64,000 nt of DNA from Vibrio sp. FE10. Its GTDB lineage: Bacteria; Pseudomonadota; Gammaproteobacteria; Enterobacterales; Vibrionaceae. How positions within the stretch are numbered: position 1 is the first letter of the stretch; every line of letters begins with the position of its first letter. The notes beneath the pieces were generated by a model. That model was not told the origin of the DNA. It ran no database searches and worked only from the letters and a program-made list of their open reading frames with translations. A program made the position numbers and the translations under genes. The stretch lies in contig NZ_AP028068.1 of assembly GCF_030297155.1 (NCBI RefSeq), positions 186,001-250,000 on the forward strand. Reading direction: 5' to 3'. This document shows positions 1 through 64,000 of this stretch, piece after piece.

Positions 1-661
1 CCCTCTGTTGCGATGCGCCGAATGACGGTAGTATCGCCCTACCCTCACTGGCACTACTTTGATGCTTATGGGCCGGGGAAACTCAAGGCGGTATACCGCG
101 GGAACGGGATTCCACTGCCTTGGGGGAATATGAGAACGGTCGCCGACCCATGTCAACATTGGGCTGTGTTCCGTCGATTATCAGAGCCTCGAGCGGGTAG
201 CTCAGCTCAAATCTCCATTTTAAATGTGGGAGATGAGCCAAGAATCTACTGCTGTGAATCCATCAATATGACGGATCCTGCGGGTAACAATCGTGTGTTG
301 TGTGCTGGTATAGACTTAAACCCAGCGATTGATGCTCAAGGTGGTAATTCAAGAGACATCGCAGAGCAGCTTAAGGCTTCTTGCGTCAGCAATGGCGGCT
401 CGGTAGCAATACCACGTAACATCAAGAAAGATCTCACGACAGTAGCCAAGATTCTAAATATAAATTGGATTGAACGCGGGATCGAAACAGAGGCGAGGCT
501 TATCTGCTCCAGAGGGGGAGAATGTCCACGCCAACCAAGCTGCTATTCAAAGTGTGGTGAGGACTAGCGACCTTTTAGCGACTCTAATGCAGCAAAGCAA
601 CAATACGCTCTCAAATAAAAACATAGTGAATTCGTTTGCTATGTTCGATTCAAGAGCTTAG
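1..661 (+). pseudogene. partial, probably frameshifted protein of unknown function
   Basis: A reading frame is already open at the first base and runs to a stop at 567, so the true start lies outside the window. The visible part has several cysteines (near residues 47, 80, 81 and 97 counting from the ATG at 13), which may suggest an exported, disulfide-bonded protein. From about 480 the sense of this frame degrades into a Cys/Arg-rich tail. A second frame (470-661) there reads as ordinary hydrophilic protein and ends exactly at the edge of the inverted-repeat element. The simplest reading is a frameshift near 440-490 plus truncation by the repeat. I do not recognise the family. Confidence 0.4.
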
Positions 662-925
662 GGCGTGTTGATCTTTCGAGCTGATTTTTGCAGCGAGTTG
701 CTGGGTATTTATACAAGGCAGAGGCGTCGATGTGTAGTTAGCCTACATGAGAAGCCGATAACGTAGTAGAAATGACCAGCAAACGCTGCCCGAAGGGTTC
801 GGCTAAAAGCGTTTTACTCTTTGTTGAGGGAGATTTGCTTAGAATGACTAGGCTACTTCCCCCTCGCCGCGATTAAAACGCTTTTATCTCGAACAAAATT
901 TAACCACGAAAGGTCAACACGCCCT
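660..925. repeat. 266-bp MITE-like element with terminal inverted repeats
   Basis: The left end reads GGGCGTGTTGATCTTTCG (661-678). The right end (907-924) is its reverse complement except for one base, and the flanking A660/T925 extend the pairing. There is no transposase frame inside. The layout is that of a non-autonomous miniature element; I recall similar sequences scattered in Vibrio genomes, but cannot check this here. No clear target duplication is visible. The last base of the upstream stop codon belongs to the element. Confidence 0.7.
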
Positions 926-959
926 GGTAAAAATAACCAATAGAACTCAAAATTCAGGC

Positions 960-993
960 AAAAAAAAACCAATCACAATAAAGGTGATTGGTT
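960..993 (-). terminator. intrinsic terminator of the qrr RNA
   Basis: AACCAATCAC (967-976) pairs perfectly with GTGATTGGTT (984-993) around a 7-nt loop. On the minus strand the stem is followed by a run of T (complement of the A-run 960-968). Confidence 0.85.
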
Positions 994-1068
994 ATATATT
1001 TTGTGTGAACAATATGGGTTCACTAACAACGTCAGTTGGCTAGGTGACCCTCGGCTTAAGAAGGGTCA
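961..1068 (-). ncRNA. qrr: Qrr quorum-regulatory small RNA
   Basis: Read on the minus strand, the RNA starts TGACCC at 1068 and folds a first hairpin (GGTGACCC with GGGTCACC, 1043-1070). It then carries the hallmark Qrr pairing stretch CTAGCCAACTGACGTTGTTA (about 1023-1042) and ends in a T-rich intrinsic terminator. In vibrios Qrr RNAs are made at low cell density under phospho-LuxO and sigma-54. With Hfq they pair with mRNAs such as luxR/hapR, luxO and aphA. The length of about 108 nt fits the family. Which paralogue this is cannot be told here. No luxO or luxU gene lies beside it, unlike the qrr1 locus of V. cholerae. Confidence 0.93.
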
Positions 1069-1078
1069 CCATTACTAA

Positions 1079-1095
1079 TGCAGCAAGCGTGCCAA
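1079..1095 (-). promoter_or_regulatory. sigma-54 promoter of qrr
   Basis: On the minus strand TTGGCACGCTTGCTGCA has GG (-24) and GC (-12) separated by exactly 10 bases, as sigma-54 requires. The GC pair (1081-1080) lies 12 bases before the inferred +1 at 1068. Confidence 0.85.
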
Positions 1096-1169
1096 CTTTT
1101 TATCTACGTATTTACTACGCATCTGGACACGTATTAGACACGAATTACTGTTTATTTTGCAAAGTGGAA

Positions 1170-1182
1170 TTGCAAATTGCAA
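1170..1182. promoter_or_regulatory. LuxO-type binding site upstream of qrr
   Basis: TTGCAAATTGCAA is a palindrome of the TTGCA-N3-TGCAA type described for LuxO, about 105 bases upstream of the inferred qrr start. A second partial motif (TTTGCAAA) lies near 1157-1164. The assignment rests on motif memory and on the adjacent sigma-54 promoter. Confidence 0.65.
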
Positions 1183-1321
1183 AATAAAACAAAAACGCTA
1201 GTGATTATGTTGTTATTAAATAATGATTAACGTTCGATTAATCCTCTCAGAGCCTGTCACATCCCATTTACTCAGCCTATTTTCAATCTAACAACCCATA
1301 ATATTGCTATATAACACGCAT
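1183..1321. other. gene-free stretch upstream of the LuxO-type site
   Basis: AT-rich sequence between the LuxO-type site and the helicase terminator. No ORF with a ribosome site, no strong repeat and no further RNA was seen. Confidence 0.5.
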
Positions 1322-1358
1322 AAAAAAACGCGAACATTGAGTATCAACATTCGCGTTT
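1322..1358 (-). terminator. intrinsic terminator of rhlE
   Basis: AAACGCGAA (1326-1334) pairs with TTCGCGTTT (1350-1358), and the minus strand then runs into seven T. It lies about 140 bases past the helicase stop codon. Confidence 0.75.
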
Positions 1359-1496
1359 CATTGGGTTCGATTCAAAGCTTCTAATGTATAGCTGCTAGTT
1401 TCTAACGTATATCTATTAGTTTCTAACTGCTCATTGCAGAAGGTGGCTTTCTCAAAAAGCGACCTTCGCAGAAATCAACTTCAACTGAACTTGTCT

Positions 1497-3119
1497 TTAC
1501 TTTTGAGCAGCAGGCTTAGAACGATTTCTAGATGGCTTGCTACCAGACGGTTTGTTCGTCGAAGGTTTATTGCCAGAAGGCTTGTTAGACGCTGATTGGT
1601 TTGATGAACGGCCAGGGCCGTAGCTACCACCGTAACCTGATTTCTTAGGCTTACCAGCACCGTTTTGACCGCCTGAATTGGTGTTCTTCTCAGCACCTCC
1701 AGCAGCATTACCGCGCTTGTAGTTGCTACCATTGTTTCTTACAGACTTATCATCACCAGCAACTGCAGAGTTGCTGTCAGAACCTTTGTTACCTGAGTTA
1801 GGCTTGTTCGCATTTGGCTTACGCTTAGGAGCAGAACCTGAACCAGAAACATGACGCTTGTTCTTACCTGCCGGTTTGTGCCCGCGAGCATTGTCACCAG
1901 AACGTTGACCATCAGAATGTTCGCGTGTCTTTTTCGGCTTCTTAGGCTTAATCGGGCGCGAATCCAAACGAGATTCAGGCAGTTTGTTTACAGGTGCAAA
2001 ACCTTCAAGTTCACGGCGCTCAAGTACTTGCTGAATAAGGCGCTCGATACCAAACAGTTCACCCACTTCATCAGCACAAACCAGTGAAATTGCTTTACCC
2101 ACTTCACCAGCACGGCCAGTACGACCAATACGGTGAACGTAATCTTCTGATACGTTTGGAAGGTCGAAATTCACTACTTGAGGCAGTTGCGGAATATCGA
2201 TACCACGAGCTGCAATATCTGTTGCCACTAATACGCGTACTTTACCCGTTTTGAAGTTCTCTAGGGCTTTAGTACGCGCGCCTTGGCTCTTGTTGCCATG
2301 AATAGGTGCCGCTGAGATGCCTTGCTCGTCAAGGAAGTGAGAAAGCTTGTTCGCACCGTGTTTCGTTTTACTGAACACGAGCACTTGTCGCCAATCATTA
2401 TCTTTGATCAGCTTAGCGAGCATTGGTGCTTTTTTCTTTTTATCTACTGGATAAATACTCTGTTCAACAGTTGGTGCCGTTGAGTTTGCAGGGCTTACCG
2501 AGATTTCAACTGGGTTGTTTACTAAGCCTTTAGCCAAGCCACGAATATCATCAGAGAACGTTGCTGAGAACAGTAGGTTCTGACGTTTCTTAGGCAAGAA
2601 AGCCAAGATCTTACGGATATCGCGAATGAAACCCATGTCTAGCATGCGGTCGGCTTCATCTAACACTAGGATCTCTAGTTGATCAAAACGGACTGCGTTT
2701 TGGTTGTATAGATCAAGCAGACGACCCGGCGTTGCCACCAGCACATCACTGCCTTTACGCAGTTTTTGCATCTGAGGATTAATTTTCACGCCACCAAACA
2801 CAACCGTAGAAGTCAGAGGTAGATTGATACCGTACTTAACCACACTGCCATTTACTTGCGCAGCAAGCTCACGAGTCGGTGTTAGCACTAGCGCACGAAC
2901 TTGGTTCTGACGTACGCGAGGGCCTTTTGATAACATTTCAAGAATAGGTAGCGTGAAGCCAGCAGTTTTACCTGTACCTGTTTGAGCAGCGGCCATTACA
3001 TCTTTGCCCGTTAGGACAGCTGGTACGGCTTTCTCTTGGATTGGTGATGGCTTATCGTAACCTTGTGCTTCAATAGCTTTAAGGATCGGTTCAGAAAGGC
3101 CCAGGGAGGTAAAACTCAT
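1497..3119 (-). CDS. rhlE: ATP-dependent RNA helicase RhlE (DEAD-box)
   Basis: A 540-aa DEAD-box RNA helicase. The core carries the family motifs in order: Q motif (PSPIQ, about 24-28), motif I AQTGTGKT (45-52), PTREL (81-85), DEAD (154-157), SAT (185-187) and HRIGRTGR (329-336). From about residue 395 the chain becomes a long Lys/Asn/Gly/Ser-rich basic tail, as in RhlE proteins, where such tails bind RNA. These cytoplasmic enzymes remodel RNA duplexes in ribosome assembly and RNA decay; the particular substrate is not visible here. It is a single gene with its own terminator downstream. Confidence 0.93.
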
Positions 3120-3283
3120 AGATTATTTTCTCAGTTGAATAACATTTAGTATGAGCAACACCCCGCGAAGACGCATTGCTACAGCTTTTGCTTATCAATT
3201 AAATTGATACGAAGCAAAGCGCGGTATTCTGAGGCTTTTCCCCACATTCAGCAACTAAATTCTAATCGTAGCTCAAATTCAAC

Positions 3284-4639
3284 CTAGATAACTTGTCGCT
3301 TCTGTTCGTACATTTTTTCATCAGCTGCTTTCAAGAGCGCATCAACGTCATCGTAGTTATTATTATGGATAATCCAACCAACACTAATTCGAAGATAAAT
3401 AGAGTGCGCTTCATAGACAACGGGTGTGGTACATATCGCTCTTCTAAGTTTAGCCACAATCGAAGAGGCATGTTGTTCATCTATGATGCGGGGTAGCAAG
3501 ACTAAGAACTCATCGCCCCCGATCCTTGCGACGAGATCTGAAACACGCAATTCACTCTTAATACGCTTAGCACACTCAATTAACACCTGATCGCCAGCAG
3601 CATGGCCAAAAGTGTCATTGATCGCTTTAAACCCATCGAGATCGATATTCACAACGGCAAAGGTTCTCGCTCTCTGCTTTTGCGTGACCTTGAATGCCTG
3701 CTTTAAGCTATACATGAAGTATCGGCGATTCGGCAACATGGTGAGTTCATCATGCATAGAGCGGCTATCGGCAATGCGGTACAGGCGATAAATGGTCATA
3801 AAGGCAATCGCCAACACAAGCATAATGGTGTAACCCACCAGCCTGACAATTTGAATTCGATACCAAGGCACATCCATCAACACATGTTCGTTCCCAGAGA
3901 GCGCCAAAAACCAACCGCCATAAGGGAAGTTCACTTGCTCAGTGGCAAACGCATTCGTAAATACATGTTGTTCACCGTGGAAGATAGGCCCCTCTTTACC
4001 TGAACTGTTCGCGCCACGAATCGCAAGTTCATATTTGTTTTCAATCTTGCCAATACCGACGTCTTCATACAGCTCATCAAGATCAATCACTGCACTAGAC
4101 ACTCCCCAATAGTCTTGATTAAAAGGAGGGTCTCTGAAAATAGGTGTGCGCGTAATCAAGGCTTGCCCACCTTGAAACAGGTCAAAGGGTCCAGCGATAA
4201 AGGTATTGCCAATATTTCGCGCTATTTCAACCGACTCCCACTGGGTTGGATGATCGCGATAATCAATACCCAGGATCTGCTCATTGCCTTCCATTGGATA
4301 AACGAAATTAAGGATGTCATCTTCAGCGAGGCCAATCAGGCGAATGTGGTACCCATCTCGAATGATGTTTTGGGCGATTTTGTCCCAACTTTTCATATCG
4401 CTGTCTGGGTTTATCGTCACAAGCGTAGAGAAATTATTGAGGATATACATATCCGATACGATCGCGGCTTCTATGCGAGATCGAATGATGGAAAGCTGCT
4501 TTTTTGCCTCAGAGTATGATTCATTTTTGAGGAAGGTTAATTGCTTGGCGTGAAAAACCTCTATGGCGGTTACCACCACCAAGAACAACAATAAAGATAA
4601 TAATTTGGCAGGCCACTGCTTGCTAGAACGACTGGGCAT
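3284..4639 (-). CDS. membrane-bound diguanylate cyclase with CHASE-type sensor
   Basis: A 451-aa protein with two membrane segments (about 11-29 and 264-285) enclosing a periplasmic domain of some 230 residues. That domain has the LGIDYRDHP-like signature of CHASE sensors. The cytoplasmic C-terminus is a GGDEF domain with an intact GGDEF motif (374-378), so it should make c-di-GMP from two GTP. An RxxD inhibitory site (RVSD, 365-368) sits five residues before the motif, so feedback inhibition by product is likely. It stands alone, with no partner gene. The periplasmic ligand is unknown. Confidence 0.9.
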   Translation of the reverse strand: MPSRSSKQWPAKLLSLLLFLVVVTAIEVFHAKQLTFLKNESYSEAKKQLSIIRSRIEAAIVSDMYILNNFSTLVTINPDSDMKSWDKIAQNIIRDGYHIRLIGLAEDDILNFVYPMEGNEQILGIDYRDHPTQWESVEIARNIGNTFIAGPFDLFQGGQALITRTPIFRDPPFNQDYWGVSSAVIDLDELYEDVGIGKIENKYELAIRGANSSGKEGPIFHGEQHVFTNAFATEQVNFPYGGWFLALSGNEHVLMDVPWYRIQIVRLVGYTIMLVLAIAFMTIYRLYRIADSRSMHDELTMLPNRRYFMYSLKQAFKVTQKQRARTFAVVNIDLDGFKAINDTFGHAAGDQVLIECAKRIKSELRVSDLVARIGGDEFLVLLPRIIDEQHASSIVAKLRRAICTTPVVYEAHSIYLRISVGWIIHNNNYDDVDALLKAADEKMYEQKRQVI

Positions 4640-4925
4640 TTACGAACCTCTAACACTTTTGTTCTGTTTACTGCCTTAAATCGGCTCATTTCTGGCTAAT
4701 TCGTTCAGTATGCCGACAAGCAACTAAAAATCCACACTTTGCGTCGGGTCTCAGTTCATTATTGAGCGATTCATCACTTCACCGTGAGTTAACTACACTG
4801 ATTATTAAATCAAAAAACCTTAATGAACCTTATAAAGCTTACATTGTATTGACCCAAACCTTACATTAAAGGATTCATCAATGTTATTTTATACTTACCA
4901 TTAATCAGCTTGGTACCTTACGAAC

Positions 4926-6128
4926 ATGAAGCTAAAAACGCTAACTCTGTGCACATTGTTATCAGCCTCCGTTGCAGTTGCGGTTCACGCACAAGCAACG
5001 TCTAATGCGCAAACAAACTTTGACACACAACAGCCTGTTAACATACAAGAGAACAAACAAGCAACAAGCGTACCAAATGTTTCGTCCCCTGCTGATTCTC
5101 TCGACTCTCAAGAACAATCTTTCAAGCAATCTGCCAACCTGATTCGCACGACCTACGAAAGCCAACTTTATACCCTGCCCGCTTTCAAAGAGGGTCACTA
5201 TGGTTTGCGTATGTATCGACAAACATTAGACGATAAATATTCTGCAGCGGTGTGGAGTGACATGGCGCGGGTATCGAGCAAGCTCAGCCGCCTGTCTAAT
5301 GATGTTCAAACCATGGAACAGATCGTACTTTACTCAGAAAAGCGCGTGGCTTCGTATGTGGGTGATGACGACGAACGCAGTGTTCGACGCTACAACATCA
5401 CCAAGCACATGCCAGAATATCTGTACCTCGGCGTTGACCTTCTTGGCTCTATGGCGCGTGCCAATGAGTACGGTTTAGAACACAAGAACGATGCCAAACT
5501 ACGTGAAATCATTCGTCGCTATGACTTCTCTCGCTACGTAACCAATGAAGACATGATAAAAGCCTGGGCAGCACAATTAGCTAATCAGGTTTACTGGCTG
5601 CGCCAACTGGGTGAGCAAGATGTCGTTGACCAGTTCGTCGACACTTTCAAAAAAGCGTACCCAGACGACAAAGACAAGAAGCTTTCAAGCCAGCAGTACG
5701 GCAATAAAATCTATGGTATGACACATGTGATCTTTGGTGATTCGGAATATTACCAACACCAAGTCAGCGAGCAAGAACACCAATGGATCTACGATTACTT
5801 CAGAGAGAACATCGATACCATTCTATTGCGCGCTAAAGAAGATGTGATTGCAGAGGTTGGATTGACCTTCTTGCTTGCAGGCTTAGAAGATGACCCGGTT
5901 GTAGAGAAAACTCGACTCGCGATCCAAGCCTCAATCGATGAGAAGTACGGGATGATTCCTTCAATCACTGGTGATTTTGACCTTGAATACGGCGAACACC
6001 GCAACGTGTTGGCGATCATGCTGCTCGATTGGCAACAAGTGAACGAAGCACCGACGTTAAAAGGTAATCCTAAGGTGTTTACTACGATTCCGTATGGGCT
6101 AATTGAAAACCAGCCATTGAGTAAATAG
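4926..6128 (+). CDS. exported DUF3541-family protein
   Basis: A 400-aa protein with a clear signal peptide (cleavage near residues 20-22, after AVHA). The mature chain is hydrophilic and alpha-helical-looking, with no obvious catalytic motif. Length and sequence style match DUF3541 (recalled as 369-401 aa, found mainly in vibrios), whose function is unknown to me. It is transcribed alone. Its natural intrinsic terminator now lies beyond IS copy 1 (7468-7504), because the IS inserted 21 bases after the stop codon. Confidence 0.75.
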   Translation: MKLKTLTLCTLLSASVAVAVHAQATSNAQTNFDTQQPVNIQENKQATSVPNVSSPADSLDSQEQSFKQSANLIRTTYESQLYTLPAFKEGHYGLRMYRQTLDDKYSAAVWSDMARVSSKLSRLSNDVQTMEQIVLYSEKRVASYVGDDDERSVRRYNITKHMPEYLYLGVDLLGSMARANEYGLEHKNDAKLREIIRRYDFSRYVTNEDMIKAWAAQLANQVYWLRQLGEQDVVDQFVDTFKKAYPDDKDKKLSSQQYGNKIYGMTHVIFGDSEYYQHQVSEQEHQWIYDYFRENIDTILLRAKEDVIAEVGLTFLLAGLEDDPVVEKTRLAIQASIDEKYGMIPSITGDFDLEYGEHRNVLAIMLLDWQQVNEAPTLKGNPKVFTTIPYGLIENQPLSK

Positions 6129-6177
6129 AGACTCCGGAGTTCATCTATATGTCTCGTCCTAAAATACGTTGACGATT

Positions 6178-6993
6178 TTAGTAAGCCAGTAACGCAAGTT
6201 GCTGGCTTTTTTCATGCATCTTATTTGGCGTATTCATACCTAGGCTGAGATGTGGCCTCATTTCGTTGTACGTATATATTGACTCTTCAACAAGTGTTTT
6301 CAACTCGCGAAGATCTTTGCACTGAGTAAGCAAGAACTCTTGCTTGAGGATACCATTGACCCGCTCAGCTAACGCGTTTTGGTAGCAGTCATAACCATCA
6401 GTCATTGATGGAGTTATACCATGCTTTTTAAGTTTCTCTTGATAGAGGTTTGAGCAATACTGAAGCCCTCTATCTGAGTGATGGATTGTCGCATGACAAT
6501 AACATCGAGTTTTTACCGTCATATCTAAAGCCTTCACAACATCGCTCGCTTTCATTTCATTGCTAACTTCATACCCCATGATTTTACGGCTGAAGGCATC
6601 GGTAACCAATGACAAGTAGTGAACGCCCTCGTTTGACTGAACATAAGTGATGTCGCTCACCAGAACTTCTTCTGGTTTTGACGGAACGACTTCTTTTAGC
6701 AAGTTCGGATGTTTTTTCATCCAGTGTCTGCTGTTCGTTGTTTTGGTGTAACTTCGTTTCGGCTTAACGAGTAAGCGCTCTTCTCTGAGGTAATTAAACA
6801 AAGCATCACGGCCAAGTTTTATTCCCTTAGCTATCAACTTCGGCTTCAGTAAGAAATAGAGCTTACGAGCTCCCAGCCGAGGCATGAATCGTCTTATCTC
6901 AAGCACCATCCCTTTCACAGGAGCAAGCACAGCCTGACGAGTGGTCTCACGCTTTTCTCTCTGATAGACACACTGACGAGATATATTGAGCAA
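6178..6993 (-). CDS. IS3-family transposase OrfB (DDE integrase), copy 1
   Basis: The catalytic half of an IS3-type transposase. It has an HTH_21-like start and an rve integrase domain with the DDE triad visible as D in SDITYVQ, D in HHSDRGLQY and E in NALAERVNG. The annotated 271-aa frame begins at a TTG. The same frame stays open upstream through the end of OrfA and reads there like a normal OrfB N-terminus (SLSKACSLL). The active enzyme is therefore probably an OrfAB fusion made by a -1 ribosomal frameshift near the AAAAAG run (about 7025-7030). Both copies encode identical proteins. Confidence 0.93.
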   Translation of the reverse strand: MLNISRQCVYQREKRETTRQAVLAPVKGMVLEIRRFMPRLGARKLYFLLKPKLIAKGIKLGRDALFNYLREERLLVKPKRSYTKTTNSRHWMKKHPNLLKEVVPSKPEEVLVSDITYVQSNEGVHYLSLVTDAFSRKIMGYEVSNEMKASDVVKALDMTVKTRCYCHATIHHSDRGLQYCSNLYQEKLKKHGITPSMTDGYDCYQNALAERVNGILKQEFLLTQCKDLRELKTLVEESIYTYNEMRPHLSLGMNTPNKMHEKSQQLALLAY

Positions 6994-7013
6994 TGAACAA
7001 GCTTTACTTAAGC

Positions 7014-7421
7014 TTACTTTCTTCTCTTTTTGAAGGCTTCTTGCTCCTTCGCTATATACTTTTTTCTTAGCGACATCCCGTGCTCAGCATCAAGAATATC
7101 AACAACCCTATTGAGAAGAAGGCATCTGAGACGTTCATCTTCGAGTTCTTGTTCAAGTCGTTTTATTTTTTGGGCAGGCGTTTCATTCGCTCTCGGTGAT
7201 TTAGGCATCGTGTTCTTCCTTGGGTTGGTAGTCCAATCCATTTTGCCATGCTTTCTTAACCAAGTAAGAACAGTCGAACGACCTTGTATGCCGTAAATTG
7301 ATTGGGCTTGTTTATAGGTCATGTCGCCCTTTTCGATGGCGTCTACAACCTGTAATTTAAAGCCTAGTGTGTAATCACGCTGAGTGCGCTTAACGTGGTG
7401 TTTATTTGGAATGGTCATCAT
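7014..7421 (-). CDS. IS3-family transposase OrfA (helix-turn-helix), copy 1
   Basis: A 135-aa protein with an N-terminal helix-turn-helix (YTLGFKLQVVDAIEKGD onward), which binds the IS ends in this family, and a C-terminal Leu/Arg-rich coiled coil for multimerisation. It ends in a Lys/Arg run encoded by the A-rich sequence where a -1 frameshift into OrfB is expected. OrfA alone usually acts as a regulator of transposition. Confidence 0.9.
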   Translation of the reverse strand: MMTIPNKHHVKRTQRDYTLGFKLQVVDAIEKGDMTYKQAQSIYGIQGRSTVLTWLRKHGKMDWTTNPRKNTMPKSPRANETPAQKIKRLEQELEDERLRCLLLNRVVDILDAEHGMSLRKKYIAKEQEAFKKRRK

Positions 7422-7467
7422 TAGTCCTCAATGTGTAAACACATTTCAGGACGGGACAATAAAACCT

Positions 7468-7504
7468 AAAAAGCCGCAAACCTCTCAAGGTCTGCGGCTT
7501 TTTA
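7468..7504. terminator. bidirectional intrinsic terminator
   Basis: AAAAAGCCGCA pairs with TGCGGCTTTTT around an AACC...GGT inner stem. It would end both the DUF3541 gene from the left (before the IS arrived) and the methyltransferase gene from the right. Confidence 0.8.
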
Positions 7505-7573
7505 TTGTTTGCTACGTCAATACTCGTATCAAAAGTTGTTAATATCAACACCTGCGTAAAGATAAAGACGACA

Positions 7574-8191
7574 TCAATCCCCTGTCACCGCTTTGTTCAT
7601 CACTATCGTGAAATCTCCTTCTGCATAGCCTTCTATCAGAGAGACATCGTCACACAGGATTTTACAGAAGCGATAAACACCTTGAGGGTGATAACTCATT
7701 AAAGTATTACGCGAAGGATATTGGCTTGAATTGAGAAGGTTAAAAATCACAGTCTGATTCGCCAACTCAAACATACGAGTGATCATATTTGTTAGGTAAT
7801 CAGAATCGCGAGAGATGTAGTTCAGTGAGCCACTTGCGATAACCACGTCGTGCGCTTCGAGACTCATCTTACTCATGTCACCCGATAAAAACTGGCAGCG
7901 TTGTTCTGTGTAATTTTGCTTGGCCTTTTTTAGGAAGTCCGCGTGTTGATCAACGCCCGTGTAAGATTGAATTCGATAGATACTGTCGAGCAGTTCAAAC
8001 AACTCTCCGTAGCCACACCCCAAATCCAAAACACTCTTCTTCTCAAAGTCGGCCGAGCGAGCGATCACTTCAAAGCGACATAATTGACTCTCTTCGTTCG
8101 TCCAGCCTAATGCTTTAGCCTTATCGCCGTTCGAGCGGTTTGTCTGCTTTCGGTGGTACCAATACACCTTGAAACGATCACGCCAGTGCAT
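7574..8191 (-). CDS. class I SAM-dependent methyltransferase
   Basis: About 205 aa from the ATG at 8191. The SAM-binding motif I is clear (SVLDLGCGYGE). It is followed by an acidic ribose-binding residue (GVDQH), the GDM loop and the IASGSLNYI post-motif. The ATG overlaps the stop of the histidine kinase gene by one base (TAATG), so the two are translationally coupled; a TTG 18 bases earlier is less likely. It is last in the RND efflux / two-component transcription unit. The substrate is unknown. A role in modifying an exported compound, or a simple passenger, are both possible. Confidence 0.85.
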   Translation of the reverse strand: MHWRDRFKVYWYHRKQTNRSNGDKAKALGWTNEESQLCRFEVIARSADFEKKSVLDLGCGYGELFELLDSIYRIQSYTGVDQHADFLKKAKQNYTEQRCQFLSGDMSKMSLEAHDVVIASGSLNYISRDSDYLTNMITRMFELANQTVIFNLLNSSQYPSRNTLMSYHPQGVYRFCKILCDDVSLIEGYAEGDFTIVMNKAVTGD

Positions 8192-9444
8192 TACGAGAAA
8201 TCCACCCACACTTCACGGCCACCAACCAACTCTTGGTTATGGTATTGCCATTGATACTGCGCGAGCAGCTTCTCGGTGAGCTCTAGCCCTAGACCAAAGC
8301 CGAGATTATTGTCTTCTACCGTGCCGTCGGTATTGTGATTAACGATGATGACTTTTGAACCAACTTGAACCATATCTACAGTACCGCTTCCTGTGTGTTG
8401 AAAGGCATTACGAATCAAGTTAGTTAATACGATTCGGGTTAACCCGACTGGCAACTGGCACTGTGTGTCATCGCTTTCAAGATTCACGACCACAGTCTTT
8501 CCATTCAATAGATAGGTTAGGTCATGGTTTATCTGTTGCAGCATGTCGCCAAGATGTATGTTTTCCAGAGGCAGGTCTTTGTCTTGTTGTCGAGTTAGCC
8601 ACAACAAGGTCTCTGTCAGGTCTGTCATGGTGAAACCCGCACGCTTGATTCGGTCTATCACTTCAAGCTGCTTTTCAGGGCTCTTACCTTTTTGAATCAG
8701 CTTCTCTAACAGTTCACTGTTGGTTCTTGTTACAGCGATGGGTGTGCGTAATTCGTGACTCGCGTAACCTAAGAACTTCTGCTCTCGTTCTAAGCTGCTT
8801 TGAACCGAACTTAAGCTGTCACGAATGATGTTAGCCAAAGTGTTCAGCTCACTGAAATGAAAATCGGGAGTGGGTTCATTAAGATTATCTTTATCTAACG
8901 ACTTAGCCCAATTTTTGAGTCTTTCAACAGGCGATGCGACCTTACGTAATACCAAAACTAGAATGACCACGAACAGAGTAATCGCGCCTAATGCAGTCAA
9001 AAAAATCGTCACAAAGTGCGGAAGTGCATCGTTATCTATGAAGTGATCTTGCCTTTGAGTAAATACCGCAGAAACATAACGAACCTCGTCACCTTTCATT
9101 ACCTTCATGGCGAAGTAGCCTTCTTCTGGCGGTGAGAATATGGATTTACCAATGATCATTTTAGTAATGAGGTTGAATTGGAGTTCATTCTGCTTGAGGT
9201 TGCTCTGGATGCTTTGTGGCAAGTCACTCCATTGCGTCGCCACAGTAAACTCTTGGTTGGTCATCGGCTTACCGGGTTTTACGGCATCCTGTTGAGCTTG
9301 AGCAATCATAGAACCGCGCATCGCGATATCCATACCCGAAACAAAGTAGTTTACGCTCAATGCAGACAGAACCAGAATCGTCGTGACACCTGTAACCAGA
9401 ATCGCCAATAAAACGTAGATCCTTAAACTTGGTCTGATCTTCAT
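8191..9444 (-). CDS. sensor histidine kinase of the RND-linked two-component system
   Basis: A 417-aa membrane kinase. TM1 is about 8-30, the periplasmic sensor about 31-143, and TM2 about 144-166, then a HAMP-like linker. The H-box is SHELRTP with the phosphorylated His at 230, the N-box has Asn346 (LIRNAFQHT), and the G2 stretch is GFGLGL (382-387). The usual DxGxG loop is poorly conserved (VNHNTDG), so the ATP lid is unusual. Its start overlaps the regulator stop by 4 bases (ATGA). Gene order suggests it senses envelope damage or a pump substrate and controls the pump. Confidence 0.88.
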   Translation of the reverse strand: MKIRPSLRIYVLLAILVTGVTTILVLSALSVNYFVSGMDIAMRGSMIAQAQQDAVKPGKPMTNQEFTVATQWSDLPQSIQSNLKQNELQFNLITKMIIGKSIFSPPEEGYFAMKVMKGDEVRYVSAVFTQRQDHFIDNDALPHFVTIFLTALGAITLFVVILVLVLRKVASPVERLKNWAKSLDKDNLNEPTPDFHFSELNTLANIIRDSLSSVQSSLEREQKFLGYASHELRTPIAVTRTNSELLEKLIQKGKSPEKQLEVIDRIKRAGFTMTDLTETLLWLTRQQDKDLPLENIHLGDMLQQINHDLTYLLNGKTVVVNLESDDTQCQLPVGLTRIVLTNLIRNAFQHTGSGTVDMVQVGSKVIIVNHNTDGTVEDNNLGFGLGLELTEKLLAQYQWQYHNQELVGGREVWVDFS

Positions 9445-10154
9445 TCTTGTCGTAACTCCTTAATCGCAAAGCCTTTACCCGCAATGGTATGCAGCAGCTT
9501 ATTGTCTTGATCAGCATCGACTTGTTTACGCAGGTTGAAGATATGCACTTTTAAGCTATTGCTGTCGGGTTGGTCGTCACCCCACACGCCCTGCATGATC
9601 GTCTCTCGTGAAACAGGATTAGGGCTAGAACGCATCAACACTTCTAAGATTTTGAGCGCAGTTGGGGAGAGCTTGAGAGGTGAATTCGCACGATAAGCTT
9701 GATGTTGCTTAAGGTCGATCTCCAAATCACTCACCGATAAGCGGCTCACCTGACCGCTGCGTCGCTTTGCCAATACTTGCGCTCGAACAATCAACTCTTC
9801 CATCGCAAATGGTTTGATCAAGTAGTCATCGGCTCCCTTTGAAAAACCCGTCAGCTTGTCATCAAGCGTATCACGTGCCGTGAGCATCAATACGGGTGTA
9901 TCGATCCCCTGTGCTCGTAAGTTCTCACACACCTGTAAGCCGTTCATTTTGGGTAAGTTAAGATCGAGTATCACCGCATCATAGCGATTGGTTTCGATGA
10001 GGTTGAGACCAGCTAGACCATTCGCTGCGTGATCGCATTGAATGTCTTCTAAATCGAGGTAATCGATGACAGCCGTCGCCAAATCGAGGTCGTCTTCAAC
10101 CAAAAGCAATTGAAGCTTATCTGTGAGTTTATTAGTGACGGATTCTGCCATCAT
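9441..10154 (-). CDS. OmpR-family response regulator next to RND efflux genes
   Basis: A 237-aa response regulator. The receiver domain has the acidic pocket (VEDD, 19-22), the phosphoacceptor Asp64 (VILDLNLP) and the conserved Lys of IKPF. The C-terminal winged helix ends with the usual hairpin (TIAGKGFAI). It is cotranscribed with the kinase and lies 135 bases after the pump gene. A set of helically phased TTAAC repeats upstream of the efflux operon (16218-16245) is a plausible binding site for it. Confidence 0.9.
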   Translation of the reverse strand: MMAESVTNKLTDKLQLLLVEDDLDLATAVIDYLDLEDIQCDHAANGLAGLNLIETNRYDAVILDLNLPKMNGLQVCENLRAQGIDTPVLMLTARDTLDDKLTGFSKGADDYLIKPFAMEELIVRAQVLAKRRSGQVSRLSVSDLEIDLKQHQAYRANSPLKLSPTALKILEVLMRSSPNPVSRETIMQGVWGDDQPDSNSLKVHIFNLRKQVDADQDNKLLHTIAGKGFAIKELRQE

Positions 10155-10289
10155 GACGACCTCTATTATTAGTTGTTGTGTGGCTTGTTATGCAGTGATC
10201 TTTAATATCTTGTTTAGTAACGAACCTAGACCGATGTAGCAGAGACTCACTCGGCATTCATCAGCCTAGATATATTAGCTTAGCCATTG

Positions 10290-13200
10290 TTAAGCTGTTT
10301 GTTCAACGCCTTTTACTCGATTTGTGACTTTAAGAATCAGCGACTTAATCTCACACTGAATCATTAATAATGCAGGCGTCAGAATCAGCGTAATAAACGT
10401 CGCAAACAAAATACCGTAGCCTAGCGCCGCTGCCGCAGGAATCAGGAATTGAGCCTGCAAAGACGTTTCACTTAATAGTGGTGTCAAACCTGCGAACGTA
10501 GTGACCGATGTAAGTAATACGGCTCTTAATCGACCAGAACACGCTTCAACAATCGCATCGCGAACCGATTTACCTTGCTCCTTAATAAGCTCGTTAAAGC
10601 GAGAAACCAACAACAAGCTGTCATTCACCACCACACCGCTCAACGCTAGAATGCCGTTTAACGATAGGATACTGATTGTTAAGTCATTCCACCAGTGTCC
10701 TAGGATTGCGCCAACAATACCAAATGGAATCGCCGTCATGATGATCACTGGCTGAATGTAAGACTTCAGCGGGATAGCAAGCAGCGTGTAGATAGCAATC
10801 ATGGCGAGTACAAACATGCTCATCATTGAGCTCGCGGTCTCTTCTTGCTCTTCCGTTTCGCCTGCAAAGTCGACCGTTAGTCCCGGATATTGCGCTTCTA
10901 AATCAGGTACAAAGGTGTCTTGCAGCTGATGAACAAGCTCTGCAGGGGCAACAACGTCTTTGTCTAACACTGCGCTGATGTACACAGCACGTTGGCTATC
11001 AATGCGTGTGATTTCTGATACTTGATAATCTGAATGCACTTCAGCAACCGTACTCAAAGGCACCACGGTACCGTCGTTGGTTCTCACGCTTGATTGCTTA
11101 ATATCCGCAATGGTTTGGCGATCCGATTCTGGGTAACGAACTCGAACTTTCACCTCATCTTTACCACGTTGAAATTGCTGAACTATGTCACCACCAAACG
11201 CCTGCAATACTTGTTGTGAAAGGCTTGCCGTATCAAAACCTAGCGCACGGCCTTGTTGTGTTAATTCGAAACGATACTGAGGCTCACCCAGATCCAAGTT
11301 ATGATCAATGCCACTAACACCGTCAATTGCTTGCAGCTTAGTTAAGAACTCATTGCCCGCCGCCGAAGCTGATTCTTCATTCCACGCTTTCAGTTCAACT
11401 TTGAAGTTGTCGACCATCTCCATTTTAGACAAGATTTTGAGCTTCTTAACCCCTTCCATTTGGCCAACAGCCTCTTGCCATGCATCTGCAAACTCGTTCG
11501 ATGTGTAAACACTGTCGCTGTCCAATTCAATTTTCACTTGGCCAGAATCATCGGCATCGGCGATAACCTGAAGGCTCAGCAGTTCCGATGCTTCATCTTG
11601 AGCACCGTATTGCGCTCTCAGTGTTTCATCTGTTTGTGTCGCGGCCGCTTCAAGTACTAATAAGTTTTGTTGGGTTTGGCCAAAACTCGCGTCATTTTGC
11701 ATCGACATGTCAGCAGTCACGGTGTCGCCAGGCATATCAGGGAAGAATGCCACACGAACCGCCCCCGTCATCGGCAAACCTGCCACCAAGATAAGCAGTG
11801 ACAAGAAAACCATCACCACGGCATAACGCAGTTTCAGCGCCCATTCAATCACAGGGCAATAGATGCGCTTATTAAACCAACCTAACCCAGTATCGGCAGC
11901 ATGTTGAACACGAGCCCACAGCCCCTTTTTGTCACTGCGCTTGGTGTTAATGTGCGCAAGGTGAGATGGCAGAATGAATTTAGACTCGACCAAAGACAGC
12001 AACAAACAGATAGTCACGACCGTACCGAACTGAGCGTAAATCTGACCCATTTTACCTTCAACGTTAGCCAGTGCTAAGAAAGCAACAACCGTCGTTAGCA
12101 CACCAAATATGGTCGGTGATGCCACCTTCATGGTGCCTCGAATGGTACTGCCGATCGAGTCGCCTTCTTCCTTGCGTGTGGAGTAGATACTTTCCCCGAC
12201 CACCACCGCATCATCGACCACTATCCCGAGCGCCATAATGAAACCAAAGGTGGTCATTTCATTGATGGTTAAACCCATAAAAGTGTCGGTCATGAAGAAC
12301 ATAGTGCCAAAGAATACGAACGGTAAGCCCGCTGCTACCCAGAAAGCGACACGCACATTAAGGAATACCGCTAATACGATGAATACCAGAGCAATACCCG
12401 TTAACGCATTCTTCACCAACAGGCTCAAACGGTCTTTGATCATGGTACTTTTGTCGTACCAAGTTTCGATTTCGACATCGCTCGGCAGCATGTTGCTGTT
12501 TTCCCAGCGCTCTACCACTTGTTGAGCCTGTTCAACGATGCTGACGACGTCTCCGTATTCATCCATCACGATCTGAATCGCCATCGCATTCTGTTGGTTG
12601 TAACGAGAAAGCATGAAAGTGTCATCAGCAAACATGTCTTCCACGTTAGCAATGTCACCCAATGTAATTTGAGTGCCATCGGTGGTCGTCATCACCGGAA
12701 TCGCATTGAAATCTTGGATCTCATACGCCTGCTCAGACACCTTCAAACGAACCGTTTTTTCACCATTACGAAGGCTGGTAGAAATTGCAGCCGAAGATTC
12801 CGCGTTGATCGCTTCTGAAACATCAGTCAGAGTTAAGCCGTATGCTTGCAGCTTATTCTCATCAACCTCGACTGAGATCATAGGATCAGCCTTAGCCTTA
12901 ATCTCTAAGTCACGAATCGCTGATTGGCTCAACAAGTCCGACTTAAGTTGGTCTGCTAAGCTCTGCAACGTTGCTCGATCTGCATCCCCATAAAGCTGTA
13001 CCCATAAGGCGTGATCTTGCATGCGAGCCTTATCAATCACAGGATTGTCAGCGCCTGCAGGCAGGTTATTAATGGCATCAACCTTAGTTTTAACGTCGGT
13101 TAACAGGGTATCAAGATCATAGGTGCTCGTTTTCTCAATCGAAACGTGGCTGCCGTTCGCATCAGAAGTAGACGTAATACGCTTAATGCCCGGCACGGTT

Positions 13201-13478
13201 TCTAGCGCATCTTCGATCTTAATCGCCAACCCTTCTTCCGCTTGAACAGGGTCACCACTGTCATAAGTCACCGAAACAGTGACAACATCAGGCTCAAGAC
13301 TTGGGAAAGCCTCTTTACGTAATGTGTTGAGCGATAACACGCCAATAATAATCACGCCAACGAGCAATAAGTTCGCTGCCACAGAATTGTTAGCAAACCA
13401 CGCGATTACGCCAGTATGCGGTTTATCTGACATCTGATTACTGTGCACTTGGTTATTAGGTTTCAGCTCGTTAGACAT
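10290..13478 (-). CDS. RND-family efflux pump inner-membrane subunit (AcrB/HAE-like)
   Basis: A 1062-aa proton-driven RND transporter with the standard duplicated plan. TM1 (about 26-45) is followed by a large periplasmic domain, six membrane helices, a second periplasmic domain and a final helix bundle. The proton-relay aspartates appear in TM4 (GIVVDDAVVVGES). With the membrane-fusion protein and outer-membrane channel it should form a tripartite pump exporting hydrophobic or amphiphilic compounds. The start lies 2 bases after the stop of the fusion-protein gene. The substrate cannot be read from sequence, although the hydrophobe-type (not CusA metal-type) motifs favour organic compounds. 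Confidence 0.93.
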   Translation of the reverse strand: MSNELKPNNQVHSNQMSDKPHTGVIAWFANNSVAANLLLVGVIIIGVLSLNTLRKEAFPSLEPDVVTVSVTYDSGDPVQAEEGLAIKIEDALETVPGIKRITSTSDANGSHVSIEKTSTYDLDTLLTDVKTKVDAINNLPAGADNPVIDKARMQDHALWVQLYGDADRATLQSLADQLKSDLLSQSAIRDLEIKAKADPMISVEVDENKLQAYGLTLTDVSEAINAESSAAISTSLRNGEKTVRLKVSEQAYEIQDFNAIPVMTTTDGTQITLGDIANVEDMFADDTFMLSRYNQQNAMAIQIVMDEYGDVVSIVEQAQQVVERWENSNMLPSDVEIETWYDKSTMIKDRLSLLVKNALTGIALVFIVLAVFLNVRVAFWVAAGLPFVFFGTMFFMTDTFMGLTINEMTTFGFIMALGIVVDDAVVVGESIYSTRKEEGDSIGSTIRGTMKVASPTIFGVLTTVVAFLALANVEGKMGQIYAQFGTVVTICLLLSLVESKFILPSHLAHINTKRSDKKGLWARVQHAADTGLGWFNKRIYCPVIEWALKLRYAVVMVFLSLLILVAGLPMTGAVRVAFFPDMPGDTVTADMSMQNDASFGQTQQNLLVLEAAATQTDETLRAQYGAQDEASELLSLQVIADADDSGQVKIELDSDSVYTSNEFADAWQEAVGQMEGVKKLKILSKMEMVDNFKVELKAWNEESASAAGNEFLTKLQAIDGVSGIDHNLDLGEPQYRFELTQQGRALGFDTASLSQQVLQAFGGDIVQQFQRGKDEVKVRVRYPESDRQTIADIKQSSVRTNDGTVVPLSTVAEVHSDYQVSEITRIDSQRAVYISAVLDKDVVAPAELVHQLQDTFVPDLEAQYPGLTVDFAGETEEQEETASSMMSMFVLAMIAIYTLLAIPLKSYIQPVIIMTAIPFGIVGAILGHWWNDLTISILSLNGILALSGVVVNDSLLLVSRFNELIKEQGKSVRDAIVEACSGRLRAVLLTSVTTFAGLTPLLSETSLQAQFLIPAAAALGYGILFATFITLILTPALLMIQCEIKSLILKVTNRVKGVEQTA

Positions 13479-13480
13479 AA

Positions 13481-14728
13481 CTAACCCTCCGCCTTAGCCA
13501 GTACAACCATGCCTGATTTAAAGCTGCTTAATGGACGCTTGACCACTTGCACACTGTCACTATTTGATTCTGTAAGGCTATTCAGATCCGCAGAGTTGCT
13601 CAGTTTGGTAGGGTCGATGTAAATCAAACCGCCCTTTTCAAATTCAACATCCGCGTTTGATTTAGAAAGCAGACCGTTGTCATCCACAAACCACAGGTCA
13701 CCTTGTTGCGAAAGTGCTGAAGCTGGCAGCTCCCATAATTGGTTTAATTGTTTTCCAGCAATCGTTGCTTGCACGAACGTACCCGGATAAAGATCTTTGT
13801 CTTGTTCCAAAGGATTATCGACTTTCACGATCAGTGAACGTTGACGTGTGTCTTGTTGTAAATGCTGCTCTACTCGCTCGACATAGCCTTGCCATTGGAA
13901 TTGACCGTCAGAACTCGACAGAGTCACTGGCCACGGCTGTTGTTTCAATTGCGAGTTATCGCTGCTCGGCAGACTCAACCATTGGCTTTCAGACAAAGGC
14001 ACAGAGACTTCAACCTCATCGATGCTGTATAACGTAGCGATCTGCGCGCCCGTTTGTGCGTAGCTTCCCGGTTGAACATCACGGCTCACGACCAACGAAT
14101 CAAAAGGGGCAACCAAAGTTGTTTTTTCAAGGTCTTGCACAGCCTTCACCAATTCAAGCTTGGCGTTCTCTAAAGCTGCTGTTACTTGTGCCAGTTGTGG
14201 CTCACGCAATACCAAAGGTGAATCAGGCTCGCCCGACAAACCAGAACGTTGCCATTCAGACTTAGCTTGTTCGCCTTGTCTCTGTTCTTCCAATAAATCC
14301 AGTTGAGCTTGAGCCACATTCGCCTTTGCTTGGGTTACCGCTTGTTGGTAACTGGTCGAATCGATATTGGCGATCACCTCACCTTGGCCAATCACTTGCC
14401 CTGTTTCAAACTGCGAACTGATCGTTTCTACTCGGCCGCCGACTTCCGTTGAAAACATCAATTCGTAACGCGACTTCGCTTCTCCGTAACCCACAACTTC
14501 TGCTTGGTAGTTACCCAATGTTGCGAGCACCACAGACACTTGCTGCTGTTGTGATACAGCTAAAGTCGTCGTGTCAATATCAACAGACACAGCTTGAGGC
14601 TCTGAAACCGTTAGTTCACTCACCTTCTGAGGAGCAGATGCCACTTGAGAACCGTTGTAAGCAAGGGCAGCAAAGATGCTTGAACCAGCCACTAGAGTGA
14701 TGGCAATTGTGATGGTATTCAGTTTCAT
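13481..14728 (-). CDS. RND periplasmic membrane-fusion protein
   Basis: A 415-aa HlyD/AcrA-type adaptor. It has an N-terminal hydrophobic signal/anchor (about 7-25), split lipoyl halves, an alpha-helical hairpin rich in Gln/Glu (about 125-200), and beta-barrel and membrane-proximal domains. No lipobox Cys is visible at the signal end. It bridges the pump encoded downstream and the channel encoded upstream. Its ATG overlaps the channel gene stop by 4 bases, so the three are translated as one unit. Confidence 0.9.
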   Translation of the reverse strand: MKLNTITIAITLVAGSSIFAALAYNGSQVASAPQKVSELTVSEPQAVSVDIDTTTLAVSQQQQVSVVLATLGNYQAEVVGYGEAKSRYELMFSTEVGGRVETISSQFETGQVIGQGEVIANIDSTSYQQAVTQAKANVAQAQLDLLEEQRQGEQAKSEWQRSGLSGEPDSPLVLREPQLAQVTAALENAKLELVKAVQDLEKTTLVAPFDSLVVSRDVQPGSYAQTGAQIATLYSIDEVEVSVPLSESQWLSLPSSDNSQLKQQPWPVTLSSSDGQFQWQGYVERVEQHLQQDTRQRSLIVKVDNPLEQDKDLYPGTFVQATIAGKQLNQLWELPASALSQQGDLWFVDDNGLLSKSNADVEFEKGGLIYIDPTKLSNSADLNSLTESNSDSVQVVKRPLSSFKSGMVVLAKAEG

Positions 14729-16173
14729 GAAGATACTCCCAAGCCCAGAGCTAGGCCTAAATCAATTCGGTTTACGAGACGGTTATAGATGGTTTGTGTT
14801 AGCTGCGATTCAAGGTCATAGGTTTGTTGCTGAACAGTAAGTAAATCAAAAATGTCGACCAAACCCTGACGGTATTTCTCTTCATAGCTGGTGAAGCTGC
14901 GTTGTGCGCTCACTAAGGCATTCGTTAGATGTTGCTGTTGAAGCGTTAATGACGACTCTTGACCCATCGCGTTCTCCACTTCATTCACCGCACTGAGCAA
15001 TGTTTCTTGGTAAGCCCAGTAACTGGTTTCAGTGGTTAGGTCTGCAATCTCAGCCTGTGCTTTCAGCTTGCCACCTTGAAACAGTGGTGCTGATACTTGG
15101 CCAAGCGCACTCCACAAAGGTCCAGTCAACAAGGCTTCACTCGGAGATTCCGCCATATCGGTTAGGCTTGCAGATAAACTGATCGAAGGCAGCATCGCTT
15201 TGTATGCTGCATCAGCTCGTAGTGTTTCCGCTTCGATATTGAAGAAAGCGGCTTGAAGATCCGGACGCCCTGCCAGATCTTGCGTCGGCATGTTGTCTAG
15301 CGGATTAATGATGGTTGGGAATGAACCGAGTTCAGCAAGCGATAACTCATCAGATTCACCACTCCACTGCCCAGTTAACAAAACCAATTCACGTCGGCTT
15401 TGTGCAAGCTGCTCGCGGTAGTCAGCTAAAGTTGCCTGAGTCGATGCGCTGCTGGTTTTCGCGTTATCCAGATCTTCAAGGCTACCTAGCCCTGCTCGGT
15501 AACGTTCTAAAACAAGCTCTTCGTTATTTTCTAGAATCACTAAGCGCTGCGCTTCAATATCAACAAGCTGCTGCTTCAAACTGATATCAAGCCAACCTCT
15601 CATCACACTCGCGACCAAAAGATCTTGAGCGCCCTGAAGATTAGCTTGAGACGTCGCTATATCTTTTAAAGCAGCGTTGTTTGTGTCTGCAAGCTTCTGC
15701 CATAGGTCAAGCTCCCAACCGACAGTCACATCTGTGGTATAGGTTTCAGTGGTGCTTGAGCCGTTAGTGCCTTCGTCCGCTTTGCCTGAAAAGCTCGCAT
15801 CTACGGTTGGCAAGCGGTCGCCAGACGTCACACCTTGTTGTGCATAGGCTATTTTGAGTGCTGTGATGCTTTGTTGGAGGCTTGGACTGTTCTGCAGCGC
15901 ACGCTCGATATAGAGATCGAGTTCTGGTGCATTCACGAGATCGGTGAGTTGCAACTTCTCAGCTTCCAGATCTTGGCCGTTAGAAGCATTTTGATCCAAA
16001 GCCTGTTCATCAGAGGCTTGTTGGATCAGCTCTGAGAGCAAGCTTTGCTGCGTTTGATTGGTACTTTGTTCAGCTAGCGATACGTAATCAGCCTGACTGG
16101 TTGAAGTACAACCGATCAAACCAATTAGAGCGAGCGCGATGACGGAATGTTTTAAAGGAAGATTCAATTTCAT
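14725..16173 (-). CDS. TolC-like outer-membrane efflux lipoprotein (NodT/OprM type)
   Basis: A 482-aa outer-membrane factor. It has a lipoprotein signal peptide with lipobox LIGC (Cys22) and two repeats of the OEP domain, rich in Ala/Gln coiled-coil helices. Proteins of this type form trimeric channels that receive substrates from the RND pump. It is first in the operon, about 30-70 bases downstream of a promoter region with three phased TTAAC motifs. An AGGAGA ribosome site precedes the ATG. Confidence 0.9.
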   Translation of the reverse strand: MKLNLPLKHSVIALALIGLIGCTSTSQADYVSLAEQSTNQTQQSLLSELIQQASDEQALDQNASNGQDLEAEKLQLTDLVNAPELDLYIERALQNSPSLQQSITALKIAYAQQGVTSGDRLPTVDASFSGKADEGTNGSSTTETYTTDVTVGWELDLWQKLADTNNAALKDIATSQANLQGAQDLLVASVMRGWLDISLKQQLVDIEAQRLVILENNEELVLERYRAGLGSLEDLDNAKTSSASTQATLADYREQLAQSRRELVLLTGQWSGESDELSLAELGSFPTIINPLDNMPTQDLAGRPDLQAAFFNIEAETLRADAAYKAMLPSISLSASLTDMAESPSEALLTGPLWSALGQVSAPLFQGGKLKAQAEIADLTTETSYWAYQETLLSAVNEVENAMGQESSLTLQQQHLTNALVSAQRSFTSYEEKYRQGLVDIFDLLTVQQQTYDLESQLTQTIYNRLVNRIDLGLALGLGVSS

Positions 16174-16217
16174 CTTCTTGTCTCCTGTAAGAATGGAGAC
16201 AAGATAACGAGTTGGAG

Positions 16218-16245
16218 GTTAAGAGAGGGTTAAGGCGAACGTTAA
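16218..16245 (-). promoter_or_regulatory. three phased TTAAC repeats upstream of the efflux operon
   Basis: On the minus strand TTAAC occurs three times (complement at 16241-16245, 16229-16233, 16218-16222) with 12 and 11 bp periods, that is, on one face of the helix. OmpR-family regulators typically bind such direct repeats. A -10-like TATCTT follows. The likely ligand is the response regulator encoded in the same operon; this is inference. Confidence 0.5.
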
Positions 16246-16286
16246 CCCTAAAGAAAATGCATAGAGCGTACGTTTAAACTTCTGAT

Positions 16287-16556
16287 TTACGCTTCTGACT
16301 TGCTTGAGAAGAGCCCACCGATCTTATATCCAATCGCATAACAAACCACAGCAATAGTCACAAACACCAATGCTGAGAAGAAGTACGCCACCGATGCTGC
16401 TACGCCAGTGCCCCACACAACGCTGAACACCAAACCAAGATAAGCCTCTTGCGGCCACTGAGAGATAGGAAACTGAGTACCACCAGCAATAAGATAAACC
16501 ATTGCAAACAAGCCGATAAAGGCGGTGATAAGACCGATGAGAACGCGCATATTCAT
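16287..16556 (-). CDS. small integral membrane protein, unknown function
   Basis: An 89-aa hydrophobic protein with two or three membrane helices (about 3-25, 38-58, 60-80) and a short charged C-terminal tail. The function is not recognised. It lies upstream of the efflux operon on the same strand, with a separate promoter region between. It could be a stand-alone envelope protein. Confidence 0.65.
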   Translation of the reverse strand: MNMRVLIGLITAFIGLFAMVYLIAGGTQFPISQWPQEAYLGLVFSVVWGTGVAASVAYFFSALVFVTIAVVCYAIGYKIGGLFSSKSEA

Positions 16557-16768
16557 GGGAAGGCCCTTGATTTATTGGACTTGGTTACTTTTGTTCTGGT
16601 GAAAACCGATTGTTCTTAATCGAAACCGAACGTTATTAATCGCAACCTAATGATATTCAAGTATATCGGATAAAACAGGCTTGCTCTATTACTCTTCCGA
16701 GTGAGCCTTATACACTACAGAGTAATGAAAGTGGTGGTTTGAATCTGAATCAACTAAAGCAGCAGGCA

Positions 16769-16822
16769 CAAAAAAGCGGAAACCTTCTTACGTAAACTCC
16801 GTAAGCAAGATACCCGCTTTTA
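16769..16822 (-). terminator. intrinsic terminator of nupC
   Basis: AAAAGCGG (16772-16779) pairs with CCGCTTTT (16814-16821), with an inner CTTACG/CGTAAG stem. A T-run follows on the minus strand. Confidence 0.75.
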
Positions 16823-16851
16823 TTGAATCTAACTATTTTACTGAATCTAGC

Positions 16852-18060
16852 TTAAAGTAGGATGAAGATACCCGCTAAACATGCACTCATTAGGTTGGCT
16901 AGCGTACCAGCAGCAACGGCTTTCAAGCCTAAGTTTGCTACTTCAGCACGACGCTCTGGTGCCATCACACCGATAGAACCCAGTTGAATCGCGATTGAGC
17001 CAATGTTAGCAAAGCCACACAAAGCAAAAGTTACAATTACTTGGCTGTGTTCAGATAGTAGCTCTTTGTTCTCTACGAAGTCGATGAAAGCAACGAACTC
17101 GTTCATTACGATTTTCTGACCGATGTAAGAACCCGCCATCAAGACTTCATCACTTGGAATACCAATCAGCCATGCTAGTGGTGAGAAAAGGTAACCGAAG
17201 ATAGCTTGCAGCGTAATACCCGCAAAACCGAACGTTTCACCTAAGCTTTCAAGGCCCGTGTTGACCATTGCAATCACACTCACGAATGCAATCAACATAG
17301 TACCAACGGCTACTGCCACCTTCATACCGTTCATCGCGCCGCTTGCCAATGCATCGATCACGTTGCTTTGGTCAGCTTTATCTAGCTCAATGTGCTCATA
17401 GTCACTTGGCGTGTTGCGCTCAGGAACAATGATCTTCGCCATCAATAAACTACCAGGAGCCGCCATGAAGCTTGCTGCGATAAGGTATTTAAGCTCAACA
17501 CCTAATCCTGCATAGCCACCAAGCACACTACCCGCAACAGACGCCATACCACCAGCCATGACAGCAAACAGTTCAGAACGAGTCATAGATTTTAAAAACG
17601 GACGAATAAGAAGAGGAGACTCACCCTGAGAAAGGAAGATGTTGCCCGTAGCGACCAAGGATTCAGCTTTGCTGGTGCCCAGCAGTTTTTGCACCGCTCC
17701 ACCAAGAACTTGAATCACTTTTTGCATGATGCCTAAGTAATAAAGTGCCGAGATCAAAGCGCTAAAGAAGATGATAATAGGAAGAACGCGAATCGCGAAA
17801 ATGAAACCATCAGTAGCAAGGTCACCAAAAAGGAAAGCGATACCAGCGTCCGCAAAACCAAGCAGGCTTGAAACACCATTGCTCATGCTCGTTAGTGCTA
17901 ATTGTCCCCATGGGAAATACAACACTAAGGCTGCAAAACCAATTTGAAGTAACAATGCACGAGACACGGTTTTCCAGTTAATAGAAGAGCGACTCTCAGA
18001 TAGCAGACATGCGCAAGCAATCAGTGCAATAACACCGACAAGACCAAATAGAATATTCAT
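16852..18060 (-). CDS. nupC: concentrative nucleoside transporter NupC
   Basis: About 402 aa from ATG 18060, chosen because AGGA lies 6 bases upstream; a TTG 15 bases earlier is less likely. The protein has the CNT-family plan: an N-terminal hydrophobic core (three helices), the Gate domain and the C-terminal NupC domain. Family stretches such as SQGESPLLIRPF and GFANIGSIAIQ are visible. It imports nucleosides with Na+ or H+. The leader is unusually long and holds a hairpin element and a 39-codon ORF. Further upstream lie a PurR/CytR-like palindrome and a CRP-like motif, consistent with control by purine or nucleoside availability. Confidence 0.93.
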   Translation of the reverse strand: MNILFGLVGVIALIACACLLSESRSSINWKTVSRALLLQIGFAALVLYFPWGQLALTSMSNGVSSLLGFADAGIAFLFGDLATDGFIFAIRVLPIIIFFSALISALYYLGIMQKVIQVLGGAVQKLLGTSKAESLVATGNIFLSQGESPLLIRPFLKSMTRSELFAVMAGGMASVAGSVLGGYAGLGVELKYLIAASFMAAPGSLLMAKIIVPERNTPSDYEHIELDKADQSNVIDALASGAMNGMKVAVAVGTMLIAFVSVIAMVNTGLESLGETFGFAGITLQAIFGYLFSPLAWLIGIPSDEVLMAGSYIGQKIVMNEFVAFIDFVENKELLSEHSQVIVTFALCGFANIGSIAIQLGSIGVMAPERRAEVANLGLKAVAAGTLANLMSACLAGIFILL

Positions 18061-18078
18061 AATGTGTCCTAGCAATCC

Positions 18079-18198
18079 TTAAAGAGTGAACATGAGCCAA
18101 ATAAATGACATCAAAGGAATAGGACAAAGAACCGCAAGCAAAACGCTACGCGATGAAGGAGCTAACAAGGTTAGCGAGTGTGACAACGAGTTGTTCAT
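18079..18198 (-). CDS. 39-codon hydrophobic leader ORF upstream of nupC
   Basis: An ATG at 18198 with AAGGTG about 9 bases upstream opens a 39-aa frame that ends with TAA 18 bases before the nupC ATG. The peptide is Leu/Ser-rich and becomes strongly hydrophobic in its second half (LLAVLCPIPLMSFIWLMF), like one membrane helix. Its ribosome site directly abuts the closing stem of the 18214-18281 hairpin. It may be a small membrane protein or a regulatory upstream ORF coupled to nupC. I do not recognise it. Conservation of the frame is the decisive test. Confidence 0.5.
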   Translation of the reverse strand: MNNSLSHSLTLLAPSSRSVLLAVLCPIPLMSFIWLMFTL

Positions 18199-18213
18199 GT
18201 AAAAATTCACCTT

Positions 18214-18281
18214 ATACAAGCAGTGGAACGTAGCTGGTCCGGTCCGTGGGGTCATTCACATATCCATGTGACGGCTTGTAT
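18214..18281 (-). ncRNA. structured 5' leader element of nupC (candidate cis-regulatory RNA)
   Basis: On the minus strand ATACAAGC (18281-18274) pairs perfectly with GCTTGTAT (18221-18214). Inside is a perfect hairpin, TCACAT-GGAT-ATGTGA (18256-18271), followed by a GC-rich GGACCGGACC segment. The closing stem ends at the base before the Shine-Dalgarno of the 39-codon ORF, so folding could mask it. It does not match the purine, TPP, cobalamin or GEMM riboswitch cores I know. Confidence 0.5.
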
Positions 18282-18328
18282 TGGCTAAGCACCGGCTTAA
18301 AACCGGAAAAGAAGTATAAACAGTTAAG

Positions 18329-18374
18329 TGAGACTTTCATCACATTTCTTGACGCAAACGTTCGCGCGGTCAAG
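18329..18374 (-). promoter_or_regulatory. PurR/CytR-like palindrome and CRP-like motif upstream of nupC
   Basis: ACGCAAACGTTCGCGC (18352-18367) is close to the PurR-box form recalled as ACGCAAACGTTTGCGT, and lies inside a CTTGAC-N15-GTCAAG inverted repeat (18348-18374). TGAGACTTTCATCACA (18329-18344) resembles a CRP site (TGTGA-N6-TCACA on the other strand, with one mismatch). A LacI-family plus CRP arrangement is known for nucleoside genes in enterics. Confidence 0.45.
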
Positions 18375-18665
18375 GATTAAACAAAACGCGGTGTTTATCA
18401 TCATTTACGTGCTTCAAAAGCTGTAAACAATCTGTATGAGATTGATTTTGGAATGTTAAATCTTTAAGAGTAATCGAGTAATCACTCGGTTAATTCTGTG
18501 TCATTCTTTAAGCTTTTCTGTGCTCTACCTCATTTCCGAACACTTCAATATTCATCTTGAGTTTAGATACGTATATACTTTGTTTGATCTCACAAAATAA
18601 TTATCTATAAAATTCCAATAGAGCTGATTAGATATAACGGCCTTCGAGACTAAGAGAGGAAACAC
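18375..18665. other. AT-rich divergent intergenic region
   Basis: Between the nupC operator region and the gene at 18666. AGAGGAA before the GTG at 18666 is a good ribosome site. No further ORF or strong repeat was seen. Confidence 0.4.
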
Positions 18666-19151
18666 GTGAAGAAAATGGACGCTCCACACGACATGACGAA
18701 CGGATCTAAATTCAAAACAAATAGACACGGCTATGTGACAGTAGTTGAATATTATAATACCTATACTGTTATTGTCGCGTTTGAAAACACCGGAAATATC
18801 CGCGCTATCAGTGCGGCGAAATTACGTACAGGTCAACTTACCGATCGTTCTGTTGCGCCTGAATCAATTATGATTGGTGAAAAAGTTGAATCCGTTAAAC
18901 ATGGTATTCTTACTATCACTCAAGTTGAATCTGAAAACATTGTCGTTCTCACTAATGCTAATAACGAAGAAATTAGAATGTTATTACCCGCAGTGCAAAG
19001 AATGAAAGGCAAGGTAGAAGAAATCGACAGTGAAAAAACCGAGACGCCAAAACCAACCTCTCTGAGTCAATTAACCAAAAGAAATAAAAAGACCAAAGAC
19101 GTTAATAATATGCTTAAGAAGATGCTTACCGACTATGGTCGATACGATTAG
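18666..19151 (+). CDS. conserved hypothetical with two similar SH3-like repeats
   Basis: 161 aa starting at a GTG with AGGAA 5 bases upstream. Two segments look like diverged copies of one beta-rich unit: about 13-58 (KFKTNRHGYVTVVEY...) and about 70-115 (GEKVESVKHGILTITQV...). In each, a basic-HG turn is followed by a valine-rich strand and a hydrophobic-charged strand. The tail (about 118-161) is Lys/Thr-rich and basic. The first unit resembles short repeats I have seen in phage hypothetical proteins, so nucleic-acid contact is possible but unproven. It sits alone upstream of a PTS operon. Confidence 0.6.
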   Translation: MKKMDAPHDMTNGSKFKTNRHGYVTVVEYYNTYTVIVAFENTGNIRAISAAKLRTGQLTDRSVAPESIMIGEKVESVKHGILTITQVESENIVVLTNANNEEIRMLLPAVQRMKGKVEEIDSEKTETPKPTSLSQLTKRNKKTKDVNNMLKKMLTDYGRYD

Positions 19152-19301
19152 TGCATTAATTCCGCTATAAACTCCACAATATTCACATTCCGATAGACAA
19201 ATAAAATAAGCCCTGCCTTTCTCAATAAAATACGTTGCATATTCGAGTGAAAAGTTAAATTTGATCAAAGTCTCACTCTGGATCTTTACCACAAATTAAC
19301 G

Positions 19302-19344
19302 AGATCTACTTCACAATCTCATTTTGACTTTGTGATGTAGATCT
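19302..19344. promoter_or_regulatory. long interrupted palindrome upstream of the PTS operon
   Basis: AGATCTACTTCACAA (19302-19316) and TTGTGATGTAGATCT (19330-19344) are inverted copies with one mismatch in 15, separated by 13 bases. They lie just upstream of a likely promoter (TTGAAA at 19347, TACTAT near 19368). Each arm contains a TGTGA half-site. This is probably an operator or activator site for the PTS genes. Confidence 0.5.
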
Positions 19345-19434
19345 TATTGAAATCTCAATATTTCCATTACTATGCTCTCACACAATAAGAGAACGAAGTT
19401 TCTCAACCCTTAAAATCCAATTGAGACAAATATT

Positions 19435-19704
19435 ATGAAAAAGATTCTTGTAGTTTGCGGTAACGGCCTTGGTACTTCACTTATGATGGAAATGGCAGTA
19501 AAAGAAGTGGCTAAAAAAATCGGTTTCGAAGCAGAAGTTGATCACGAAGATCTATCATCTGCAGCATCAAGCAATGCTGATATTTGGGTAGCAGCAACAG
19601 ACGTTGCAAACCAACTAAAAGAAGGCGGCAAAGAAAACATAATCAGCCTTAAAAATATTTTTGACAAAGCATCAATCGAAGAACAACTAAAAACTTTCAT
19701 GTAA
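19435..19704 (+). CDS. PTS system ascorbate/SgaB-type EIIB component
   Basis: An 89-aa EIIB of the lactose/ascorbate class. The phosphocysteine loop is near the N-terminus (VVCGNGLGTSLM, Cys8). It passes phosphate from EIIA to the sugar carried by EIIC at the inner face of the membrane. It is first in the EIIB-EIIC-EIIA operon, 10 bases before the EIIC start. The usual partner genes for ascorbate use (lactonase, decarboxylase, epimerases) are not present nearby, so the substrate is unconfirmed. Confidence 0.88.
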   Translation: MKKILVVCGNGLGTSLMMEMAVKEVAKKIGFEAEVDHEDLSSAASSNADIWVAATDVANQLKEGGKENIISLKNIFDKASIEEQLKTFM

Positions 19705-19714
19705 GGTCAAAACT

Positions 19715-20971
19715 ATGCAAAACTTTTTCGAGTTCATGCTCGGCTTATTAAAAGAGCCGGCGATCATGGTAGGTTTAATAGCTTTCATTGGCCTTGTTGC
19801 ACAGAAAGCAGATATTTCCACCATTCTAAAAGGCACAATTAAAACCGTAATGGGTTTCCTAATTTTAGGTTTTGGTGCTGGTGCCCTTGTTGGCGCTCTA
19901 AATAACTTCTCAGTTGTATTTACAGAAGCATTCGGTGTACATGGTGTTATTCCAAATAACGAAGCGATTGTGGCATTAGCACAAGAAGCATTCGGTTATG
20001 AAATGGCTCTAATCATGTTCTTTGCATTCGTTGTGAATATTTTATTGGCTCGTTTAACTCCTTTAAAATATATTTTCTTAACGGGTCACCACACCATGTT
20101 TATGTCGATGTTAGTGGCAGTTATTCTGTCTTCAGCTGGCATCGAAGGAACCGTTTTAGTCGCTATTGGTGCAATTCTAGTCGGCACACTGATGGTTGTG
20201 ATGCCTGCACTAGGCCAGAAGTACACTGAAAAAGTAATGGGTACAGACCAACTGGCTATCGGTCACTTCTCTACCCTTTCTTACATCGTGTCTGGTTTCA
20301 TTGGTAGCAAGTTCGGTGACACATCGAAAACAACGGAAGACATTCAAGTTCCTAAAAGCCTGATGTTCCTACGTGATACGCCAGTTGCAGTTGCAACAAC
20401 CATGGCTATCTTCTTCATGCTTGCGTCTATTATTGCTGGCGGTGAGTTTGTAGAAACAGTATCAAGCGGTCAAAACTGGGTTGTCTTCACCTTCATGCAA
20501 TCTCTCATCTTTGCGGGTGGTGTTTACATCGTGCTGCAAGGTGTGAAGATGCTAATTGCTGAAATCGTTCCTGCATTTAAAGGTATTTCGGACAAACTGG
20601 TACCGGGTGCAAAACCTGCTCTTGATTGCCCTATGGTATTCCCAGTAGCGCCAAACGCAGTACTTATCGGCTTCCTATGTTCTTTCGGTGCTGGTCTACT
20701 CGCAATGGCAGTACAAGGCGCGCTTGGTTGGACAATCATTGTAGCGGGCGTTGTTCCTCACTTCTTCGTTGGTGGCGCGGCTGGTGTTTACGGTAACGCA
20801 ACAGGCGGTTTACGCGGTGCAATCCTAGGTTCATTTACGCAAGGTCTGTGTATCTCTTTCCTACCGATGCTGCTACTTCCAGTACTGGGTGGCCTAGGTC
20901 TTGAAGCAACAACATTTGCTGACTTCGACTTCGGTGTGGTTGGTCTGATTCTAGGGTGGATTGTTTCATGA
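19715..20971 (+). CDS. ulaA: PTS system UlaA/SgaT-family EIIC component
   Basis: A 418-aa, very hydrophobic transporter with about 11 membrane segments. It has the UlaA-family look, including the GHHTMFMSM stretch (about 123-131), which in this family contributes to the substrate site. It moves ascorbate or a related sugar acid while phosphorylating it. The stop overlaps the EIIA start (ATGA), indicating coupled translation. The ulaA symbol reflects family membership, not a proven substrate. Confidence 0.82.
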   Translation: MQNFFEFMLGLLKEPAIMVGLIAFIGLVAQKADISTILKGTIKTVMGFLILGFGAGALVGALNNFSVVFTEAFGVHGVIPNNEAIVALAQEAFGYEMALIMFFAFVVNILLARLTPLKYIFLTGHHTMFMSMLVAVILSSAGIEGTVLVAIGAILVGTLMVVMPALGQKYTEKVMGTDQLAIGHFSTLSYIVSGFIGSKFGDTSKTTEDIQVPKSLMFLRDTPVAVATTMAIFFMLASIIAGGEFVETVSSGQNWVVFTFMQSLIFAGGVYIVLQGVKMLIAEIVPAFKGISDKLVPGAKPALDCPMVFPVAPNAVLIGFLCSFGAGLLAMAVQGALGWTIIVAGVVPHFFVGGAAGVYGNATGGLRGAILGSFTQGLCISFLPMLLLPVLGGLGLEATTFADFDFGVVGLILGWIVS

Positions 20972-21417
20972 GCCTGTTTGATTTAGTTGGTAACCAAGGC
21001 GTTATCATCAACTCTGAAGAGAACCTAACGGTTGATGCGGCGATTGATGTGACATGTTCAACACTGCTAGCGAGCAACAAAATCGAAGCTAGCTATGTTG
21101 AAGCTATCAAGCAAAAGCACAAGGACATCGGCGCGTACTATGTTCTAGCACCAAAGATTGCCATGCCACATGCTCGACCTGAAGATGGCGTTAACGAAGC
21201 ATCACTGCAGGTAACGGTATTCAAGAAGGGTGTTGATTTAGAGTCGGAAGACAACGGTGACGTTTATCTTTCAATTACTCTGGCGGCAATGGATTCAGAT
21301 AGCCATATCCATACTATTATGGCGCTGTCTGAACTGTTCCAAAATGATGATGACATTGATGCCATTATCGCAGCGGAAACAGAGCAAGCGATCATCGATA
21401 TCTTAAAGCGATACTAG
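20968..21417 (+). CDS. PTS system EIIA component (mannitol/fructose/ascorbate class)
   Basis: 149 aa from the ATG at 20968, which overlaps the EIIC stop by 4 bases; an upstream TTG in the same frame lies inside EIIC and is unlikely. PTS_EIIA_2 domain with the phosphohistidine in IAMPHARPEDGV (His68). It accepts phosphate from HPr and hands it to the EIIB protein. A strong intrinsic terminator follows at 21497-21526. Confidence 0.88.
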   Translation: MSLFDLVGNQGVIINSEENLTVDAAIDVTCSTLLASNKIEASYVEAIKQKHKDIGAYYVLAPKIAMPHARPEDGVNEASLQVTVFKKGVDLESEDNGDVYLSITLAAMDSDSHIHTIMALSELFQNDDDIDAIIAAETEQAIIDILKRY

Positions 21418-21443
21418 CTTCAATTTTTAGGTCTTAACCTTTA

Positions 21444-21477
21444 GCTCCTACTGATGTTTAGTTCCTACTGATGTTTA
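21444..21477. repeat. tandem 17-bp duplication
   Basis: GCTCCTACTGATGTTTA is followed directly by a copy differing at one base (21461-21477), between the PTS stop codon and its terminator. Confidence 0.7.
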
Positions 21478-21496
21478 TCTCCTGAAAGCCCCCATT

Positions 21497-21526
21497 AAAA
21501 AAGCGATAGCCGAGGCTATCGCTTTT
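21497..21526. terminator. intrinsic terminator, PTS operon / HD-GYP gene
   Basis: AAAAGCGATAGCC (21499-21511) pairs perfectly with GGCTATCGCTTTT (21514-21526). The A-rich and T-rich flanks would let it work for both convergent genes. Confidence 0.85.
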
Positions 21527-21599
21527 CTGTTTCTGGTGCTTAGTCATTTCTCATCGAGAGTAAATTAAGACATCCCTCCCCCAAAAAGACTCGTTCGTA

Positions 21600-22865
21600 C
21601 TAAAACGCGAACATTCTTTTATCGGTCGATAATTCGAAGCAGTACTGTGCATGCTTTTCAAGACATTCAAACACTTCTCGGTCTAGCTTATAGTTTTCAA
21701 CATGGTCTCTCAAAATAGCCATCGTCTGTTTTAACGTCATACCACCACGATAAGGACGTGACTGAGATAATGCTTGGAACACATCAACTACTGCGACGAT
21801 CCGACTCGGTTGATCTAATTCTTCCGCCGTTTTGCCCATCGGGTAGCCTGAGCCATCTAACCTTTCATGATGGTTGGATGCCCATTGGCAAACCTGCGGA
21901 GAACTAAACAACTCTTGCAGTGCAAATCGAGTATCCGTTGCATGTCGTTTAATACAACAATACTCCTCTTCGGTTAGCAAATCCGGCTTATGAAGAATGT
22001 CATTAGGTGTTTGCAGTTTGCCGATGTCATGAACTAACCCAGCTAAATAGAGTTTGCGCTGAGTGGTGTATGAGTAACCCAACTGCTTAGCAAGATATTC
22101 AGAGAGTTGACCTACCTTCAAAGAGTGCTTAAAGGTAAATGAACTCTTGGTATCAACCACGTTGGCAATGAATTCGGCAAAAGCCACGGTCTCATCCAAC
22201 GACATTTGTTGAGAGAAGAACGGCACAGGTGCAAAGTTGTCCCGCATGTTCTCAATGTAAGGAATCTCCATCGAGAACCAAAAATCATCCAGATCGACAA
22301 GCTCACACATATGTTGCACAAGGTTGGTTTCGAACATCTCGTCTGCTTGCTCAGTCAAACGTTCAATAATGCTCGCTTTACCATCCGGAGTCAGGTTTCC
22401 ATACCGATCTGAAGAAGTGATGCCGTATAGATAGTCTACTCGATCCGCGAGCATGACAATCGCAGCCAACTCCTTCTCTAACTCACTGATCGGCATCGCC
22501 TTTAACTCAACCCAAGGGGTATGATGGTAAAGCACCGGCTTAGCGAATATAGAAAGAACTGGGCATTCCTTTAGGATTTGGTAGCCCTTTTGACAATGGT
22601 GATAGCTCGCATCAGGAACAAACCCTGAAGTCAGGCTGAGCTGCTCATCAATTTGCGATACGCCACAGTCGTGAATTAACCCCAATGAGAACGCAAGTTG
22701 CGCCTGCTCTTCTTCCCACCCGACACTCAGAGCACATCGATACGCGATGTAACCCACCCTCTGTCCATGATTTTTGCTTTCAAAACCGACGTTATCAAGC
22801 GCCTTCGCAATACCAAATAGAGCCTTTCTAAGGTCTACGGTTACATTCTGGCAATGTTGAATCAT
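21600..22865 (-). CDS. HD-GYP c-di-GMP phosphodiesterase with degenerate N-terminal HD domain
   Basis: A 421-aa cytoplasmic protein. The C-terminal HD-GYP domain is canonical: HD at 279-280 (GLVHDIGK) and HHERLDGSGYP at 332-342, so hydrolysis of c-di-GMP (to pGpG or GMP) is expected. The N-terminal half contains a second HD-like segment (LGLIHDCG, about 62-68) without a GYP motif, likely a regulatory or relic domain. There is no membrane segment or receiver domain. It is a single gene, convergent with the PTS operon. Confidence 0.9.
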   Translation of the reverse strand: MIQHCQNVTVDLRKALFGIAKALDNVGFESKNHGQRVGYIAYRCALSVGWEEEQAQLAFSLGLIHDCGVSQIDEQLSLTSGFVPDASYHHCQKGYQILKECPVLSIFAKPVLYHHTPWVELKAMPISELEKELAAIVMLADRVDYLYGITSSDRYGNLTPDGKASIIERLTEQADEMFETNLVQHMCELVDLDDFWFSMEIPYIENMRDNFAPVPFFSQQMSLDETVAFAEFIANVVDTKSSFTFKHSLKVGQLSEYLAKQLGYSYTTQRKLYLAGLVHDIGKLQTPNDILHKPDLLTEEEYCCIKRHATDTRFALQELFSSPQVCQWASNHHERLDGSGYPMGKTAEELDQPSRIVAVVDVFQALSQSRPYRGGMTLKQTMAILRDHVENYKLDREVFECLEKHAQYCFELSTDKRMFAF

Positions 22866-23089
22866 TATTTAAGCCTAGCATTTTTATAGTTTTTATATAT
22901 TTAGGCTGCCAATACTAATGCATAGCTAATGATTATATACACAACTATTGTAAGGTTTAACGAGTTTCGTGATAGAACTAACGTATCACGTAATATCCGT
23001 GCTACAAGTTGTTGCATATTGTTTATTATGCGACATTATATCCTGCTGTTAATCGTACATTTTCAAACCAACCGAGGACTTAAACACGT

Positions 23090-23626
23090 ATGTTCGAAAC
23101 TGTTATAGACGAAGAGCTCTCCATCGCATTGGTCGAAGAAAGCTTCGCTACCCATTACGCTGACTATTCACAAAGCCAAAATGATTACCTTAGCCAGTGG
23201 CTAGCATGGCCACCGCACTGTAAAACAGAGCAAGACTTTAGGATTTTTATCCAGCGTTCGTTACACGATTATGCTGAAGGGAAAAGCATGACATGTGCCA
23301 TCGTGTATCAAGGGAAGATCGTCGGTAACTGCAGTTTCAACACCATCGACCACAATACCAAGAAAGTAACGATTGGCTATTGGGTGTCACAGACTCAACA
23401 AGGCAAAGGCATCGTCACTCGTGTGGTTCAGAAACTGATTGATATTGCTTTCAATGAGTTAGATATGGAAAAGATTGAAATATCAGCCGCCACTGAGAAC
23501 ATGAGCAGCCGTAAAGTTTGTGAACGCTTACATTTCACATTGGAAGGCATCATCACTTGTAACGAAAACTTGAATGGTCGCATCATCGATCACGCTATTT
23601 ATGGCCTGCATCGTTCAAAGCGATAA
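23090..23626 (+). CDS. RimJ/RimL-type GNAT acetyltransferase
   Basis: A 178-aa GNAT-fold N-acetyltransferase of the RimL/SpeG-like Acetyltransf_3 type. The acetyl-CoA loop is Q-x-x-G-K-G (TQQGKGIVTRVV), preceded by the GYWVS strand and followed by an ENMSSRKVCERLHF helix typical of this group. Ribosomal-protein or small-molecule amines are the usual substrates; this one is unknown. It is single and ends in an 18-bp perfect stem terminator shared with the convergent kinase gene. Confidence 0.85.
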   Translation: MFETVIDEELSIALVEESFATHYADYSQSQNDYLSQWLAWPPHCKTEQDFRIFIQRSLHDYAEGKSMTCAIVYQGKIVGNCSFNTIDHNTKKVTIGYWVSQTQQGKGIVTRVVQKLIDIAFNELDMEKIEISAATENMSSRKVCERLHFTLEGIITCNENLNGRIIDHAIYGLHRSKR

Positions 23627-23689
23627 GCGATAGCTATTTGAAAATTCCAGAACGTAGCGGGCAAGTTGACGATAAACACGCGTAGATTA

Positions 23690-23732
23690 AAAACAACAAA
23701 GCCACGGCATTCGACCGTGGCTTTGTTGTTTT
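23690..23732. terminator. bidirectional intrinsic terminator with 18-bp perfect stem
   Basis: 23690-23707 pairs perfectly with 23715-23732 around a 7-nt loop, with A-run and T-run at the two sides. It serves the GNAT gene and the convergent histidine kinase gene. Confidence 0.9.
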
Positions 23733-23776
<44 letters not shown>

Positions 23777-23797
23777 AGTAGATCTTAAAGCACCCAG

Positions 23798-25147
23798 CTA
23801 TGCGACCTTAGGAATCACGATACTAAATTTAGCACCACCGTGATTGCTGTCATCTATCTTGATATCCCAAGCTAGCTTCTTAGCGGCCGAAATGGCAATC
23901 GCAAGCCCCAACCCAGAGCCTCCTGTGGCCGACGTTCTGCTTGAGTCTAGACGAGAAAACGGCAGAAAGACTTCATCCCGTCTATCTTCTGGAATCCCAG
24001 AACCATTGTCTTCAATAACTACTAACCAACTCTCGGAGTTTTCGTCCAGAGTCATCCAAATTTTATCTTGCGTGTAGTTACCCGCGTTCTTGAGAATATT
24101 ATCGAACACCAAACGAGCCATCATGCAATCGCACTTAATATCGAAATCTCGCGTTATCTTAGATTCAAAGCTGATGTTGTCTAATTCCGAATAACGAATC
24201 CTATCCAAGCAATACTCAGCAAGATCCGCTCTCACCTTCACCAGCTCAAAGAAAGAGTTATCCATCACGTTCAACTTCGACAGCATGATAATCTCCGAGG
24301 TCAGCTCGTTGATGTCTTCAATATAACCATCAATGTCATCAAACAACGCTTGATGATGACTTGGTGCGCCTCTCCTTAAGAGATCCGTCGCGAGCTGAAT
24401 CCGACTCAACGGCGTACGAACTTCATGTGGGATCGCTTGGGCAAAGATATGACTTTGTTTAACTTTGCTTTCGATCTCTTCAGCCATGACGTTAAAGCTA
24501 CTCGCAAGATCAGACACTGGATGTATCTCATCCATACTGGAACGGGTACTCAACTTACCTCGACCAAACTGCTTCTGCTTCTCAACCAGTAACTCGATTC
24601 TTTCCTGAAAACGTCTCACAGGTAAATAAACACTTGCGCCAATTGCCACGATGACCGCCAGCAACAGCCCTAATAGAAAATGCCTTTCAGAATCTTCATA
24701 CCATTCAATATCAGGAGAGAAAAAGTCACCTACCTCGCTGAATGCGAAGCTAAATTTAGAATTTGGTAATTGAAATACAGCCGAATAGAGATTGTTTTCG
24801 CTGAGGTAAATCGGCACCCCATTCAAGGTGGTGTATAACTCACATTTTTGACAAGGAGCCTCTCCCGACCAATTTTCTAACAGGCGTAAATTGAAGATAT
24901 AAAATTGTTGGTAGCCTGTTTTGTCGAGTTCTTGGTATAGCGAGTTCACTTGGTTGTGCTGACGAATATACTGTTCAACAAAGTAAGAACCATCGTTAAG
25001 AAACGTTTCTATCTCGGTTCTTCGCATGTGCCCTTCACCAAGGTTCAAGAACAAGAAGATCGTCGCCGACATCCCAGTCACAATACCAAGGTATAAACGG
25101 GCGAACATAGAAACCGAACGTAACTTAGTAACAATAAACTTACGCAA
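23798..25147 (-). CDS. sensor histidine kinase (RstB-like)
   Basis: A 449-aa kinase. TM1 is about 17-36, the periplasmic sensor about 37-156, and TM2 about 157-176, then HAMP. The phospho-His is 241 in PHEVRTP, followed by the N-box (NILKNAGNYT), DNGSGIP and GGSGLGLAI. The periplasmic domain holds a CQKC pair (Cys99/Cys102), so a redox or metal input is conceivable. It overlaps the regulator gene by 8 bases. The dimerisation sequence HEVRTPLSRIQLATDLLRR resembles RstB-type kinases. The signal is unknown. Confidence 0.88.
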   Translation of the reverse strand: MRKFIVTKLRSVSMFARLYLGIVTGMSATIFLFLNLGEGHMRRTEIETFLNDGSYFVEQYIRQHNQVNSLYQELDKTGYQQFYIFNLRLLENWSGEAPCQKCELYTTLNGVPIYLSENNLYSAVFQLPNSKFSFAFSEVGDFFSPDIEWYEDSERHFLLGLLLAVIVAIGASVYLPVRRFQERIELLVEKQKQFGRGKLSTRSSMDEIHPVSDLASSFNVMAEEIESKVKQSHIFAQAIPHEVRTPLSRIQLATDLLRRGAPSHHQALFDDIDGYIEDINELTSEIIMLSKLNVMDNSFFELVKVRADLAEYCLDRIRYSELDNISFESKITRDFDIKCDCMMARLVFDNILKNAGNYTQDKIWMTLDENSESWLVVIEDNGSGIPEDRRDEVFLPFSRLDSSRTSATGGSGLGLAIAISAAKKLAWDIKIDDSNHGGAKFSIVIPKVA

Positions 25148-25829
25148 CCAGCATGTACCCCTTGTTGCGAACCGTGCGGATCAACTGTTTGTCTTTTGCG
25201 TGCATACGCAGCTTGCGACGCAATCCTGAAACTCGCATATCAATCGAGCGGTCATTAAACGCGTAATCAATCCCTCTAAATAACTGACAGCACTGATCTC
25301 GAGTCACAACCTGACAGATGTTATTGACCAGAAGGTTTAGGATTTCAAATTCAGCAGAGGTCAGCTTGAGGTTTTGTCCATATAACGTGGCACTTTGCGC
25401 CGTATTATTAATGACAATATCACACTGTTTTTCAGTACCAGTATCCGTTATACCAACCACAGGTGACGCTCTGCGCAGCAAAGCCTCAATGCGGGCTAAC
25501 AGCGCGTGACCACGAATAGGCTTAGTGACGTAGTCGTCTGCACCAAACTTAAATAAGCTAACTTCGCTCATCTCATCCGCTGAAGCGGTAAGCACCAAGA
25601 TGATTCCGTTGTAGAACTCACGAGCCTGGCGGCAAATTTGAGCACCACTCAAACCGGGTAGCATCAGATCTAACAAAACAAGATCAGGTTCAGTATTACG
25701 AATCGCTTCAAGCGCTAAATTCCCATCATGAACAACGCTGACATTGTAACCTTCCGCTTCAAGATAAAGCGTCGTTAAACGAGCGATCTCTTGGTCATCT
25801 TCGACAATGAGCACTTTGGTTTTCGACAT
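25140..25829 (-). CDS. OmpR-family response regulator (RstA-like)
   Basis: About 229 aa from ATG 25829; a GTG 9 bases upstream is the alternative start. Receiver domain with VEDD at the N-terminus, phosphoacceptor Asp54 (LVLLDLMLP) and TKP lysine loop. The C-terminal winged helix ends in RTVRNKGYML. It is the partner of the kinase gene that overlaps it. A perfect palindrome, CAGTATATATACTG (25861-25874), lies just upstream of the start and may be a self-control site or part of the promoter. Confidence 0.88.
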   Translation of the reverse strand: MSKTKVLIVEDDQEIARLTTLYLEAEGYNVSVVHDGNLALEAIRNTEPDLVLLDLMLPGLSGAQICRQAREFYNGIILVLTASADEMSEVSLFKFGADDYVTKPIRGHALLARIEALLRRASPVVGITDTGTEKQCDIVINNTAQSATLYGQNLKLTSAEFEILNLLVNNICQVVTRDQCCQLFRGIDYAFNDRSIDMRVSGLRRKLRMHAKDKQLIRTVRNKGYMLVA

Positions 25830-25860
25830 TCCTATCACCAGTATTTATTAAAAGCGAGGG

Positions 25861-25874
25861 CAGTATATATACTG
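25861..25874. promoter_or_regulatory. 14-bp perfect palindrome upstream of the RstA-like gene
   Basis: CAGTATATATACTG is perfectly self-complementary and lies about 30 bases before the regulator start codon. It overlaps likely promoter sequence. The ligand is unknown. Confidence 0.35.
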
Positions 25875-26473
25875 GTCATATATCATCAATGTTGTTATTA
25901 GAGCCTTAACTTTACCGTACGCAAATCATTGTAATCACTTTTGTACATACACGTTTACAAAATACGTAGCTCAGCAACCAGTGCGCCTGAGTTTATGAAG
26001 GTTCTAGTAAACAAGGATAATCACGTTGGCGGTTCTACATGTTCATTCAATGCTTACATTTGCTTTATTTTCTTACGCGCACTTACATTTAAGGCATTTA
26101 CAAATTCCAATCAAATCAACTACCCACACACTCAACACATATCAGTTAATAGCACTGAAAATGAATAGATTAGCGGCCTAAAAAACCGCTCAAATGAACT
26201 TACAATCAAAAGAAATCGATTACCTTATGAGTTCACCAGTGTTTTCCATTGTTAAGCACACGACAACGCCTGTTAAGCGATCGGCTCTTCACGTACCATT
26301 CATCCAGCTAATAAATTGAATCCATATAAGCATTAATCACGTCATCACTGGGTTCTCTTTAAGATGAATAAATCGCTTTCACTGCTGCTAACCACCACAG
26401 CTTTGATTTCAAAATCGTCTTCTACTGACGGTTAAAAACCAGAATCCAATTTAATAAGCAGCCTACTGAATGC
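25875..26473. other. long AT-rich region with no convincing gene
   Basis: About 600 bases between divergent signalling genes. A 75-codon frame at 25941 lacks a ribosome site and reads like noise. A 23-codon frame (26364-26435) that looks like the start of a signal peptide is noted as a weak possibility only. Confidence 0.4.
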
Positions 26474-28465
26474 GTGAGTTCGGTTGGCATCGTTCGCCCA
26501 AAATATCCGTTTGCCGAGTTTAATATGATGACAAGTTATCAACCTTTCGAGTATCTCCAGTGTCCTATTTGGATATATGACATTGATAACAAGAGAATAA
26601 CTTGGGCAAACAGCAGCGCCCTGCCTCTCTGGGAATCTGAATCTCTGTTTGAGCTGACATCGCGTGACTTTAGTGTAGAAATGTCAAAGGCGATAGAAGC
26701 CACACTTGAAGAGTACCAAAGGCAATTTCAGCGAAACCAAAGCATCAAAACATGGTGGAACTTCACGCCCAAGTACATTGCTAAGCGGGCACTGTGTTTG
26801 TTTTCTGGGATCCCATTGCCAGACGGCCGAACTGGAATGCTGGTGCAAGTCATCGCAGAAGAAGGTAGCCTAAAGCACGACCTCGCTTGTTCTGATGGCT
26901 CTAACCTATCCCTTCTGTTTGATAGATCGGGAGCGGTAGTGAGTGCTAACTCTGCATTTTCCCAAAACTATGGTTCGCCGTTTACCACCCTTTCCGATTT
27001 CGTTTCAAGTGAAGAAATAGCCGCCCAATGGTTGTTTTCAGCACGTAAAGGCCAAGAGATTTTAGAAGAAGTCAGCTGCCATATTGGTGATAAAGCCCAC
27101 CACTTTGATGTGCAGGGAAAATGGCTATTTGATAAGAGTGAGCTGCTGTTAAACCTGACTTGCACAACCAAACAGAAAGAGAAGCTGATAAAGGCCAGAT
27201 ACAACGCGGAACACGACTGCCTAACTGAGCTTTACAATCGCCGTGGCATCACCAACCTTCTGGAAACCAGCATCGCCTATCGCTCACCTTTTGAATTGAT
27301 GTTCGTTGACCTTGATGGCTTCAAACTGGTGAATGACACCTATGGCCACAGTGTCGGTGACCAACTGCTCAAACAAGTGGGTGAACGCCTGAAACAGCTC
27401 GTTGATGAAACCTGTATGATCGGCCGATTTGGTGGCGACGAATTCATTGTGATTGCCCACACCTGCCGAAACCACAACATCCCGCTGCTATGCTCGCGTA
27501 TTATTGATGCACTGAATAGAAGCTTCCATATCCGTGGCATTGGCACACTTTCTGTTGGATGTAGCATTGGTACGGCGCATTTCCCTGATAACGCAGTGGA
27601 CCAAGAGTCATTACTTAAGCAAGCAGGTATGGCAATGCACATTGCTAAAGCCAATGGTCGAAACCGCTTCCAGACTTTCACGCCGAACTTAGCGCAGATC
27701 CTTCATAGGAAAGTAGAAATCCGCCATCGATTGACTCAAGCCTTGGAAAACGACGACCTTAATCTGCATTATCAGCCGATCATGAACATCAACCACGGTA
27801 AGGTGAAAGGGTTTGAAGCACTGCTGCGTTGGTCAGACAAAGAGCTCGGTAATATTGGCCCTGATGAATTCATCACTCTGGCGGAAGAAACCGGCCAGAT
27901 CGTCCCGCTAGGAAAGTGGGTGCTCAATTCTGCCCTTAAGCAGCTATCGATATGGCATCGAGAGTTTGATAGTGAACTGATGATGAGCATTAATATCTCG
28001 AGTATTCAGATGCACGCGACCTTTGCTGAACAACTGTCGGCCATGCTTAACTTCTACAATATCCACCCTCAAAGCATCGCCCTTGAAATCACCGAATCCT
28101 CAATGATTTTCAAACACGGTGAAGTTAGGCAGGCACTGAACGATATATCCAAACTGGGTGTTGAGCTTCACCTTGACGATTTCGGCACTGGTTATTCCTC
28201 TCTATCCATGTTGCACGACCTACCAATTAGCACGGTTAAACTCGATAAAAGCTTTGTCCACGGTTCGCACAAAGGAAGTAAAGCGATTGTCCAGGCGACC
28301 CATGCTATCTGTGACAAATTGGGGTTAAAGGTAGTGGCTGAAGGCGTCGAGACCGAAACCCAAAAAGACTTCTTAATCGACTGTGGATACCAGTATCTTC
28401 AAGGATTTTTGTTCAGTAAGCCGATTCCCTCAAATGAAGTCGAGATTCAATTTTTGTCCGCTTGA
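26474..28465 (+). CDS. PAS-like / GGDEF / EAL dual-domain c-di-GMP enzyme
   Basis: A 663-aa cytoplasmic protein from a GTG at 26474; ATG codons 51-54 bases further in are alternatives, and none has a strong ribosome site. The N-terminal 230 residues look like two PAS-type folds. The GGDEF motif is intact (about 320-324) but there is no RxxD inhibitory site. The EAL domain has EALLRW (448-450 = EAL) and DDFGTGYSS (about 567), with KLDKSF and AEGVET downstream. Both synthesis and hydrolysis of c-di-GMP are therefore possible, as in many such fusions. Confidence 0.88.
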   Translation: MSSVGIVRPKYPFAEFNMMTSYQPFEYLQCPIWIYDIDNKRITWANSSALPLWESESLFELTSRDFSVEMSKAIEATLEEYQRQFQRNQSIKTWWNFTPKYIAKRALCLFSGIPLPDGRTGMLVQVIAEEGSLKHDLACSDGSNLSLLFDRSGAVVSANSAFSQNYGSPFTTLSDFVSSEEIAAQWLFSARKGQEILEEVSCHIGDKAHHFDVQGKWLFDKSELLLNLTCTTKQKEKLIKARYNAEHDCLTELYNRRGITNLLETSIAYRSPFELMFVDLDGFKLVNDTYGHSVGDQLLKQVGERLKQLVDETCMIGRFGGDEFIVIAHTCRNHNIPLLCSRIIDALNRSFHIRGIGTLSVGCSIGTAHFPDNAVDQESLLKQAGMAMHIAKANGRNRFQTFTPNLAQILHRKVEIRHRLTQALENDDLNLHYQPIMNINHGKVKGFEALLRWSDKELGNIGPDEFITLAEETGQIVPLGKWVLNSALKQLSIWHREFDSELMMSINISSIQMHATFAEQLSAMLNFYNIHPQSIALEITESSMIFKHGEVRQALNDISKLGVELHLDDFGTGYSSLSMLHDLPISTVKLDKSFVHGSHKGSKAIVQATHAICDKLGLKVVAEGVETETQKDFLIDCGYQYLQGFLFSKPIPSNEVEIQFLSA

Positions 28466-28729
28466 TCAATCGGCAACTAAAGATTTATTTATCAATAAGT
28501 TAGGATGTCGATTATTTAGTAAGCAAGGTAGCGGTTTCTTTGTTAACGCTTACGTAGGCTTACATTGCACCAATCAAGAGAAAGCCAATCTTAACCCATT
28601 GTTTATTAACAACTTAAACATAAATAACAGTTCATATAGAGGTATGCGCTTATACCTACTCATTGTAATGACTTTGGCATTTCGATTACTCTCCAAAAGT
28701 ACCGTACTCAGATTCAATAATTGGTAAAT

Positions 28730-29209
28730 ATGAGCAGACAAAACGGCTTCACTCTCTTAGAACTTATCGTCGCTTTATTAATCTTAGCGGTGGTTTCTGC
28801 CGCGGCCATGGTCAAGTTTTTAGACATCCAAGGAAGTGCTCGAGCGAGTAAAATACACGACGTGGCCGGCAACCTACGCACAGGCATCGATATGATCTAC
28901 GCTAAATCTGCAATCGGTGGTGTCGAAGGGCAATGTAACTACGTTGAGAAAACCGAGGTTGAAACCTATTACGTTTGTCATGGTTACCCAATCGCTTATG
29001 TCGATTCCTTAAGGCGCTTACTTAACATTGATGAAACTGAACTTCACGTCATCAACAAGGAAGTCATACCTGACAGCAATGCAGAGCGAGTCGCCGCTAT
29101 CTCTTTTGACACTGACAACTACACCTATTTACCTGAAGGTGATTTTTGTCAGGTGCTGTATCAGCCAGAAAAAGAACCACAAATCGTCGTCCTTGATGGC
29201 GCATGTTAA
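28730..29209 (+). CDS. type IV pilin-like protein with prepilin leader
   Basis: 159 aa from ATG 28730; a TTG 9 bases earlier is less likely. The N-terminus MSRQNG/FTLLELIVALLIL is a textbook prepilin leader: short basic leader, Gly before the cleavage point, then a hydrophobic helix with Glu at mature position 5. The C-terminal half has two to four Cys able to form a pilin disulfide loop (QCNYVE...YVCHG, and the final Cys). It is a single gene without assembly genes nearby, so it would rely on MSHA or another type IV/type II machinery elsewhere. Minor pilin or pseudopilin. Confidence 0.82.
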   Translation: MSRQNGFTLLELIVALLILAVVSAAAMVKFLDIQGSARASKIHDVAGNLRTGIDMIYAKSAIGGVEGQCNYVEKTEVETYYVCHGYPIAYVDSLRRLLNIDETELHVINKEVIPDSNAERVAAISFDTDNYTYLPEGDFCQVLYQPEKEPQIVVLDGAC

Positions 29210-29387
29210 TCGACATTCACCGCTTGCCACCTACACATAAAACCGTACTTTCGTCTTCAGGTTCGAGTTAGTTTTATTCACTTTATGTCAGTTCTTGTTT
29301 AGCTCATTCTTGATTGTGTCGCGACTCATATTTGAGCCTCGTTATTTCGTACACTTTTTCCATCCTTACAAAATGAGAAAGAGAATC

Positions 29388-29918
29388 ATGAACAAGAACA
29401 CCTTCGTTTTACCAGCTATCGTCATTTCAACGGTATGTATGTCATTGTCTGCATTTGCAAATAGCCGTGACAACTCTATCGAAGCTGGTGTGACTTTCAT
29501 CGGAAATCAAGAACTGGCAAGCTTCGGCTACAGTAAAGAGTTATCGAACAACATCGTTGTCGGTGGCGGTTTCTCATTAGGTACGGAAGCAGTAGATTTA
29601 AATGAGCCAAACTCACAAGATGCATGGGGCTTATACTCCAACATCGGCTATAAGTTTGAAATCGCCGAGTTCGATATCATCCCCAAGATCGGTATTAACT
29701 ATTTGAATGCAGATGTGGAGTTTGACAATGCTTCATCTAACGACCTCAATATCGATAACGTCTATGGGTCAATAGGTACAACCGTAAACTGGCGCATGAT
29801 AGGCCTAACGTTGGATTACGGTAAGATCAATGATTCAGCAATGGTGCCAGATGGTTCAGGTGGCACAAAACCATTTGAAGAAGATGTAGTGCGTGTTACC
29901 GCAAGCTTCAATTTCTAG
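29388..29918 (+). CDS. small outer-membrane beta-barrel protein
   Basis: 176 aa from ATG 29388, with AGAAAGAG upstream; the open frame begins earlier, but only this start gives a clean signal peptide (about 1-24, ending SAFA). The mature chain alternates polar and hydrophobic residues in about eight strands and ends in Phe (ASFNF), the signature for BAM-dependent insertion. It resembles Ail/OmpX/opacity-type barrels. The function is unknown. It follows the pilin-like gene by about 180 bases with its own terminator. Confidence 0.75.
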   Translation: MNKNTFVLPAIVISTVCMSLSAFANSRDNSIEAGVTFIGNQELASFGYSKELSNNIVVGGGFSLGTEAVDLNEPNSQDAWGLYSNIGYKFEIAEFDIIPKIGINYLNADVEFDNASSNDLNIDNVYGSIGTTVNWRMIGLTLDYGKINDSAMVPDGSGGTKPFEEDVVRVTASFNF

Positions 29919-29994
29919 CTTTAGCTTTCAATTGCTAAAACCTTAGTTTTCTATTTCTTACCAAAAGAAAGCTGTAGAAAGAGAAAGTATCGAG

Positions 29995-30030
29995 AGCTCC
30001 TATTAGTCAGCCTAATTAGGGGCTTTTTTT
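29995..30030 (+). terminator. intrinsic terminator after the beta-barrel gene
   Basis: AGCTCCTATTAG (29995-30006) pairs with CTAATTAGGGGCT (30012-30024), with one bulge and one G-U, followed by seven T. Confidence 0.75.
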
Positions 30031-30875
30031 AACCCTGTACATAAAGCGAGACCGATTCACTTAGAACTATGTTTGATTGTGCATGTAAATTAATCAAAAG
30101 CCACTTTTTCTTTCTGGTTATAACTCATTCAAAAAGAATGTTTATTGAATCAAATTGTTAATATAGTAAGATTTCACCAGTGACATGGGCATTATGCGAA
30201 CTCCACTCATATCAAATTGAAATATTCTTCAACAAAATAGAGCACAAACACTAACCAAAAGCAGCTTATTCATGGAATCAACATCACAGTTCAACCGACC
30301 TAACGCTTTGCGTTTCACCCTTCTTAGTTAAAATAAACAAACAAGATTTTAATATCATTACATTAATTGATAAACCCTATTCATAAACCCCGACAAAACC
30401 ACTACTGATATTACCATCAATTAAGAATTGCATTAAATAACGAAATATAACGCCTTAATTAAATGATATTAATATTACCTATTTCTTTGTAATTAAGTTT
30501 TATCCTGAAAAAATCTGATAAATCAGACCCATCAATAACCACCACAAATACCATGCGTAACTACATTAGCAATCACTAAAGTTATAGTTAAAACTGCTGA
30601 TATAGAGGCTTACAAATGGATAAATACCAAAACAAATGGATAAATCCCCCTTGTCTCTTGTAAAACATCGGCTTTCATTTATAAATTCAAGTTTTGGGTG
30701 AACATCTCTATAACCTTTCATTACAGCCCGAATTCTGCGATTAGTATCAACATCTTAAGAGGAAATGGTGACATTTTAGTTATGTTATTTAGAACGGACT
30801 CTTGGGTTGAATGACAATCCCAGCCATCACATATCAATCACACAAATATAATAACTATCGCTTAGGAGTTGAGCC
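30031..30875. other. 845-bp very AT-rich region without a gene
   Basis: No ORF with a ribosome site was found on either strand. A 13-bp word (CAAATGGATAAAT) occurs twice near 30613-30645. The AT content is visibly higher than in neighbouring DNA, as is the start of the following gene. This suggests acquired or H-NS-bound DNA. Confidence 0.45.
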
Positions 30876-32618
30876 ATGCACTGTTCTTTCAACATAAATA
30901 ACAATAATGAGAGCTTGCAACTAATTTATAATGAAGAAAAGATATATATCAAAAGGGACAGTAATAAAATATCAGAAGAAACCCTTAATAGTAAAGAGAG
31001 TTTTGTTCTAAAATTTTTATTAGAACATTCATCAATATCAAACCCTCAATCGGCTAGAGATGTTGAAGAGTCATTTAAATTACATTTTGATGAGGAGTTC
31101 AGCTTGTATGCATTAAAAAACATTATCGCGTCGATAAGAAAGAAATATCGTAACCTATGTAAAAAGGCCAACGTAAATAATAAAAATGAACTGATATCGA
31201 ATCTCTATAAAGTCGGTTACTTCATCGACCTTGATAAAAGTTCTACCAATCGAATTGCACCGAAGTACAACATCAACCAATTCAAACCTAGCCACAAAGA
31301 CGTGTTAAAGCTGATGTTCAACGCTTACCAAAAAGAGTTGATAAGAGCCTTGATACTTGTGTTCACTGTTTCGTCAATTATCTTATTCGTTGTCTACTTT
31401 TTCCAAATCCTTTATACGACGAAAATCGCCGATGAATACAGTCAAAACACCAAAGAAATTGCTGAAGAAGTCATGAGTTACGGCTGCAACAACGAAGGCA
31501 CAGTGCATGCGTTAAGGCACTCACTCAATTTGGATTCTGTAGTGATGACGACGCCTTTGGGTTCATGTTATGTATCCAAAACACGTTCGAAGATGGTAGA
31601 ACTCGATCAGATTGATGGCTTTTACGATAGCGCTGATTTTGCTTACTCACGATTTACCGACCTTGAGCATGACATTGACCTTACTGTGCGGATCTCCAAA
31701 GGTTCAATTGAAGCTCGGTACCGAAATTCGTTACTGCCTTTGTTAGTTGACTCTGTCTCTATCCAAAAGAACGGTTACTACATTCTAAACCTTGGGGAAA
31801 ATAGTACATCTATCTATCAAGCCCCACTCCCAAGCGGTGCGTCCATCACCTTCTACAGCAACGACATTGTCGCGTTGTGGGTTACGTTGGCAATGCTATT
31901 AGCCACTCTGCTCTATCACTCTTATATTTTAGGTTTTGTGGTCTATATACTTCGCTGGAAAAACATATCTTTTGAAGAAGAGCCCATCATCAATACAGAA
32001 GATAATAGCGTCCTGTATTACGAGCTGTTATCTAGAGTTCGGAATGTCGGTGTGTTGGACTTTATCAACACCATGAGACGCATCAACCTACTGACTTTCC
32101 ATACGATTTTACTGATTGAAACCGTCAAGAATGCTAAAGCCAATAACAGCCACGAGATTTATGGCGTGAATGTTTGCCCAAGTGCATTGGTGGGAACGAA
32201 TTTCGAGAAAATTAGACATCACTTAACCGCAATGGAAGCCAATGAGTTTGTAGTAGAGATAACCGAATACTCAAATATCGGTTATGGATGTGAAGTGATC
32301 GATAACATCAGAGACATTAAAAAGCTGGGGATTACTATCGCGCTGGATGACTTTGGAACCGGAAACAATAACATCGAAATAATCAGTATCATTTCCCCGA
32401 CGTATCTCAAACTGGACCGTTGTTTTGTCAAAGACATCGAGTCAGGGGAACATCACCAAGCCGTGCTGCTCAACATCTCTGAAATTGGCCGCTTGTCCAA
32501 CATTACAATGATTTACGAAGGCGTAGAGACTCGCAGGCAGCAATATATCTTGTGCCAACTAGGCTACAACCTGCATCAAGGTTACTTGTACAGCCGACCC
32601 AGTAACTCAGAGGAATAA
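30876..32618 (+). CDS. membrane protein fusing ToxR-like winged helix to an EAL domain
   Basis: 580 aa with an unusual order. A cytoplasmic OmpR/ToxR-type winged helix (about 40-118, ending in the LYKVGYFI hairpin) is followed by TM1 (156-178), a periplasmic domain (about 180-328) with Cys204 and Cys231, TM2 (331-357) and a cytoplasmic EAL domain (about 378-575). The EAL motif reads ELL, a common variant. The other catalytic positions look kept: Asn in VNVCPS, Glu in VVEITEY, DDFGTG (491-496), KLDR and YEGVET. It may couple periplasmic sensing, DNA binding and c-di-GMP breakdown or binding. The 5' half is AT-rich, hinting at transfer. It is preceded by an AGGAG ribosome site. Confidence 0.85.
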   Translation: MHCSFNINNNNESLQLIYNEEKIYIKRDSNKISEETLNSKESFVLKFLLEHSSISNPQSARDVEESFKLHFDEEFSLYALKNIIASIRKKYRNLCKKANVNNKNELISNLYKVGYFIDLDKSSTNRIAPKYNINQFKPSHKDVLKLMFNAYQKELIRALILVFTVSSIILFVVYFFQILYTTKIADEYSQNTKEIAEEVMSYGCNNEGTVHALRHSLNLDSVVMTTPLGSCYVSKTRSKMVELDQIDGFYDSADFAYSRFTDLEHDIDLTVRISKGSIEARYRNSLLPLLVDSVSIQKNGYYILNLGENSTSIYQAPLPSGASITFYSNDIVALWVTLAMLLATLLYHSYILGFVVYILRWKNISFEEEPIINTEDNSVLYYELLSRVRNVGVLDFINTMRRINLLTFHTILLIETVKNAKANNSHEIYGVNVCPSALVGTNFEKIRHHLTAMEANEFVVEITEYSNIGYGCEVIDNIRDIKKLGITIALDDFGTGNNNIEIISIISPTYLKLDRCFVKDIESGEHHQAVLLNISEIGRLSNITMIYEGVETRRQQYILCQLGYNLHQGYLYSRPSNSEE

Positions 32619-32809
32619 AAGCCTCTCACCTTATTTGAAATATAGATAAGCAATGGTTTCCTATTCAAATAGCTACCTTTAATACAACTGCTGAAAGCTG
32701 ACAGGGAAGTCGGCTTAAAGCCCCCCTTCCTGCTAAACATTTTTCATTTAGGCATAAAAACATTCTATCTATTTCTATAAAACCCTTGCCAATTCGAATA
32801 AAAAGGTTA

Positions 32810-32831
32810 GTGTTATACACATGTATATCAC
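32810..32831. promoter_or_regulatory. imperfect palindrome, probable GntR operator
   Basis: 22 bases starting GTGTTATACACATGTATA and ending TCAC are an imperfect inverted repeat (18 of 22 positions match). They overlap a likely -10 (TTATAC) just before the GntR gene. Autoregulation of such GntR-ABC cassettes is common. Confidence 0.5.
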
Positions 32832-32846
32832 CATGCAGTTTTGATT

Positions 32847-33218
32847 ATGACCGAATGGAAAGACGACCAACCGATCTTCAGGCAGCTTGCTGCGAAGATC
32901 AGTGACCAAATTCTTCAAGGTGTTTGGTTAGAGCAACAAGCATTGCCCTCTGTGCGTGCTGTCGCTGCCGATCTCAAGATCAACCACCTGACTGTCATGA
33001 AAAGCTATCAGTTACTGGTTGATGAAGGCCTAGTAGAGAAAAAACGCGGCCAAGGCATGTATGTCGCGGAAGGTGCACTTCAAAAATTAAAAGAGTCGGC
33101 ACACCAAACTTTCATTAATACACAGATCCCAGCCATCGCTGAGACGCTAGGCATCATTGATATGAGTGTCGAAGAACTCGTGAAACAGCTAGAACAACAT
33201 ATAAAGGACAAGTCATGA
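32847..33218 (+). CDS. GntR-family (YtrA-type) transcriptional regulator
   Basis: About 123 aa from ATG 32847. The N-terminal winged helix of the GntR family (PIFRQLAAKISDQIL...LPSVRAVAADLKINHLTVMKSYQLL) is followed by only about 50 residues of helical dimerisation tail, the YtrA subfamily layout. These usually repress the ABC exporter genes they precede. The stop overlaps the ATPase start by 4 bases. Confidence 0.88.
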   Translation: MTEWKDDQPIFRQLAAKISDQILQGVWLEQQALPSVRAVAADLKINHLTVMKSYQLLVDEGLVEKKRGQGMYVAEGALQKLKESAHQTFINTQIPAIAETLGIIDMSVEELVKQLEQHIKDKS

Positions 33219-34069
33219 GTACTTTACTTTCAGTGAAAAACGTAACCAAAACCTATTCAAACCAAGTGGGTGTTGAGAACATCAGCTTTGAGTTAAAGCC
33301 GGGCCAAGTGCTTGGGCTGCTTGGCCACAATGGCGCGGGTAAATCGACACTGATAAAATCACTGCTTGGTGGACACAACTATCAAGGTGAGATTGAGGTG
33401 AATGGTTACCACCCTATCCACCAGCACGCAGAGCTCATGCAGCACTTATCGTACATTTCAGATGTGAACGTGTTACCTGAGTGGATGACGGTTAAACAAC
33501 TGCTTCGCTATACCCAAGGCGTGCACCCAAGCTTCAATAAGCAAAAAGCCGAACAAACGTTAAGCAGCACTAACATCAAACTCTCTTCAACGATCAAGCA
33601 ACTTTCTAAAGGGATGAAAGTACAACTTCATCTTGCGATCATCATCGCTACCGACACTCAAGTGTTGATCTTAGATGAGCCAACGCTAGGCCTAGATCTA
33701 CTCTACCGCGATACTTTTTATCGCCATCTTCTAGAGTGGTTCCATGACGGCGAACGCGCGATGATCATCGCTAGCCATGAGGTTTCAGAGATTGAACATC
33801 TATTGACGGACGTGTTGATTCTGAAACAAGGTCACTGTGTGTTGCAAAAGAGCATGGAAGACATCGAGAGCGACTATTTCATTATCGAAGTCGCAAACAA
33901 CCACTCGAGCGAGATTCAGAAGCTCAACCCACTGACCTCACAGCCTGGGCTAGGAACCACTAAATGGTTACTGGAAGGCCAATATAGAACGCAAGTTGAA
34001 TCATTGGGTAACATCTACAACGTGGGTCTCGCAGACCTATTCCTTGCAACACAGACGGAGAAGGCATAA
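33215..34069 (+). CDS. ABC transporter ATP-binding protein
   Basis: A 284-aa ABC ATPase. Walker A GHNGAGKS (37-44), a signature variant LSKGM (130-134), Walker B LILDEP (151-156) and the switch His in IASHEVSE are present. About 70 C-terminal residues follow the core. It pairs with the membrane protein that starts at its stop codon. The signature LSKGM is typical of drug/bacteriocin-type exporters of the YtrB/BcrA group. Confidence 0.9.
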   Translation: MSTLLSVKNVTKTYSNQVGVENISFELKPGQVLGLLGHNGAGKSTLIKSLLGGHNYQGEIEVNGYHPIHQHAELMQHLSYISDVNVLPEWMTVKQLLRYTQGVHPSFNKQKAEQTLSSTNIKLSSTIKQLSKGMKVQLHLAIIIATDTQVLILDEPTLGLDLLYRDTFYRHLLEWFHDGERAMIIASHEVSEIEHLLTDVLILKQGHCVLQKSMEDIESDYFIIEVANNHSSEIQKLNPLTSQPGLGTTKWLLEGQYRTQVESLGNIYNVGLADLFLATQTEKA

Positions 34070-34926
34070 TGCATCCAAGTTTTTACATGCTAGAAAAAGA
34101 ACTTATCGAGCACAAAATTAACACTCGATTGCCTCTGTTTGTCGGGTTGTGTGGTTTCTTGCTCTTCGTTAGCTTGTTCTTTAGCGGTCAGGCGCAACAC
34201 GACTTTTTCTTCCAAATGGAAGTCAACGGCGACGTGAGTGACATCCACAGAGAGTTCGCACAAGATCTAAACTCAGTGATCTACTTTGGCGCAGGCTTGA
34301 TTTCACTGCTGCTTTCGACGCTTTATATCCCTAAAACGCTGCGTAAAGAGCGCCAAGAAGGCAGCTCAATGTTTTGGAGAAGTATGCCAGTATCGAATGC
34401 CATGACTCACGGTGTGAAGCTAGGTTTCGGTTTAGTGGTTATCCCCGCTATCTGCGCACTGTTGGTTCTATTCGCTGATTCTCTGTTTTGGATTCTGAAC
34501 ATTTCAAGCGAACAACAATTAGCACTGATAGTAGAACAACAATCGCTATTTTATGTGCTAACCAATTGGGTGGTTTTCTTTGGTCGAATGCTGCTGGTTG
34601 CATTAGTTCTATTGCCATTAGCAACGGTTACTCTGGCGATTTCGCAACTGGTTAACTCTCCGCTGCTTGTAATTTTCATCTCAAGCTTTGCGATTAAGTG
34701 GCTAGCTATCGCGCTATTCGGATTCTATGGCATCAATGACTTCTTTTCTGTCATTGCCTCGTTACCGATGAAAGTGCTAACGACAAGCAATCCATTCAGT
34801 GCGCTTTCAGAAGTATCTATTCTGTCGCTAAGTATTTACGTACTGCTCGGTATTGGTGGTTACTTGCTGAGCCTTAAGTTGAACCGAACTGATGATGTGA
34901 GCTTGAAGACGCTGTTCCAACGCTAG
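34069..34926 (+). CDS. ABC-2 type membrane permease
   Basis: A 285-aa protein with about six membrane helices and a periplasmic loop after TM1, the ABC-2 layout. It forms the membrane part of the exporter with the preceding ATPase; the start overlaps that gene's stop. In YtrA-type cassettes these pumps respond to cell-wall-active compounds, but the substrate here is unknown. Confidence 0.85.
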   Translation: MHPSFYMLEKELIEHKINTRLPLFVGLCGFLLFVSLFFSGQAQHDFFFQMEVNGDVSDIHREFAQDLNSVIYFGAGLISLLLSTLYIPKTLRKERQEGSSMFWRSMPVSNAMTHGVKLGFGLVVIPAICALLVLFADSLFWILNISSEQQLALIVEQQSLFYVLTNWVVFFGRMLLVALVLLPLATVTLAISQLVNSPLLVIFISSFAIKWLAIALFGFYGINDFFSVIASLPMKVLTTSNPFSALSEVSILSLSIYVLLGIGGYLLSLKLNRTDDVSLKTLFQR

Positions 34927-34948
34927 AGTCACTTGTTCTGATTCTGAG

Positions 34949-34971
34949 CCCTGAGCCCTGAGCCCTGAGCG
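34949..34971. repeat. tandem GAGCCCT repeats
   Basis: Three or more 7-bp units (GAGCCCT) directly downstream of the permease gene; the same type of element as the GAACTTA array at 23735. Confidence 0.75.
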
Positions 34972-35373
34972 GCTAACCTCATCAGATATCAAAATCTAAA
35001 TCAAAGCTTCTGAGAAATCGGGAGCTTTTTTATTGGCTGCTATTTATTGTTAGGCACTTTAAACCCTAACAACGGTTTTGGTGATAGAGGCAAAGGTACG
35101 GATTGGTGAAAAGGTACGGATTGGTTTTGGTGCTGAGTGAGGCAAAGATAAACTAGGAGGTATTAATGAGCTGACATTGAATTGCATTATTGTTAATGCC
35201 TGCCAGCTCTTTGGGGGATGATTTCTTTAGTCGCCGACCAGATGAAGGTCCTTGAGAGTGCTATTGAAATCGGTTTGTTGCGTTTACAGATCTTGTAACC
35301 TGTTCTGTTGCTAAGCTTTTAATTCATCATTTTAACTTCAAGCTCTTTCGCTTTTCAGTTATCGATATCAAGC
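34972..35373. other. gene-free stretch with weak terminator and direct repeats
   Basis: A weak hairpin (AAGCTTC with GGGAGCTT, then six T) near 35003-35032 could end the ABC operon. AAAGGTACGGATTGGT occurs twice (about 35092-35107 and 35110-35125). No other gene is seen. Confidence 0.45.
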
Positions 35374-35457
35374 TTATTTCTTTGAAGCTTCTTTCGCTGT
35401 GTCTTTCCAGTATTGGATGCGAACGCGATGAAGCTGTGCTCTTCTCATTTTTTTCAT
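35374..35457 (-). CDS. possible 27-aa basic small protein
   Basis: A short minus-strand frame (MKKMRRAQLHRVRIQYWKDT..., ending in KK) with AAGGA 10-11 bases before the ATG. It is strongly basic and amphipathic, unlike random sequence, but too short to judge. There is no recognised family. It lies in a 1-kb stretch otherwise empty of genes. Confidence 0.3.
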   Translation of the reverse strand: MKKMRRAQLHRVRIQYWKDTAKEASKK

Positions 35458-35954
35458 AAGGGATATTTCCTTTTCTTTAACTGCTCTTCATGAGCTATTT
35501 TTATTGCCAACTATTCGAATCTAACGGTGTTTGACGGCCAGATCAATGATACAAATCACAAAATATATAGAGTTTTGAGTACCATTTACATCAAAGTATG
35601 ACCTAGTTATCAACTATGGCTCAATTCAATCTCTTAAGCCGTTGTTCGAAATTTAGATTAGTTATCTCAGATGACAAATTCATTTCAGTATCAATACAGT
35701 TCAGTGATACGTATTTAATAGACCGGACTAACACGGATTTAGTTCCCAATAACTTACCTTTCCTGCCCCTACCACTCACTGTCTCTTCTCTTCTACAAAT
35801 TCCTTCTCCATAATTAAAGTTACGGCGTAACCAACATTCTTATTGAGCTGGCTATTTTTTATTCACATAGGCCTATACGACACAAACTCAAAATGGGATT
35901 ATGTTTGTAACGGAAGAGCTTTTAATAGAAAAAGACAGTAATGGATAAAATTAA
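35458..35954. other. gene-free stretch
   Basis: Nothing convincing. A 65-codon plus-strand frame at 35616 has no ribosome site and unusual composition. Confidence 0.4.
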
Positions 35955-35966
35955 ATGGACGTGATT

Positions 35967-36254
35967 ATGAGTAAAGTAATTCTACAAGGGCATATTCTTG
36001 TGCCAGACAACGACCTAGAAGCAGTCACACAAGCGCTGGTTGTTCATAAGGAACTTACCCTCTCAGAACCCGGCTGTATCGTGTTTCGAGTCAGTCAAAG
36101 TTCACTTCAGCCTAATCGATTTGAAGTTTATGAAGAGTTCACCAGTAGAGAAGCATTCGAAGCCCACCAACAACGAGTCAAAGCTTCTGAATGGGGTAGC
36201 ATCTCAAAGAACGTAACGCGTCATTATCAAATAACCGACGTTACTACTTCATAA
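35967..36254 (+). CDS. antibiotic biosynthesis monooxygenase (ABM)-fold protein
   Basis: About 95 aa from ATG 35967, with GGACG upstream; an ATG 12 bases earlier is also in frame. Dimeric alpha-beta barrel family: a GHILVP strand, a KELTLSEPGCIVFRV segment, FEVYEEFTSREAFEAHQQ and a final strand. Such small proteins oxidise quinol-like compounds without cofactor or act as stress-linked enzymes; the substrate is unknown. The next gene starts directly after its stop codon. Confidence 0.85.
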   Translation: MSKVILQGHILVPDNDLEAVTQALVVHKELTLSEPGCIVFRVSQSSLQPNRFEVYEEFTSREAFEAHQQRVKASEWGSISKNVTRHYQITDVTTS

Positions 36255-36809
36255 ATGTCCGAGCCATTAACCGACCGCATCGTCAGGTTGATCAAGCAAG
36301 ATCCCTTGCGAATGCAGATTTTAGGGTGTGTCTCTCAACTCGGTTTATCACAATGCTATGTCGCCGCAGGTTTTGTGCGAAATCGAGTGTGGGACCACCT
36401 ACATGGCTTTGATTCCCCTACGCCATTAAACGATATTGATGTGATCTACTTTGATCGCAGTGATACCTCTTACGAGTCGGCTATTCGATACGAATCTCAA
36501 CTTCAACAGTGGTTACCTGAATTGAATTGGCAAGTTCGCAATCAAGCCAATATGCACACCCGAAATGGCGACAAACCTTATCAAAGCGCATTAGATGCGA
36601 TGAGTTACTGGCCAGAGAAAGAGACGGCGGTCGCCGTAAATCAAAGCCCAACAGGAGAAATCGAGTGTATTTCTGCTTTTGGTTTAGAGAGCTTGTTTGA
36701 TTTAAAAATCACACCGAACCCCAACCGCAGCAGAGACGTGTTTGATCAACGAGTCCAATCTAAAAACTGGTTAACTCATTGGCCGAAGTTAACGATTGGA
36801 AACAGTTAA
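36255..36809 (+). CDS. nucleotidyltransferase-fold protein (DUF925 type)
   Basis: 184 aa starting at the base after the ABM stop codon. A nucleotidyltransferase-like motif is visible: AAGFVRN, then LNDIDVIYFD with the paired acidic residues, and a later acidic strand. This is the small NTP-transferase family often annotated as DUF925. No substrate is known to me. It is cotranscribed with the ABM protein. Confidence 0.75.
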   Translation: MSEPLTDRIVRLIKQDPLRMQILGCVSQLGLSQCYVAAGFVRNRVWDHLHGFDSPTPLNDIDVIYFDRSDTSYESAIRYESQLQQWLPELNWQVRNQANMHTRNGDKPYQSALDAMSYWPEKETAVAVNQSPTGEIECISAFGLESLFDLKITPNPNRSRDVFDQRVQSKNWLTHWPKLTIGNS

Positions 36810-36972
36810 CGATCGACCAAAGTTAGTCATTAGCACCAGTTAACTACTGGCAGTCGAATTCAAAGCTAAAACCATTGACTACAAGTCCAATCAGATCGAA
36901 TATGCTCCACTTCTCCAATCAAACGCGCACTGCTCCAACTGCTGCGCTCTCTCGTCATACTGAGTAACGACC

Positions 36973-37398
36973 ATGAACCAACAATATATGTTGCAAGCGC
37001 TTGAAGCTTCGCGCCAAGCCCTACCTGATTGTCAACCAAACCCGCCAGTGGGCTGTGTTTTGGTCAAAAACGGTGAGGTCGTGTCGGTTGGGTACACACA
37101 AAAGGTCGGTGGAAATCACGCAGAGGTCGAGGCGCTAAATAGCTATAACGGCGAAATGGAAGGTGTTACGGCTTACGTGACATTGGAGCCATGCTCTTTT
37201 GTTGGCAGAACACCTGCTTGTGCCAACACACTGATTAAAGCAGGCATCAAACACGTCGTTGTCGCCATGCTAGACCCAGACCCTCGCAATAATGGTCGTG
37301 GTGTGGCGATACTCGAATCACACGGCGTGAAAGTCGATGTAGGGCTATGCCGAGAACAAGTGAGCGTCTTTTTAACCCCGTATCTTGGTAAATCTTAG
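36973..37398 (+). CDS. stand-alone RibD-type deaminase domain
   Basis: A 141-aa cytidine-deaminase-fold protein matching only the N-terminal deaminase half of RibD. The zinc site is HAE (49-51) plus PCSFVGRTPAC (Cys74, Cys83), the RibD pattern. The reductase half is missing, and the gene ends naturally rather than by frameshift. It could deaminate the pyrimidine intermediate of riboflavin synthesis, or a related substrate, as a second copy beside a full RibD elsewhere. Confidence 0.85.
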   Translation: MNQQYMLQALEASRQALPDCQPNPPVGCVLVKNGEVVSVGYTQKVGGNHAEVEALNSYNGEMEGVTAYVTLEPCSFVGRTPACANTLIKAGIKHVVVAMLDPDPRNNGRGVAILESHGVKVDVGLCREQVSVFLTPYLGKS

Positions 37399-37415
37399 GT
37401 CTTGAATAACCAGCG

Positions 37416-37868
37416 CTAGTTTAATTTCACTCGGTAAAGCGGATTAACTGGCTTATCGACAAAGTATGACCAAATATGATCGTAGACGGCATGTTGGTTA
37501 GGAAACGGCGCTAACGCTTTCGCTTCTTCTAAATTGCACCAACGGTACTCGGTGTGTTCGTCATTCAATTCAATCGCTTGGTTGGGTGGACATAACACTG
37601 CAAACACAGGGATTAGCTGAATCACATTGACGTGCGCTTCGTAAAACTGCTCCAGAAACTGTGCGTTGTACAATGCTTCCACTTCAATTTTGGTCTCTTC
37701 TTCAAATTCACGAACAATAGCCTGCCAGCCTGTTTCGCCCGCTTCAATCGAGCCTGCTACATGGCACCAAAATTCGCCTTTCACACGCTTCATTAATAGC
37801 ATTTTCGTTTGTCCGTCGATCTCTGAAAGAGCGACACCAGCTACGATGGAAGTATTGAGTGGAATCAT
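37416..37868 (-). CDS. NUDIX hydrolase
   Basis: 150 aa with a Nudix box at about 39-61 (GSIEAGE...REFEEET). The catalytic glutamates are present, although the Gly of the consensus EExG is Lys here. The N-terminal strand and loop style resemble NudB-like dihydroneopterin triphosphatases, but the substrate is not assignable. It is convergent with the deaminase gene. Confidence 0.85.
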   Translation of the reverse strand: MIPLNTSIVAGVALSEIDGQTKMLLMKRVKGEFWCHVAGSIEAGETGWQAIVREFEEETKIEVEALYNAQFLEQFYEAHVNVIQLIPVFAVLCPPNQAIELNDEHTEYRWCNLEEAKALAPFPNQHAVYDHIWSYFVDKPVNPLYRVKLN

Positions 37869-38153
37869 AACGTTACCTTAGGTTGAATAAGAGGGCGGCA
37901 AGGCTACCACCCTTCGTTTACGAAGTTGTCTTCTATGATTAAAAACGAGAGGCCACTCATCAATTTATGACTATCAAGTGCAACTGCTGAGGCTCGTAAG
38001 TTCAAGAACAGCCTTTATACCCAGTCATTGAGCGATTCTTATTTGAGGCGCATTTCGATAAAGAGTAGAATCGCCGCCTTGTACTGTGTTTAAGCTCTCA
38101 AAGCATACACCATAGACACACAGCCATTTATCACCATGAAGTAAGACGACAAT

Positions 38154-39866
38154 ATGCACTCATCCAAACCAACGCACGACTCAGAAAACAGCCACACACC
38201 TGAGCATTGCTTCACTCGCTTTCAACAGCCGATCGAGTCATATTCGTTGCCTGAGCGTTTCACATTCCCGTTCTATTATGAACCGCACGCACTGTGTGAA
38301 ATCGCTTCTCACCAGCTTCAACAATACCTAGAAACACAAACCGATTGGCAACATGACTTCGGGCTAGATTCTGACGCAGGCCGCGGCAAGATGTTCGGCG
38401 TGTTGCTAGTGAAAAGTCCAGAAGGTGAGCTTGGTTACTTCTCTGCTTTCTCTGGCAAAATCGCTGACCAAAACTTATTACCTCACTTTGTGCCGCCAGT
38501 CTTCGACATGCTCAGCAGCGACAGTTTTTTCCATCAAGACACAGCCGACATGATGGCTGTGAATGCGAAATTTAAAGCCCTGCAAGCGAACGCTGAATAC
38601 CTTGAATTGTGTGAACAATTAGCACAACAGAAAGCACAAGCAGAGCAAGAGATTGAAGCTCAGCGTTTGTTAATTATAGAAGGCCGAAAAACACGTAAAG
38701 AACAACGTGAACAAGGTAAAGAAAACCTTGATGAGCAAGCCTTCGAACAGCTAAATAACGAGTTAAACAAAGCCAGTATTGCCGACAAAAATCAGCAGAA
38801 ATATCTTAAGCTCAACTGGGAACAAACCCTAAATGAACTTCAAGGTAAAGTTGGTGAGTTCACCACTCAATTAGCTGAACTCAAAGAGCAAAGAGCACAC
38901 CTTTCTCATCAGCTTCAGCACAAACTGTTTTCACAATACGCTTTCCAAAATGCGGAAGGCAACATTGAGGATCTTAACCAGATCTTTGAAGATACCCCAA
39001 ACAAGATACCACCAGCAGGTTCTGGCGAATGCGCCGCACCCAAGCTTCTGCAATACGCGTATCTAAATGGTTATACACCACTGGCATTGGCTGAATTTTG
39101 GTGGGGTCGTTCTCCGAAGTCGGAAATTCGCAAGCACAAGAAATACTACGCTTCTTGTCAGAGTAAATGTGTGCCGATCCTTGGCCACATGATGAAAGGC
39201 CTAGAGGTAGATCCAAACCCATTGCTAGAGAACCCTGCAGAAGGCAAAGATCTCGACATCCTATTCCAAGACGATCACATCGTGGTGGTACATAAGCCAG
39301 CAGGTTTTCTATCCGTACCAGGTAAAACCATCAAAGATTCGGCCTACACTCGCGTTCAAGAAATGCATCAGGATGTTGAAGGGCCCTTTGTTATCCACCG
39401 CTTGGATATGGCGACCTCTGGCATTCTGATATTTGCGCTGACTCGACGTGCGAACAAAAGCTTGCAGAAGCAGTTCATTACTCGTGAAGTTGAGAAGCGT
39501 TACGTGGCAATGATCGAAGGCGTTCTAGAGCAAGATGAAGGTTATGTTCGCTTACCGCTGCGTGGTGACTTATACGATCGTCCTCGTCAAATTGTCTGCT
39601 TCGAACACGGTAAGCCAGCTGAAACCAAGTGGGAAGTCATTGAGCGAAACCAAGACACCACCAAGGTTTATCTGCACCCTAAAACTGGCCGCACTCACCA
39701 GTTACGTGTTCACTGTTCACACCAAGAAGGGCTAGATATGCCTATCTTGGGTGATGGTTTATACGGGAACAAGGCCGACCGACTACACTTACATGCTGAA
39801 AGGCTAGCGCTACACCACCCAGTAACTAAAGAGTGGATGGTGTTCCAATTCGACGCTGAATTCTAA
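38154..39866 (+). CDS. RluA-family pseudouridine synthase with long coiled-coil N-terminus
   Basis: 570 aa. The C-terminal 210 residues are an RluA-type synthase, with the catalytic Asp418 in HRLDMATSG and RTHQLRVH near the end. The first 340 residues are an added domain containing a long Glu/Gln-rich coiled coil (about 140-260) and a Cys-containing segment (near 325-340) of unknown purpose. It converts uridine to pseudouridine in rRNA or tRNA; the target is not identifiable. Confidence 0.88.
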   Translation: MHSSKPTHDSENSHTPEHCFTRFQQPIESYSLPERFTFPFYYEPHALCEIASHQLQQYLETQTDWQHDFGLDSDAGRGKMFGVLLVKSPEGELGYFSAFSGKIADQNLLPHFVPPVFDMLSSDSFFHQDTADMMAVNAKFKALQANAEYLELCEQLAQQKAQAEQEIEAQRLLIIEGRKTRKEQREQGKENLDEQAFEQLNNELNKASIADKNQQKYLKLNWEQTLNELQGKVGEFTTQLAELKEQRAHLSHQLQHKLFSQYAFQNAEGNIEDLNQIFEDTPNKIPPAGSGECAAPKLLQYAYLNGYTPLALAEFWWGRSPKSEIRKHKKYYASCQSKCVPILGHMMKGLEVDPNPLLENPAEGKDLDILFQDDHIVVVHKPAGFLSVPGKTIKDSAYTRVQEMHQDVEGPFVIHRLDMATSGILIFALTRRANKSLQKQFITREVEKRYVAMIEGVLEQDEGYVRLPLRGDLYDRPRQIVCFEHGKPAETKWEVIERNQDTTKVYLHPKTGRTHQLRVHCSHQEGLDMPILGDGLYGNKADRLHLHAERLALHHPVTKEWMVFQFDAEF

Positions 39867-39912
39867 GCGTTAAGCCTATTTTCTGCATTAAGCCTGTTTT
39901 CTGCGTTAAGCT
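39867..39912. repeat. short tandem repeat after the pseudouridine synthase gene
   Basis: Three imperfect copies of a unit of about 18 bp (TTAAGCCTATTTTCTGCR) directly follow the stop codon. A 10-bp stem without a T-run follows near 39931-39955. Confidence 0.65.
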
Positions 39913-40068
39913 TAGGAAATAAACCAGAGTCACAAAACGTCTGTGACTCTGTCTCCTTATTTCACCTACCTCTTTGGGGTATATCTCCACGATTATTGCA
40001 CTACATCAAGGTCCATTTTCTTATGACGAGTAGCATGCGCCTCTTCTTCTTTCCTTGAGGCCTTTGAT

Positions 40069-40449
40069 ATGTCATCAGCTGCTTTGAATCTGCACACCAA
40101 CACATCAACTTCTTCTGTGATTGCCTCACAAGCATTAAGCTTGAAACCACTCACAGACAAAAAGCCAGACCTAAACTCGGCAATGCTGAGCTTAATTGAA
40201 GAAGTTAAAAACGAACTCCCACTTTACGAGTCAGAGACGTTTATCTGTGGGCCAAAAGGAAACTGCTCTGGCTGTTCTAAGAAATTGTTGGAGATGGTCG
40301 ACAGTGAATTAATGTTCTGGGAACACAGCATTTCAATCGGCCAAGGCCCTAACTTCGAAGAACTGCGCCGTTTTGGTAAGCTATGCAGCAGTGTTAGACG
40401 CGGCTTAGAACGTAATGGTTTGGTAGAAAAGCGCCCAAAGAAAAGATAA
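40069..40449 (+). CDS. hypothetical protein with CX5CX2C cluster
   Basis: A 126-aa protein with no recognised family. Residues 1-35 are Ser/Thr/Leu-rich and probably disordered. A helical segment then leads to FICGPKGNCSGCSKK (Cys60, Cys66, Cys69), with a fourth Cys at 106, which could hold zinc or an Fe-S cluster. The C-terminus is basic (ending KRPKKR), suggesting nucleic-acid contact. It stands alone. Confidence 0.6.
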   Translation: MSSAALNLHTNTSTSSVIASQALSLKPLTDKKPDLNSAMLSLIEEVKNELPLYESETFICGPKGNCSGCSKKLLEMVDSELMFWEHSISIGQGPNFEELRRFGKLCSSVRRGLERNGLVEKRPKKR

Positions 40450-40734
40450 CAAGCTAATTCACAGCTGCTACAACCTTTCGATGAGCATTACAAACTATCG
40501 TTCATCATTGCAATCTATCATTCATCATTACAATCGAGCCCGGTCACTAACAGGTTGAACTCGTTTACTATAAGAGTGATAATATTTTGTAATACAATAA
40601 GTACCAAGACAAACCATTAGAGATTTTCCGACAAGTTCTTGAGCGAATCCATCCTTCATGTCTGACGTGCCTTACCTTCTGAAACACATCATCACATCCA
40701 TTAGAAATCTTTTCTTGGATAACGGGGAGAGACC
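40450..40734. other. intergenic region with imperfect direct repeats
   Basis: Imperfect copies of a CTATCRTTCATCATTRCAAT unit occur near 40493-40534. The ribosome site GGGGAGAG lies just before the TTG at 40735. Confidence 0.45.
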
Positions 40735-41931
40735 TTGAAGAAACCACAACCAGTACTGGGTAAGACCGGTATGCTATTTTTCCTCGTCATCATCAGTGCG
40801 TTTCCTCCATTGACCATCGACCTGTATTTGCCAGCACTTCCGCAAATGGTTGAGGTGTTCAATACCGATCAATCGATGGTTAACCTAACCCTAAGCAGCT
40901 ACTTCGTGACTTATGCTGTAGGCCTGTTGTTCTGGGGACCGCTGAGTGAAAAATTTGGCCGTAAACCTATCCTATTGATTGGCTTAGCGAGCTATATGGT
41001 CGCGAGCGTGATCTGCGCAATGACCAACAGCATCGAACAATTGATTGGCGCTCGCGTCTTCCAAGCGTTTGCAGGCAGTGCCATCACGGTTATCGCCACT
41101 GCCATCGTGAAAGATCTTTATGATGGTCGAGAACGCGAAAAGATCATGGCGACCATCATGTCTCTGGTGATCATCGCACCAATGGTTGCACCGGTATTTG
41201 GCGCCTTTCTACTGAAAATCGCGTCTTGGCGAATGATGTTCGTTACCCTAGCCGTTTTTGGTGCGTTCGCATCAGTATTGGCGCTTTGCTACCGAGAGAC
41301 ACTTGAAAGCAAATACCAAGGCTCCATTTTCCGCTCATGGGGAAGGCTGGCCGTGGTCATGAAGAATCGTTCATTCATAAAGCTGCTGGTTATTTTCTCT
41401 ATCACACCAATGGCGCTAATGGGCTTTCTTGCCGCAGGTTCTTATATCTACATCAATGACTTTGGATTGACCGAGCAACAATTCAGTTACGCTTTCGCAT
41501 TCAACGCATTGTGTGCCTCATTTGGGCCAACGCTTTATATGAAGCTATCCTATCGAGTGTCGGTTCAAAAAGTGATTTCAGCGTGTTTTGCTCTATTAGC
41601 AATTGCCGGAATCTTTACGCTGACAATCGGTGGTTTGTCACCTTGGTTCTTTATGTTTATCGCAGCACCAGCGACGCTGATGGTTATCATCATGCGAGTA
41701 CCAGGCACCAACTTAATGTTGAACCAGCAAGATCAAGACACAGGCTCTGCCGTCGCATTGATTCAGTTCTTCAGCATGATTTGTGGTTCACTTGGTATGG
41801 TTTTAGTTTCAATCCGCCCAGATTCGCTAATTGAAAACCTAGGCTTTATCCAATTATCGGTGGGAATCCTAGGCGGCTTGATGTGGCTGATGGTCAGAAA
41901 CAAAGAGTACGTGACTAAGAAACTGAATTAG
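40735..41931 (+). CDS. Bcr/CflA-type MFS multidrug exporter
   Basis: 398 aa from a TTG start with GGGGAG upstream. Twelve membrane segments are expected. Family signatures include PPLTIDLYLPALP in TM1 and the loop motif WGPLSEKFGRKP between TM2 and TM3, typical of Bcr/CflA proton-drug antiporters. The C-terminal half ends with a short basic tail. No local regulator of the TetR or MarR type is adjacent; the downstream convergent gene encodes an AraC-type protein. Confidence 0.9.
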   Translation: MKKPQPVLGKTGMLFFLVIISAFPPLTIDLYLPALPQMVEVFNTDQSMVNLTLSSYFVTYAVGLLFWGPLSEKFGRKPILLIGLASYMVASVICAMTNSIEQLIGARVFQAFAGSAITVIATAIVKDLYDGREREKIMATIMSLVIIAPMVAPVFGAFLLKIASWRMMFVTLAVFGAFASVLALCYRETLESKYQGSIFRSWGRLAVVMKNRSFIKLLVIFSITPMALMGFLAAGSYIYINDFGLTEQQFSYAFAFNALCASFGPTLYMKLSYRVSVQKVISACFALLAIAGIFTLTIGGLSPWFFMFIAAPATLMVIIMRVPGTNLMLNQQDQDTGSAVALIQFFSMICGSLGMVLVSIRPDSLIENLGFIQLSVGILGGLMWLMVRNKEYVTKKLN

Positions 41932-41990
41932 GCACATCCAAGACGCTCACTAACAACTCAATAAACCTGAGGAATGGTGCCTATTAAAAA

Positions 41991-42959
41991 TCATTCCTCA
42001 GAAAGAAATCTAGAACGAAATCTTGATGGCGTTAAGCCGATGATTTTCATGAAGACTTTTCGAAAGCTGTTCACGTCCTCATAGCCAACTAGGTAGCTGA
42101 TTTGCTCAACCGGTTTATGAGAGCTTTCCAATAACTCACATGCACTTTGAACACGCACGTGTTGGATATAATTGATAGGCGTGTAGCTGGTCGCTTTAGT
42201 AAATTGACGAATAAAGGTTCTTCGAGTCATAAACGCTTCTTCAGCCAATTGATCAAGAGACAACGAAAGGTGATGGTTCTTTTGAATAAAACGCTGCACC
42301 GACACAATCTTGTCATTGCCGTGAGCATAGTTTGGCACAAAGCTCTGATAGTAGCGTTGTTCTCTCAACCCCGTATCAAGCACGAGGTATTTACCTAGAT
42401 TACGAGTATTGGTCGGCGTTGTGTATTTGGTCAGGATAAACAAAGCGAGATCCATCCACGACATCAAACCACCAGCGGTGATAATGTCAGCGTCATCGTT
42501 CAAGATTTTATCGACATCAACATCGATCTCAACATATCGCTCCGAGAATTGTTGTTGCGCTTGCCAATGCGTTGTCACGGTTCGCCCCTGCAACAACCCC
42601 GTTCCCGCCAAAATAAACACGCCCGCGCAAGCTGAACACAGTATCGCCCCACGTTGATGAGACTGAACAAGATAATCCAACAACCCTTCATCTGGTTCTA
42701 AGTAGTAGCTGCCATCTAAGTTTGGCGGCACCAAAATGATGTCTGCTTTTGAGTTCTCGATTAAGCCATCAACCGATTTAGAGCAATCCCCATAAGGCTT
42801 AATTTCAACATGAAACTGAACCTGCTCATTAGAAGGTTCGAGGCTATTAGCCAGTTGAAGAAACTCTTTCACTCCAAACACGGCACTTTGCAGAGAGCCT
42901 GGATAATCGATGATTTCGACCATTACTGATTTTGTCACTATTGCCATAGAGTCTGTCAT
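41991..42959 (-). CDS. GlxA-type AraC regulator (DJ-1/PfpI domain plus AraC HTH)
   Basis: 322 aa. The N-terminal two thirds is a class I glutamine-amidotransferase-like fold with the nucleophile-elbow sequence AILCSACAGVFILAGTG. The C-terminal 100 residues are an AraC double helix-turn-helix (LSLSLDQLAEEAFMTRRTFIRQF). Such proteins sense small metabolites. It is divergent from the isochorismatase gene with a 77-base gap, so it probably controls it. Confidence 0.9.
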   Translation of the reverse strand: MTDSMAIVTKSVMVEIIDYPGSLQSAVFGVKEFLQLANSLEPSNEQVQFHVEIKPYGDCSKSVDGLIENSKADIILVPPNLDGSYYLEPDEGLLDYLVQSHQRGAILCSACAGVFILAGTGLLQGRTVTTHWQAQQQFSERYVEIDVDVDKILNDDADIITAGGLMSWMDLALFILTKYTTPTNTRNLGKYLVLDTGLREQRYYQSFVPNYAHGNDKIVSVQRFIQKNHHLSLSLDQLAEEAFMTRRTFIRQFTKATSYTPINYIQHVRVQSACELLESSHKPVEQISYLVGYEDVNSFRKVFMKIIGLTPSRFRSRFLSEE

Positions 42960-43036
42960 TTTTGACGTGCGATAAAAACTACAGAGTATTCATAATATCC
43001 CTACACCGCAACACACTAAATACAAAGGTATAGACT

Positions 43037-43597
43037 ATGAAGAACACAGCCCTACTACTTATCGACTTTCAAAATGACTACTTCCCTTCATACGAGGGTG
43101 CAAAATGGGCACTGTCTGAAACAGAAAAAGCAGCCGAAAAGGGTGCACAGTTATTATCCGCTTTCCGAGACAAGCAACTTCCTGTGGTTCATATACGTCA
43201 TGAGTTTCCGACGAATGATGCTCCGTTCTTCTTGCCAGAATCAGACGGTGCTCAAATCCACAGCAGCGTGACTCCGCTAGAAAGTGAGCCAGTCATCGTA
43301 AAGCATCAAATCAATAGCTTTAGAGATACTGAACTGAACAAGGTGCTAAAGGATCAAGGCATTGAGAAACTGATCATCGTTGGCGCAATGAGCCACATGT
43401 GTATTGATGCTGTGACTCGTGCAGCAACCGATTTAGGCTATGAATGCCACGTAGCGCATGATGCTTGCACAACCTTAGACATGGAGTTCAATGGCGTTCA
43501 GGTTCCAGCAGCACATGTCCATGCGGCATTCATGGCTGCACTGAGCTTTGGTTACTGCAATGTCGCAACGGCCAGTGAGCTTGAAAGCCAACTTTAG
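43037..43597 (+). CDS. isochorismatase/nicotinamidase-family cysteine hydrolase
   Basis: 186 aa with the catalytic triad of the family: Asp10 (LLIDFQND), Lys89 (VIVKHQINSF) and Cys122 (SHMCIDA). A cis-peptide-type VGAMS segment precedes the Cys. It hydrolyses an amide or vinyl ether of a small molecule. The divergent GlxA-type regulator suggests an inducible catabolic or detoxifying role. Confidence 0.9.
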   Translation: MKNTALLLIDFQNDYFPSYEGAKWALSETEKAAEKGAQLLSAFRDKQLPVVHIRHEFPTNDAPFFLPESDGAQIHSSVTPLESEPVIVKHQINSFRDTELNKVLKDQGIEKLIIVGAMSHMCIDAVTRAATDLGYECHVAHDACTTLDMEFNGVQVPAAHVHAAFMAALSFGYCNVATASELESQL

Positions 43598-43605
43598 TCA
43601 GACTC

Positions 43606-43629
43606 AAAACCGCCCACATGGGCGGTTTT
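43606..43629 (+). terminator. intrinsic terminator of the isochorismatase gene
   Basis: AAAACCGCCCA (43606-43616) pairs perfectly with TGGGCGGTTTT (43619-43629). Confidence 0.85.
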
Positions 43630-43702
43630 AACTAAATTTCAAATAAAAGATCAGCTTCCAATCAATTCTTTCAGTGTCTCGTCCTAAAATACGTTGACGA
43701 TT

Positions 43703-44518
43703 TTAGTAAGCCAGTAACGCAAGTTGCTGGCTTTTTTCATGCATCTTATTTGGCGTATTCATACCTAGGCTGAGATGTGGCCTCATTTCGTTGTACGTAT
43801 ATATTGACTCTTCAACAAGTGTTTTCAACTCGCGAAGATCTTTGCACTGAGTAAGCAAGAACTCTTGCTTGAGGATACCATTGACCCGCTCAGCTAACGC
43901 GTTTTGGTAGCAGTCATAACCATCAGTCATTGATGGAGTTATACCATGCTTTTTAAGTTTCTCTTGATAGAGGTTTGAGCAATACTGAAGCCCTCTATCT
44001 GAGTGATGGATTGTCGCATGACAATAACATCGAGTTTTTACCGTCATATCTAAAGCCTTCACAACATCGCTCGCTTTCATTTCATTGCTAACTTCATACC
44101 CCATGATTTTACGGCTGAAGGCATCGGTAACCAATGACAAGTAGTGAACGCCCTCGTTTGACTGAACATAAGTGATGTCGCTCACCAGAACTTCTTCTGG
44201 TTTTGACGGAACGACTTCTTTTAGCAAGTTCGGATGTTTTTTCATCCAGTGTCTGCTGTTCGTTGTTTTGGTGTAACTTCGTTTCGGCTTAACGAGTAAG
44301 CGCTCTTCTCTGAGGTAATTAAACAAAGCATCACGGCCAAGTTTTATTCCCTTAGCTATCAACTTCGGCTTCAGTAAGAAATAGAGCTTACGAGCTCCCA
44401 GCCGAGGCATGAATCGTCTTATCTCAAGCACCATCCCTTTCACAGGAGCAAGCACAGCCTGACGAGTGGTCTCACGCTTTTCTCTCTGATAGACACACTG
44501 ACGAGATATATTGAGCAA
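43703..44518 (-). CDS. IS3-family transposase OrfB (DDE integrase), copy 2
   Basis: Identical in protein sequence to the OrfB of copy 1, including the DDE residues. It begins at a TTG, with an open frame reaching back into OrfA, so expression is probably as an OrfAB frameshift fusion. Confidence 0.93.
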   Translation of the reverse strand: MLNISRQCVYQREKRETTRQAVLAPVKGMVLEIRRFMPRLGARKLYFLLKPKLIAKGIKLGRDALFNYLREERLLVKPKRSYTKTTNSRHWMKKHPNLLKEVVPSKPEEVLVSDITYVQSNEGVHYLSLVTDAFSRKIMGYEVSNEMKASDVVKALDMTVKTRCYCHATIHHSDRGLQYCSNLYQEKLKKHGITPSMTDGYDCYQNALAERVNGILKQEFLLTQCKDLRELKTLVEESIYTYNEMRPHLSLGMNTPNKMHEKSQQLALLAY

Positions 44519-44538
44519 TGAACAAGCTTTACTTAAGC

Positions 44539-44946
44539 TTACTTTCTTCTCTTTTTGAAGGCTTCTTGCTCCTTCGCTATATACTTTTTTCTTAGCGACA
44601 TCCCGTGCTCAGCATCAAGAATATCAACAACCCTATTGAGAAGAAGGCATCTGAGACGTTCATCTTCGAGTTCTTGTTCAAGTCGTTTTATTTTTTGGGC
44701 AGGCGTTTCATTCGCTCTCGGTGATTTAGGCATCGTGTTCTTCCTTGGGTTGGTAGTCCAATCCATTTTGCCATGCTTTCTTAACCAAGTAAGAACAGTC
44801 GAACGACCTTGTATGCCGTAAATTGATTGGGCTTGTTTATAGGTCATGTCGCCCTTTTCGATGGCGTCTACAACCTGTAATTTAAAGCCTAGTGTGTAAT
44901 CACGCTGAGTGCGCTTAACGTGGTGTTTATTTGGAATGGTCATCAT
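44539..44946 (-). CDS. IS3-family transposase OrfA, copy 2
   Basis: Identical to OrfA of copy 1: a 135-aa helix-turn-helix protein with a C-terminal coiled coil and a Lys/Arg end at the presumed frameshift site. Confidence 0.9.
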   Translation of the reverse strand: MMTIPNKHHVKRTQRDYTLGFKLQVVDAIEKGDMTYKQAQSIYGIQGRSTVLTWLRKHGKMDWTTNPRKNTMPKSPRANETPAQKIKRLEQELEDERLRCLLLNRVVDILDAEHGMSLRKKYIAKEQEAFKKRRK

Positions 44947-44990
44947 TAGTCCTCAATGTGTAAACACATTTCAGGACGGGACACAGATAC

Positions 44991-45014
44991 AAAAAAGGCC
45001 CCTTTCGGAGCCTT
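44991..45014 (-). terminator. intrinsic terminator of the NhaC-family transporter gene
   Basis: AAGGCCCC (44995-45002) pairs with GGAGCCTT (45007-45014) with one wobble. Six T follow on the minus strand. Confidence 0.8.
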
Positions 45015-45045
45015 CTTATCACAATCAGTAATCACTCAGTTTCTA

Positions 45046-46404
45046 CTAAGCGTTAGCCACTTGGCGTGCTGGGTGTTTGATAAACACAGCGACTACAGCT
45101 ACGATAGCTAGTGCAAAACAGTAGTAAGAGTTAGCCACGATATCCAAAGGCGATAGGTTAAATACCGAACCTAATAGCAATACCTGTGCACCATAAGGCA
45201 ATACGCCTTGAATCACACAAGAGAAGATATCCAACAAACTTGCTGAGCGACGTGGAGACACATTGTTCTCTTCCGCCAGTTGGCGAGCCACACTACCAGA
45301 CACAATAATCGCTACGGTGTTGTTTGCAGTACATAGGTTAACCATCGACACCAAGCCAGCAATACCTAGCTCGCTCGCACGGCCATTTGCTTGCTTAGAG
45401 TGTGAAGAGCCAAACGCACGGATCACACCGCTTACAAGGTTAGTTAGGAACGCTAGTCCGCCTTGGCGACGCATCAGCTCACTCAAACCACCAATCAGCA
45501 TCGACAGTAGGAAGATTTCCTGCATGTTACCGAAGCCTGCATAAATATCTTGAGCGTAATCCGTCATACCGTAGCTCTCGACAGAACCTAGGCTCACGCC
45601 ACCCGCTAGCAAGATACCAATGGTCAACACGACAAAGACATTCATGCCCGATACAGCAAGAATCAAAATAGTGATGTATGGCAGTACTTTCAGCCACTCA
45701 ATTGGACCCGTTTCAGGAACTTGAGTTGCCGTGCTGTTGAAAGCAAAGATAACAATCGCAATCAATGCAGCAGGAAGTGCAATACGGATATTCTCTTTAA
45801 ACTTATCTCTCATCTCACAGCCTTGCGAACGTGTCGCGGCAATCGTGGTATCAGAGATAATAGACAGGTTGTCACCAAACATCGCGCCACTTAAAACAAC
45901 ACCGGCTGTAAGTGGAATGCTCATGCCTGCTGAGTCTGCAATGCCCAATGCAACAGGTGCAACCGCAGCGATGGTGCCCATCGACGTACCCATTGCTGTC
46001 GCGATGAAAGCTGAAATCAGGAAGATACCCGGCAGGATCATGCTTGTCGGAATCGCAGATAGACCAAGATTTACCGTCGCGTCTACGCCGCCAGACGCTT
46101 TAGCTACAGCCGCAAAAGCACCCGCCAATAGGTAGATCATACACATTGCGATAATGTCTTTGTGACCGACTCCACCCAAGAATTGTTCGATAGCACGGTT
46201 CAATTTATCTTTGCTTAGCAACAAAGCCAACATCACAGCAGGCAAAGCTGCAATGGGAGCTGGAAGCTGATAGAAAGCAAAATCGACGCCTTGTAGTGAC
46301 AAGTACGTACCTACGCCAATAAACAGCGCTAGGAACACGATCAGAGGGATAAGCGCAACTGCCGAAGGGGCAATTACCGCATTAGAATTTTTTGAATTGG
46401 ACAT
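45046..46404 (-). CDS. metT: NhaC-family transporter, candidate methionine transporter MetT
   Basis: A 452-aa membrane protein with about 11-12 helices and NhaC-family features such as GAMFGDNLSIISDTTIAA and NLCTANNTVAI. Although annotated by family as a Na+/H+ antiporter, its upstream region carries tandem MetJ boxes (46464-46487). Comparative-genomics work on methionine regulons proposed that a MetJ- or SAM-regulated NhaC-type protein, MetT, imports methionine. I therefore favour MetT here. The assignment rests on the operator; transport has not been shown by anything in the sequence. Confidence 0.72.
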   Translation of the reverse strand: MSNSKNSNAVIAPSAVALIPLIVFLALFIGVGTYLSLQGVDFAFYQLPAPIAALPAVMLALLLSKDKLNRAIEQFLGGVGHKDIIAMCMIYLLAGAFAAVAKASGGVDATVNLGLSAIPTSMILPGIFLISAFIATAMGTSMGTIAAVAPVALGIADSAGMSIPLTAGVVLSGAMFGDNLSIISDTTIAATRSQGCEMRDKFKENIRIALPAALIAIVIFAFNSTATQVPETGPIEWLKVLPYITILILAVSGMNVFVVLTIGILLAGGVSLGSVESYGMTDYAQDIYAGFGNMQEIFLLSMLIGGLSELMRRQGGLAFLTNLVSGVIRAFGSSHSKQANGRASELGIAGLVSMVNLCTANNTVAIIVSGSVARQLAEENNVSPRRSASLLDIFSCVIQGVLPYGAQVLLLGSVFNLSPLDIVANSYYCFALAIVAVVAVFIKHPARQVANA

Positions 46405-46463
46405 GGAACATCAACGCAATAGAACAGGAAGATGAGCAGACTAATGTCACACTTAGGGCTTGT

Positions 46464-46487
46464 CAACGTCTAGACGTCTAAACGCCC
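46464..46487 (-). promoter_or_regulatory. tandem MetJ operator boxes
   Basis: A perfect met box AGACGTCT (46472-46479) is flanked by partial 8-bp boxes CAACGTCT (46464-46471) and AAACGCCC (46480-46487) in register. The array lies about 60 bases upstream of the transporter start, as for MetJ-repressed genes. Confidence 0.8.
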
Positions 46488-46533
46488 AATTTAATGCAAA
46501 GTAATAAGCACGCCATTGAACATCACATAATAG

Positions 46534-46567
46534 AAAAGGCTATTTACTCACCAGTAAATAGCCTTTT
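46534..46567 (-). terminator. intrinsic terminator of the hydratase gene
   Basis: AAAAGGCTATTTACT (46534-46548) pairs perfectly with AGTAAATAGCCTTTT (46553-46567). It is followed, toward the gene, by imperfect tandem copies of a unit of about 20 bp containing GAGAACAGATTGCTT-like words (46569-46640). Confidence 0.85.
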
Positions 46568-46677
46568 GAGAACAGATTGCTTCTCGAGAACCGATAGCTT
46601 TTCGAGAGCAGATAGCGTTTATGCAGAAGCTAGCTTTTGCCTGCTTAGCGCTGTTGCTAATTTAGCTGTTTTCTTGC

Positions 46678-47442
46678 TTAGCGTTTTTGCTTGAACGTCA
46701 CTTGGTATTCACCAATGCCTTCGTAGTGGAAAGTCGTTGGTTTATCGAAGCCCATTTCCACGATACCGCAGTATGAACCCGTGATGATTGCTTCACCCGC
46801 TTGGAAATCTACGCCACGACGAGTCATATAGTTAATCAGCCAGTAGATTGGGCTTGGTGGTAATGTATTTGGGTGCTTACCTGCGAATGCTTGAACTTGT
46901 TCGCCTTGGGTCACTTCGATATTAATCTCAGCAGAAGTGAACGCTTTTTCGCGGTCAATCTCAGGGCCAATGAACAGACCTTGGTTTACTAGGCCATCAG
47001 CAAGCTTTTCGTAGAACTCTGCACCGCTGTCATCAGCAAAACGAGACTGCATTAGCTCAAGTGCCATGTGGCAAGAACCGATCGCATCGTTGATCTGCTC
47101 TTCGCTGTAGCCTTCTTGGTTTGCAGGTAGGCTCTTAGCAAGCGTAAATGCAATTTCAGGCTCAACACGTACTACGTCGTTGTCAGCAAACAGTTCGCAA
47201 ACCTCGCCTTGTTGAACGCTGCCCGAGAAGATAGGTGCAACAATGAACTTGTCTTCAGCCAAAGGAAGCAAACACTTCCAACCACCGACCTTGTCGCTCT
47301 TGAGATCGATCATTGAGGATTGGATCTTTAGCGCATCTTCCAAGTTATTCGGACGGTACTGCTCGTCCAATCTTGGTGCTTTGGTTCCCGCAACGCGGCG
47401 ACTCAGCAGTTCTTCAGCTGCTTGCTTAAATACATTTGTCAT
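46678..47442 (-). CDS. 2-keto-4-pentenoate hydratase / fumarylacetoacetate hydrolase-family protein
   Basis: 254 aa matching the MhpD/HpaH hydratase group of the FAH superfamily. The metal-site glutamates appear in RVEPEIAFTL, and ELMQSRFADD and ITGSYCGIVEM are family stretches. These enzymes hydrate 2-oxo-alkenoates in aromatic catabolism. No other catabolic genes lie beside it, so its pathway is unclear. It stands alone with its own terminator. Confidence 0.82.
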   Translation of the reverse strand: MTNVFKQAAEELLSRRVAGTKAPRLDEQYRPNNLEDALKIQSSMIDLKSDKVGGWKCLLPLAEDKFIVAPIFSGSVQQGEVCELFADNDVVRVEPEIAFTLAKSLPANQEGYSEEQINDAIGSCHMALELMQSRFADDSGAEFYEKLADGLVNQGLFIGPEIDREKAFTSAEINIEVTQGEQVQAFAGKHPNTLPPSPIYWLINYMTRRGVDFQAGEAIITGSYCGIVEMGFDKPTTFHYEGIGEYQVTFKQKR

Positions 47443-47586
47443 ATAATACCACCTTTATTTTATGACCCGTATAATATCGGATTTCTTGAAGCTTGAATAG
47501 ACAATTAAACAACGAACCAACACCGCAAATTCAGCCCTCAATTTTTGCATATTCTAGACGCAAACAACTGAAACTATTTTGATTTA

Positions 47587-47746
47587 TACCAATCACAATA
47601 AGTAAGTGTTCAGAAATAGCGCCGGAAAAAGGTTTGAGAACAAGGAATCATTTTTTGATAAGTAGTTATTCTACAATCAAAAATTATAACGCAGTTATCG
47701 AGCGTTTTAACCAGCTAGGCTGACCAGTTATTTACTACGATTGGTA
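47587..47746. repeat. 160-bp MITE-like element with terminal inverted repeats
   Basis: The ends TACCAATC and GATTGGTA are perfect inverted repeats, and the similarity continues inward (CACAATAAGTAA against the complement of TTATTTACTACG). A flanking TTA (47584-47586 and 47747-47749) looks like a 3-bp target duplication. No coding frame. It is a different element from the one at 660-925. Confidence 0.7.
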
Positions 47747-47757
47747 TTAGATACAAA

Positions 47758-47784
47758 AAAGCCAGTAAATTGATTACTGGCTTT
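47758..47784 (-). terminator. intrinsic terminator of the DUF2798-DUF3861 unit
   Basis: AAAGCCAGTAA (47758-47768) pairs perfectly with TTACTGGCTTT (47774-47784). Six T follow on the minus strand. Confidence 0.85.
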
Positions 47785-47810
47785 CTAAGCGTACTACTAA
47801 TGACTAGGCT

Positions 47811-48116
47811 TTACTGCCCTTTCAACGTCTTCTTCAGATTCTGCATGAAGTTTCTGAAGTGAGGCATGAAATCAACAAACAGAGGGTGCTTTCTATCTTG
47901 CATCATCATTGGCCCGAGTAAGCGAATACTCACCCCGAGTCGCGCTGCTGATTGCTCGTCTAAGCCGCTGTCTTGTTTGATCTTCTCAACAATCGCGAAC
48001 ATGTTTTCTCTGTCTTCAATTTCAAACTGCATGGTTTGCAGTTCACGATCTTCTTTGATGTTCACTTCTTCGATAGTGATACGGTAGTTGTTGTGTTTGC
48101 CTGTGAATGCTGTCAT
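47811..48116 (-). CDS. DUF3861-family protein
   Basis: A 101-aa soluble protein starting with KHNNYRITIEEV, the mark of the DUF3861 family. It is mixed alpha/beta with a Met-rich C-terminal half. The function is unknown to me. It lies 34 bases after the DUF2798 membrane-protein gene, likely in one transcript under the divergent MarR regulator. Confidence 0.78.
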   Translation of the reverse strand: MTAFTGKHNNYRITIEEVNIKEDRELQTMQFEIEDRENMFAIVEKIKQDSGLDEQSAARLGVSIRLLGPMMMQDRKHPLFVDFMPHFRNFMQNLKKTLKGQ

Positions 48117-48150
48117 GTGGATCTCCTACAATGCTTAAAAAGTGTGTTGG

Positions 48151-48642
48151 CTAGCTCTTCATGAATCGTTCGAGCTTAGGTTTAACGGTCATCGACATCA
48201 CGACCATGATCGTAAGGCCAATAGGAAGCGCAGCAATAAATCCATTAAACCATCCACTGGTAAACGCCGATGTATCCGAAAATCCAATATTATTTGCCGC
48301 TGTTACAAATGCCATGATGGACTCCATGATAAACGCCATAATCAATCCCACGATTAGGTTGCGAGCTTTCTCGCCATAATTGGGTAATACCTTGGCGACC
48401 AACTTAGTCACCAAAGTCATCATTACCACGCCAATTGGCATCATAATCACGACAACTAGAGCTAACGAAGAGAGCCAGTTGCCGATGAATGCCTCACCAA
48501 ATCCGACATTCATGTAAGTCATCACGGCCGTTAAGCTGCCGCCAATGGTTAGCATTAAGCTCATCATGACCAAAATTTTGTATAAAACGGGTGTGCCTTT
48601 TTGCTCAGGAAGAGTTGGCGTTAGTGTTGCTTGAATCGTCAT
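48151..48642 (-). CDS. DUF2798-family membrane protein (two tandem units)
   Basis: About 163 aa from ATG 48642, chosen because AGGAAATAG precedes it; the frame extends 30 bases upstream without a good ribosome site. Four membrane helices in two similar pairs, the duplicated DUF2798 layout. The function is unknown. It is first gene of a small operon controlled by twin palindromes in the intergenic region shared with the marR-type gene. Confidence 0.8.
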   Translation of the reverse strand: MTIQATLTPTLPEQKGTPVLYKILVMMSLMLTIGGSLTAVMTYMNVGFGEAFIGNWLSSLALVVVIMMPIGVVMMTLVTKLVAKVLPNYGEKARNLIVGLIMAFIMESIMAFVTAANNIGFSDTSAFTSGWFNGFIAALPIGLTIMVVMSMTVKPKLERFMKS

Positions 48643-48675
48643 ATCTATTTCCTGTCTTGAATTTACGAACAATTA

Positions 48676-48720
48676 AGTTGATAATGTCAACTATAAATAC
48701 AGTAGTTGATATTGTCAACT
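48676..48720. promoter_or_regulatory. twin MarR-type operators
   Basis: AGTTGATAATGTCAACT (48676-48692) and AGTTGATATTGTCAACT (48704-48720) are near-perfect palindromes that differ only at the central base, 28 bp apart centre to centre. They sit between the divergent DUF2798 and MarR genes, so one site pair can control both. Confidence 0.8.
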
Positions 48721-48739
48721 ACTTTTCTGAGGATCGTTT

Positions 48740-49174
48740 ATGTCTGATAACACATCGCTAGAATCTATCTTTCGCTTAGTGCACTCTTTGAAACGTCAAA
48801 TGAGCGAACAGATCGAGAGTTTGGATTCTGAGATCGCGCCAATGAACATTCGCGTCATGAAGATCATAACTAAGAAATCTCCATGTACGGCTATCGATAT
48901 CGCACACTTCTTAAATCGCGATAAAGCACAGGTCACTCGATTGATTAACGCTTTGATCAGTCAGGAACTTGTGAAGAAATCCCCGAACCCAGAAGACAAG
49001 CGCAGCCAGTTATTGGTTCTGACCGATAAGGGTCAAGAGATCATGAGTAAGGTATCGAATATTGATCGAGAGATACTGCAGAGAATGACCAAAGGCATGG
49101 CCGACGATGAGTTAGAACAGTTTCGAAAAATCGCGAACAAAATGGCGAAGAATCTCGAAAGTTGCTCTAAGTAG
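48740..49174 (+). CDS. MarR-family transcriptional regulator
   Basis: A 144-aa winged-helix protein. The recognition region (CTAIDIAHFLNRDKAQVTRLINALISQELVKKSPNPEDKRSQ) contains the canonical wing DKRSQ, and the helices at both ends form the dimer interface. It is divergent from the DUF2798-DUF3861 genes and the twin operators lie right at its promoter, so autorepression and repression of that pair are likely. The inducer is unknown. Confidence 0.92.
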   Translation: MSDNTSLESIFRLVHSLKRQMSEQIESLDSEIAPMNIRVMKIITKKSPCTAIDIAHFLNRDKAQVTRLINALISQELVKKSPNPEDKRSQLLVLTDKGQEIMSKVSNIDREILQRMTKGMADDELEQFRKIANKMAKNLESCSK

Positions 49175-49210
49175 AAGAAGCCTTTTCGAACAAGCCACTC
49201 GTTTCAAAAA

Positions 49211-49247
49211 GCAAAAACGCCACCGAATCGTACGATTGGTCGCGTTT
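49211..49247 (+). terminator. intrinsic terminator of the marR-type gene
   Basis: An AAAACGC arm pairs with GCGTTTT, with an inner ACCGAATCG/ATTGGT stem. Confidence 0.65.
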
Positions 49248-49307
49248 TGTGTATGAACAAGGTTTGTACAGCTTAGCGGTTTAGCTATGGCTATCTGGAT
49301 ACAAGCT

Positions 49308-50369
49308 CTAATTCGATGCCAGTTTCCACCATGCCTGAACGGGTACGGGTTCTGAAATCACCAAACGTTCACCCATCACAGGGCTTACCATTTGCACGTC
49401 TCGCTCTTTGCTTATCGCGAGTGCTTGTTCCATTGGGTCTTGCCAATCGTGCATAGAAAGGTCAAAGGTACTGTTGTGGATTGACATCATCACCTTACCT
49501 TGAAGGTCGATGTGCGCCTGTACGCTTTGCTCTGGGAACATATGAATATCCGCCCAAAGCGAGTTGTACGCGCCTGTTTCTACCATGGTTAAATCAAACG
49601 GCCCGAAACGATCACCAATCTCTTTAAAGCCGTTGAAGTAACCAGAGTCACCGCTAAAGAATACTTTCTTATCAGAAGCGTTAATTACCCAGCTACCCCA
49701 CAGTGTTTGGTCACGGTCAAGTAAGCCACGCCCAGAGAAGTGCTGTGTCGGGGTTAAAGTAAACTCTATATCCGAGGCTGTTGCCGATTCCCACCAGTTC
49801 AACTCAATGATCTTTTCTTTATCCACGCCCCATTTTTCAAGTAGCGCTCCGACTCTAAGTGGGACCAAGAATGTCCCTACTTTGTCGGCTAATACTTTAA
49901 CCGCACCTTTGTCTAAATGGTCGTAGTGGTCGTGGCTGATCACCACCACATCAATATCCGGCAATTCTTGTAGTGAGATTGGTGTTGGGTGGAAGCGCTT
50001 TGGCCCCATCCATTGTACTGGCGATGCACGATCACTGAACACAGGGTCAGTCATCACTAGCTTGCCATCCAGTTTCATCATCACACTTGAGTGACCTAAG
50101 CGGTACGCAACGTCTTCTGTCTCTTCGATCAACTGCTCGGCTGTCATCGGTATCAGAGGCAATGCAGCACGCGGCACTGGCTCATTCCTTTCCACTGTCA
50201 CATACGCTTTCAAGATTGAAAAAATATCAGACATACCCGATTTGTATTCCAACTCACTGTTAACAAACTTCTTCGGAAGCTTATCTAGATTGTCGTTTGA
50301 TTGTGAACCTGTGCTTACGATAGCGACCACGGCAAGTACTCCTAAAATCGGCAATAGATATTTTTTCAT
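49308..50369 (-). CDS. membrane-anchored metallo-beta-lactamase-fold hydrolase (NAPE-PLD/UlaG-like)
   Basis: About 353 aa from ATG 50369, preceded by AGAGA; an ATG 18 bases earlier is possible. An N-terminal hydrophobic segment (about 3-22) is a signal or anchor. The metal site HDHYDHLD (HxHxDH motif), later GDSGYF and SIHNSTF are those of the NAPE-PLD-like branch. It probably hydrolyses a phosphodiester or lactone at the periplasmic face; the substrate is unknown. Confidence 0.82.
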   Translation of the reverse strand: MKKYLLPILGVLAVVAIVSTGSQSNDNLDKLPKKFVNSELEYKSGMSDIFSILKAYVTVERNEPVPRAALPLIPMTAEQLIEETEDVAYRLGHSSVMMKLDGKLVMTDPVFSDRASPVQWMGPKRFHPTPISLQELPDIDVVVISHDHYDHLDKGAVKVLADKVGTFLVPLRVGALLEKWGVDKEKIIELNWWESATASDIEFTLTPTQHFSGRGLLDRDQTLWGSWVINASDKKVFFSGDSGYFNGFKEIGDRFGPFDLTMVETGAYNSLWADIHMFPEQSVQAHIDLQGKVMMSIHNSTFDLSMHDWQDPMEQALAISKERDVQMVSPVMGERLVISEPVPVQAWWKLASN

Positions 50370-50648
50370 TGGTATCTCTTTAATCATTGGGATAAACCCA
50401 ATACAAAAACTACACTGGTTAGTTTACATATCAAAACACAAAAGTAAACCAATGAGTGTAACTTTAAATTTGTGAGACTTGAGCGTATAGAACTCAGCTT
50501 CGAAAATACAAATAGGAAAGACCTTCCACATTTGTACAAATATCGCTCAACTCTCACTTCTGCAATTCGTTTATTGACCAAGGAGTCAGGTTTTATTTAA
50601 CATTATGTTTACAAATAAACATTGGACGTTTTTAGAAGGGACTCTAAA

Positions 50649-52547
50649 TTGCAATTTACTATACGAACTAAGGCAATATTGGCGACGATCATCGCAGCTC
50701 TCGCCATTATCAGCGTGATGGGGATTTACTCATTTCAATCGAGCCGAGCCATTTTAATTGATAGAACCTTTGAAAGAGAGCTGCCTGCTTCGCTTGGCGA
50801 GGTGAGTAATGAAATCAACCTGAAGTTAGAAACCCCTATTCTCGCATCAAAGATGATGACGCTCTCTCCTCTAATGAAGCAGGCCTCACTCTCAGAGAAA
50901 AACCTTCGTGCCTATCTTGAGTCGGTCAAAAACGAATTCAATGCCATCAGTGCCTATTACGTATCAAACGAAGCAAGTACTTACTACACACACAATGGCG
51001 TTCTGAAAACTATCTCAGCCAACGAACAAAGTGACCAATGGTTCTACCGTTTTATCCAGTCAGACAAAGCGTTTGAGCTCTCTTTAGATATTGATGCCGG
51101 TACTGGAATCCCAGCGCTATTTGTCAACTATGTGGTGACTCGAAACGGCGAACGTATCGGTGTGACTGGCATCGGCTTGACCTTGGAAAGTATTACCCAG
51201 CTGATCAGCAACTACAGCGTGGGTAAAAGCGGTATTGTTTTTCTGGTCGATAAACAAGGGAGCATCAAGGTTCACCCAGACAAAAATCTAATTGGTCAGT
51301 CACTGGACTCTGTCGGGATTGAAAGTAGCCTGCTACTCGGTAGTCAGCAAACCATTGTTCATGAGGGTGTTGTTGACGGGCAGCCTCAAATTCTAGGCTC
51401 CAAAGCGATGCCGGGGATTGGTTGGACTCTGATAACTCAGATCCCCAAGCAAGAAGTATTAAGTGAATTAAATGGCTTCAGTCAAACCATCATCTTTATG
51501 GCTTTACTCATCGCGGCAATCTACACACCAATCGCAGCATGGGCGACCAACAAACTGTTACTGCCTTTCGTTGAGGTTGCTGAACTATTGCAGCAGATAG
51601 GAAAAGGCGGTGGCGATCTAACACTTCGCTTGGATGACTCCCGTCATGATGAAATAGGCCAGATTGCGAAAGGATATAACCAATTTGTTCAATACCTTAG
51701 CGAGCTACTTAAAGACGTGTCGAATACGGGTCAGCAAATATCAGAATCCATTCAGAGTGTGGATCGAATGGCTCAGTCGATGGAACAAGACATCAAACAA
51801 CAAACTAGCCAAATAGAACAAGTCGCCACAGCCATTCACGAGATGGGAGCCAGCTCTGACGAAATCGCCCAAAACGCTAACGGTGCTGCCGATAGCGCGA
51901 GCAGAGCTTCAGGTGCGATAAGCATCGGTCAAAAATCGGTTACTGTCACCTCAGAAAGTATCGAACACATGAACCAACAACTCGACGACACCACGGCCAT
52001 CGTTAATCAACTCGCTCAAGATGCTAACTCTATCGACACTGTGCTCGATGTGATCAGCGGTGTTTCTGAACAAACGAACTTGTTAGCATTGAATGCGGCA
52101 ATCGAAGCCGCTCGGGCTGGTGAGCAAGGCCGTGGCTTTGCGGTGGTTGCTGACGAAGTAAGAACGCTCGCCTCTCGAAGCCAAGCATCAACTGAAGAGA
52201 TACGTGGCATCATCGAAAAACTTCAACAACGTACGCAACAAGCCGTGGCAGCGATAGAAACGAGCACCACATTAGGAAGTAACTGCCGAGTAGAGGCTTC
52301 CAATTCAGAGCAGCAGCTATCGAGTATTTCTCATAGCGTTGATGAGATGAATGCTATGAACATGCAAATCGCCTCTGCGACAGGGCAACAATCCAATGTG
52401 ATCAACGAGATATCACCGCACATCTCCGGCATTTCTGAAATAGCCAGAGAGAGCGATAACATGATTGAGCGAACGGCTCAGGAGTGTCAGCACTTACGCG
52501 CCAAAGCGATGCATTTAACAAATCTGGTTTCTCAGTTCAAATGCTGA
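50649..52547 (+). CDS. methyl-accepting chemotaxis protein with dCache sensor
   Basis: About 632 aa from a TTG at 50649, chosen because AGAAGGGA lies 7 bases upstream; another TTG 27 bases earlier is in frame. TM1 is near the N-terminus, a double-Cache-like periplasmic domain spans about 30-275, and then come TM2, HAMP and the signalling hairpin. The hairpin tip reads [32 protein letters not shown]. It would signal through CheA/CheW elsewhere. No C-terminal CheR-binding pentapeptide is seen. The ligand is unknown. Confidence 0.93.
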
Positions 52548-52609
52548 TCTCACAATTTAAGTCTTCCTAGAAAAACTAGTGACCTGAGTTTTGTCAGTAA
52601 AAATTAAAG

Positions 52610-54379
52610 CTAATCAGCAGACCATACATTCTTGAAATCTGGCCATCCCCAGTTGGTGATGGCCACGTTTTTCAAAATGCCTTGGAAACGCACGGTCTGT
52701 AAGTGATGAAACATAGGCACTAGCCAATAATCAGAAATCAACGTGGACGCAACGGGCTCCAACTCTGCCAAGTAATTCGGCAGTTCAACGGAGGCTTTGT
52801 GATGATCTAAGCGCTGTTTAAGCCAATCACTGTTCATGTCGCCGAGTGCAGAGTGTAAAACAGGATCATTCATCAACCACGAAAACAACGAAGATGGCGC
52901 ATTGTCATCGAGATTGAGGTTACACAACACCAAGTCTTCTTTAAGGTCTCCGCTCTGAGAGAGTTGTGCCAGTTCTCGAAAGCTATAAGTATTCACCTCA
53001 ACTTCCACACCGTATCGTTTAAGGATGTCTGATACACAGATGGCACAACGATAGAGCGCGTAGTAGTTATATACTGCAATGCTCATTTTCTTGGGCAGTT
53101 GCGTCTCTTTCGAAGGGGTTCGATACAGTTTCTGCCAACTTGGCAGTATGTTCTGAGCCAGAGACACACTGAACAAACCTTGATTTTTTTCAAGTTGAGA
53201 CAATACCGCTTGTGGGTTAGCTATCCCTGCAATGTACTTACGCTGCTCATCCGTTAACAGACTAGCCGCTGAATTCTGATTGAATAGAATAAACAAACAC
53301 CCATCCTCAACTCGGCTACGAAGGCCATCCGTTTCAGCCGACACCAACTTCGCATCACTTTTTCCGAGTTGATGGAAACAAGACGAGTCTTCATAAGGCG
53401 ACACCTGCATTTGGCTGTCATCAAAACGAGCACTGCCCGTCATCGACTCTTCAAACTGCCAAATAGTCACCTCATCGGTCAAAGAACGACAACCATAATA
53501 GAGCTCAAATGCCGCGAGCTTGATGCGTTCATTATTAGTCTCAACCACTTTGAAAGGGCCGGTTCCAATCACAGCATGAGACACCGAATTTAATGGCGAT
53601 GGCTCACGCGTTACTTGCGCAGCAGGTTGAATCGAATACTTAACGCCAGCCAATAAGCCAGCGAAGCCGGTGTCTGCTTTGGTCAGTTGGAAGCTGATCC
53701 TTAATGGCTGATCACTGTAAACCGAAGCAACATGGGCTAACTCTGTCTGATAGAAAGGTAGCGGTTGTAAGGCGGTAAACAACGATACTAACTGCTTGGC
53801 ATCAACGGGTTGACCATCGTGGAAGGTTAGGCCTGGGCGCAAATAGAAAGTCCAAACCAACTTTTCAGCATCATATTCCCAATGGTGCGCCAGTTCAGGC
53901 TTCAACTTGCCCTTGCCATTACAAGTGACGAGACAACTGAATACTTGCCTGATCAAAAATCGTTCGCTACTGCGGTGAATATGATGTGGGAATAAGTCTT
54001 CAAACTTACGTTTATAGGTTAATTGCACGTGCAGCAACCCTTCACGCATCGTCGCGCCGGAGGTTTCTTGAAGGAGAGAGCCAAATACAGCGCGGTCATT
54101 GTCTAGAATTGAGAGTGCTTTTTCGTATTTGCCCTGCTCTATCAGTTTACTGGCAACATGTTGAGTCAATTCTTGATTGCTAAAGCGCAAGGTCAGATTA
54201 GAACGTTGATTCCTGCCGACTTTTGGCTCCCACACCACCCATTCAGCCTGATGCATTTTACCTAACAAGGTTCGTGCATGGCGCAAACTGGTAAACAGCT
54301 TGTCTGCAACCTCGGTTAAGGTAACCGAATGTGAGAGGTTAGGCTCGAACGAATCTAGCCTTGTGTAGTAACGCATCAT
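52610..54379 (-). CDS. sgrR: SgrR-family transcriptional regulator of sugar-phosphate stress
   Basis: About 589 aa from ATG 54379 (a TTG 15 bases upstream is in frame). The N-terminal winged helix (about 15-75, TEVADKLFTSLRHARTLLGKM then WEPKVGRNQRSNL) is followed by an SBP_bac_5 solute-binding-like domain (about 150-560). The domain order, the FYLRPGLTFHDG stretch and the W-GW-DFK-W ending match E. coli SgrR, which activates the sRNA gene sgrS on glucose-phosphate accumulation. The gene is divergent from the SgrS-like RNA at 54541-54783, the same layout as in E. coli. Confidence 0.92.
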   Translation of the reverse strand: MMRYYTRLDSFEPNLSHSVTLTEVADKLFTSLRHARTLLGKMHQAEWVVWEPKVGRNQRSNLTLRFSNQELTQHVASKLIEQGKYEKALSILDNDRAVFGSLLQETSGATMREGLLHVQLTYKRKFEDLFPHHIHRSSERFLIRQVFSCLVTCNGKGKLKPELAHHWEYDAEKLVWTFYLRPGLTFHDGQPVDAKQLVSLFTALQPLPFYQTELAHVASVYSDQPLRISFQLTKADTGFAGLLAGVKYSIQPAAQVTREPSPLNSVSHAVIGTGPFKVVETNNERIKLAAFELYYGCRSLTDEVTIWQFEESMTGSARFDDSQMQVSPYEDSSCFHQLGKSDAKLVSAETDGLRSRVEDGCLFILFNQNSAASLLTDEQRKYIAGIANPQAVLSQLEKNQGLFSVSLAQNILPSWQKLYRTPSKETQLPKKMSIAVYNYYALYRCAICVSDILKRYGVEVEVNTYSFRELAQLSQSGDLKEDLVLCNLNLDDNAPSSLFSWLMNDPVLHSALGDMNSDWLKQRLDHHKASVELPNYLAELEPVASTLISDYWLVPMFHHLQTVRFQGILKNVAITNWGWPDFKNVWSAD

Positions 54380-54507
54380 GTTTAGATCAGACAAATAATG
54401 AACCTTTTTAGAAACAACCCTTCCTGATTAAGCCCATTATAAAACACATCTGCCAAAAAGTAGCGCTAAAAGACGAAAACAGGAACAACTTAACAAAAAC
54501 CCATCTG

Positions 54508-54536
54508 TTTATTACTTCCTATTAAATGACGATAAT
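54508..54536 (+). promoter_or_regulatory. promoter of the SgrS-like RNA
   Basis: A -35-like TTTATT (54508-54513) and a -10 GATAAT (54531-54536) are separated by exactly 17 bases, giving a start at about 54541-54543. The weak -35 suits activation by SgrR. An inverted repeat AGGAAC-N5-GTTCCT (about 54550-54566) follows and could be a 5' hairpin of the RNA or a binding site. Confidence 0.5.
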
Positions 54537-54597
54537 TAATGGGTCAGCAAGGAACGATGAGTTCCTACCAAAGCCTAATACAAGAGAAGTAATCATC

Positions 54598-54696
54598 ATG
54601 AGAAAATACTATCTTAATAAGTTAAAAAGCACCTGTAGCAAGCTCGAAAGAGAAGCACTACGAACACTTATAGAGCTATGTAACTGGCGTTATTAG
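54598..54696 (+). CDS. SgrT-like small protein (candidate)
   Basis: A 32-codon ORF (MRKYYLNKLKSTCSKLERE..., ending ELCNWRY) inside the SgrS-like RNA, with AAGAGAAG about 10 bases upstream of the ATG. From memory, E. coli SgrT begins MRQFYQHYF and has an Arg/Leu-rich helix ending in a Trp-Asp sequence. The shared MR-(Q/K)-aromatic-Tyr start and the Leu-rich helix closing in Trp are suggestive but short. In E. coli, SgrT blocks the glucose transporter PtsG directly. Confidence 0.55.
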   Translation: MRKYYLNKLKSTCSKLEREALRTLIELCNWRY

Positions 54697-54718
54697 TACA
54701 CTTTTTAGCACCGAGTTA

Positions 54719-54783
54719 ACGCGAGTTGAGTACAACCTAATATGCTCCTACCCCCAATATGAGTTAGGTCTCAACTCGCTTTT
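54719..54783 (+). terminator. intrinsic terminator of the SgrS-like RNA
   Basis: GCGAGTTGAG (54721-54730) pairs perfectly with CTCAACTCGC (54770-54779), and ACCTAA with TTAGGT inside. Four T follow, and the apical loop is C-rich. Confidence 0.8.
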
Positions 54784-54844
54784 CCATTCCAAACACCCTC
54801 TCAACCCTGCTGTACCAATCGCTCACACACTCGATAAATTTCTG

Positions 54845-54859
54845 TTGTCGACTCGACAA
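54845..54859. promoter_or_regulatory. 15-bp palindrome upstream of rimK
   Basis: TTGTCGACTCGACAA is a perfect palindrome around one central base, bordered by AAATTT on both sides. It lies about 140 bases before rimK. The ligand is unknown. Confidence 0.35.
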
Positions 54860-54997
54860 ATTTAATTCGTTTTCTTAGTTAAACGAAAAGCCTTAAGGTT
54901 CGCCCCGAAGCAAGCAAGGAGCCTCAGAAAAACTGAAAGCTCAGCTAACAACTAATTTATTTGCAGTTACCAATCAGGTATTAACTAAGGAAACGCC

Positions 54998-55903
54998 ATG
55001 CGTATCGCAATTCTTTCTCGCAACGAAAATCTATACTCTACTTCTCGCTTAAAAGCGGCAGGAGAAGCTCGTGGTCACCAGGTCGATGTTATCGACACGC
55101 TGCACTGTGATATAGATATCGCGAGTAACAATCCGAAGATTCGCTACATGGGTGAAGAGCTACCTCAATACGATGCTGTTATTCCACGTATTGGCGCTTC
55201 CATTACCTTTTACGGCACTGCGGTTGTTCGCCAATTCGAAATGATGGGCACTTTTTGTATCAATGAGTCTGTAGCTATCAGTCGTTCTCGCGACAAACTG
55301 CGCTCACTGCAACTGTTGTCTCGTAAAGGTATTGGCTTACCAAAAACAGGTTTTGCTAGCCGCCCTGACAAGATTCAAGACTTGATCAAAAACGTAGGTG
55401 GTGCGCCACTGGTTATCAAGCTTCTTGAAGGTACTCAAGGTATCGGTGTGGTTCTGGCTGAAACAAACAAAGCAGCTGAAAGCGTTATCGAAGCATTCAT
55501 GGGCCTAAAAGCGAACATCTTGGTTCAAGAGTTCATTGAAGAAGCTAATGGCGCAGACATCCGTTGTTTTGTTGTGGGTAACAAGGTTATTGCAGCAATG
55601 AAGCGCCAAGCTGGTGAGGGTGAATTCCGCTCTAACCTGCACCGTGGCGGCACAGCTCAACTGGTTAAACTAACCAAAGAAGAGCGCGCGACAGCGATCA
55701 ACGCGGCGAAAATCATGGGGTTAAACCTATGTGGTGTCGATATTCTACAATCTAAGAATGGCCCAGTTGTAATGGAAGTGAACTCTTCTCCAGGCCTAGA
55801 AGGTATCGAGAAAGCGACAGGCAAAGATGTAGCAGACATGATTTTCGGATTTATCGAGAAAAATGCAAAACCAAACGCTAACCGTACTCGTGGCAAAGGC
55901 TGA
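54998..55903 (+). CDS. rimK: RimK, ribosomal protein S6 glutamate ligase
   Basis: A 301-aa ATP-grasp ligase. The N-terminal RimK domain ([18 protein letters not shown]) is followed by the ATP-grasp core: [15 protein letters not shown] lysine loop, [17 protein letters not shown] and the metal site [14 protein letters not shown]. It adds glutamate residues to the C-terminus of ribosomal protein S6 in the cytoplasm, tuning ribosomes. It precedes a retropepsin-like partner gene by 32 bases; RimB, RimA and RimK work together in pseudomonads. Confidence 0.95.
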
Positions 55904-55935
55904 TTAAACGCCGTTTACTCATGATTGGAAAAAAC

Positions 55936-56364
55936 ATGAACAATAAAATGATCATAGGGAATACAGAAGCACTTTGCTTACCAGAGTTAGGGATAACTGG
56001 ACTACATACGCGTGTTGATACAGGGGCTCAAACCTCTTCTCTGCACGTAGACAATCTACTATGTGTAAAAACAGACGGTGAAAACTTCGTTGAGTTCGAT
56101 CTTCACCCAGACGTTTACCACCTAGAAGAGACTGTGCGCTGCAAGGCGAAGCTGAAAACGAGTAAAAGAATCAAATCATCGAACGGCGAAGTTGAACACC
56201 GTTGTGTGATTGAAACCATGCTAAAAATTGGTGGTCAGGAATGGCCTATCGATATCACGCTAAGTAACCGTCAGGATATGACTTACATGATGCTGCTTGG
56301 TCGTCAAGGCATGAGTGACAAAGTGATTGTTGACCCAGCGGGCGAATTTCTAATTTCCCACTAA
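55936..56364 (+). CDS. RimB-like retropepsin-fold protease (RimK partner)
   Basis: About 142 aa from ATG 55936, with GGA 8 bases upstream; an ATG 15 bases earlier lacks one. The PF05618-type 'ATP-dependent zinc protease' family is in fact retropepsin-like, with the active Asp in RVDTGAQTSSLH. A later LGRQGM segment is typical. In the described RimABK system RimB cleaves or trims modified S6. A terminator at 56411-56439 ends the pair. Confidence 0.88.
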   Translation: MNNKMIIGNTEALCLPELGITGLHTRVDTGAQTSSLHVDNLLCVKTDGENFVEFDLHPDVYHLEETVRCKAKLKTSKRIKSSNGEVEHRCVIETMLKIGGQEWPIDITLSNRQDMTYMMLLGRQGMSDKVIVDPAGEFLISH

Positions 56365-56410
56365 TTGAACTGCTCCACAGCTCAAATAGTGAGTCAACAA
56401 CACGTATTAA

Positions 56411-56439
56411 TTAAGGCCAGTCTTTGAGACTGGCCTTAA
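56411..56439. terminator. intrinsic terminator of rimK operon
   Basis: TTAAGGCCAGTCT (56411-56423) pairs perfectly with AGACTGGCCTTAA (56427-56439). It is probably shared with the convergent gene. Confidence 0.85.
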
Positions 56440-57228
56440 TTATTTATGGCGATTTTTTTTCTCTTTAAACCCAAACCGCCAAACAGATTTAACCAAACCT
56501 TTGAGTTTGATTTTAGTCACTCGCCAATGTGTCACTGGCCTTCTTGGTGCACTCATCAGCAGATGTTCAAACGCTTGCTCACTCAAATTCACTTGTCCCC
56601 CATGCGCCACCAGCAAGGTGTCGAGCTGCATGTCATAGATACGAGATACCGACTCTCGATACTTATTGGGATGAAAAATTGGGAAAGGCGGAATCAGCTT
56701 CTTTTTGACCTCAACCATTAAGTCCGCTACGTAGGCGACACTGTGTGATGGGCAATAGACGGAAAGATCTCTGTCGGTATGGCCGGGCGTTTCCAGAACC
56801 AACCAATCATCAAAACCCGGAATGCTGTCTCCATCCGACAACTTGTAGTCCGGCTTTAGCTTCCTTGAATACCAAAGGTTTGCTTTGGGCTTGCCCAATC
56901 GATTCGCCATCCATCGTGCCAGCGCCAGATCGGTCAAATGCATCAATATGCCATCGATGCCGTGGTACCAATCCTTATCTCGATTTGCTGCAACCAAATT
57001 ACAATTAGTGAGCTTTCTGAGCTTGTGCGCTGCCCCTGCGTGATCTGGATGCATGTGTGTAACCACAACCGTATGGAGATCAGCAAAATCACGCCTAAGC
57101 TCGGTTTCAATGAAATCCTTCAAATGCGGGATGTCGGCTCGACATGCGCCATCAAGCAACAGTAATTTGTCTGGGTACTCCACCAAGTACATGTCTTGGA
57201 TGTAACCTTTAATGGTATGCAGCTGCAA
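56440..57228 (-). CDS. metallo-beta-lactamase-fold hydrolase
   Basis: 262 aa. The metal-binding motif is VVVTHMHPDHAGAAH (HxHxDH), with further ligands in ETPGHTD and later His residues. It begins without a signal peptide, so it is cytoplasmic. It resembles glyoxalase II/lactonase-like members of unassigned substrate. Confidence 0.85.
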   Translation of the reverse strand: MQLHTIKGYIQDMYLVEYPDKLLLLDGACRADIPHLKDFIETELRRDFADLHTVVVTHMHPDHAGAAHKLRKLTNCNLVAANRDKDWYHGIDGILMHLTDLALARWMANRLGKPKANLWYSRKLKPDYKLSDGDSIPGFDDWLVLETPGHTDRDLSVYCPSHSVAYVADLMVEVKKKLIPPFPIFHPNKYRESVSRIYDMQLDTLLVAHGGQVNLSEQAFEHLLMSAPRRPVTHWRVTKIKLKGLVKSVWRFGFKEKKNRHK

Positions 57229-57566
57229 ATCGTCTTCCTATTCGTCATTCCTATCCACTGGAATAAATTAACAGTTAAATAACAAGTGGTCTAACCAGAA
57301 TGTAGTAAAGATATATAAAATGTGATTTTTGGACACAAACCTGCTGATATAAATAACCAGAGGAAAATCAATCAAGCTAACATATGAATATTCACATAAC
57401 ACTGATTACAAGGAATTAAAATTACTAAACTATCTAGAGCACTATGCACTTTAAAGAAGAGATTCGAACCTATTATCAAATTAAATTTGAAAGTGTAACA
57501 AATACAAGGCTGTTGATGATTGTTAACTCATTGGTAACATTTACGTAAATTATCAAGGAGAACACA
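57229..57566. other. AT-rich promoter region of the MRJP-family gene
   Basis: No ORF or RNA is visible on either strand. A TTACGTAA palindrome near 57541-57548 and the ribosome site AAGGAG at 57556-57561 lie before the next gene. Confidence 0.4.
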
Positions 57567-58604
57567 ATGAAAAAAACAATAGTCAATACCATTCTTGCGA
57601 GCACTCTTTTATCCACTTATGCGCAAGCAGAGATAGAACTCATACCAACAATAAAACAAGCAACGATTGTTGCGACCATGAGTGAACGTCCAGGTAACCC
57701 TTCAGTTACACCTGACGGACGATTATTATTGAGCGTTCATCCACTTGACCATCCAGAAACTAAAGTCATTGAGTTAAGCGTGGCCGGAAATCAAACGCCA
57801 TACCCGACAACAAAGTATGCACAAGGTGAAAACTCTAAATTTAAAGCCGTCATTGCAATCCGGACAGATGACAACGGAGTCGCATGGATCCTAGATCTCG
57901 CGACTCATTCATTAACAGGTTGGGATACTCGTAAAGAAGTATTGGTAAAATCGATAAAAATACCAGCGTCTGTTCTAAAACCAACAAGCTTCCTACAAGA
58001 CTTTGCATTAGACCAAAAAAGGCAACGCATAATCATCGCTGATATGACCCAGAATGATCTGAAAAGTGAAGCAATCCCTGCCTTTATAACCGTTGACCTC
58101 AATACGGGTGAAGCTGTACGAGTAGCAGAAAATCATCCGTCAATGAAAGCCGACAGTAAAACCGGATTTGCGTTAAACCCAATAACCATAGATCCATCCT
58201 ACGAATGGGTTTATTTCGGAGCGGTCAATGGCCGTACTGTTTACCGAGTAAAAGCGAGTGAGTTTGATAATAATGGGCAGGAAGTCGCAGACAATATTGA
58301 AAAATACGCCGATAAACCTTACTCCGATGGCATTACGGTAGACAGTGCTCAGAACGTTTATATTACCGATATTGAAAGGAATGCGATTGGGGTTTCCACT
58401 CCCGATGGATACCGAATTATTGCCACACTATCAGACAACCAAACTTGGCCTGATGGCATGTCATTTGGTCCTGATGGTTATATTTACGTAACGGTGAATC
58501 AACTTGATCGAACTGCAGCCTTAAACAACGGCAAAGATACTGGTATAAGACCATTCGAAGTCGTAAAAATCAAAGCTTTGGCGAATGGAACCACCGGGCG
58601 ATAA
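57567..58604 (+). CDS. exported major royal jelly / gluconolactonase-like beta-propeller protein
   Basis: 345 aa with a signal peptide (about 1-21, cleaved after AQA). Beta-propeller-like repeats such as SVTPDGRLLLSVHP, YSDGITVDSAQNVYITDIE and WPDGMSFGPDGYIYVTVNQ are visible. Family members include yellow/MRJP proteins and SMP-30 lactonases. A calcium-dependent lactonase role is possible. It acts in the periplasm or outside and stands alone with a terminator. Confidence 0.82.
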   Translation: MKKTIVNTILASTLLSTYAQAEIELIPTIKQATIVATMSERPGNPSVTPDGRLLLSVHPLDHPETKVIELSVAGNQTPYPTTKYAQGENSKFKAVIAIRTDDNGVAWILDLATHSLTGWDTRKEVLVKSIKIPASVLKPTSFLQDFALDQKRQRIIIADMTQNDLKSEAIPAFITVDLNTGEAVRVAENHPSMKADSKTGFALNPITIDPSYEWVYFGAVNGRTVYRVKASEFDNNGQEVADNIEKYADKPYSDGITVDSAQNVYITDIERNAIGVSTPDGYRIIATLSDNQTWPDGMSFGPDGYIYVTVNQLDRTAALNNGKDTGIRPFEVVKIKALANGTTGR

Positions 58605-58612
58605 TCAAACAG

Positions 58613-58638
58613 AAGTGAGCCTCTAAATAGGCTCACTT
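58613..58638 (+). terminator. intrinsic terminator of the MRJP-family gene
   Basis: AAGTGAGCCT (58613-58622) pairs perfectly with AGGCTCACTT (58629-58638), followed by a pyrimidine-rich T stretch. Confidence 0.8.
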
Positions 58639-58774
58639 TCCTTTCTCGATCGTTATCCATCCCATCCCCACCAGTAAATGACAAAAATTTATCGTGACGA
58701 CAAAATACGTGATTTGTTGGCCTGAGTTATTAGGACTATATATGCGCCTCTAATTTATTGTCTGAGTGCTATAC

Positions 58775-59377
58775 ATGAACCAATTAATCGATGCTCTTTC
58801 TACCCAAGGTTACTTTGTTTGGGATGACTTCTTAACTCACGAAGAAGTAGTGGCATTGAGGGATTGCATTCCAGAGAACTGGAAAAAGGCTAGGATCGGC
58901 CGTAACGATGACGTAGCACGAGAAGCAACGATTCGTAGTGACAAAATTCAGTGGGTACGCCGTGATATGGGCGAACCAGCATCTCTGTTCCTCGACAAAA
59001 TGGAACAAATTCGTTTAGAAGCAAACCAAGCGTTCTTTTTAGGTCTGTTCGAATACGAAGCGCACTTTGCGAAATACGAAAAAGGCGACTTCTACCAGAA
59101 GCACTTAGACTGCTTCAAAGGCAACGAAAACCGCCGCCTAACCACCGTGTTCTACATGAATGACGAATGGTCTGAAGAAGACGCAGGAGAGCTCGTGGTT
59201 TACGATCTAAAAGACAATCACATCGCGACTATTCCACCAAAGGGTGGTCGACTGTTGGTATTCTTATCTGAACAGTTCCCACACGAGGTTCTACCAACCA
59301 ACACGGAGCGATTCAGTATCGCTGGTTGGTTCCGTATTAATGGCGTGAAAGACAACCAATTGGACATCGCACACTAA
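58775..59377 (+). CDS. 2-oxoglutarate/Fe(II)-dependent dioxygenase
   Basis: About 200 aa from ATG 58775; a GTG 9 bases earlier is in frame. The double-stranded beta-helix oxygenase fold shows its iron site as HLD (QKHLDCF) and a distal His (FPHEVLPT), and the 2OG-binding Arg in RFSIAGWFR. It belongs to the prolyl-4-hydroxylase-like PiuC/P4Hc branch. The substrate, protein or small molecule, is unknown. Single gene. Confidence 0.87.
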   Translation: MNQLIDALSTQGYFVWDDFLTHEEVVALRDCIPENWKKARIGRNDDVAREATIRSDKIQWVRRDMGEPASLFLDKMEQIRLEANQAFFLGLFEYEAHFAKYEKGDFYQKHLDCFKGNENRRLTTVFYMNDEWSEEDAGELVVYDLKDNHIATIPPKGGRLLVFLSEQFPHEVLPTNTERFSIAGWFRINGVKDNQLDIAH

Positions 59378-59426
59378 GCTAAGTCAATCCAGTCCAATCT
59401 CTATCTTATCCAGAGCCTATGTCATC

Positions 59427-59453
59427 AAAAGCCTCTCAACAGAGAGGCTTTTT
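59427..59453 (+). terminator. intrinsic terminator of the dioxygenase gene
   Basis: AAAAGCCTCT (59427-59436) pairs with AGAGGCTTTT, with more T after. Confidence 0.85.
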
Positions 59454-59606
59454 CGTAGATGAGAATCACTAGAAGTGACAAGTCTAATCGACCGCTTTCA
59501 TTAGCAGAGTCACAACACGGCTATTTGGCTTCACGATTGCTCTGGCGTAATAGAGAAAACTGATATTTAATAAATATTTACGATGCGTCTTAAAGAAGGA
59601 TTAATT

Positions 59607-60326
59607 ATGTCGTCTATCATCGTAGGTCATCGTGGTGTGGCGGGTACTCACCCAGAAAACACCAAAGTAAGCATTGAGCAAGCCGCTAATCTTGGCTTGA
59701 AGTGGGTCGAAGCCGATATTCAAGTCACTCTCGACGACCAACTTGTCGTTTGTCACGATCACACACTAGAACGCTGTAGTGATGGTAAAGGCCGTGTTGA
59801 TGAACACACCTTGGCAGAGCTGCGTCTGTTAGATTTTGGTAGCTGGAAATCAGAGCAGTTCACCGGTGAAAAAATACTGACTCTCACTGAGTTGTTAAGC
59901 TTGGTTGAAGCCCATGATCTGAGTGTTAACCTGGAAATTAAAGTCGATAGCAAACACCAAGCGCCTCATGTGGTCGATCTTCTGCACACAGAACTGATCC
60001 GCTCAACACTGGATACCGACAGGATCTTACTTTCAAGCTTCAGCCACCAAGTCGTTGCTGAAATGGCGCACCATTTACCGAGATACCGAGTTGGCGTGAT
60101 CACAGAGCAACTGACCCAAGCCGATCTTATGCTTATCAATGAGGTAAAAGCGTTCAGCTGTCACATGAACTATGAGCATGTCGATCAGAACGATCTCGAC
60201 ACGTTAAAAGAAGCGAACATTCAAACATGGTGCTACACCGTCAATGATCCGTCTCAGTTCAAATCTCTCTCCAAAGTAGACGCTGTATTCACTGATTTTC
60301 CGAATCAATTCGGCGCTATAAATTGA
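59607..60326 (+). CDS. cytoplasmic glycerophosphodiester phosphodiesterase (UgpQ-like)
   Basis: About 239 aa from ATG 59607, with AAGGA 6 bases upstream; the frame extends 24 bases earlier. GDPD barrel: HRGVAGTHPENT, then EADIQVTLDDQLVVCHDHTLER with the acidic metal ligands and the catalytic His. There is no signal peptide, so it is UgpQ-type rather than periplasmic GlpQ. It hydrolyses glycerophosphodiesters to glycerol-3-phosphate and an alcohol. Confidence 0.9.
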   Translation: MSSIIVGHRGVAGTHPENTKVSIEQAANLGLKWVEADIQVTLDDQLVVCHDHTLERCSDGKGRVDEHTLAELRLLDFGSWKSEQFTGEKILTLTELLSLVEAHDLSVNLEIKVDSKHQAPHVVDLLHTELIRSTLDTDRILLSSFSHQVVAEMAHHLPRYRVGVITEQLTQADLMLINEVKAFSCHMNYEHVDQNDLDTLKEANIQTWCYTVNDPSQFKSLSKVDAVFTDFPNQFGAIN

Positions 60327-60486
60327 CCGAGCGAATACCGAAAAAGCACGCCTCAAGAGACATTAAAATTAACCCCAATAAACCTGAAAATTAGGTAGTA
60401 AACGCAAGTGAGTAGGAGTACATTCCGCTACTCACTTGGTTTCATTAGCTCACTCTATTCAGACAGCTTCATCGGTTACTTAATTT

Positions 60487-61224
60487 ATGGATCTCATTTT
60501 TAGTCCAACTTACCCAATTTTGGGTGCAATCTTCATTTTCGCCGCTATTGTTCGTGGCTTCTCAGGTTTCGGGTTCACCTTAGTGGCATTGCCATTAAGC
60601 GCGCTATTCGTCCCTGTTATCGAACTGGTTCCTGTTTTCATGTTGATTGACCTACTCGGCAATATTCAATTGCTGCCAAAGGTTCGAAAGCACGTTAACT
60701 GGCGCTGGGTTTCAAAGGTATTTATCCCTTGTTTGGCCTTCACTCCGGTCGGCTTACTGCTACTCAAATCGGTTAGCCAAGACACGATCATCTTGATCAT
60801 CAGCGCTTTTATCTTTGCGTCTGCACTAATGATCTACAAAGGCTTTCAATACCGAAGTGAACCTAGGTTTGCGCCCTATATTCTCGGCAGTCTTGCTGGA
60901 GTAATGAATGGTGCGGCTTCAATGTCTGGGCCTCCGGTTGGCACGCATGCACTAGCAAGCCCAGTCGAGCCTCATATTGCCAGGGCAGGTCTTATCGCGT
61001 TCTTTGTATTGGCCGATTCCAGTGCGTTTGTTTCGGCATCGATAGCGGGATTAGTCGACCGTGATGTGGTTTGGCTGACGATTGTACTTTTGCCAAGCAG
61101 CATGTTTGGTGGCTATGTCGGGTCGAAACTGTTCGAGAGATTTGGCGGAGAGAAATTCAAGCCTGTCACTATTGCCCTGCTGGTGGTGATTGCCATATTC
61201 AGTGCAGGGCGAGTGTTAATCTAA
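60487..61224 (+). CDS. TauE/SafE-family membrane exporter
   Basis: 245 aa with seven or eight membrane helices in two similar halves. Conserved residues in FSGFGFTLVALPL and GVMNGAASMSGPPVG mark the TauE/SafE family, thought to export sulfite or organosulfonate-derived anions. No linked sulfonate genes are visible. It stands alone. Confidence 0.88.
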   Translation: MDLIFSPTYPILGAIFIFAAIVRGFSGFGFTLVALPLSALFVPVIELVPVFMLIDLLGNIQLLPKVRKHVNWRWVSKVFIPCLAFTPVGLLLLKSVSQDTIILIISAFIFASALMIYKGFQYRSEPRFAPYILGSLAGVMNGAASMSGPPVGTHALASPVEPHIARAGLIAFFVLADSSAFVSASIAGLVDRDVVWLTIVLLPSSMFGGYVGSKLFERFGGEKFKPVTIALLVVIAIFSAGRVLI

Positions 61225-61314
61225 GTTAAGTAAGTGAACATCTAAGCTCGGCAGGTGAAAACTAAAGTTAGATTAGTGAAAACCTAAGCTGGACGAGTAA
61301 AAACAATCTGGGTG

Positions 61315-62136
61315 CTACCATTCGATATGGATAGGAGTGCCCATTTTGACTAGCTCAATAAACGCATCCATATCTTGATTGGTTAAAGCAATACAACCAT
61401 CCGTCCAATCAAAACTTTGAATAAAACTTTGCGAACGACGCTCACCATTTTTGATGCCGTGGATTTTGATATTTCCTCCAGGACTCACATCGTGTTTTTC
61501 GGCCCACTCTCTGTCGGCGGATTGTGGGTAGTTGATGTGCACTGAACGATAAAAATCAGACTCTTCCATAATATAATCGAGCTTGTATTGCCCTTCTGGA
61601 GTTCGATTATCCCCTTCAAATCGCTTATGCCCTTTGGGCTGCTTACCCAAGGCGATACGAAACTCCTGTACGACCTCATCGTCTTTAAATAAGTACATTC
61701 GACGCTTTGATTTATCGACCTTAACCAAAGTGACCACTTGAAGTAACGGGTCTATCTCTGAATCAATATTAGGTACGCTGTAAAACTGTTGGGATGAGCT
61801 TTGAGGTGGACGTTTCGATGAACCTTGAGAAAGCTGAGCAACCTTATTCTTATTGTCGTCAGAACCACTTTCAAGAACATCATCCACAACAATCACATTG
61901 TTTGAGTTCTCTAGAGATCGAGAAGGAGCAGACTCAAACACAATGGTTTCTATCGCCGTTGCATCGGAAACGATTTTCTCGACTACAAGCTTCTGCGCTT
62001 GTGATTTCTGAGTTACTGACTTCTGCGTTGCTGGCGGCTTTACATATTGCGGCGTATCCGTAGCAGAAGAAGTCGCTGAATAAATCAGAGAGCTCGCAAA
62101 GAGTAAGTACAGTGATAAAGGCAAAAACAACCGCAC
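61315..62136 (-). CDS. periplasmic L,D-transpeptidase (YkuD domain)
   Basis: 273 aa. An N-terminal signal peptide (about 1-23) is followed by a low-complexity Ser/Lys/Gln linker to about 115. The YkuD domain has HGIKNG and the catalytic Cys in SFDWTDGCIALTN. Such enzymes cross-link peptidoglycan or attach lipoproteins to it. The start lies 2 bases after the stop of the GNAT gene, so the two are cotranscribed. Confidence 0.9.
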   Translation of the reverse strand: MRLFLPLSLYLLFASSLIYSATSSATDTPQYVKPPATQKSVTQKSQAQKLVVEKIVSDATAIETIVFESAPSRSLENSNNVIVVDDVLESGSDDNKNKVAQLSQGSSKRPPQSSSQQFYSVPNIDSEIDPLLQVVTLVKVDKSKRRMYLFKDDEVVQEFRIALGKQPKGHKRFEGDNRTPEGQYKLDYIMEESDFYRSVHINYPQSADREWAEKHDVSPGGNIKIHGIKNGERRSQSFIQSFDWTDGCIALTNQDMDAFIELVKMGTPIHIEW

Positions 62137-62138
62137 CT

Positions 62139-62621
62139 TTATATTCCCTCTAAGCTCATAGACATGGTTCGAGATTGAGTTTCCATTCCTAACGACTCGT
62201 AGAAACTCTGAGCTTGCTGGTTAAACTCCATCACTTCCAAACGAAGCTCTATCGCTCCTCTGGCCTGCGACCATTGGTTGAATGACTTCATCAACGCCTT
62301 GCCGACACCTTGGCTTTGAATCTGATCGTTGACCACAATCGTGTTCACCCGCGCAACCTTATGTGGCTGAATAAAACTTACCCCTTTGTTCTGCGTCACT
62401 TTGCCGGCAAGAAAGCCAACGACCTGTTCGTCTTGAACCGCAACAAAGAAGGAACCAAGCGGATCTATCATCAACCCTAACCAATACTCTTCGCTGTCGC
62501 CAAGGCTTCGTGACGGTGGTGCAAACACCATAGGTGCACCAAGATGATGTTGGCGGTTTATCTGCTCAGAAAGCGCTAAAATAGAGCGAATGTCAGTTAC
62601 CTTTGCGGTACGGATTTGCAT
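62139..62621 (-). CDS. GNAT-family acetyltransferase
   Basis: About 160 aa from ATG 62621, with AAGGTGA 5 bases upstream; an ATG 24 bases earlier is in frame. GNAT core: VNTIVVNDQIQSQGVGKALMKSF, with the Q-x-x-G-x-G acetyl-CoA loop, then LEVMEFNQQAQSFYESLGM. The substrate is unknown. It heads the short operon with the L,D-transpeptidase. Confidence 0.88.
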   Translation of the reverse strand: MQIRTAKVTDIRSILALSEQINRQHHLGAPMVFAPPSRSLGDSEEYWLGLMIDPLGSFFVAVQDEQVVGFLAGKVTQNKGVSFIQPHKVARVNTIVVNDQIQSQGVGKALMKSFNQWSQARGAIELRLEVMEFNQQAQSFYESLGMETQSRTMSMSLEGI

Positions 62622-62830
62622 ATCATCACCTTGTTTGAATTCCATAATACCTTAGCAAAAATGACTTACTTGTGCACCGTTGTCCTAGCCAACTCAGGTA
62701 TCTTATAGAGGCTCCAAATGGATATTAGGCTGTATTTAAACGGGAATTGTTCCGCAAATCTAAGGCACATTAGTAGCCTTTGAATGCTACTATCTCTGCA
62801 GAATCAATACACTAACGACTGGATACCTAT

Positions 62831-63811
62831 ATGATTAAGTTTGCTGTAATTGGAACCAATTGGATTACACAAAAGTTTGTTCAAGCTGCCCATGAAACTC
62901 AATCGATGCAACTTGCTGCGGTTTATTCACGAAACTTAGACAGCGCGGCACAGTTCGCCCAAGAATTTGACGTTGAAACGACTTATGACTCTCTTGAAGC
63001 ATTAGCCAATGACAGCACAATAACAGCGGTTTACATCGCGTCTCCAAACTCAATGCACTGTGAGCAATCGATCTTGATGATGAAGCACGGCAAGCATGTG
63101 ATTTGTGAGAAACCTGTTGCGTCGAATATTGATGAAGCCACTCGAATGTTTGAAGTCGCAGAGCAAAACGGCGTGGTGCTGTTTGAAGCGTATAAATCTC
63201 AGTTCCTACCGAACTTTAAGCAAATCCAACTTGGGTTAGAAAAAATAGGCAAAGTGCATAAAGCGCACATCAATTACTGCCAATATTCATCGCGCTACCA
63301 AAAGTACCTCAACGGTGAAAATCCAAATACGTTCAACCCTGCCTTCTCAAACGGCTCAATGGTCGACATTGGTTTCTATTGTGTTGCCGCTTCCGTGGCA
63401 CTGTTTGGCAAGCCTCAAGCAGCTCACGCTTCTGCTAAGTTGCTTGATTCTGGCGTGGATGCTCATGGCTGTGCGATCTTCCAATACCCTGAGTTCGATG
63501 TGACTCTCGCACACTCTAAGGTCAGTGATTCCTACGCACCTAGTGAGATCCAAGGGGAACAAGGGGCGATCATTATCGATCACATCGCTGAATGTACCGA
63601 CGTTAAGATCCGCTATCGTGATGGCACAGTAGAAAACCTCACTCAACATCAAAGTGAGAACTCAATGAGTTATGAAGCGCAAGCCTTTGCCGATTGTATC
63701 CATGGCGATCAAGCAATCAAAGCTCAAACAACACAGCGCGCTTTAACCGTTTGCAAGCTAATTACAGAGATGCGTCAGCAAGTTGGTGTCGTTTACCCTG
63801 CAGACAAATAG
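62831..63811 (+). CDS. Gfo/Idh/MocA-family NAD(P)-dependent oxidoreductase
   Basis: 326 aa. The N-terminal Rossmann fold begins IKFAVIGTNWI, with a modified dinucleotide loop (GTNWIT in place of GxGxxG). Then come YIASPNSMHCEQ and the EKPVASN motif with its key Lys. The C-terminal half is the substrate/dimer domain. It acts on sugars or their derivatives; the substrate is unknown. Confidence 0.9.
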   Translation: MIKFAVIGTNWITQKFVQAAHETQSMQLAAVYSRNLDSAAQFAQEFDVETTYDSLEALANDSTITAVYIASPNSMHCEQSILMMKHGKHVICEKPVASNIDEATRMFEVAEQNGVVLFEAYKSQFLPNFKQIQLGLEKIGKVHKAHINYCQYSSRYQKYLNGENPNTFNPAFSNGSMVDIGFYCVAASVALFGKPQAAHASAKLLDSGVDAHGCAIFQYPEFDVTLAHSKVSDSYAPSEIQGEQGAIIIDHIAECTDVKIRYRDGTVENLTQHQSENSMSYEAQAFADCIHGDQAIKAQTTQRALTVCKLITEMRQQVGVVYPADK

Positions 63812-63975
63812 GCACCACAAATACGCTAATGGTCTGATAACTAAGAAATAGTCATTTATACATAACCAAATTTAATCTTTACGACAAACAACTGGATTAG
63901 TTGATTAGAGAGTCATCTGTTTAAATCCGCGTTCGATATCTATCGTACTTATTTAATTTATTGAAGGTGTGTAAA

Positions 63976-64000
63976 GTGTTTTCAGTTGATGATCGCGTTG
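63976..64000 (+). CDS. possible start of the next gene (cut by window end)
   Basis: A GTG at 63976 with AAGGTG about 8 bases upstream opens a frame reading MFSVDDRV to the window edge. Too short to identify. Confidence 0.3.

Follow-up and report, generated by a model that had tools for sequence, protein, structure and literature searches.

The 64,000-nucleotide stretch of Vibrio sp. FE10 DNA analyzed here (the window; contig NZ_AP028068.1, positions 186,001 to 250,000) probably encodes a dual-function RNA controlled by a divergent SgrR-family regulator, with a terminator loop that would lower sugar import by way of ptsG and a microprotein that would serve the same response. The predicted transcript is approximately 243 nt long (54541-54783, + strand, with predicted ends). 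By direct reading, a putative sigma-70-like promoter, TTTATT-N17-GATAAT (54508-54536, + strand), places the -35 element TTTATT at 54508-54513 and the -10 element GATAAT at 54531-54536, separated by a spacer of 17 nt. A 5' hairpin (AGGAACGATGAGTTCCT, 54550-54566) precedes an ORF encoding a 32-residue microprotein (MRKYYLNKLKSTCSKLEREALRTLIELCNWRY, 54598-54696, + strand). The terminator hairpin (54721-54783, + strand) is formed by pairing of GCGAGTTGAG (54721-54730) with CTCAACTCGC (54770-54779), followed by TTTT, and presents the apical loop ATGCTCCTACCCCC (54742-54755). These elements had all been described in the initial annotation and were present where it had placed them. The 243-nt unit folds at -57.1 kcal/mol (z -2.65), a value equalled by 1 of 200 dinucleotide shuffles. 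An Rfam scan of the unit returned nothing above the cut-off, the sole match being to a snoRNA at chance level (E 0.49); elsewhere in the window, a Qrr quorum-sensing RNA was detected at 959-1068 (- strand; Rfam RF00378, 113.4 bits). The observation of the unit is confirmed as real and not a chance arrangement. Its dual-function status combines a coding part, identified by a selection test, with base pairing predicted from structure and complementarity in a predicted transcript.

The gene divergent from the RNA (52610-54394, - strand) belongs to the SgrR family. Pfam detected SgrR_N (4.8e-30) and SBP_bac_5 domains at 104.6 and 90.7 bits, respectively, both exceeding their cut-offs, and the proposed divergence from an SgrR-type gene was thus borne out. 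The name sgrR, which the initial annotation had used, holds at the level of the family but not of orthology: another gene, G000:C2:1852380-1854056, is the one most similar to E. coli SgrR here (322 bits, 34% identity), with the window regulator second (200 bits, 29% identity). The NCBIfam model PRK13626 scored these two genes at 390 and 277 bits, both below its cut-off of 476. The window regulator is an SgrR-family paralogue of the gene most similar to E. coli SgrR. The same relationship was found wherever both gene types were seen (G000, which is this genome, G034, G089 and V. metoecus), the RNA-linked gene not being the one closest to E. coli SgrR. At E<=0.001, the search for SgrR-family genes matched 194 of 196 genomes, a count that includes distant solute-binding proteins.

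A GGAA-N30-TTCC element (54482-54519) overlaps the RNA promoter, with its TTCC falling inside the promoter spacer. Elements of the form GGAA-N22-36-TTCC were present in 52 of 76 representative upstream regions, compared with 3.7 expected from mononucleotide shuffles, the motif having been spotted in the same sequences in which it was later counted. The spacing was exactly N30 in 38 of these 52 regions. We infer that the element may be a binding site through which the divergent regulator, a probable sensor of a sugar or a sugar phosphate, would activate the RNA promoter. At one locus, in V. hangzhouensis, there was neither loop nor microprotein, and an ORF of 463 residues, which presumably begins like a family 1 glycosidase, lay divergent from the regulator.

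The hairpin is conserved beside SgrR-family genes. At a threshold of E<=0.001, the DNA of the unit had matches in 39 of 196 Vibrio genomes, of which the weakest spanned 24 bases. Upstream regions of SgrR-family genes were then compared in two sets of 80, one of which was the best 80 of 122 found; the sets share species and near-identical members, and their counts are therefore not independent. In the best-80-of-122 set, loop and ORF occurred together in 37 regions, while 19 had just the loop, 16 just the ORF and 8 neither; the corresponding numbers in the other set were 53, 12, 10 and 5. A strict core, GCTCC-N0-14-CCCCC, was found in 121 of the 160 regions of this redundant collection, whereas dinucleotide shuffles predict 0.4 and the opposite strand had it in 1 of 160; the loop motif had first been spotted in some of the same regions. 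Another count, of 66 out of 70, includes loop motifs of three loci (L077, L108 and L111) that were added by eye and that the strict counts exclude.

Alignment of 30 diverse hairpins demonstrated variation on both sides at 10 of 10 stem pairs, with 94.7% of cells paired, a figure that leans upward because the script used to cut the hairpins favors good stems. The invariance of the loop in this alignment is by construction, since the hairpins were chosen by the loop motif. The covariation score was reached by none of 500 shuffles, and sliding the partner strand by 1 to 3 columns reduced pairing to 22-56%. A covariance model trained on these hairpins, all of which came from sites upstream of SgrR-family genes, was searched against whole genomes and, under strict filters, matched 93 of 196 Vibrio genomes, with the window hairpin recovered at G000:C2:240719-240787 (E 9.7e-8). 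Among the 96 matches, 87 were divergent from a listed SgrR-family gene at a distance of 450 nt or less; at E<=3e-4, the proportion was 82 of 83, the exception (G195) lying 5.6 kb away. This exception and eight others (9 of 96) were more than 1 kb from any SgrR-family gene among the matches listed, and the eight, with E values from 7e-4 to 0.0095, are likely false when judged against those listed matches. Of the 124 genomes for which an SgrR-family match was listed, 39 had no model match beside it. Of the checks that had been suggested, the covariance search found the hairpin, and the comparison of upstream regions the loop and the ORF, conserved beside SgrR-family genes.

A second, weaker copy of the hairpin in this genome (G000:C1:3042324-3042389, E 0.0046; L131/L112) is flanked by another SgrR-family gene on one side and by a second glucose PTS gene on the other, and may be a separate RNA or a leader of that PTS gene. 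At G109:C2:1582405-1583739, and at the same place in G179, approximately 1.3 kb of inserted DNA, probably an insertion element, splits off the 3' part of the hairpin.

The 32-residue ORF is coding and under purifying selection. Among 39 full-length copies (11 distinct sequences, from fetched loci that in some cases share a genome), 12 synonymous and 8 nonsynonymous changes were found, compared with 59:229 possible (p 2.6e-4). In two further copies, apparently from one genome represented twice, a stop shortens the ORF to 16 residues. The family shares the motif YYxxRL...ER.AlLaLIqLCxW. A profile HMM seeded with 16 Vibrio peptides from SgrR-adjacent loci also detected ORFs in the equivalent position in Photobacterium, Aliivibrio sifiae, Moritella and Psychromonas, no seed sequence coming from these four genera, with a best reverse-strand match at E 2.2; relatives of the microprotein accompany an SgrR-family regulator in five genera. 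A database search recovered 59 relatives, the named ones being hypothetical proteins of Vibrio, Aliivibrio, Photobacterium and Moritella, and the V. metoecus peptide, used as a query, retrieved proteins carrying the database label V. cholerae, irrespective of genomic place. The model matched 27 of 345 genomes of the order, in 3 of 108 genera, a search of limited sensitivity given how short the model is.

Selection on the ORF would also be expected if the transcript were a plain small mRNA, with the microprotein as its conserved product and the hairpin as a terminator that plays no part in pairing. In several Photobacterium, Moritella and Vibrio loci, the ORF is indeed the first gene of an operon and the strict loop is absent. 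However, the loop also occurs without a matching ORF (in the 19 and 12 regions noted above), and the stem varies in sequence while the loop motif recurs across the 121 regions, which is more than a terminator alone needs. We therefore regard a plain small mRNA as unlikely, and favor a transcript that both encodes a peptide and pairs with target mRNAs.

The candidate target of this pairing is ptsG. In this genome, the gene named ptsG by NCBIfam carries AGGAGCAU at its ribosome-binding site and GGGGGU near -55, and the putative seed AUGCUCCU-ACCCCC (54742-54755, + strand) is their exact complement in the right order, with AUGCUCCU opposite AGGAGCAU and ACCCCC opposite GGGGGU. The background consisted of 351 genes that a crude script had predicted in 400 kb of chromosome I and in the window; among them, loop pairing at least as good as that of ptsG was found for 3 and AGGAGCAT at the ribosome-binding site for none. 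Among 10 PTS_EIIC genes, the best pairing level was reached by ptsG and treB only, in a tie, with several others at mid-rank. GGGG was present at the ribosome-binding site of 5 of these 10 genes compared with 8 of 351 background genes (p 6e-6), in a test chosen after the leaders had been inspected and with the starts of nagE and treB placed by eye. We propose that the loop would pair with the ribosome-binding site of ptsG, possibly also with the upstream G-run and perhaps with other PTS mRNAs bearing GGGG at that site, and that this pairing, which may use Hfq, would repress translation and reduce sugar import. The same transcript, if expressed as predicted, would yield the microprotein, which would act in the same response.

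The distribution of the ptsG sites is wider than that of the RNA. Both sites were present in 39 of 41 test leaders, some of them from genomes in which no loop was found, and in 13 of the 20 controls, genomes that lacked a close SgrR-family match, with relatedness uncontrolled in this comparison; no restriction of the sites to RNA-bearing genomes was thus found. A GGGGG run approximately 55 nt before ptsG, apparently within a hairpin (as in L217), was seen in 40 of the 41 Vibrio test genomes and in 17 of the 20 Vibrio controls. In V. cholerae, VcdR is described as repressing ptsG, treB, nagE and ptsHI through a seed of four C residues (PMC8672173), and VcdR alone could explain the conserved G-runs of ptsG. 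Compensatory change was absent in five Vibrio species, in which the loop reads UUAGCUCC or UUAACUCC and ptsG still carries AGGAGCAU. One genome (G153) looks compensatory, with loop UUAGCUCC and ptsG AGGAGCUU; it was not counted because those five species keep AGGAGCAU. In the second ptsG of this genome, neither site was found. The suggestion that the C-rich apical loop is the targeting sequence gained an exact complementarity to the ptsG leader, but one whose sites recur in the controls.

Complementarity to the ptsG translation initiation region is also a hallmark of SgrS, with the same reservation as to the control genomes, and a true SgrS/SgrT homologue diverged past recognition would share the layout seen here. 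The peptide begins MRxxY and ends in a Leu-rich segment with Trp, and hhalign aligned exactly that end with SgrT (14 columns, E 0.035). However, the probability in this single comparison was 1.5%, with power limited by a shallow SgrT alignment of 9 close sequences, which leaves room for a weak similarity, and the likeness to SgrT seen by eye thus received no backing from the profiles. The Rfam SgrS model (RF00534) matched neither the window nor 9 other Vibrio, Photobacterium and Moritella loci, and scored 228.8 bits on the E. coli locus used as a positive control. Similarly, the Pfam SgrT model (PF15894) had no match at E<=10 among 9 diverse microproteins, compared with 3.3e-13 for the E. coli SgrT control. 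The window regulator is, moreover, a paralogue of the gene most similar to E. coli SgrR. Common descent with SgrS/SgrT, as the initial annotation had implied, is accordingly not supported at the level of family membership and, as hidden homology, is judged quite improbable. Otherwise that interpretation is supported: the RNA is conserved, its microprotein ORF is under selection, an SgrR-family gene is divergent from it, and its C-rich apical loop is complementary to the ptsG leader.

The anatomy of a leader ORF followed by a terminator is also that of an attenuator, and the second copy of the hairpin in this genome precedes a PTS gene. A cis-acting leader of the downstream gene, here rimK, is nevertheless very unlikely. 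The downstream ORF varies, from rimK in this genome to an ORF of 202 residues starting MAIRNVVFDVGNVIVKW in V. metoecus and a VOC-like ORF in V. profundi and V. tapetis; the common neighbor is the divergent regulator, although the regions were selected by that gene.

The VOC-like neighbors point to a possible origin of the favored dual-function RNA. The microprotein ORF overlaps a following VOC-like ORF by 4 bases in 3 of 5 Photobacterium loci, in two Moritella loci and in three Vibrio loci (G073, G107 and G083), and the G073 ORF, the sole one scanned, is of the glyoxalase family. In Psychromonas ossibalaenae (L193:1753-2316, - strand), microprotein and glyoxalase-family protein are fused in one ORF of 187 residues, and the next gene is maltose acetyltransferase-like. 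A hairpin identified by eye separates the microprotein from the VOC-like ORF in V. profundi and V. tapetis; of the two, only V. profundi has the strict loop. These arrangements suggest, in a reading made without a tree, that the RNA may have arisen in a microprotein-VOC operon, and the glyoxalase-family (VOC) protein is a candidate partner of the microprotein in these relatives. A wider interpretation is advanced tentatively, as possible but somewhat short of probable. Vibrionaceae would have a second sugar-stress circuit, in addition to DsvR and VcdRP, made up of an RNA-linked SgrR paralogue and its own dual-function RNA; the RNA would have been born in an ancestral microprotein-glyoxalase-sugar acetyltransferase operon once its first gene came to be separated from the second by a terminator hairpin bearing an anti-PTS loop; and the microprotein, as the natural fusion suggests, would ancestrally have been a partner of the glyoxalase-family protein, in a family that extends to V. 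cholerae, reported to be without an SgrS homologue. Possible intermediates (operon, fusion, hairpin between microprotein and VOC gene, and RNA without ORF) are found in extant species, so that one could trace how a dual-function RNA is born and lost.

No description of the window RNA was found in the open-access literature searched. A 2025 paper (PMC12345230) reports that SgrS is so far unidentified in V. cholerae, and a 2026 preprint (PMC13060122) that V. cholerae lacks SgrS upstream of DsvR, an analogous system not being excluded. Like DsvR (VCA0578; PMC13060122), the window regulator is an SgrR-family regulator in Vibrio. In six Vibrio genomes, the nearest counterparts of E. coli SgrR (31-36% identical), taken as the DsvR type without comparison to the DsvR sequence itself, had neither hairpin core nor microprotein upstream at any of 6 loci.

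VcdRP, a dual-function RNA described in Vibrio, controls PTS genes (PMC8672173), and the RNA reported here resembles it in having an ORF, a C-run and PTS mRNA targets, tested for VcdR and predicted here. In contrast, the VcdRP peptide has 29 residues and binds citrate synthase, and VcdRP is repressed by CRP (PMC8672173), whereas the RNA in the window is linked to an SgrR-family gene at another locus and encodes another peptide. A unit resembling VcdRP by eye, with a terminator, CACCCC and a 28-codon ORF, lies upstream of pepD in this genome (L061, about 800-1020, - strand). That the window RNA is a paralogue or member of VcdRP, as C-run and PTS link had suggested, is rejected as extremely improbable on locus and peptide, since VcdRP occupies the interval from VC2278 to VC2279 (pepD) of chromosome I (PMC8672173, PMC3136459), whereas the window is on C2 and pepD of this genome on C1, the neighbors and peptides differ, and the ORF of the pepD-upstream unit looks unrelated.

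The closest functional parallel is with SgrS/SgrT and SgrR of enteric bacteria, to which the RNA and peptide are predicted to work alike, yet without membership in either family. As in that system, the RNA is divergent from an SgrR-family gene and its loop is complementary to the ribosome-binding site of ptsG; as described for SgrS (PMC4021124), a small ORF lies upstream of a base-pairing site near the 3' end, and the ORF is absent in some species. Unlike SgrS, whose seed lies upstream of the terminator (PMC4021124), the putative seed here is in the terminator loop; RNA and peptide match neither family, the regulator is a paralogue, and the next gene is rimK rather than setA. These loci provide a candidate SgrS-like system in a marine bacterial group. 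If this reading is true, the same layout of SgrR-family gene, dual-function RNA and ptsG was either reached through an unrelated RNA and peptide or retained through complete sequence turnover.
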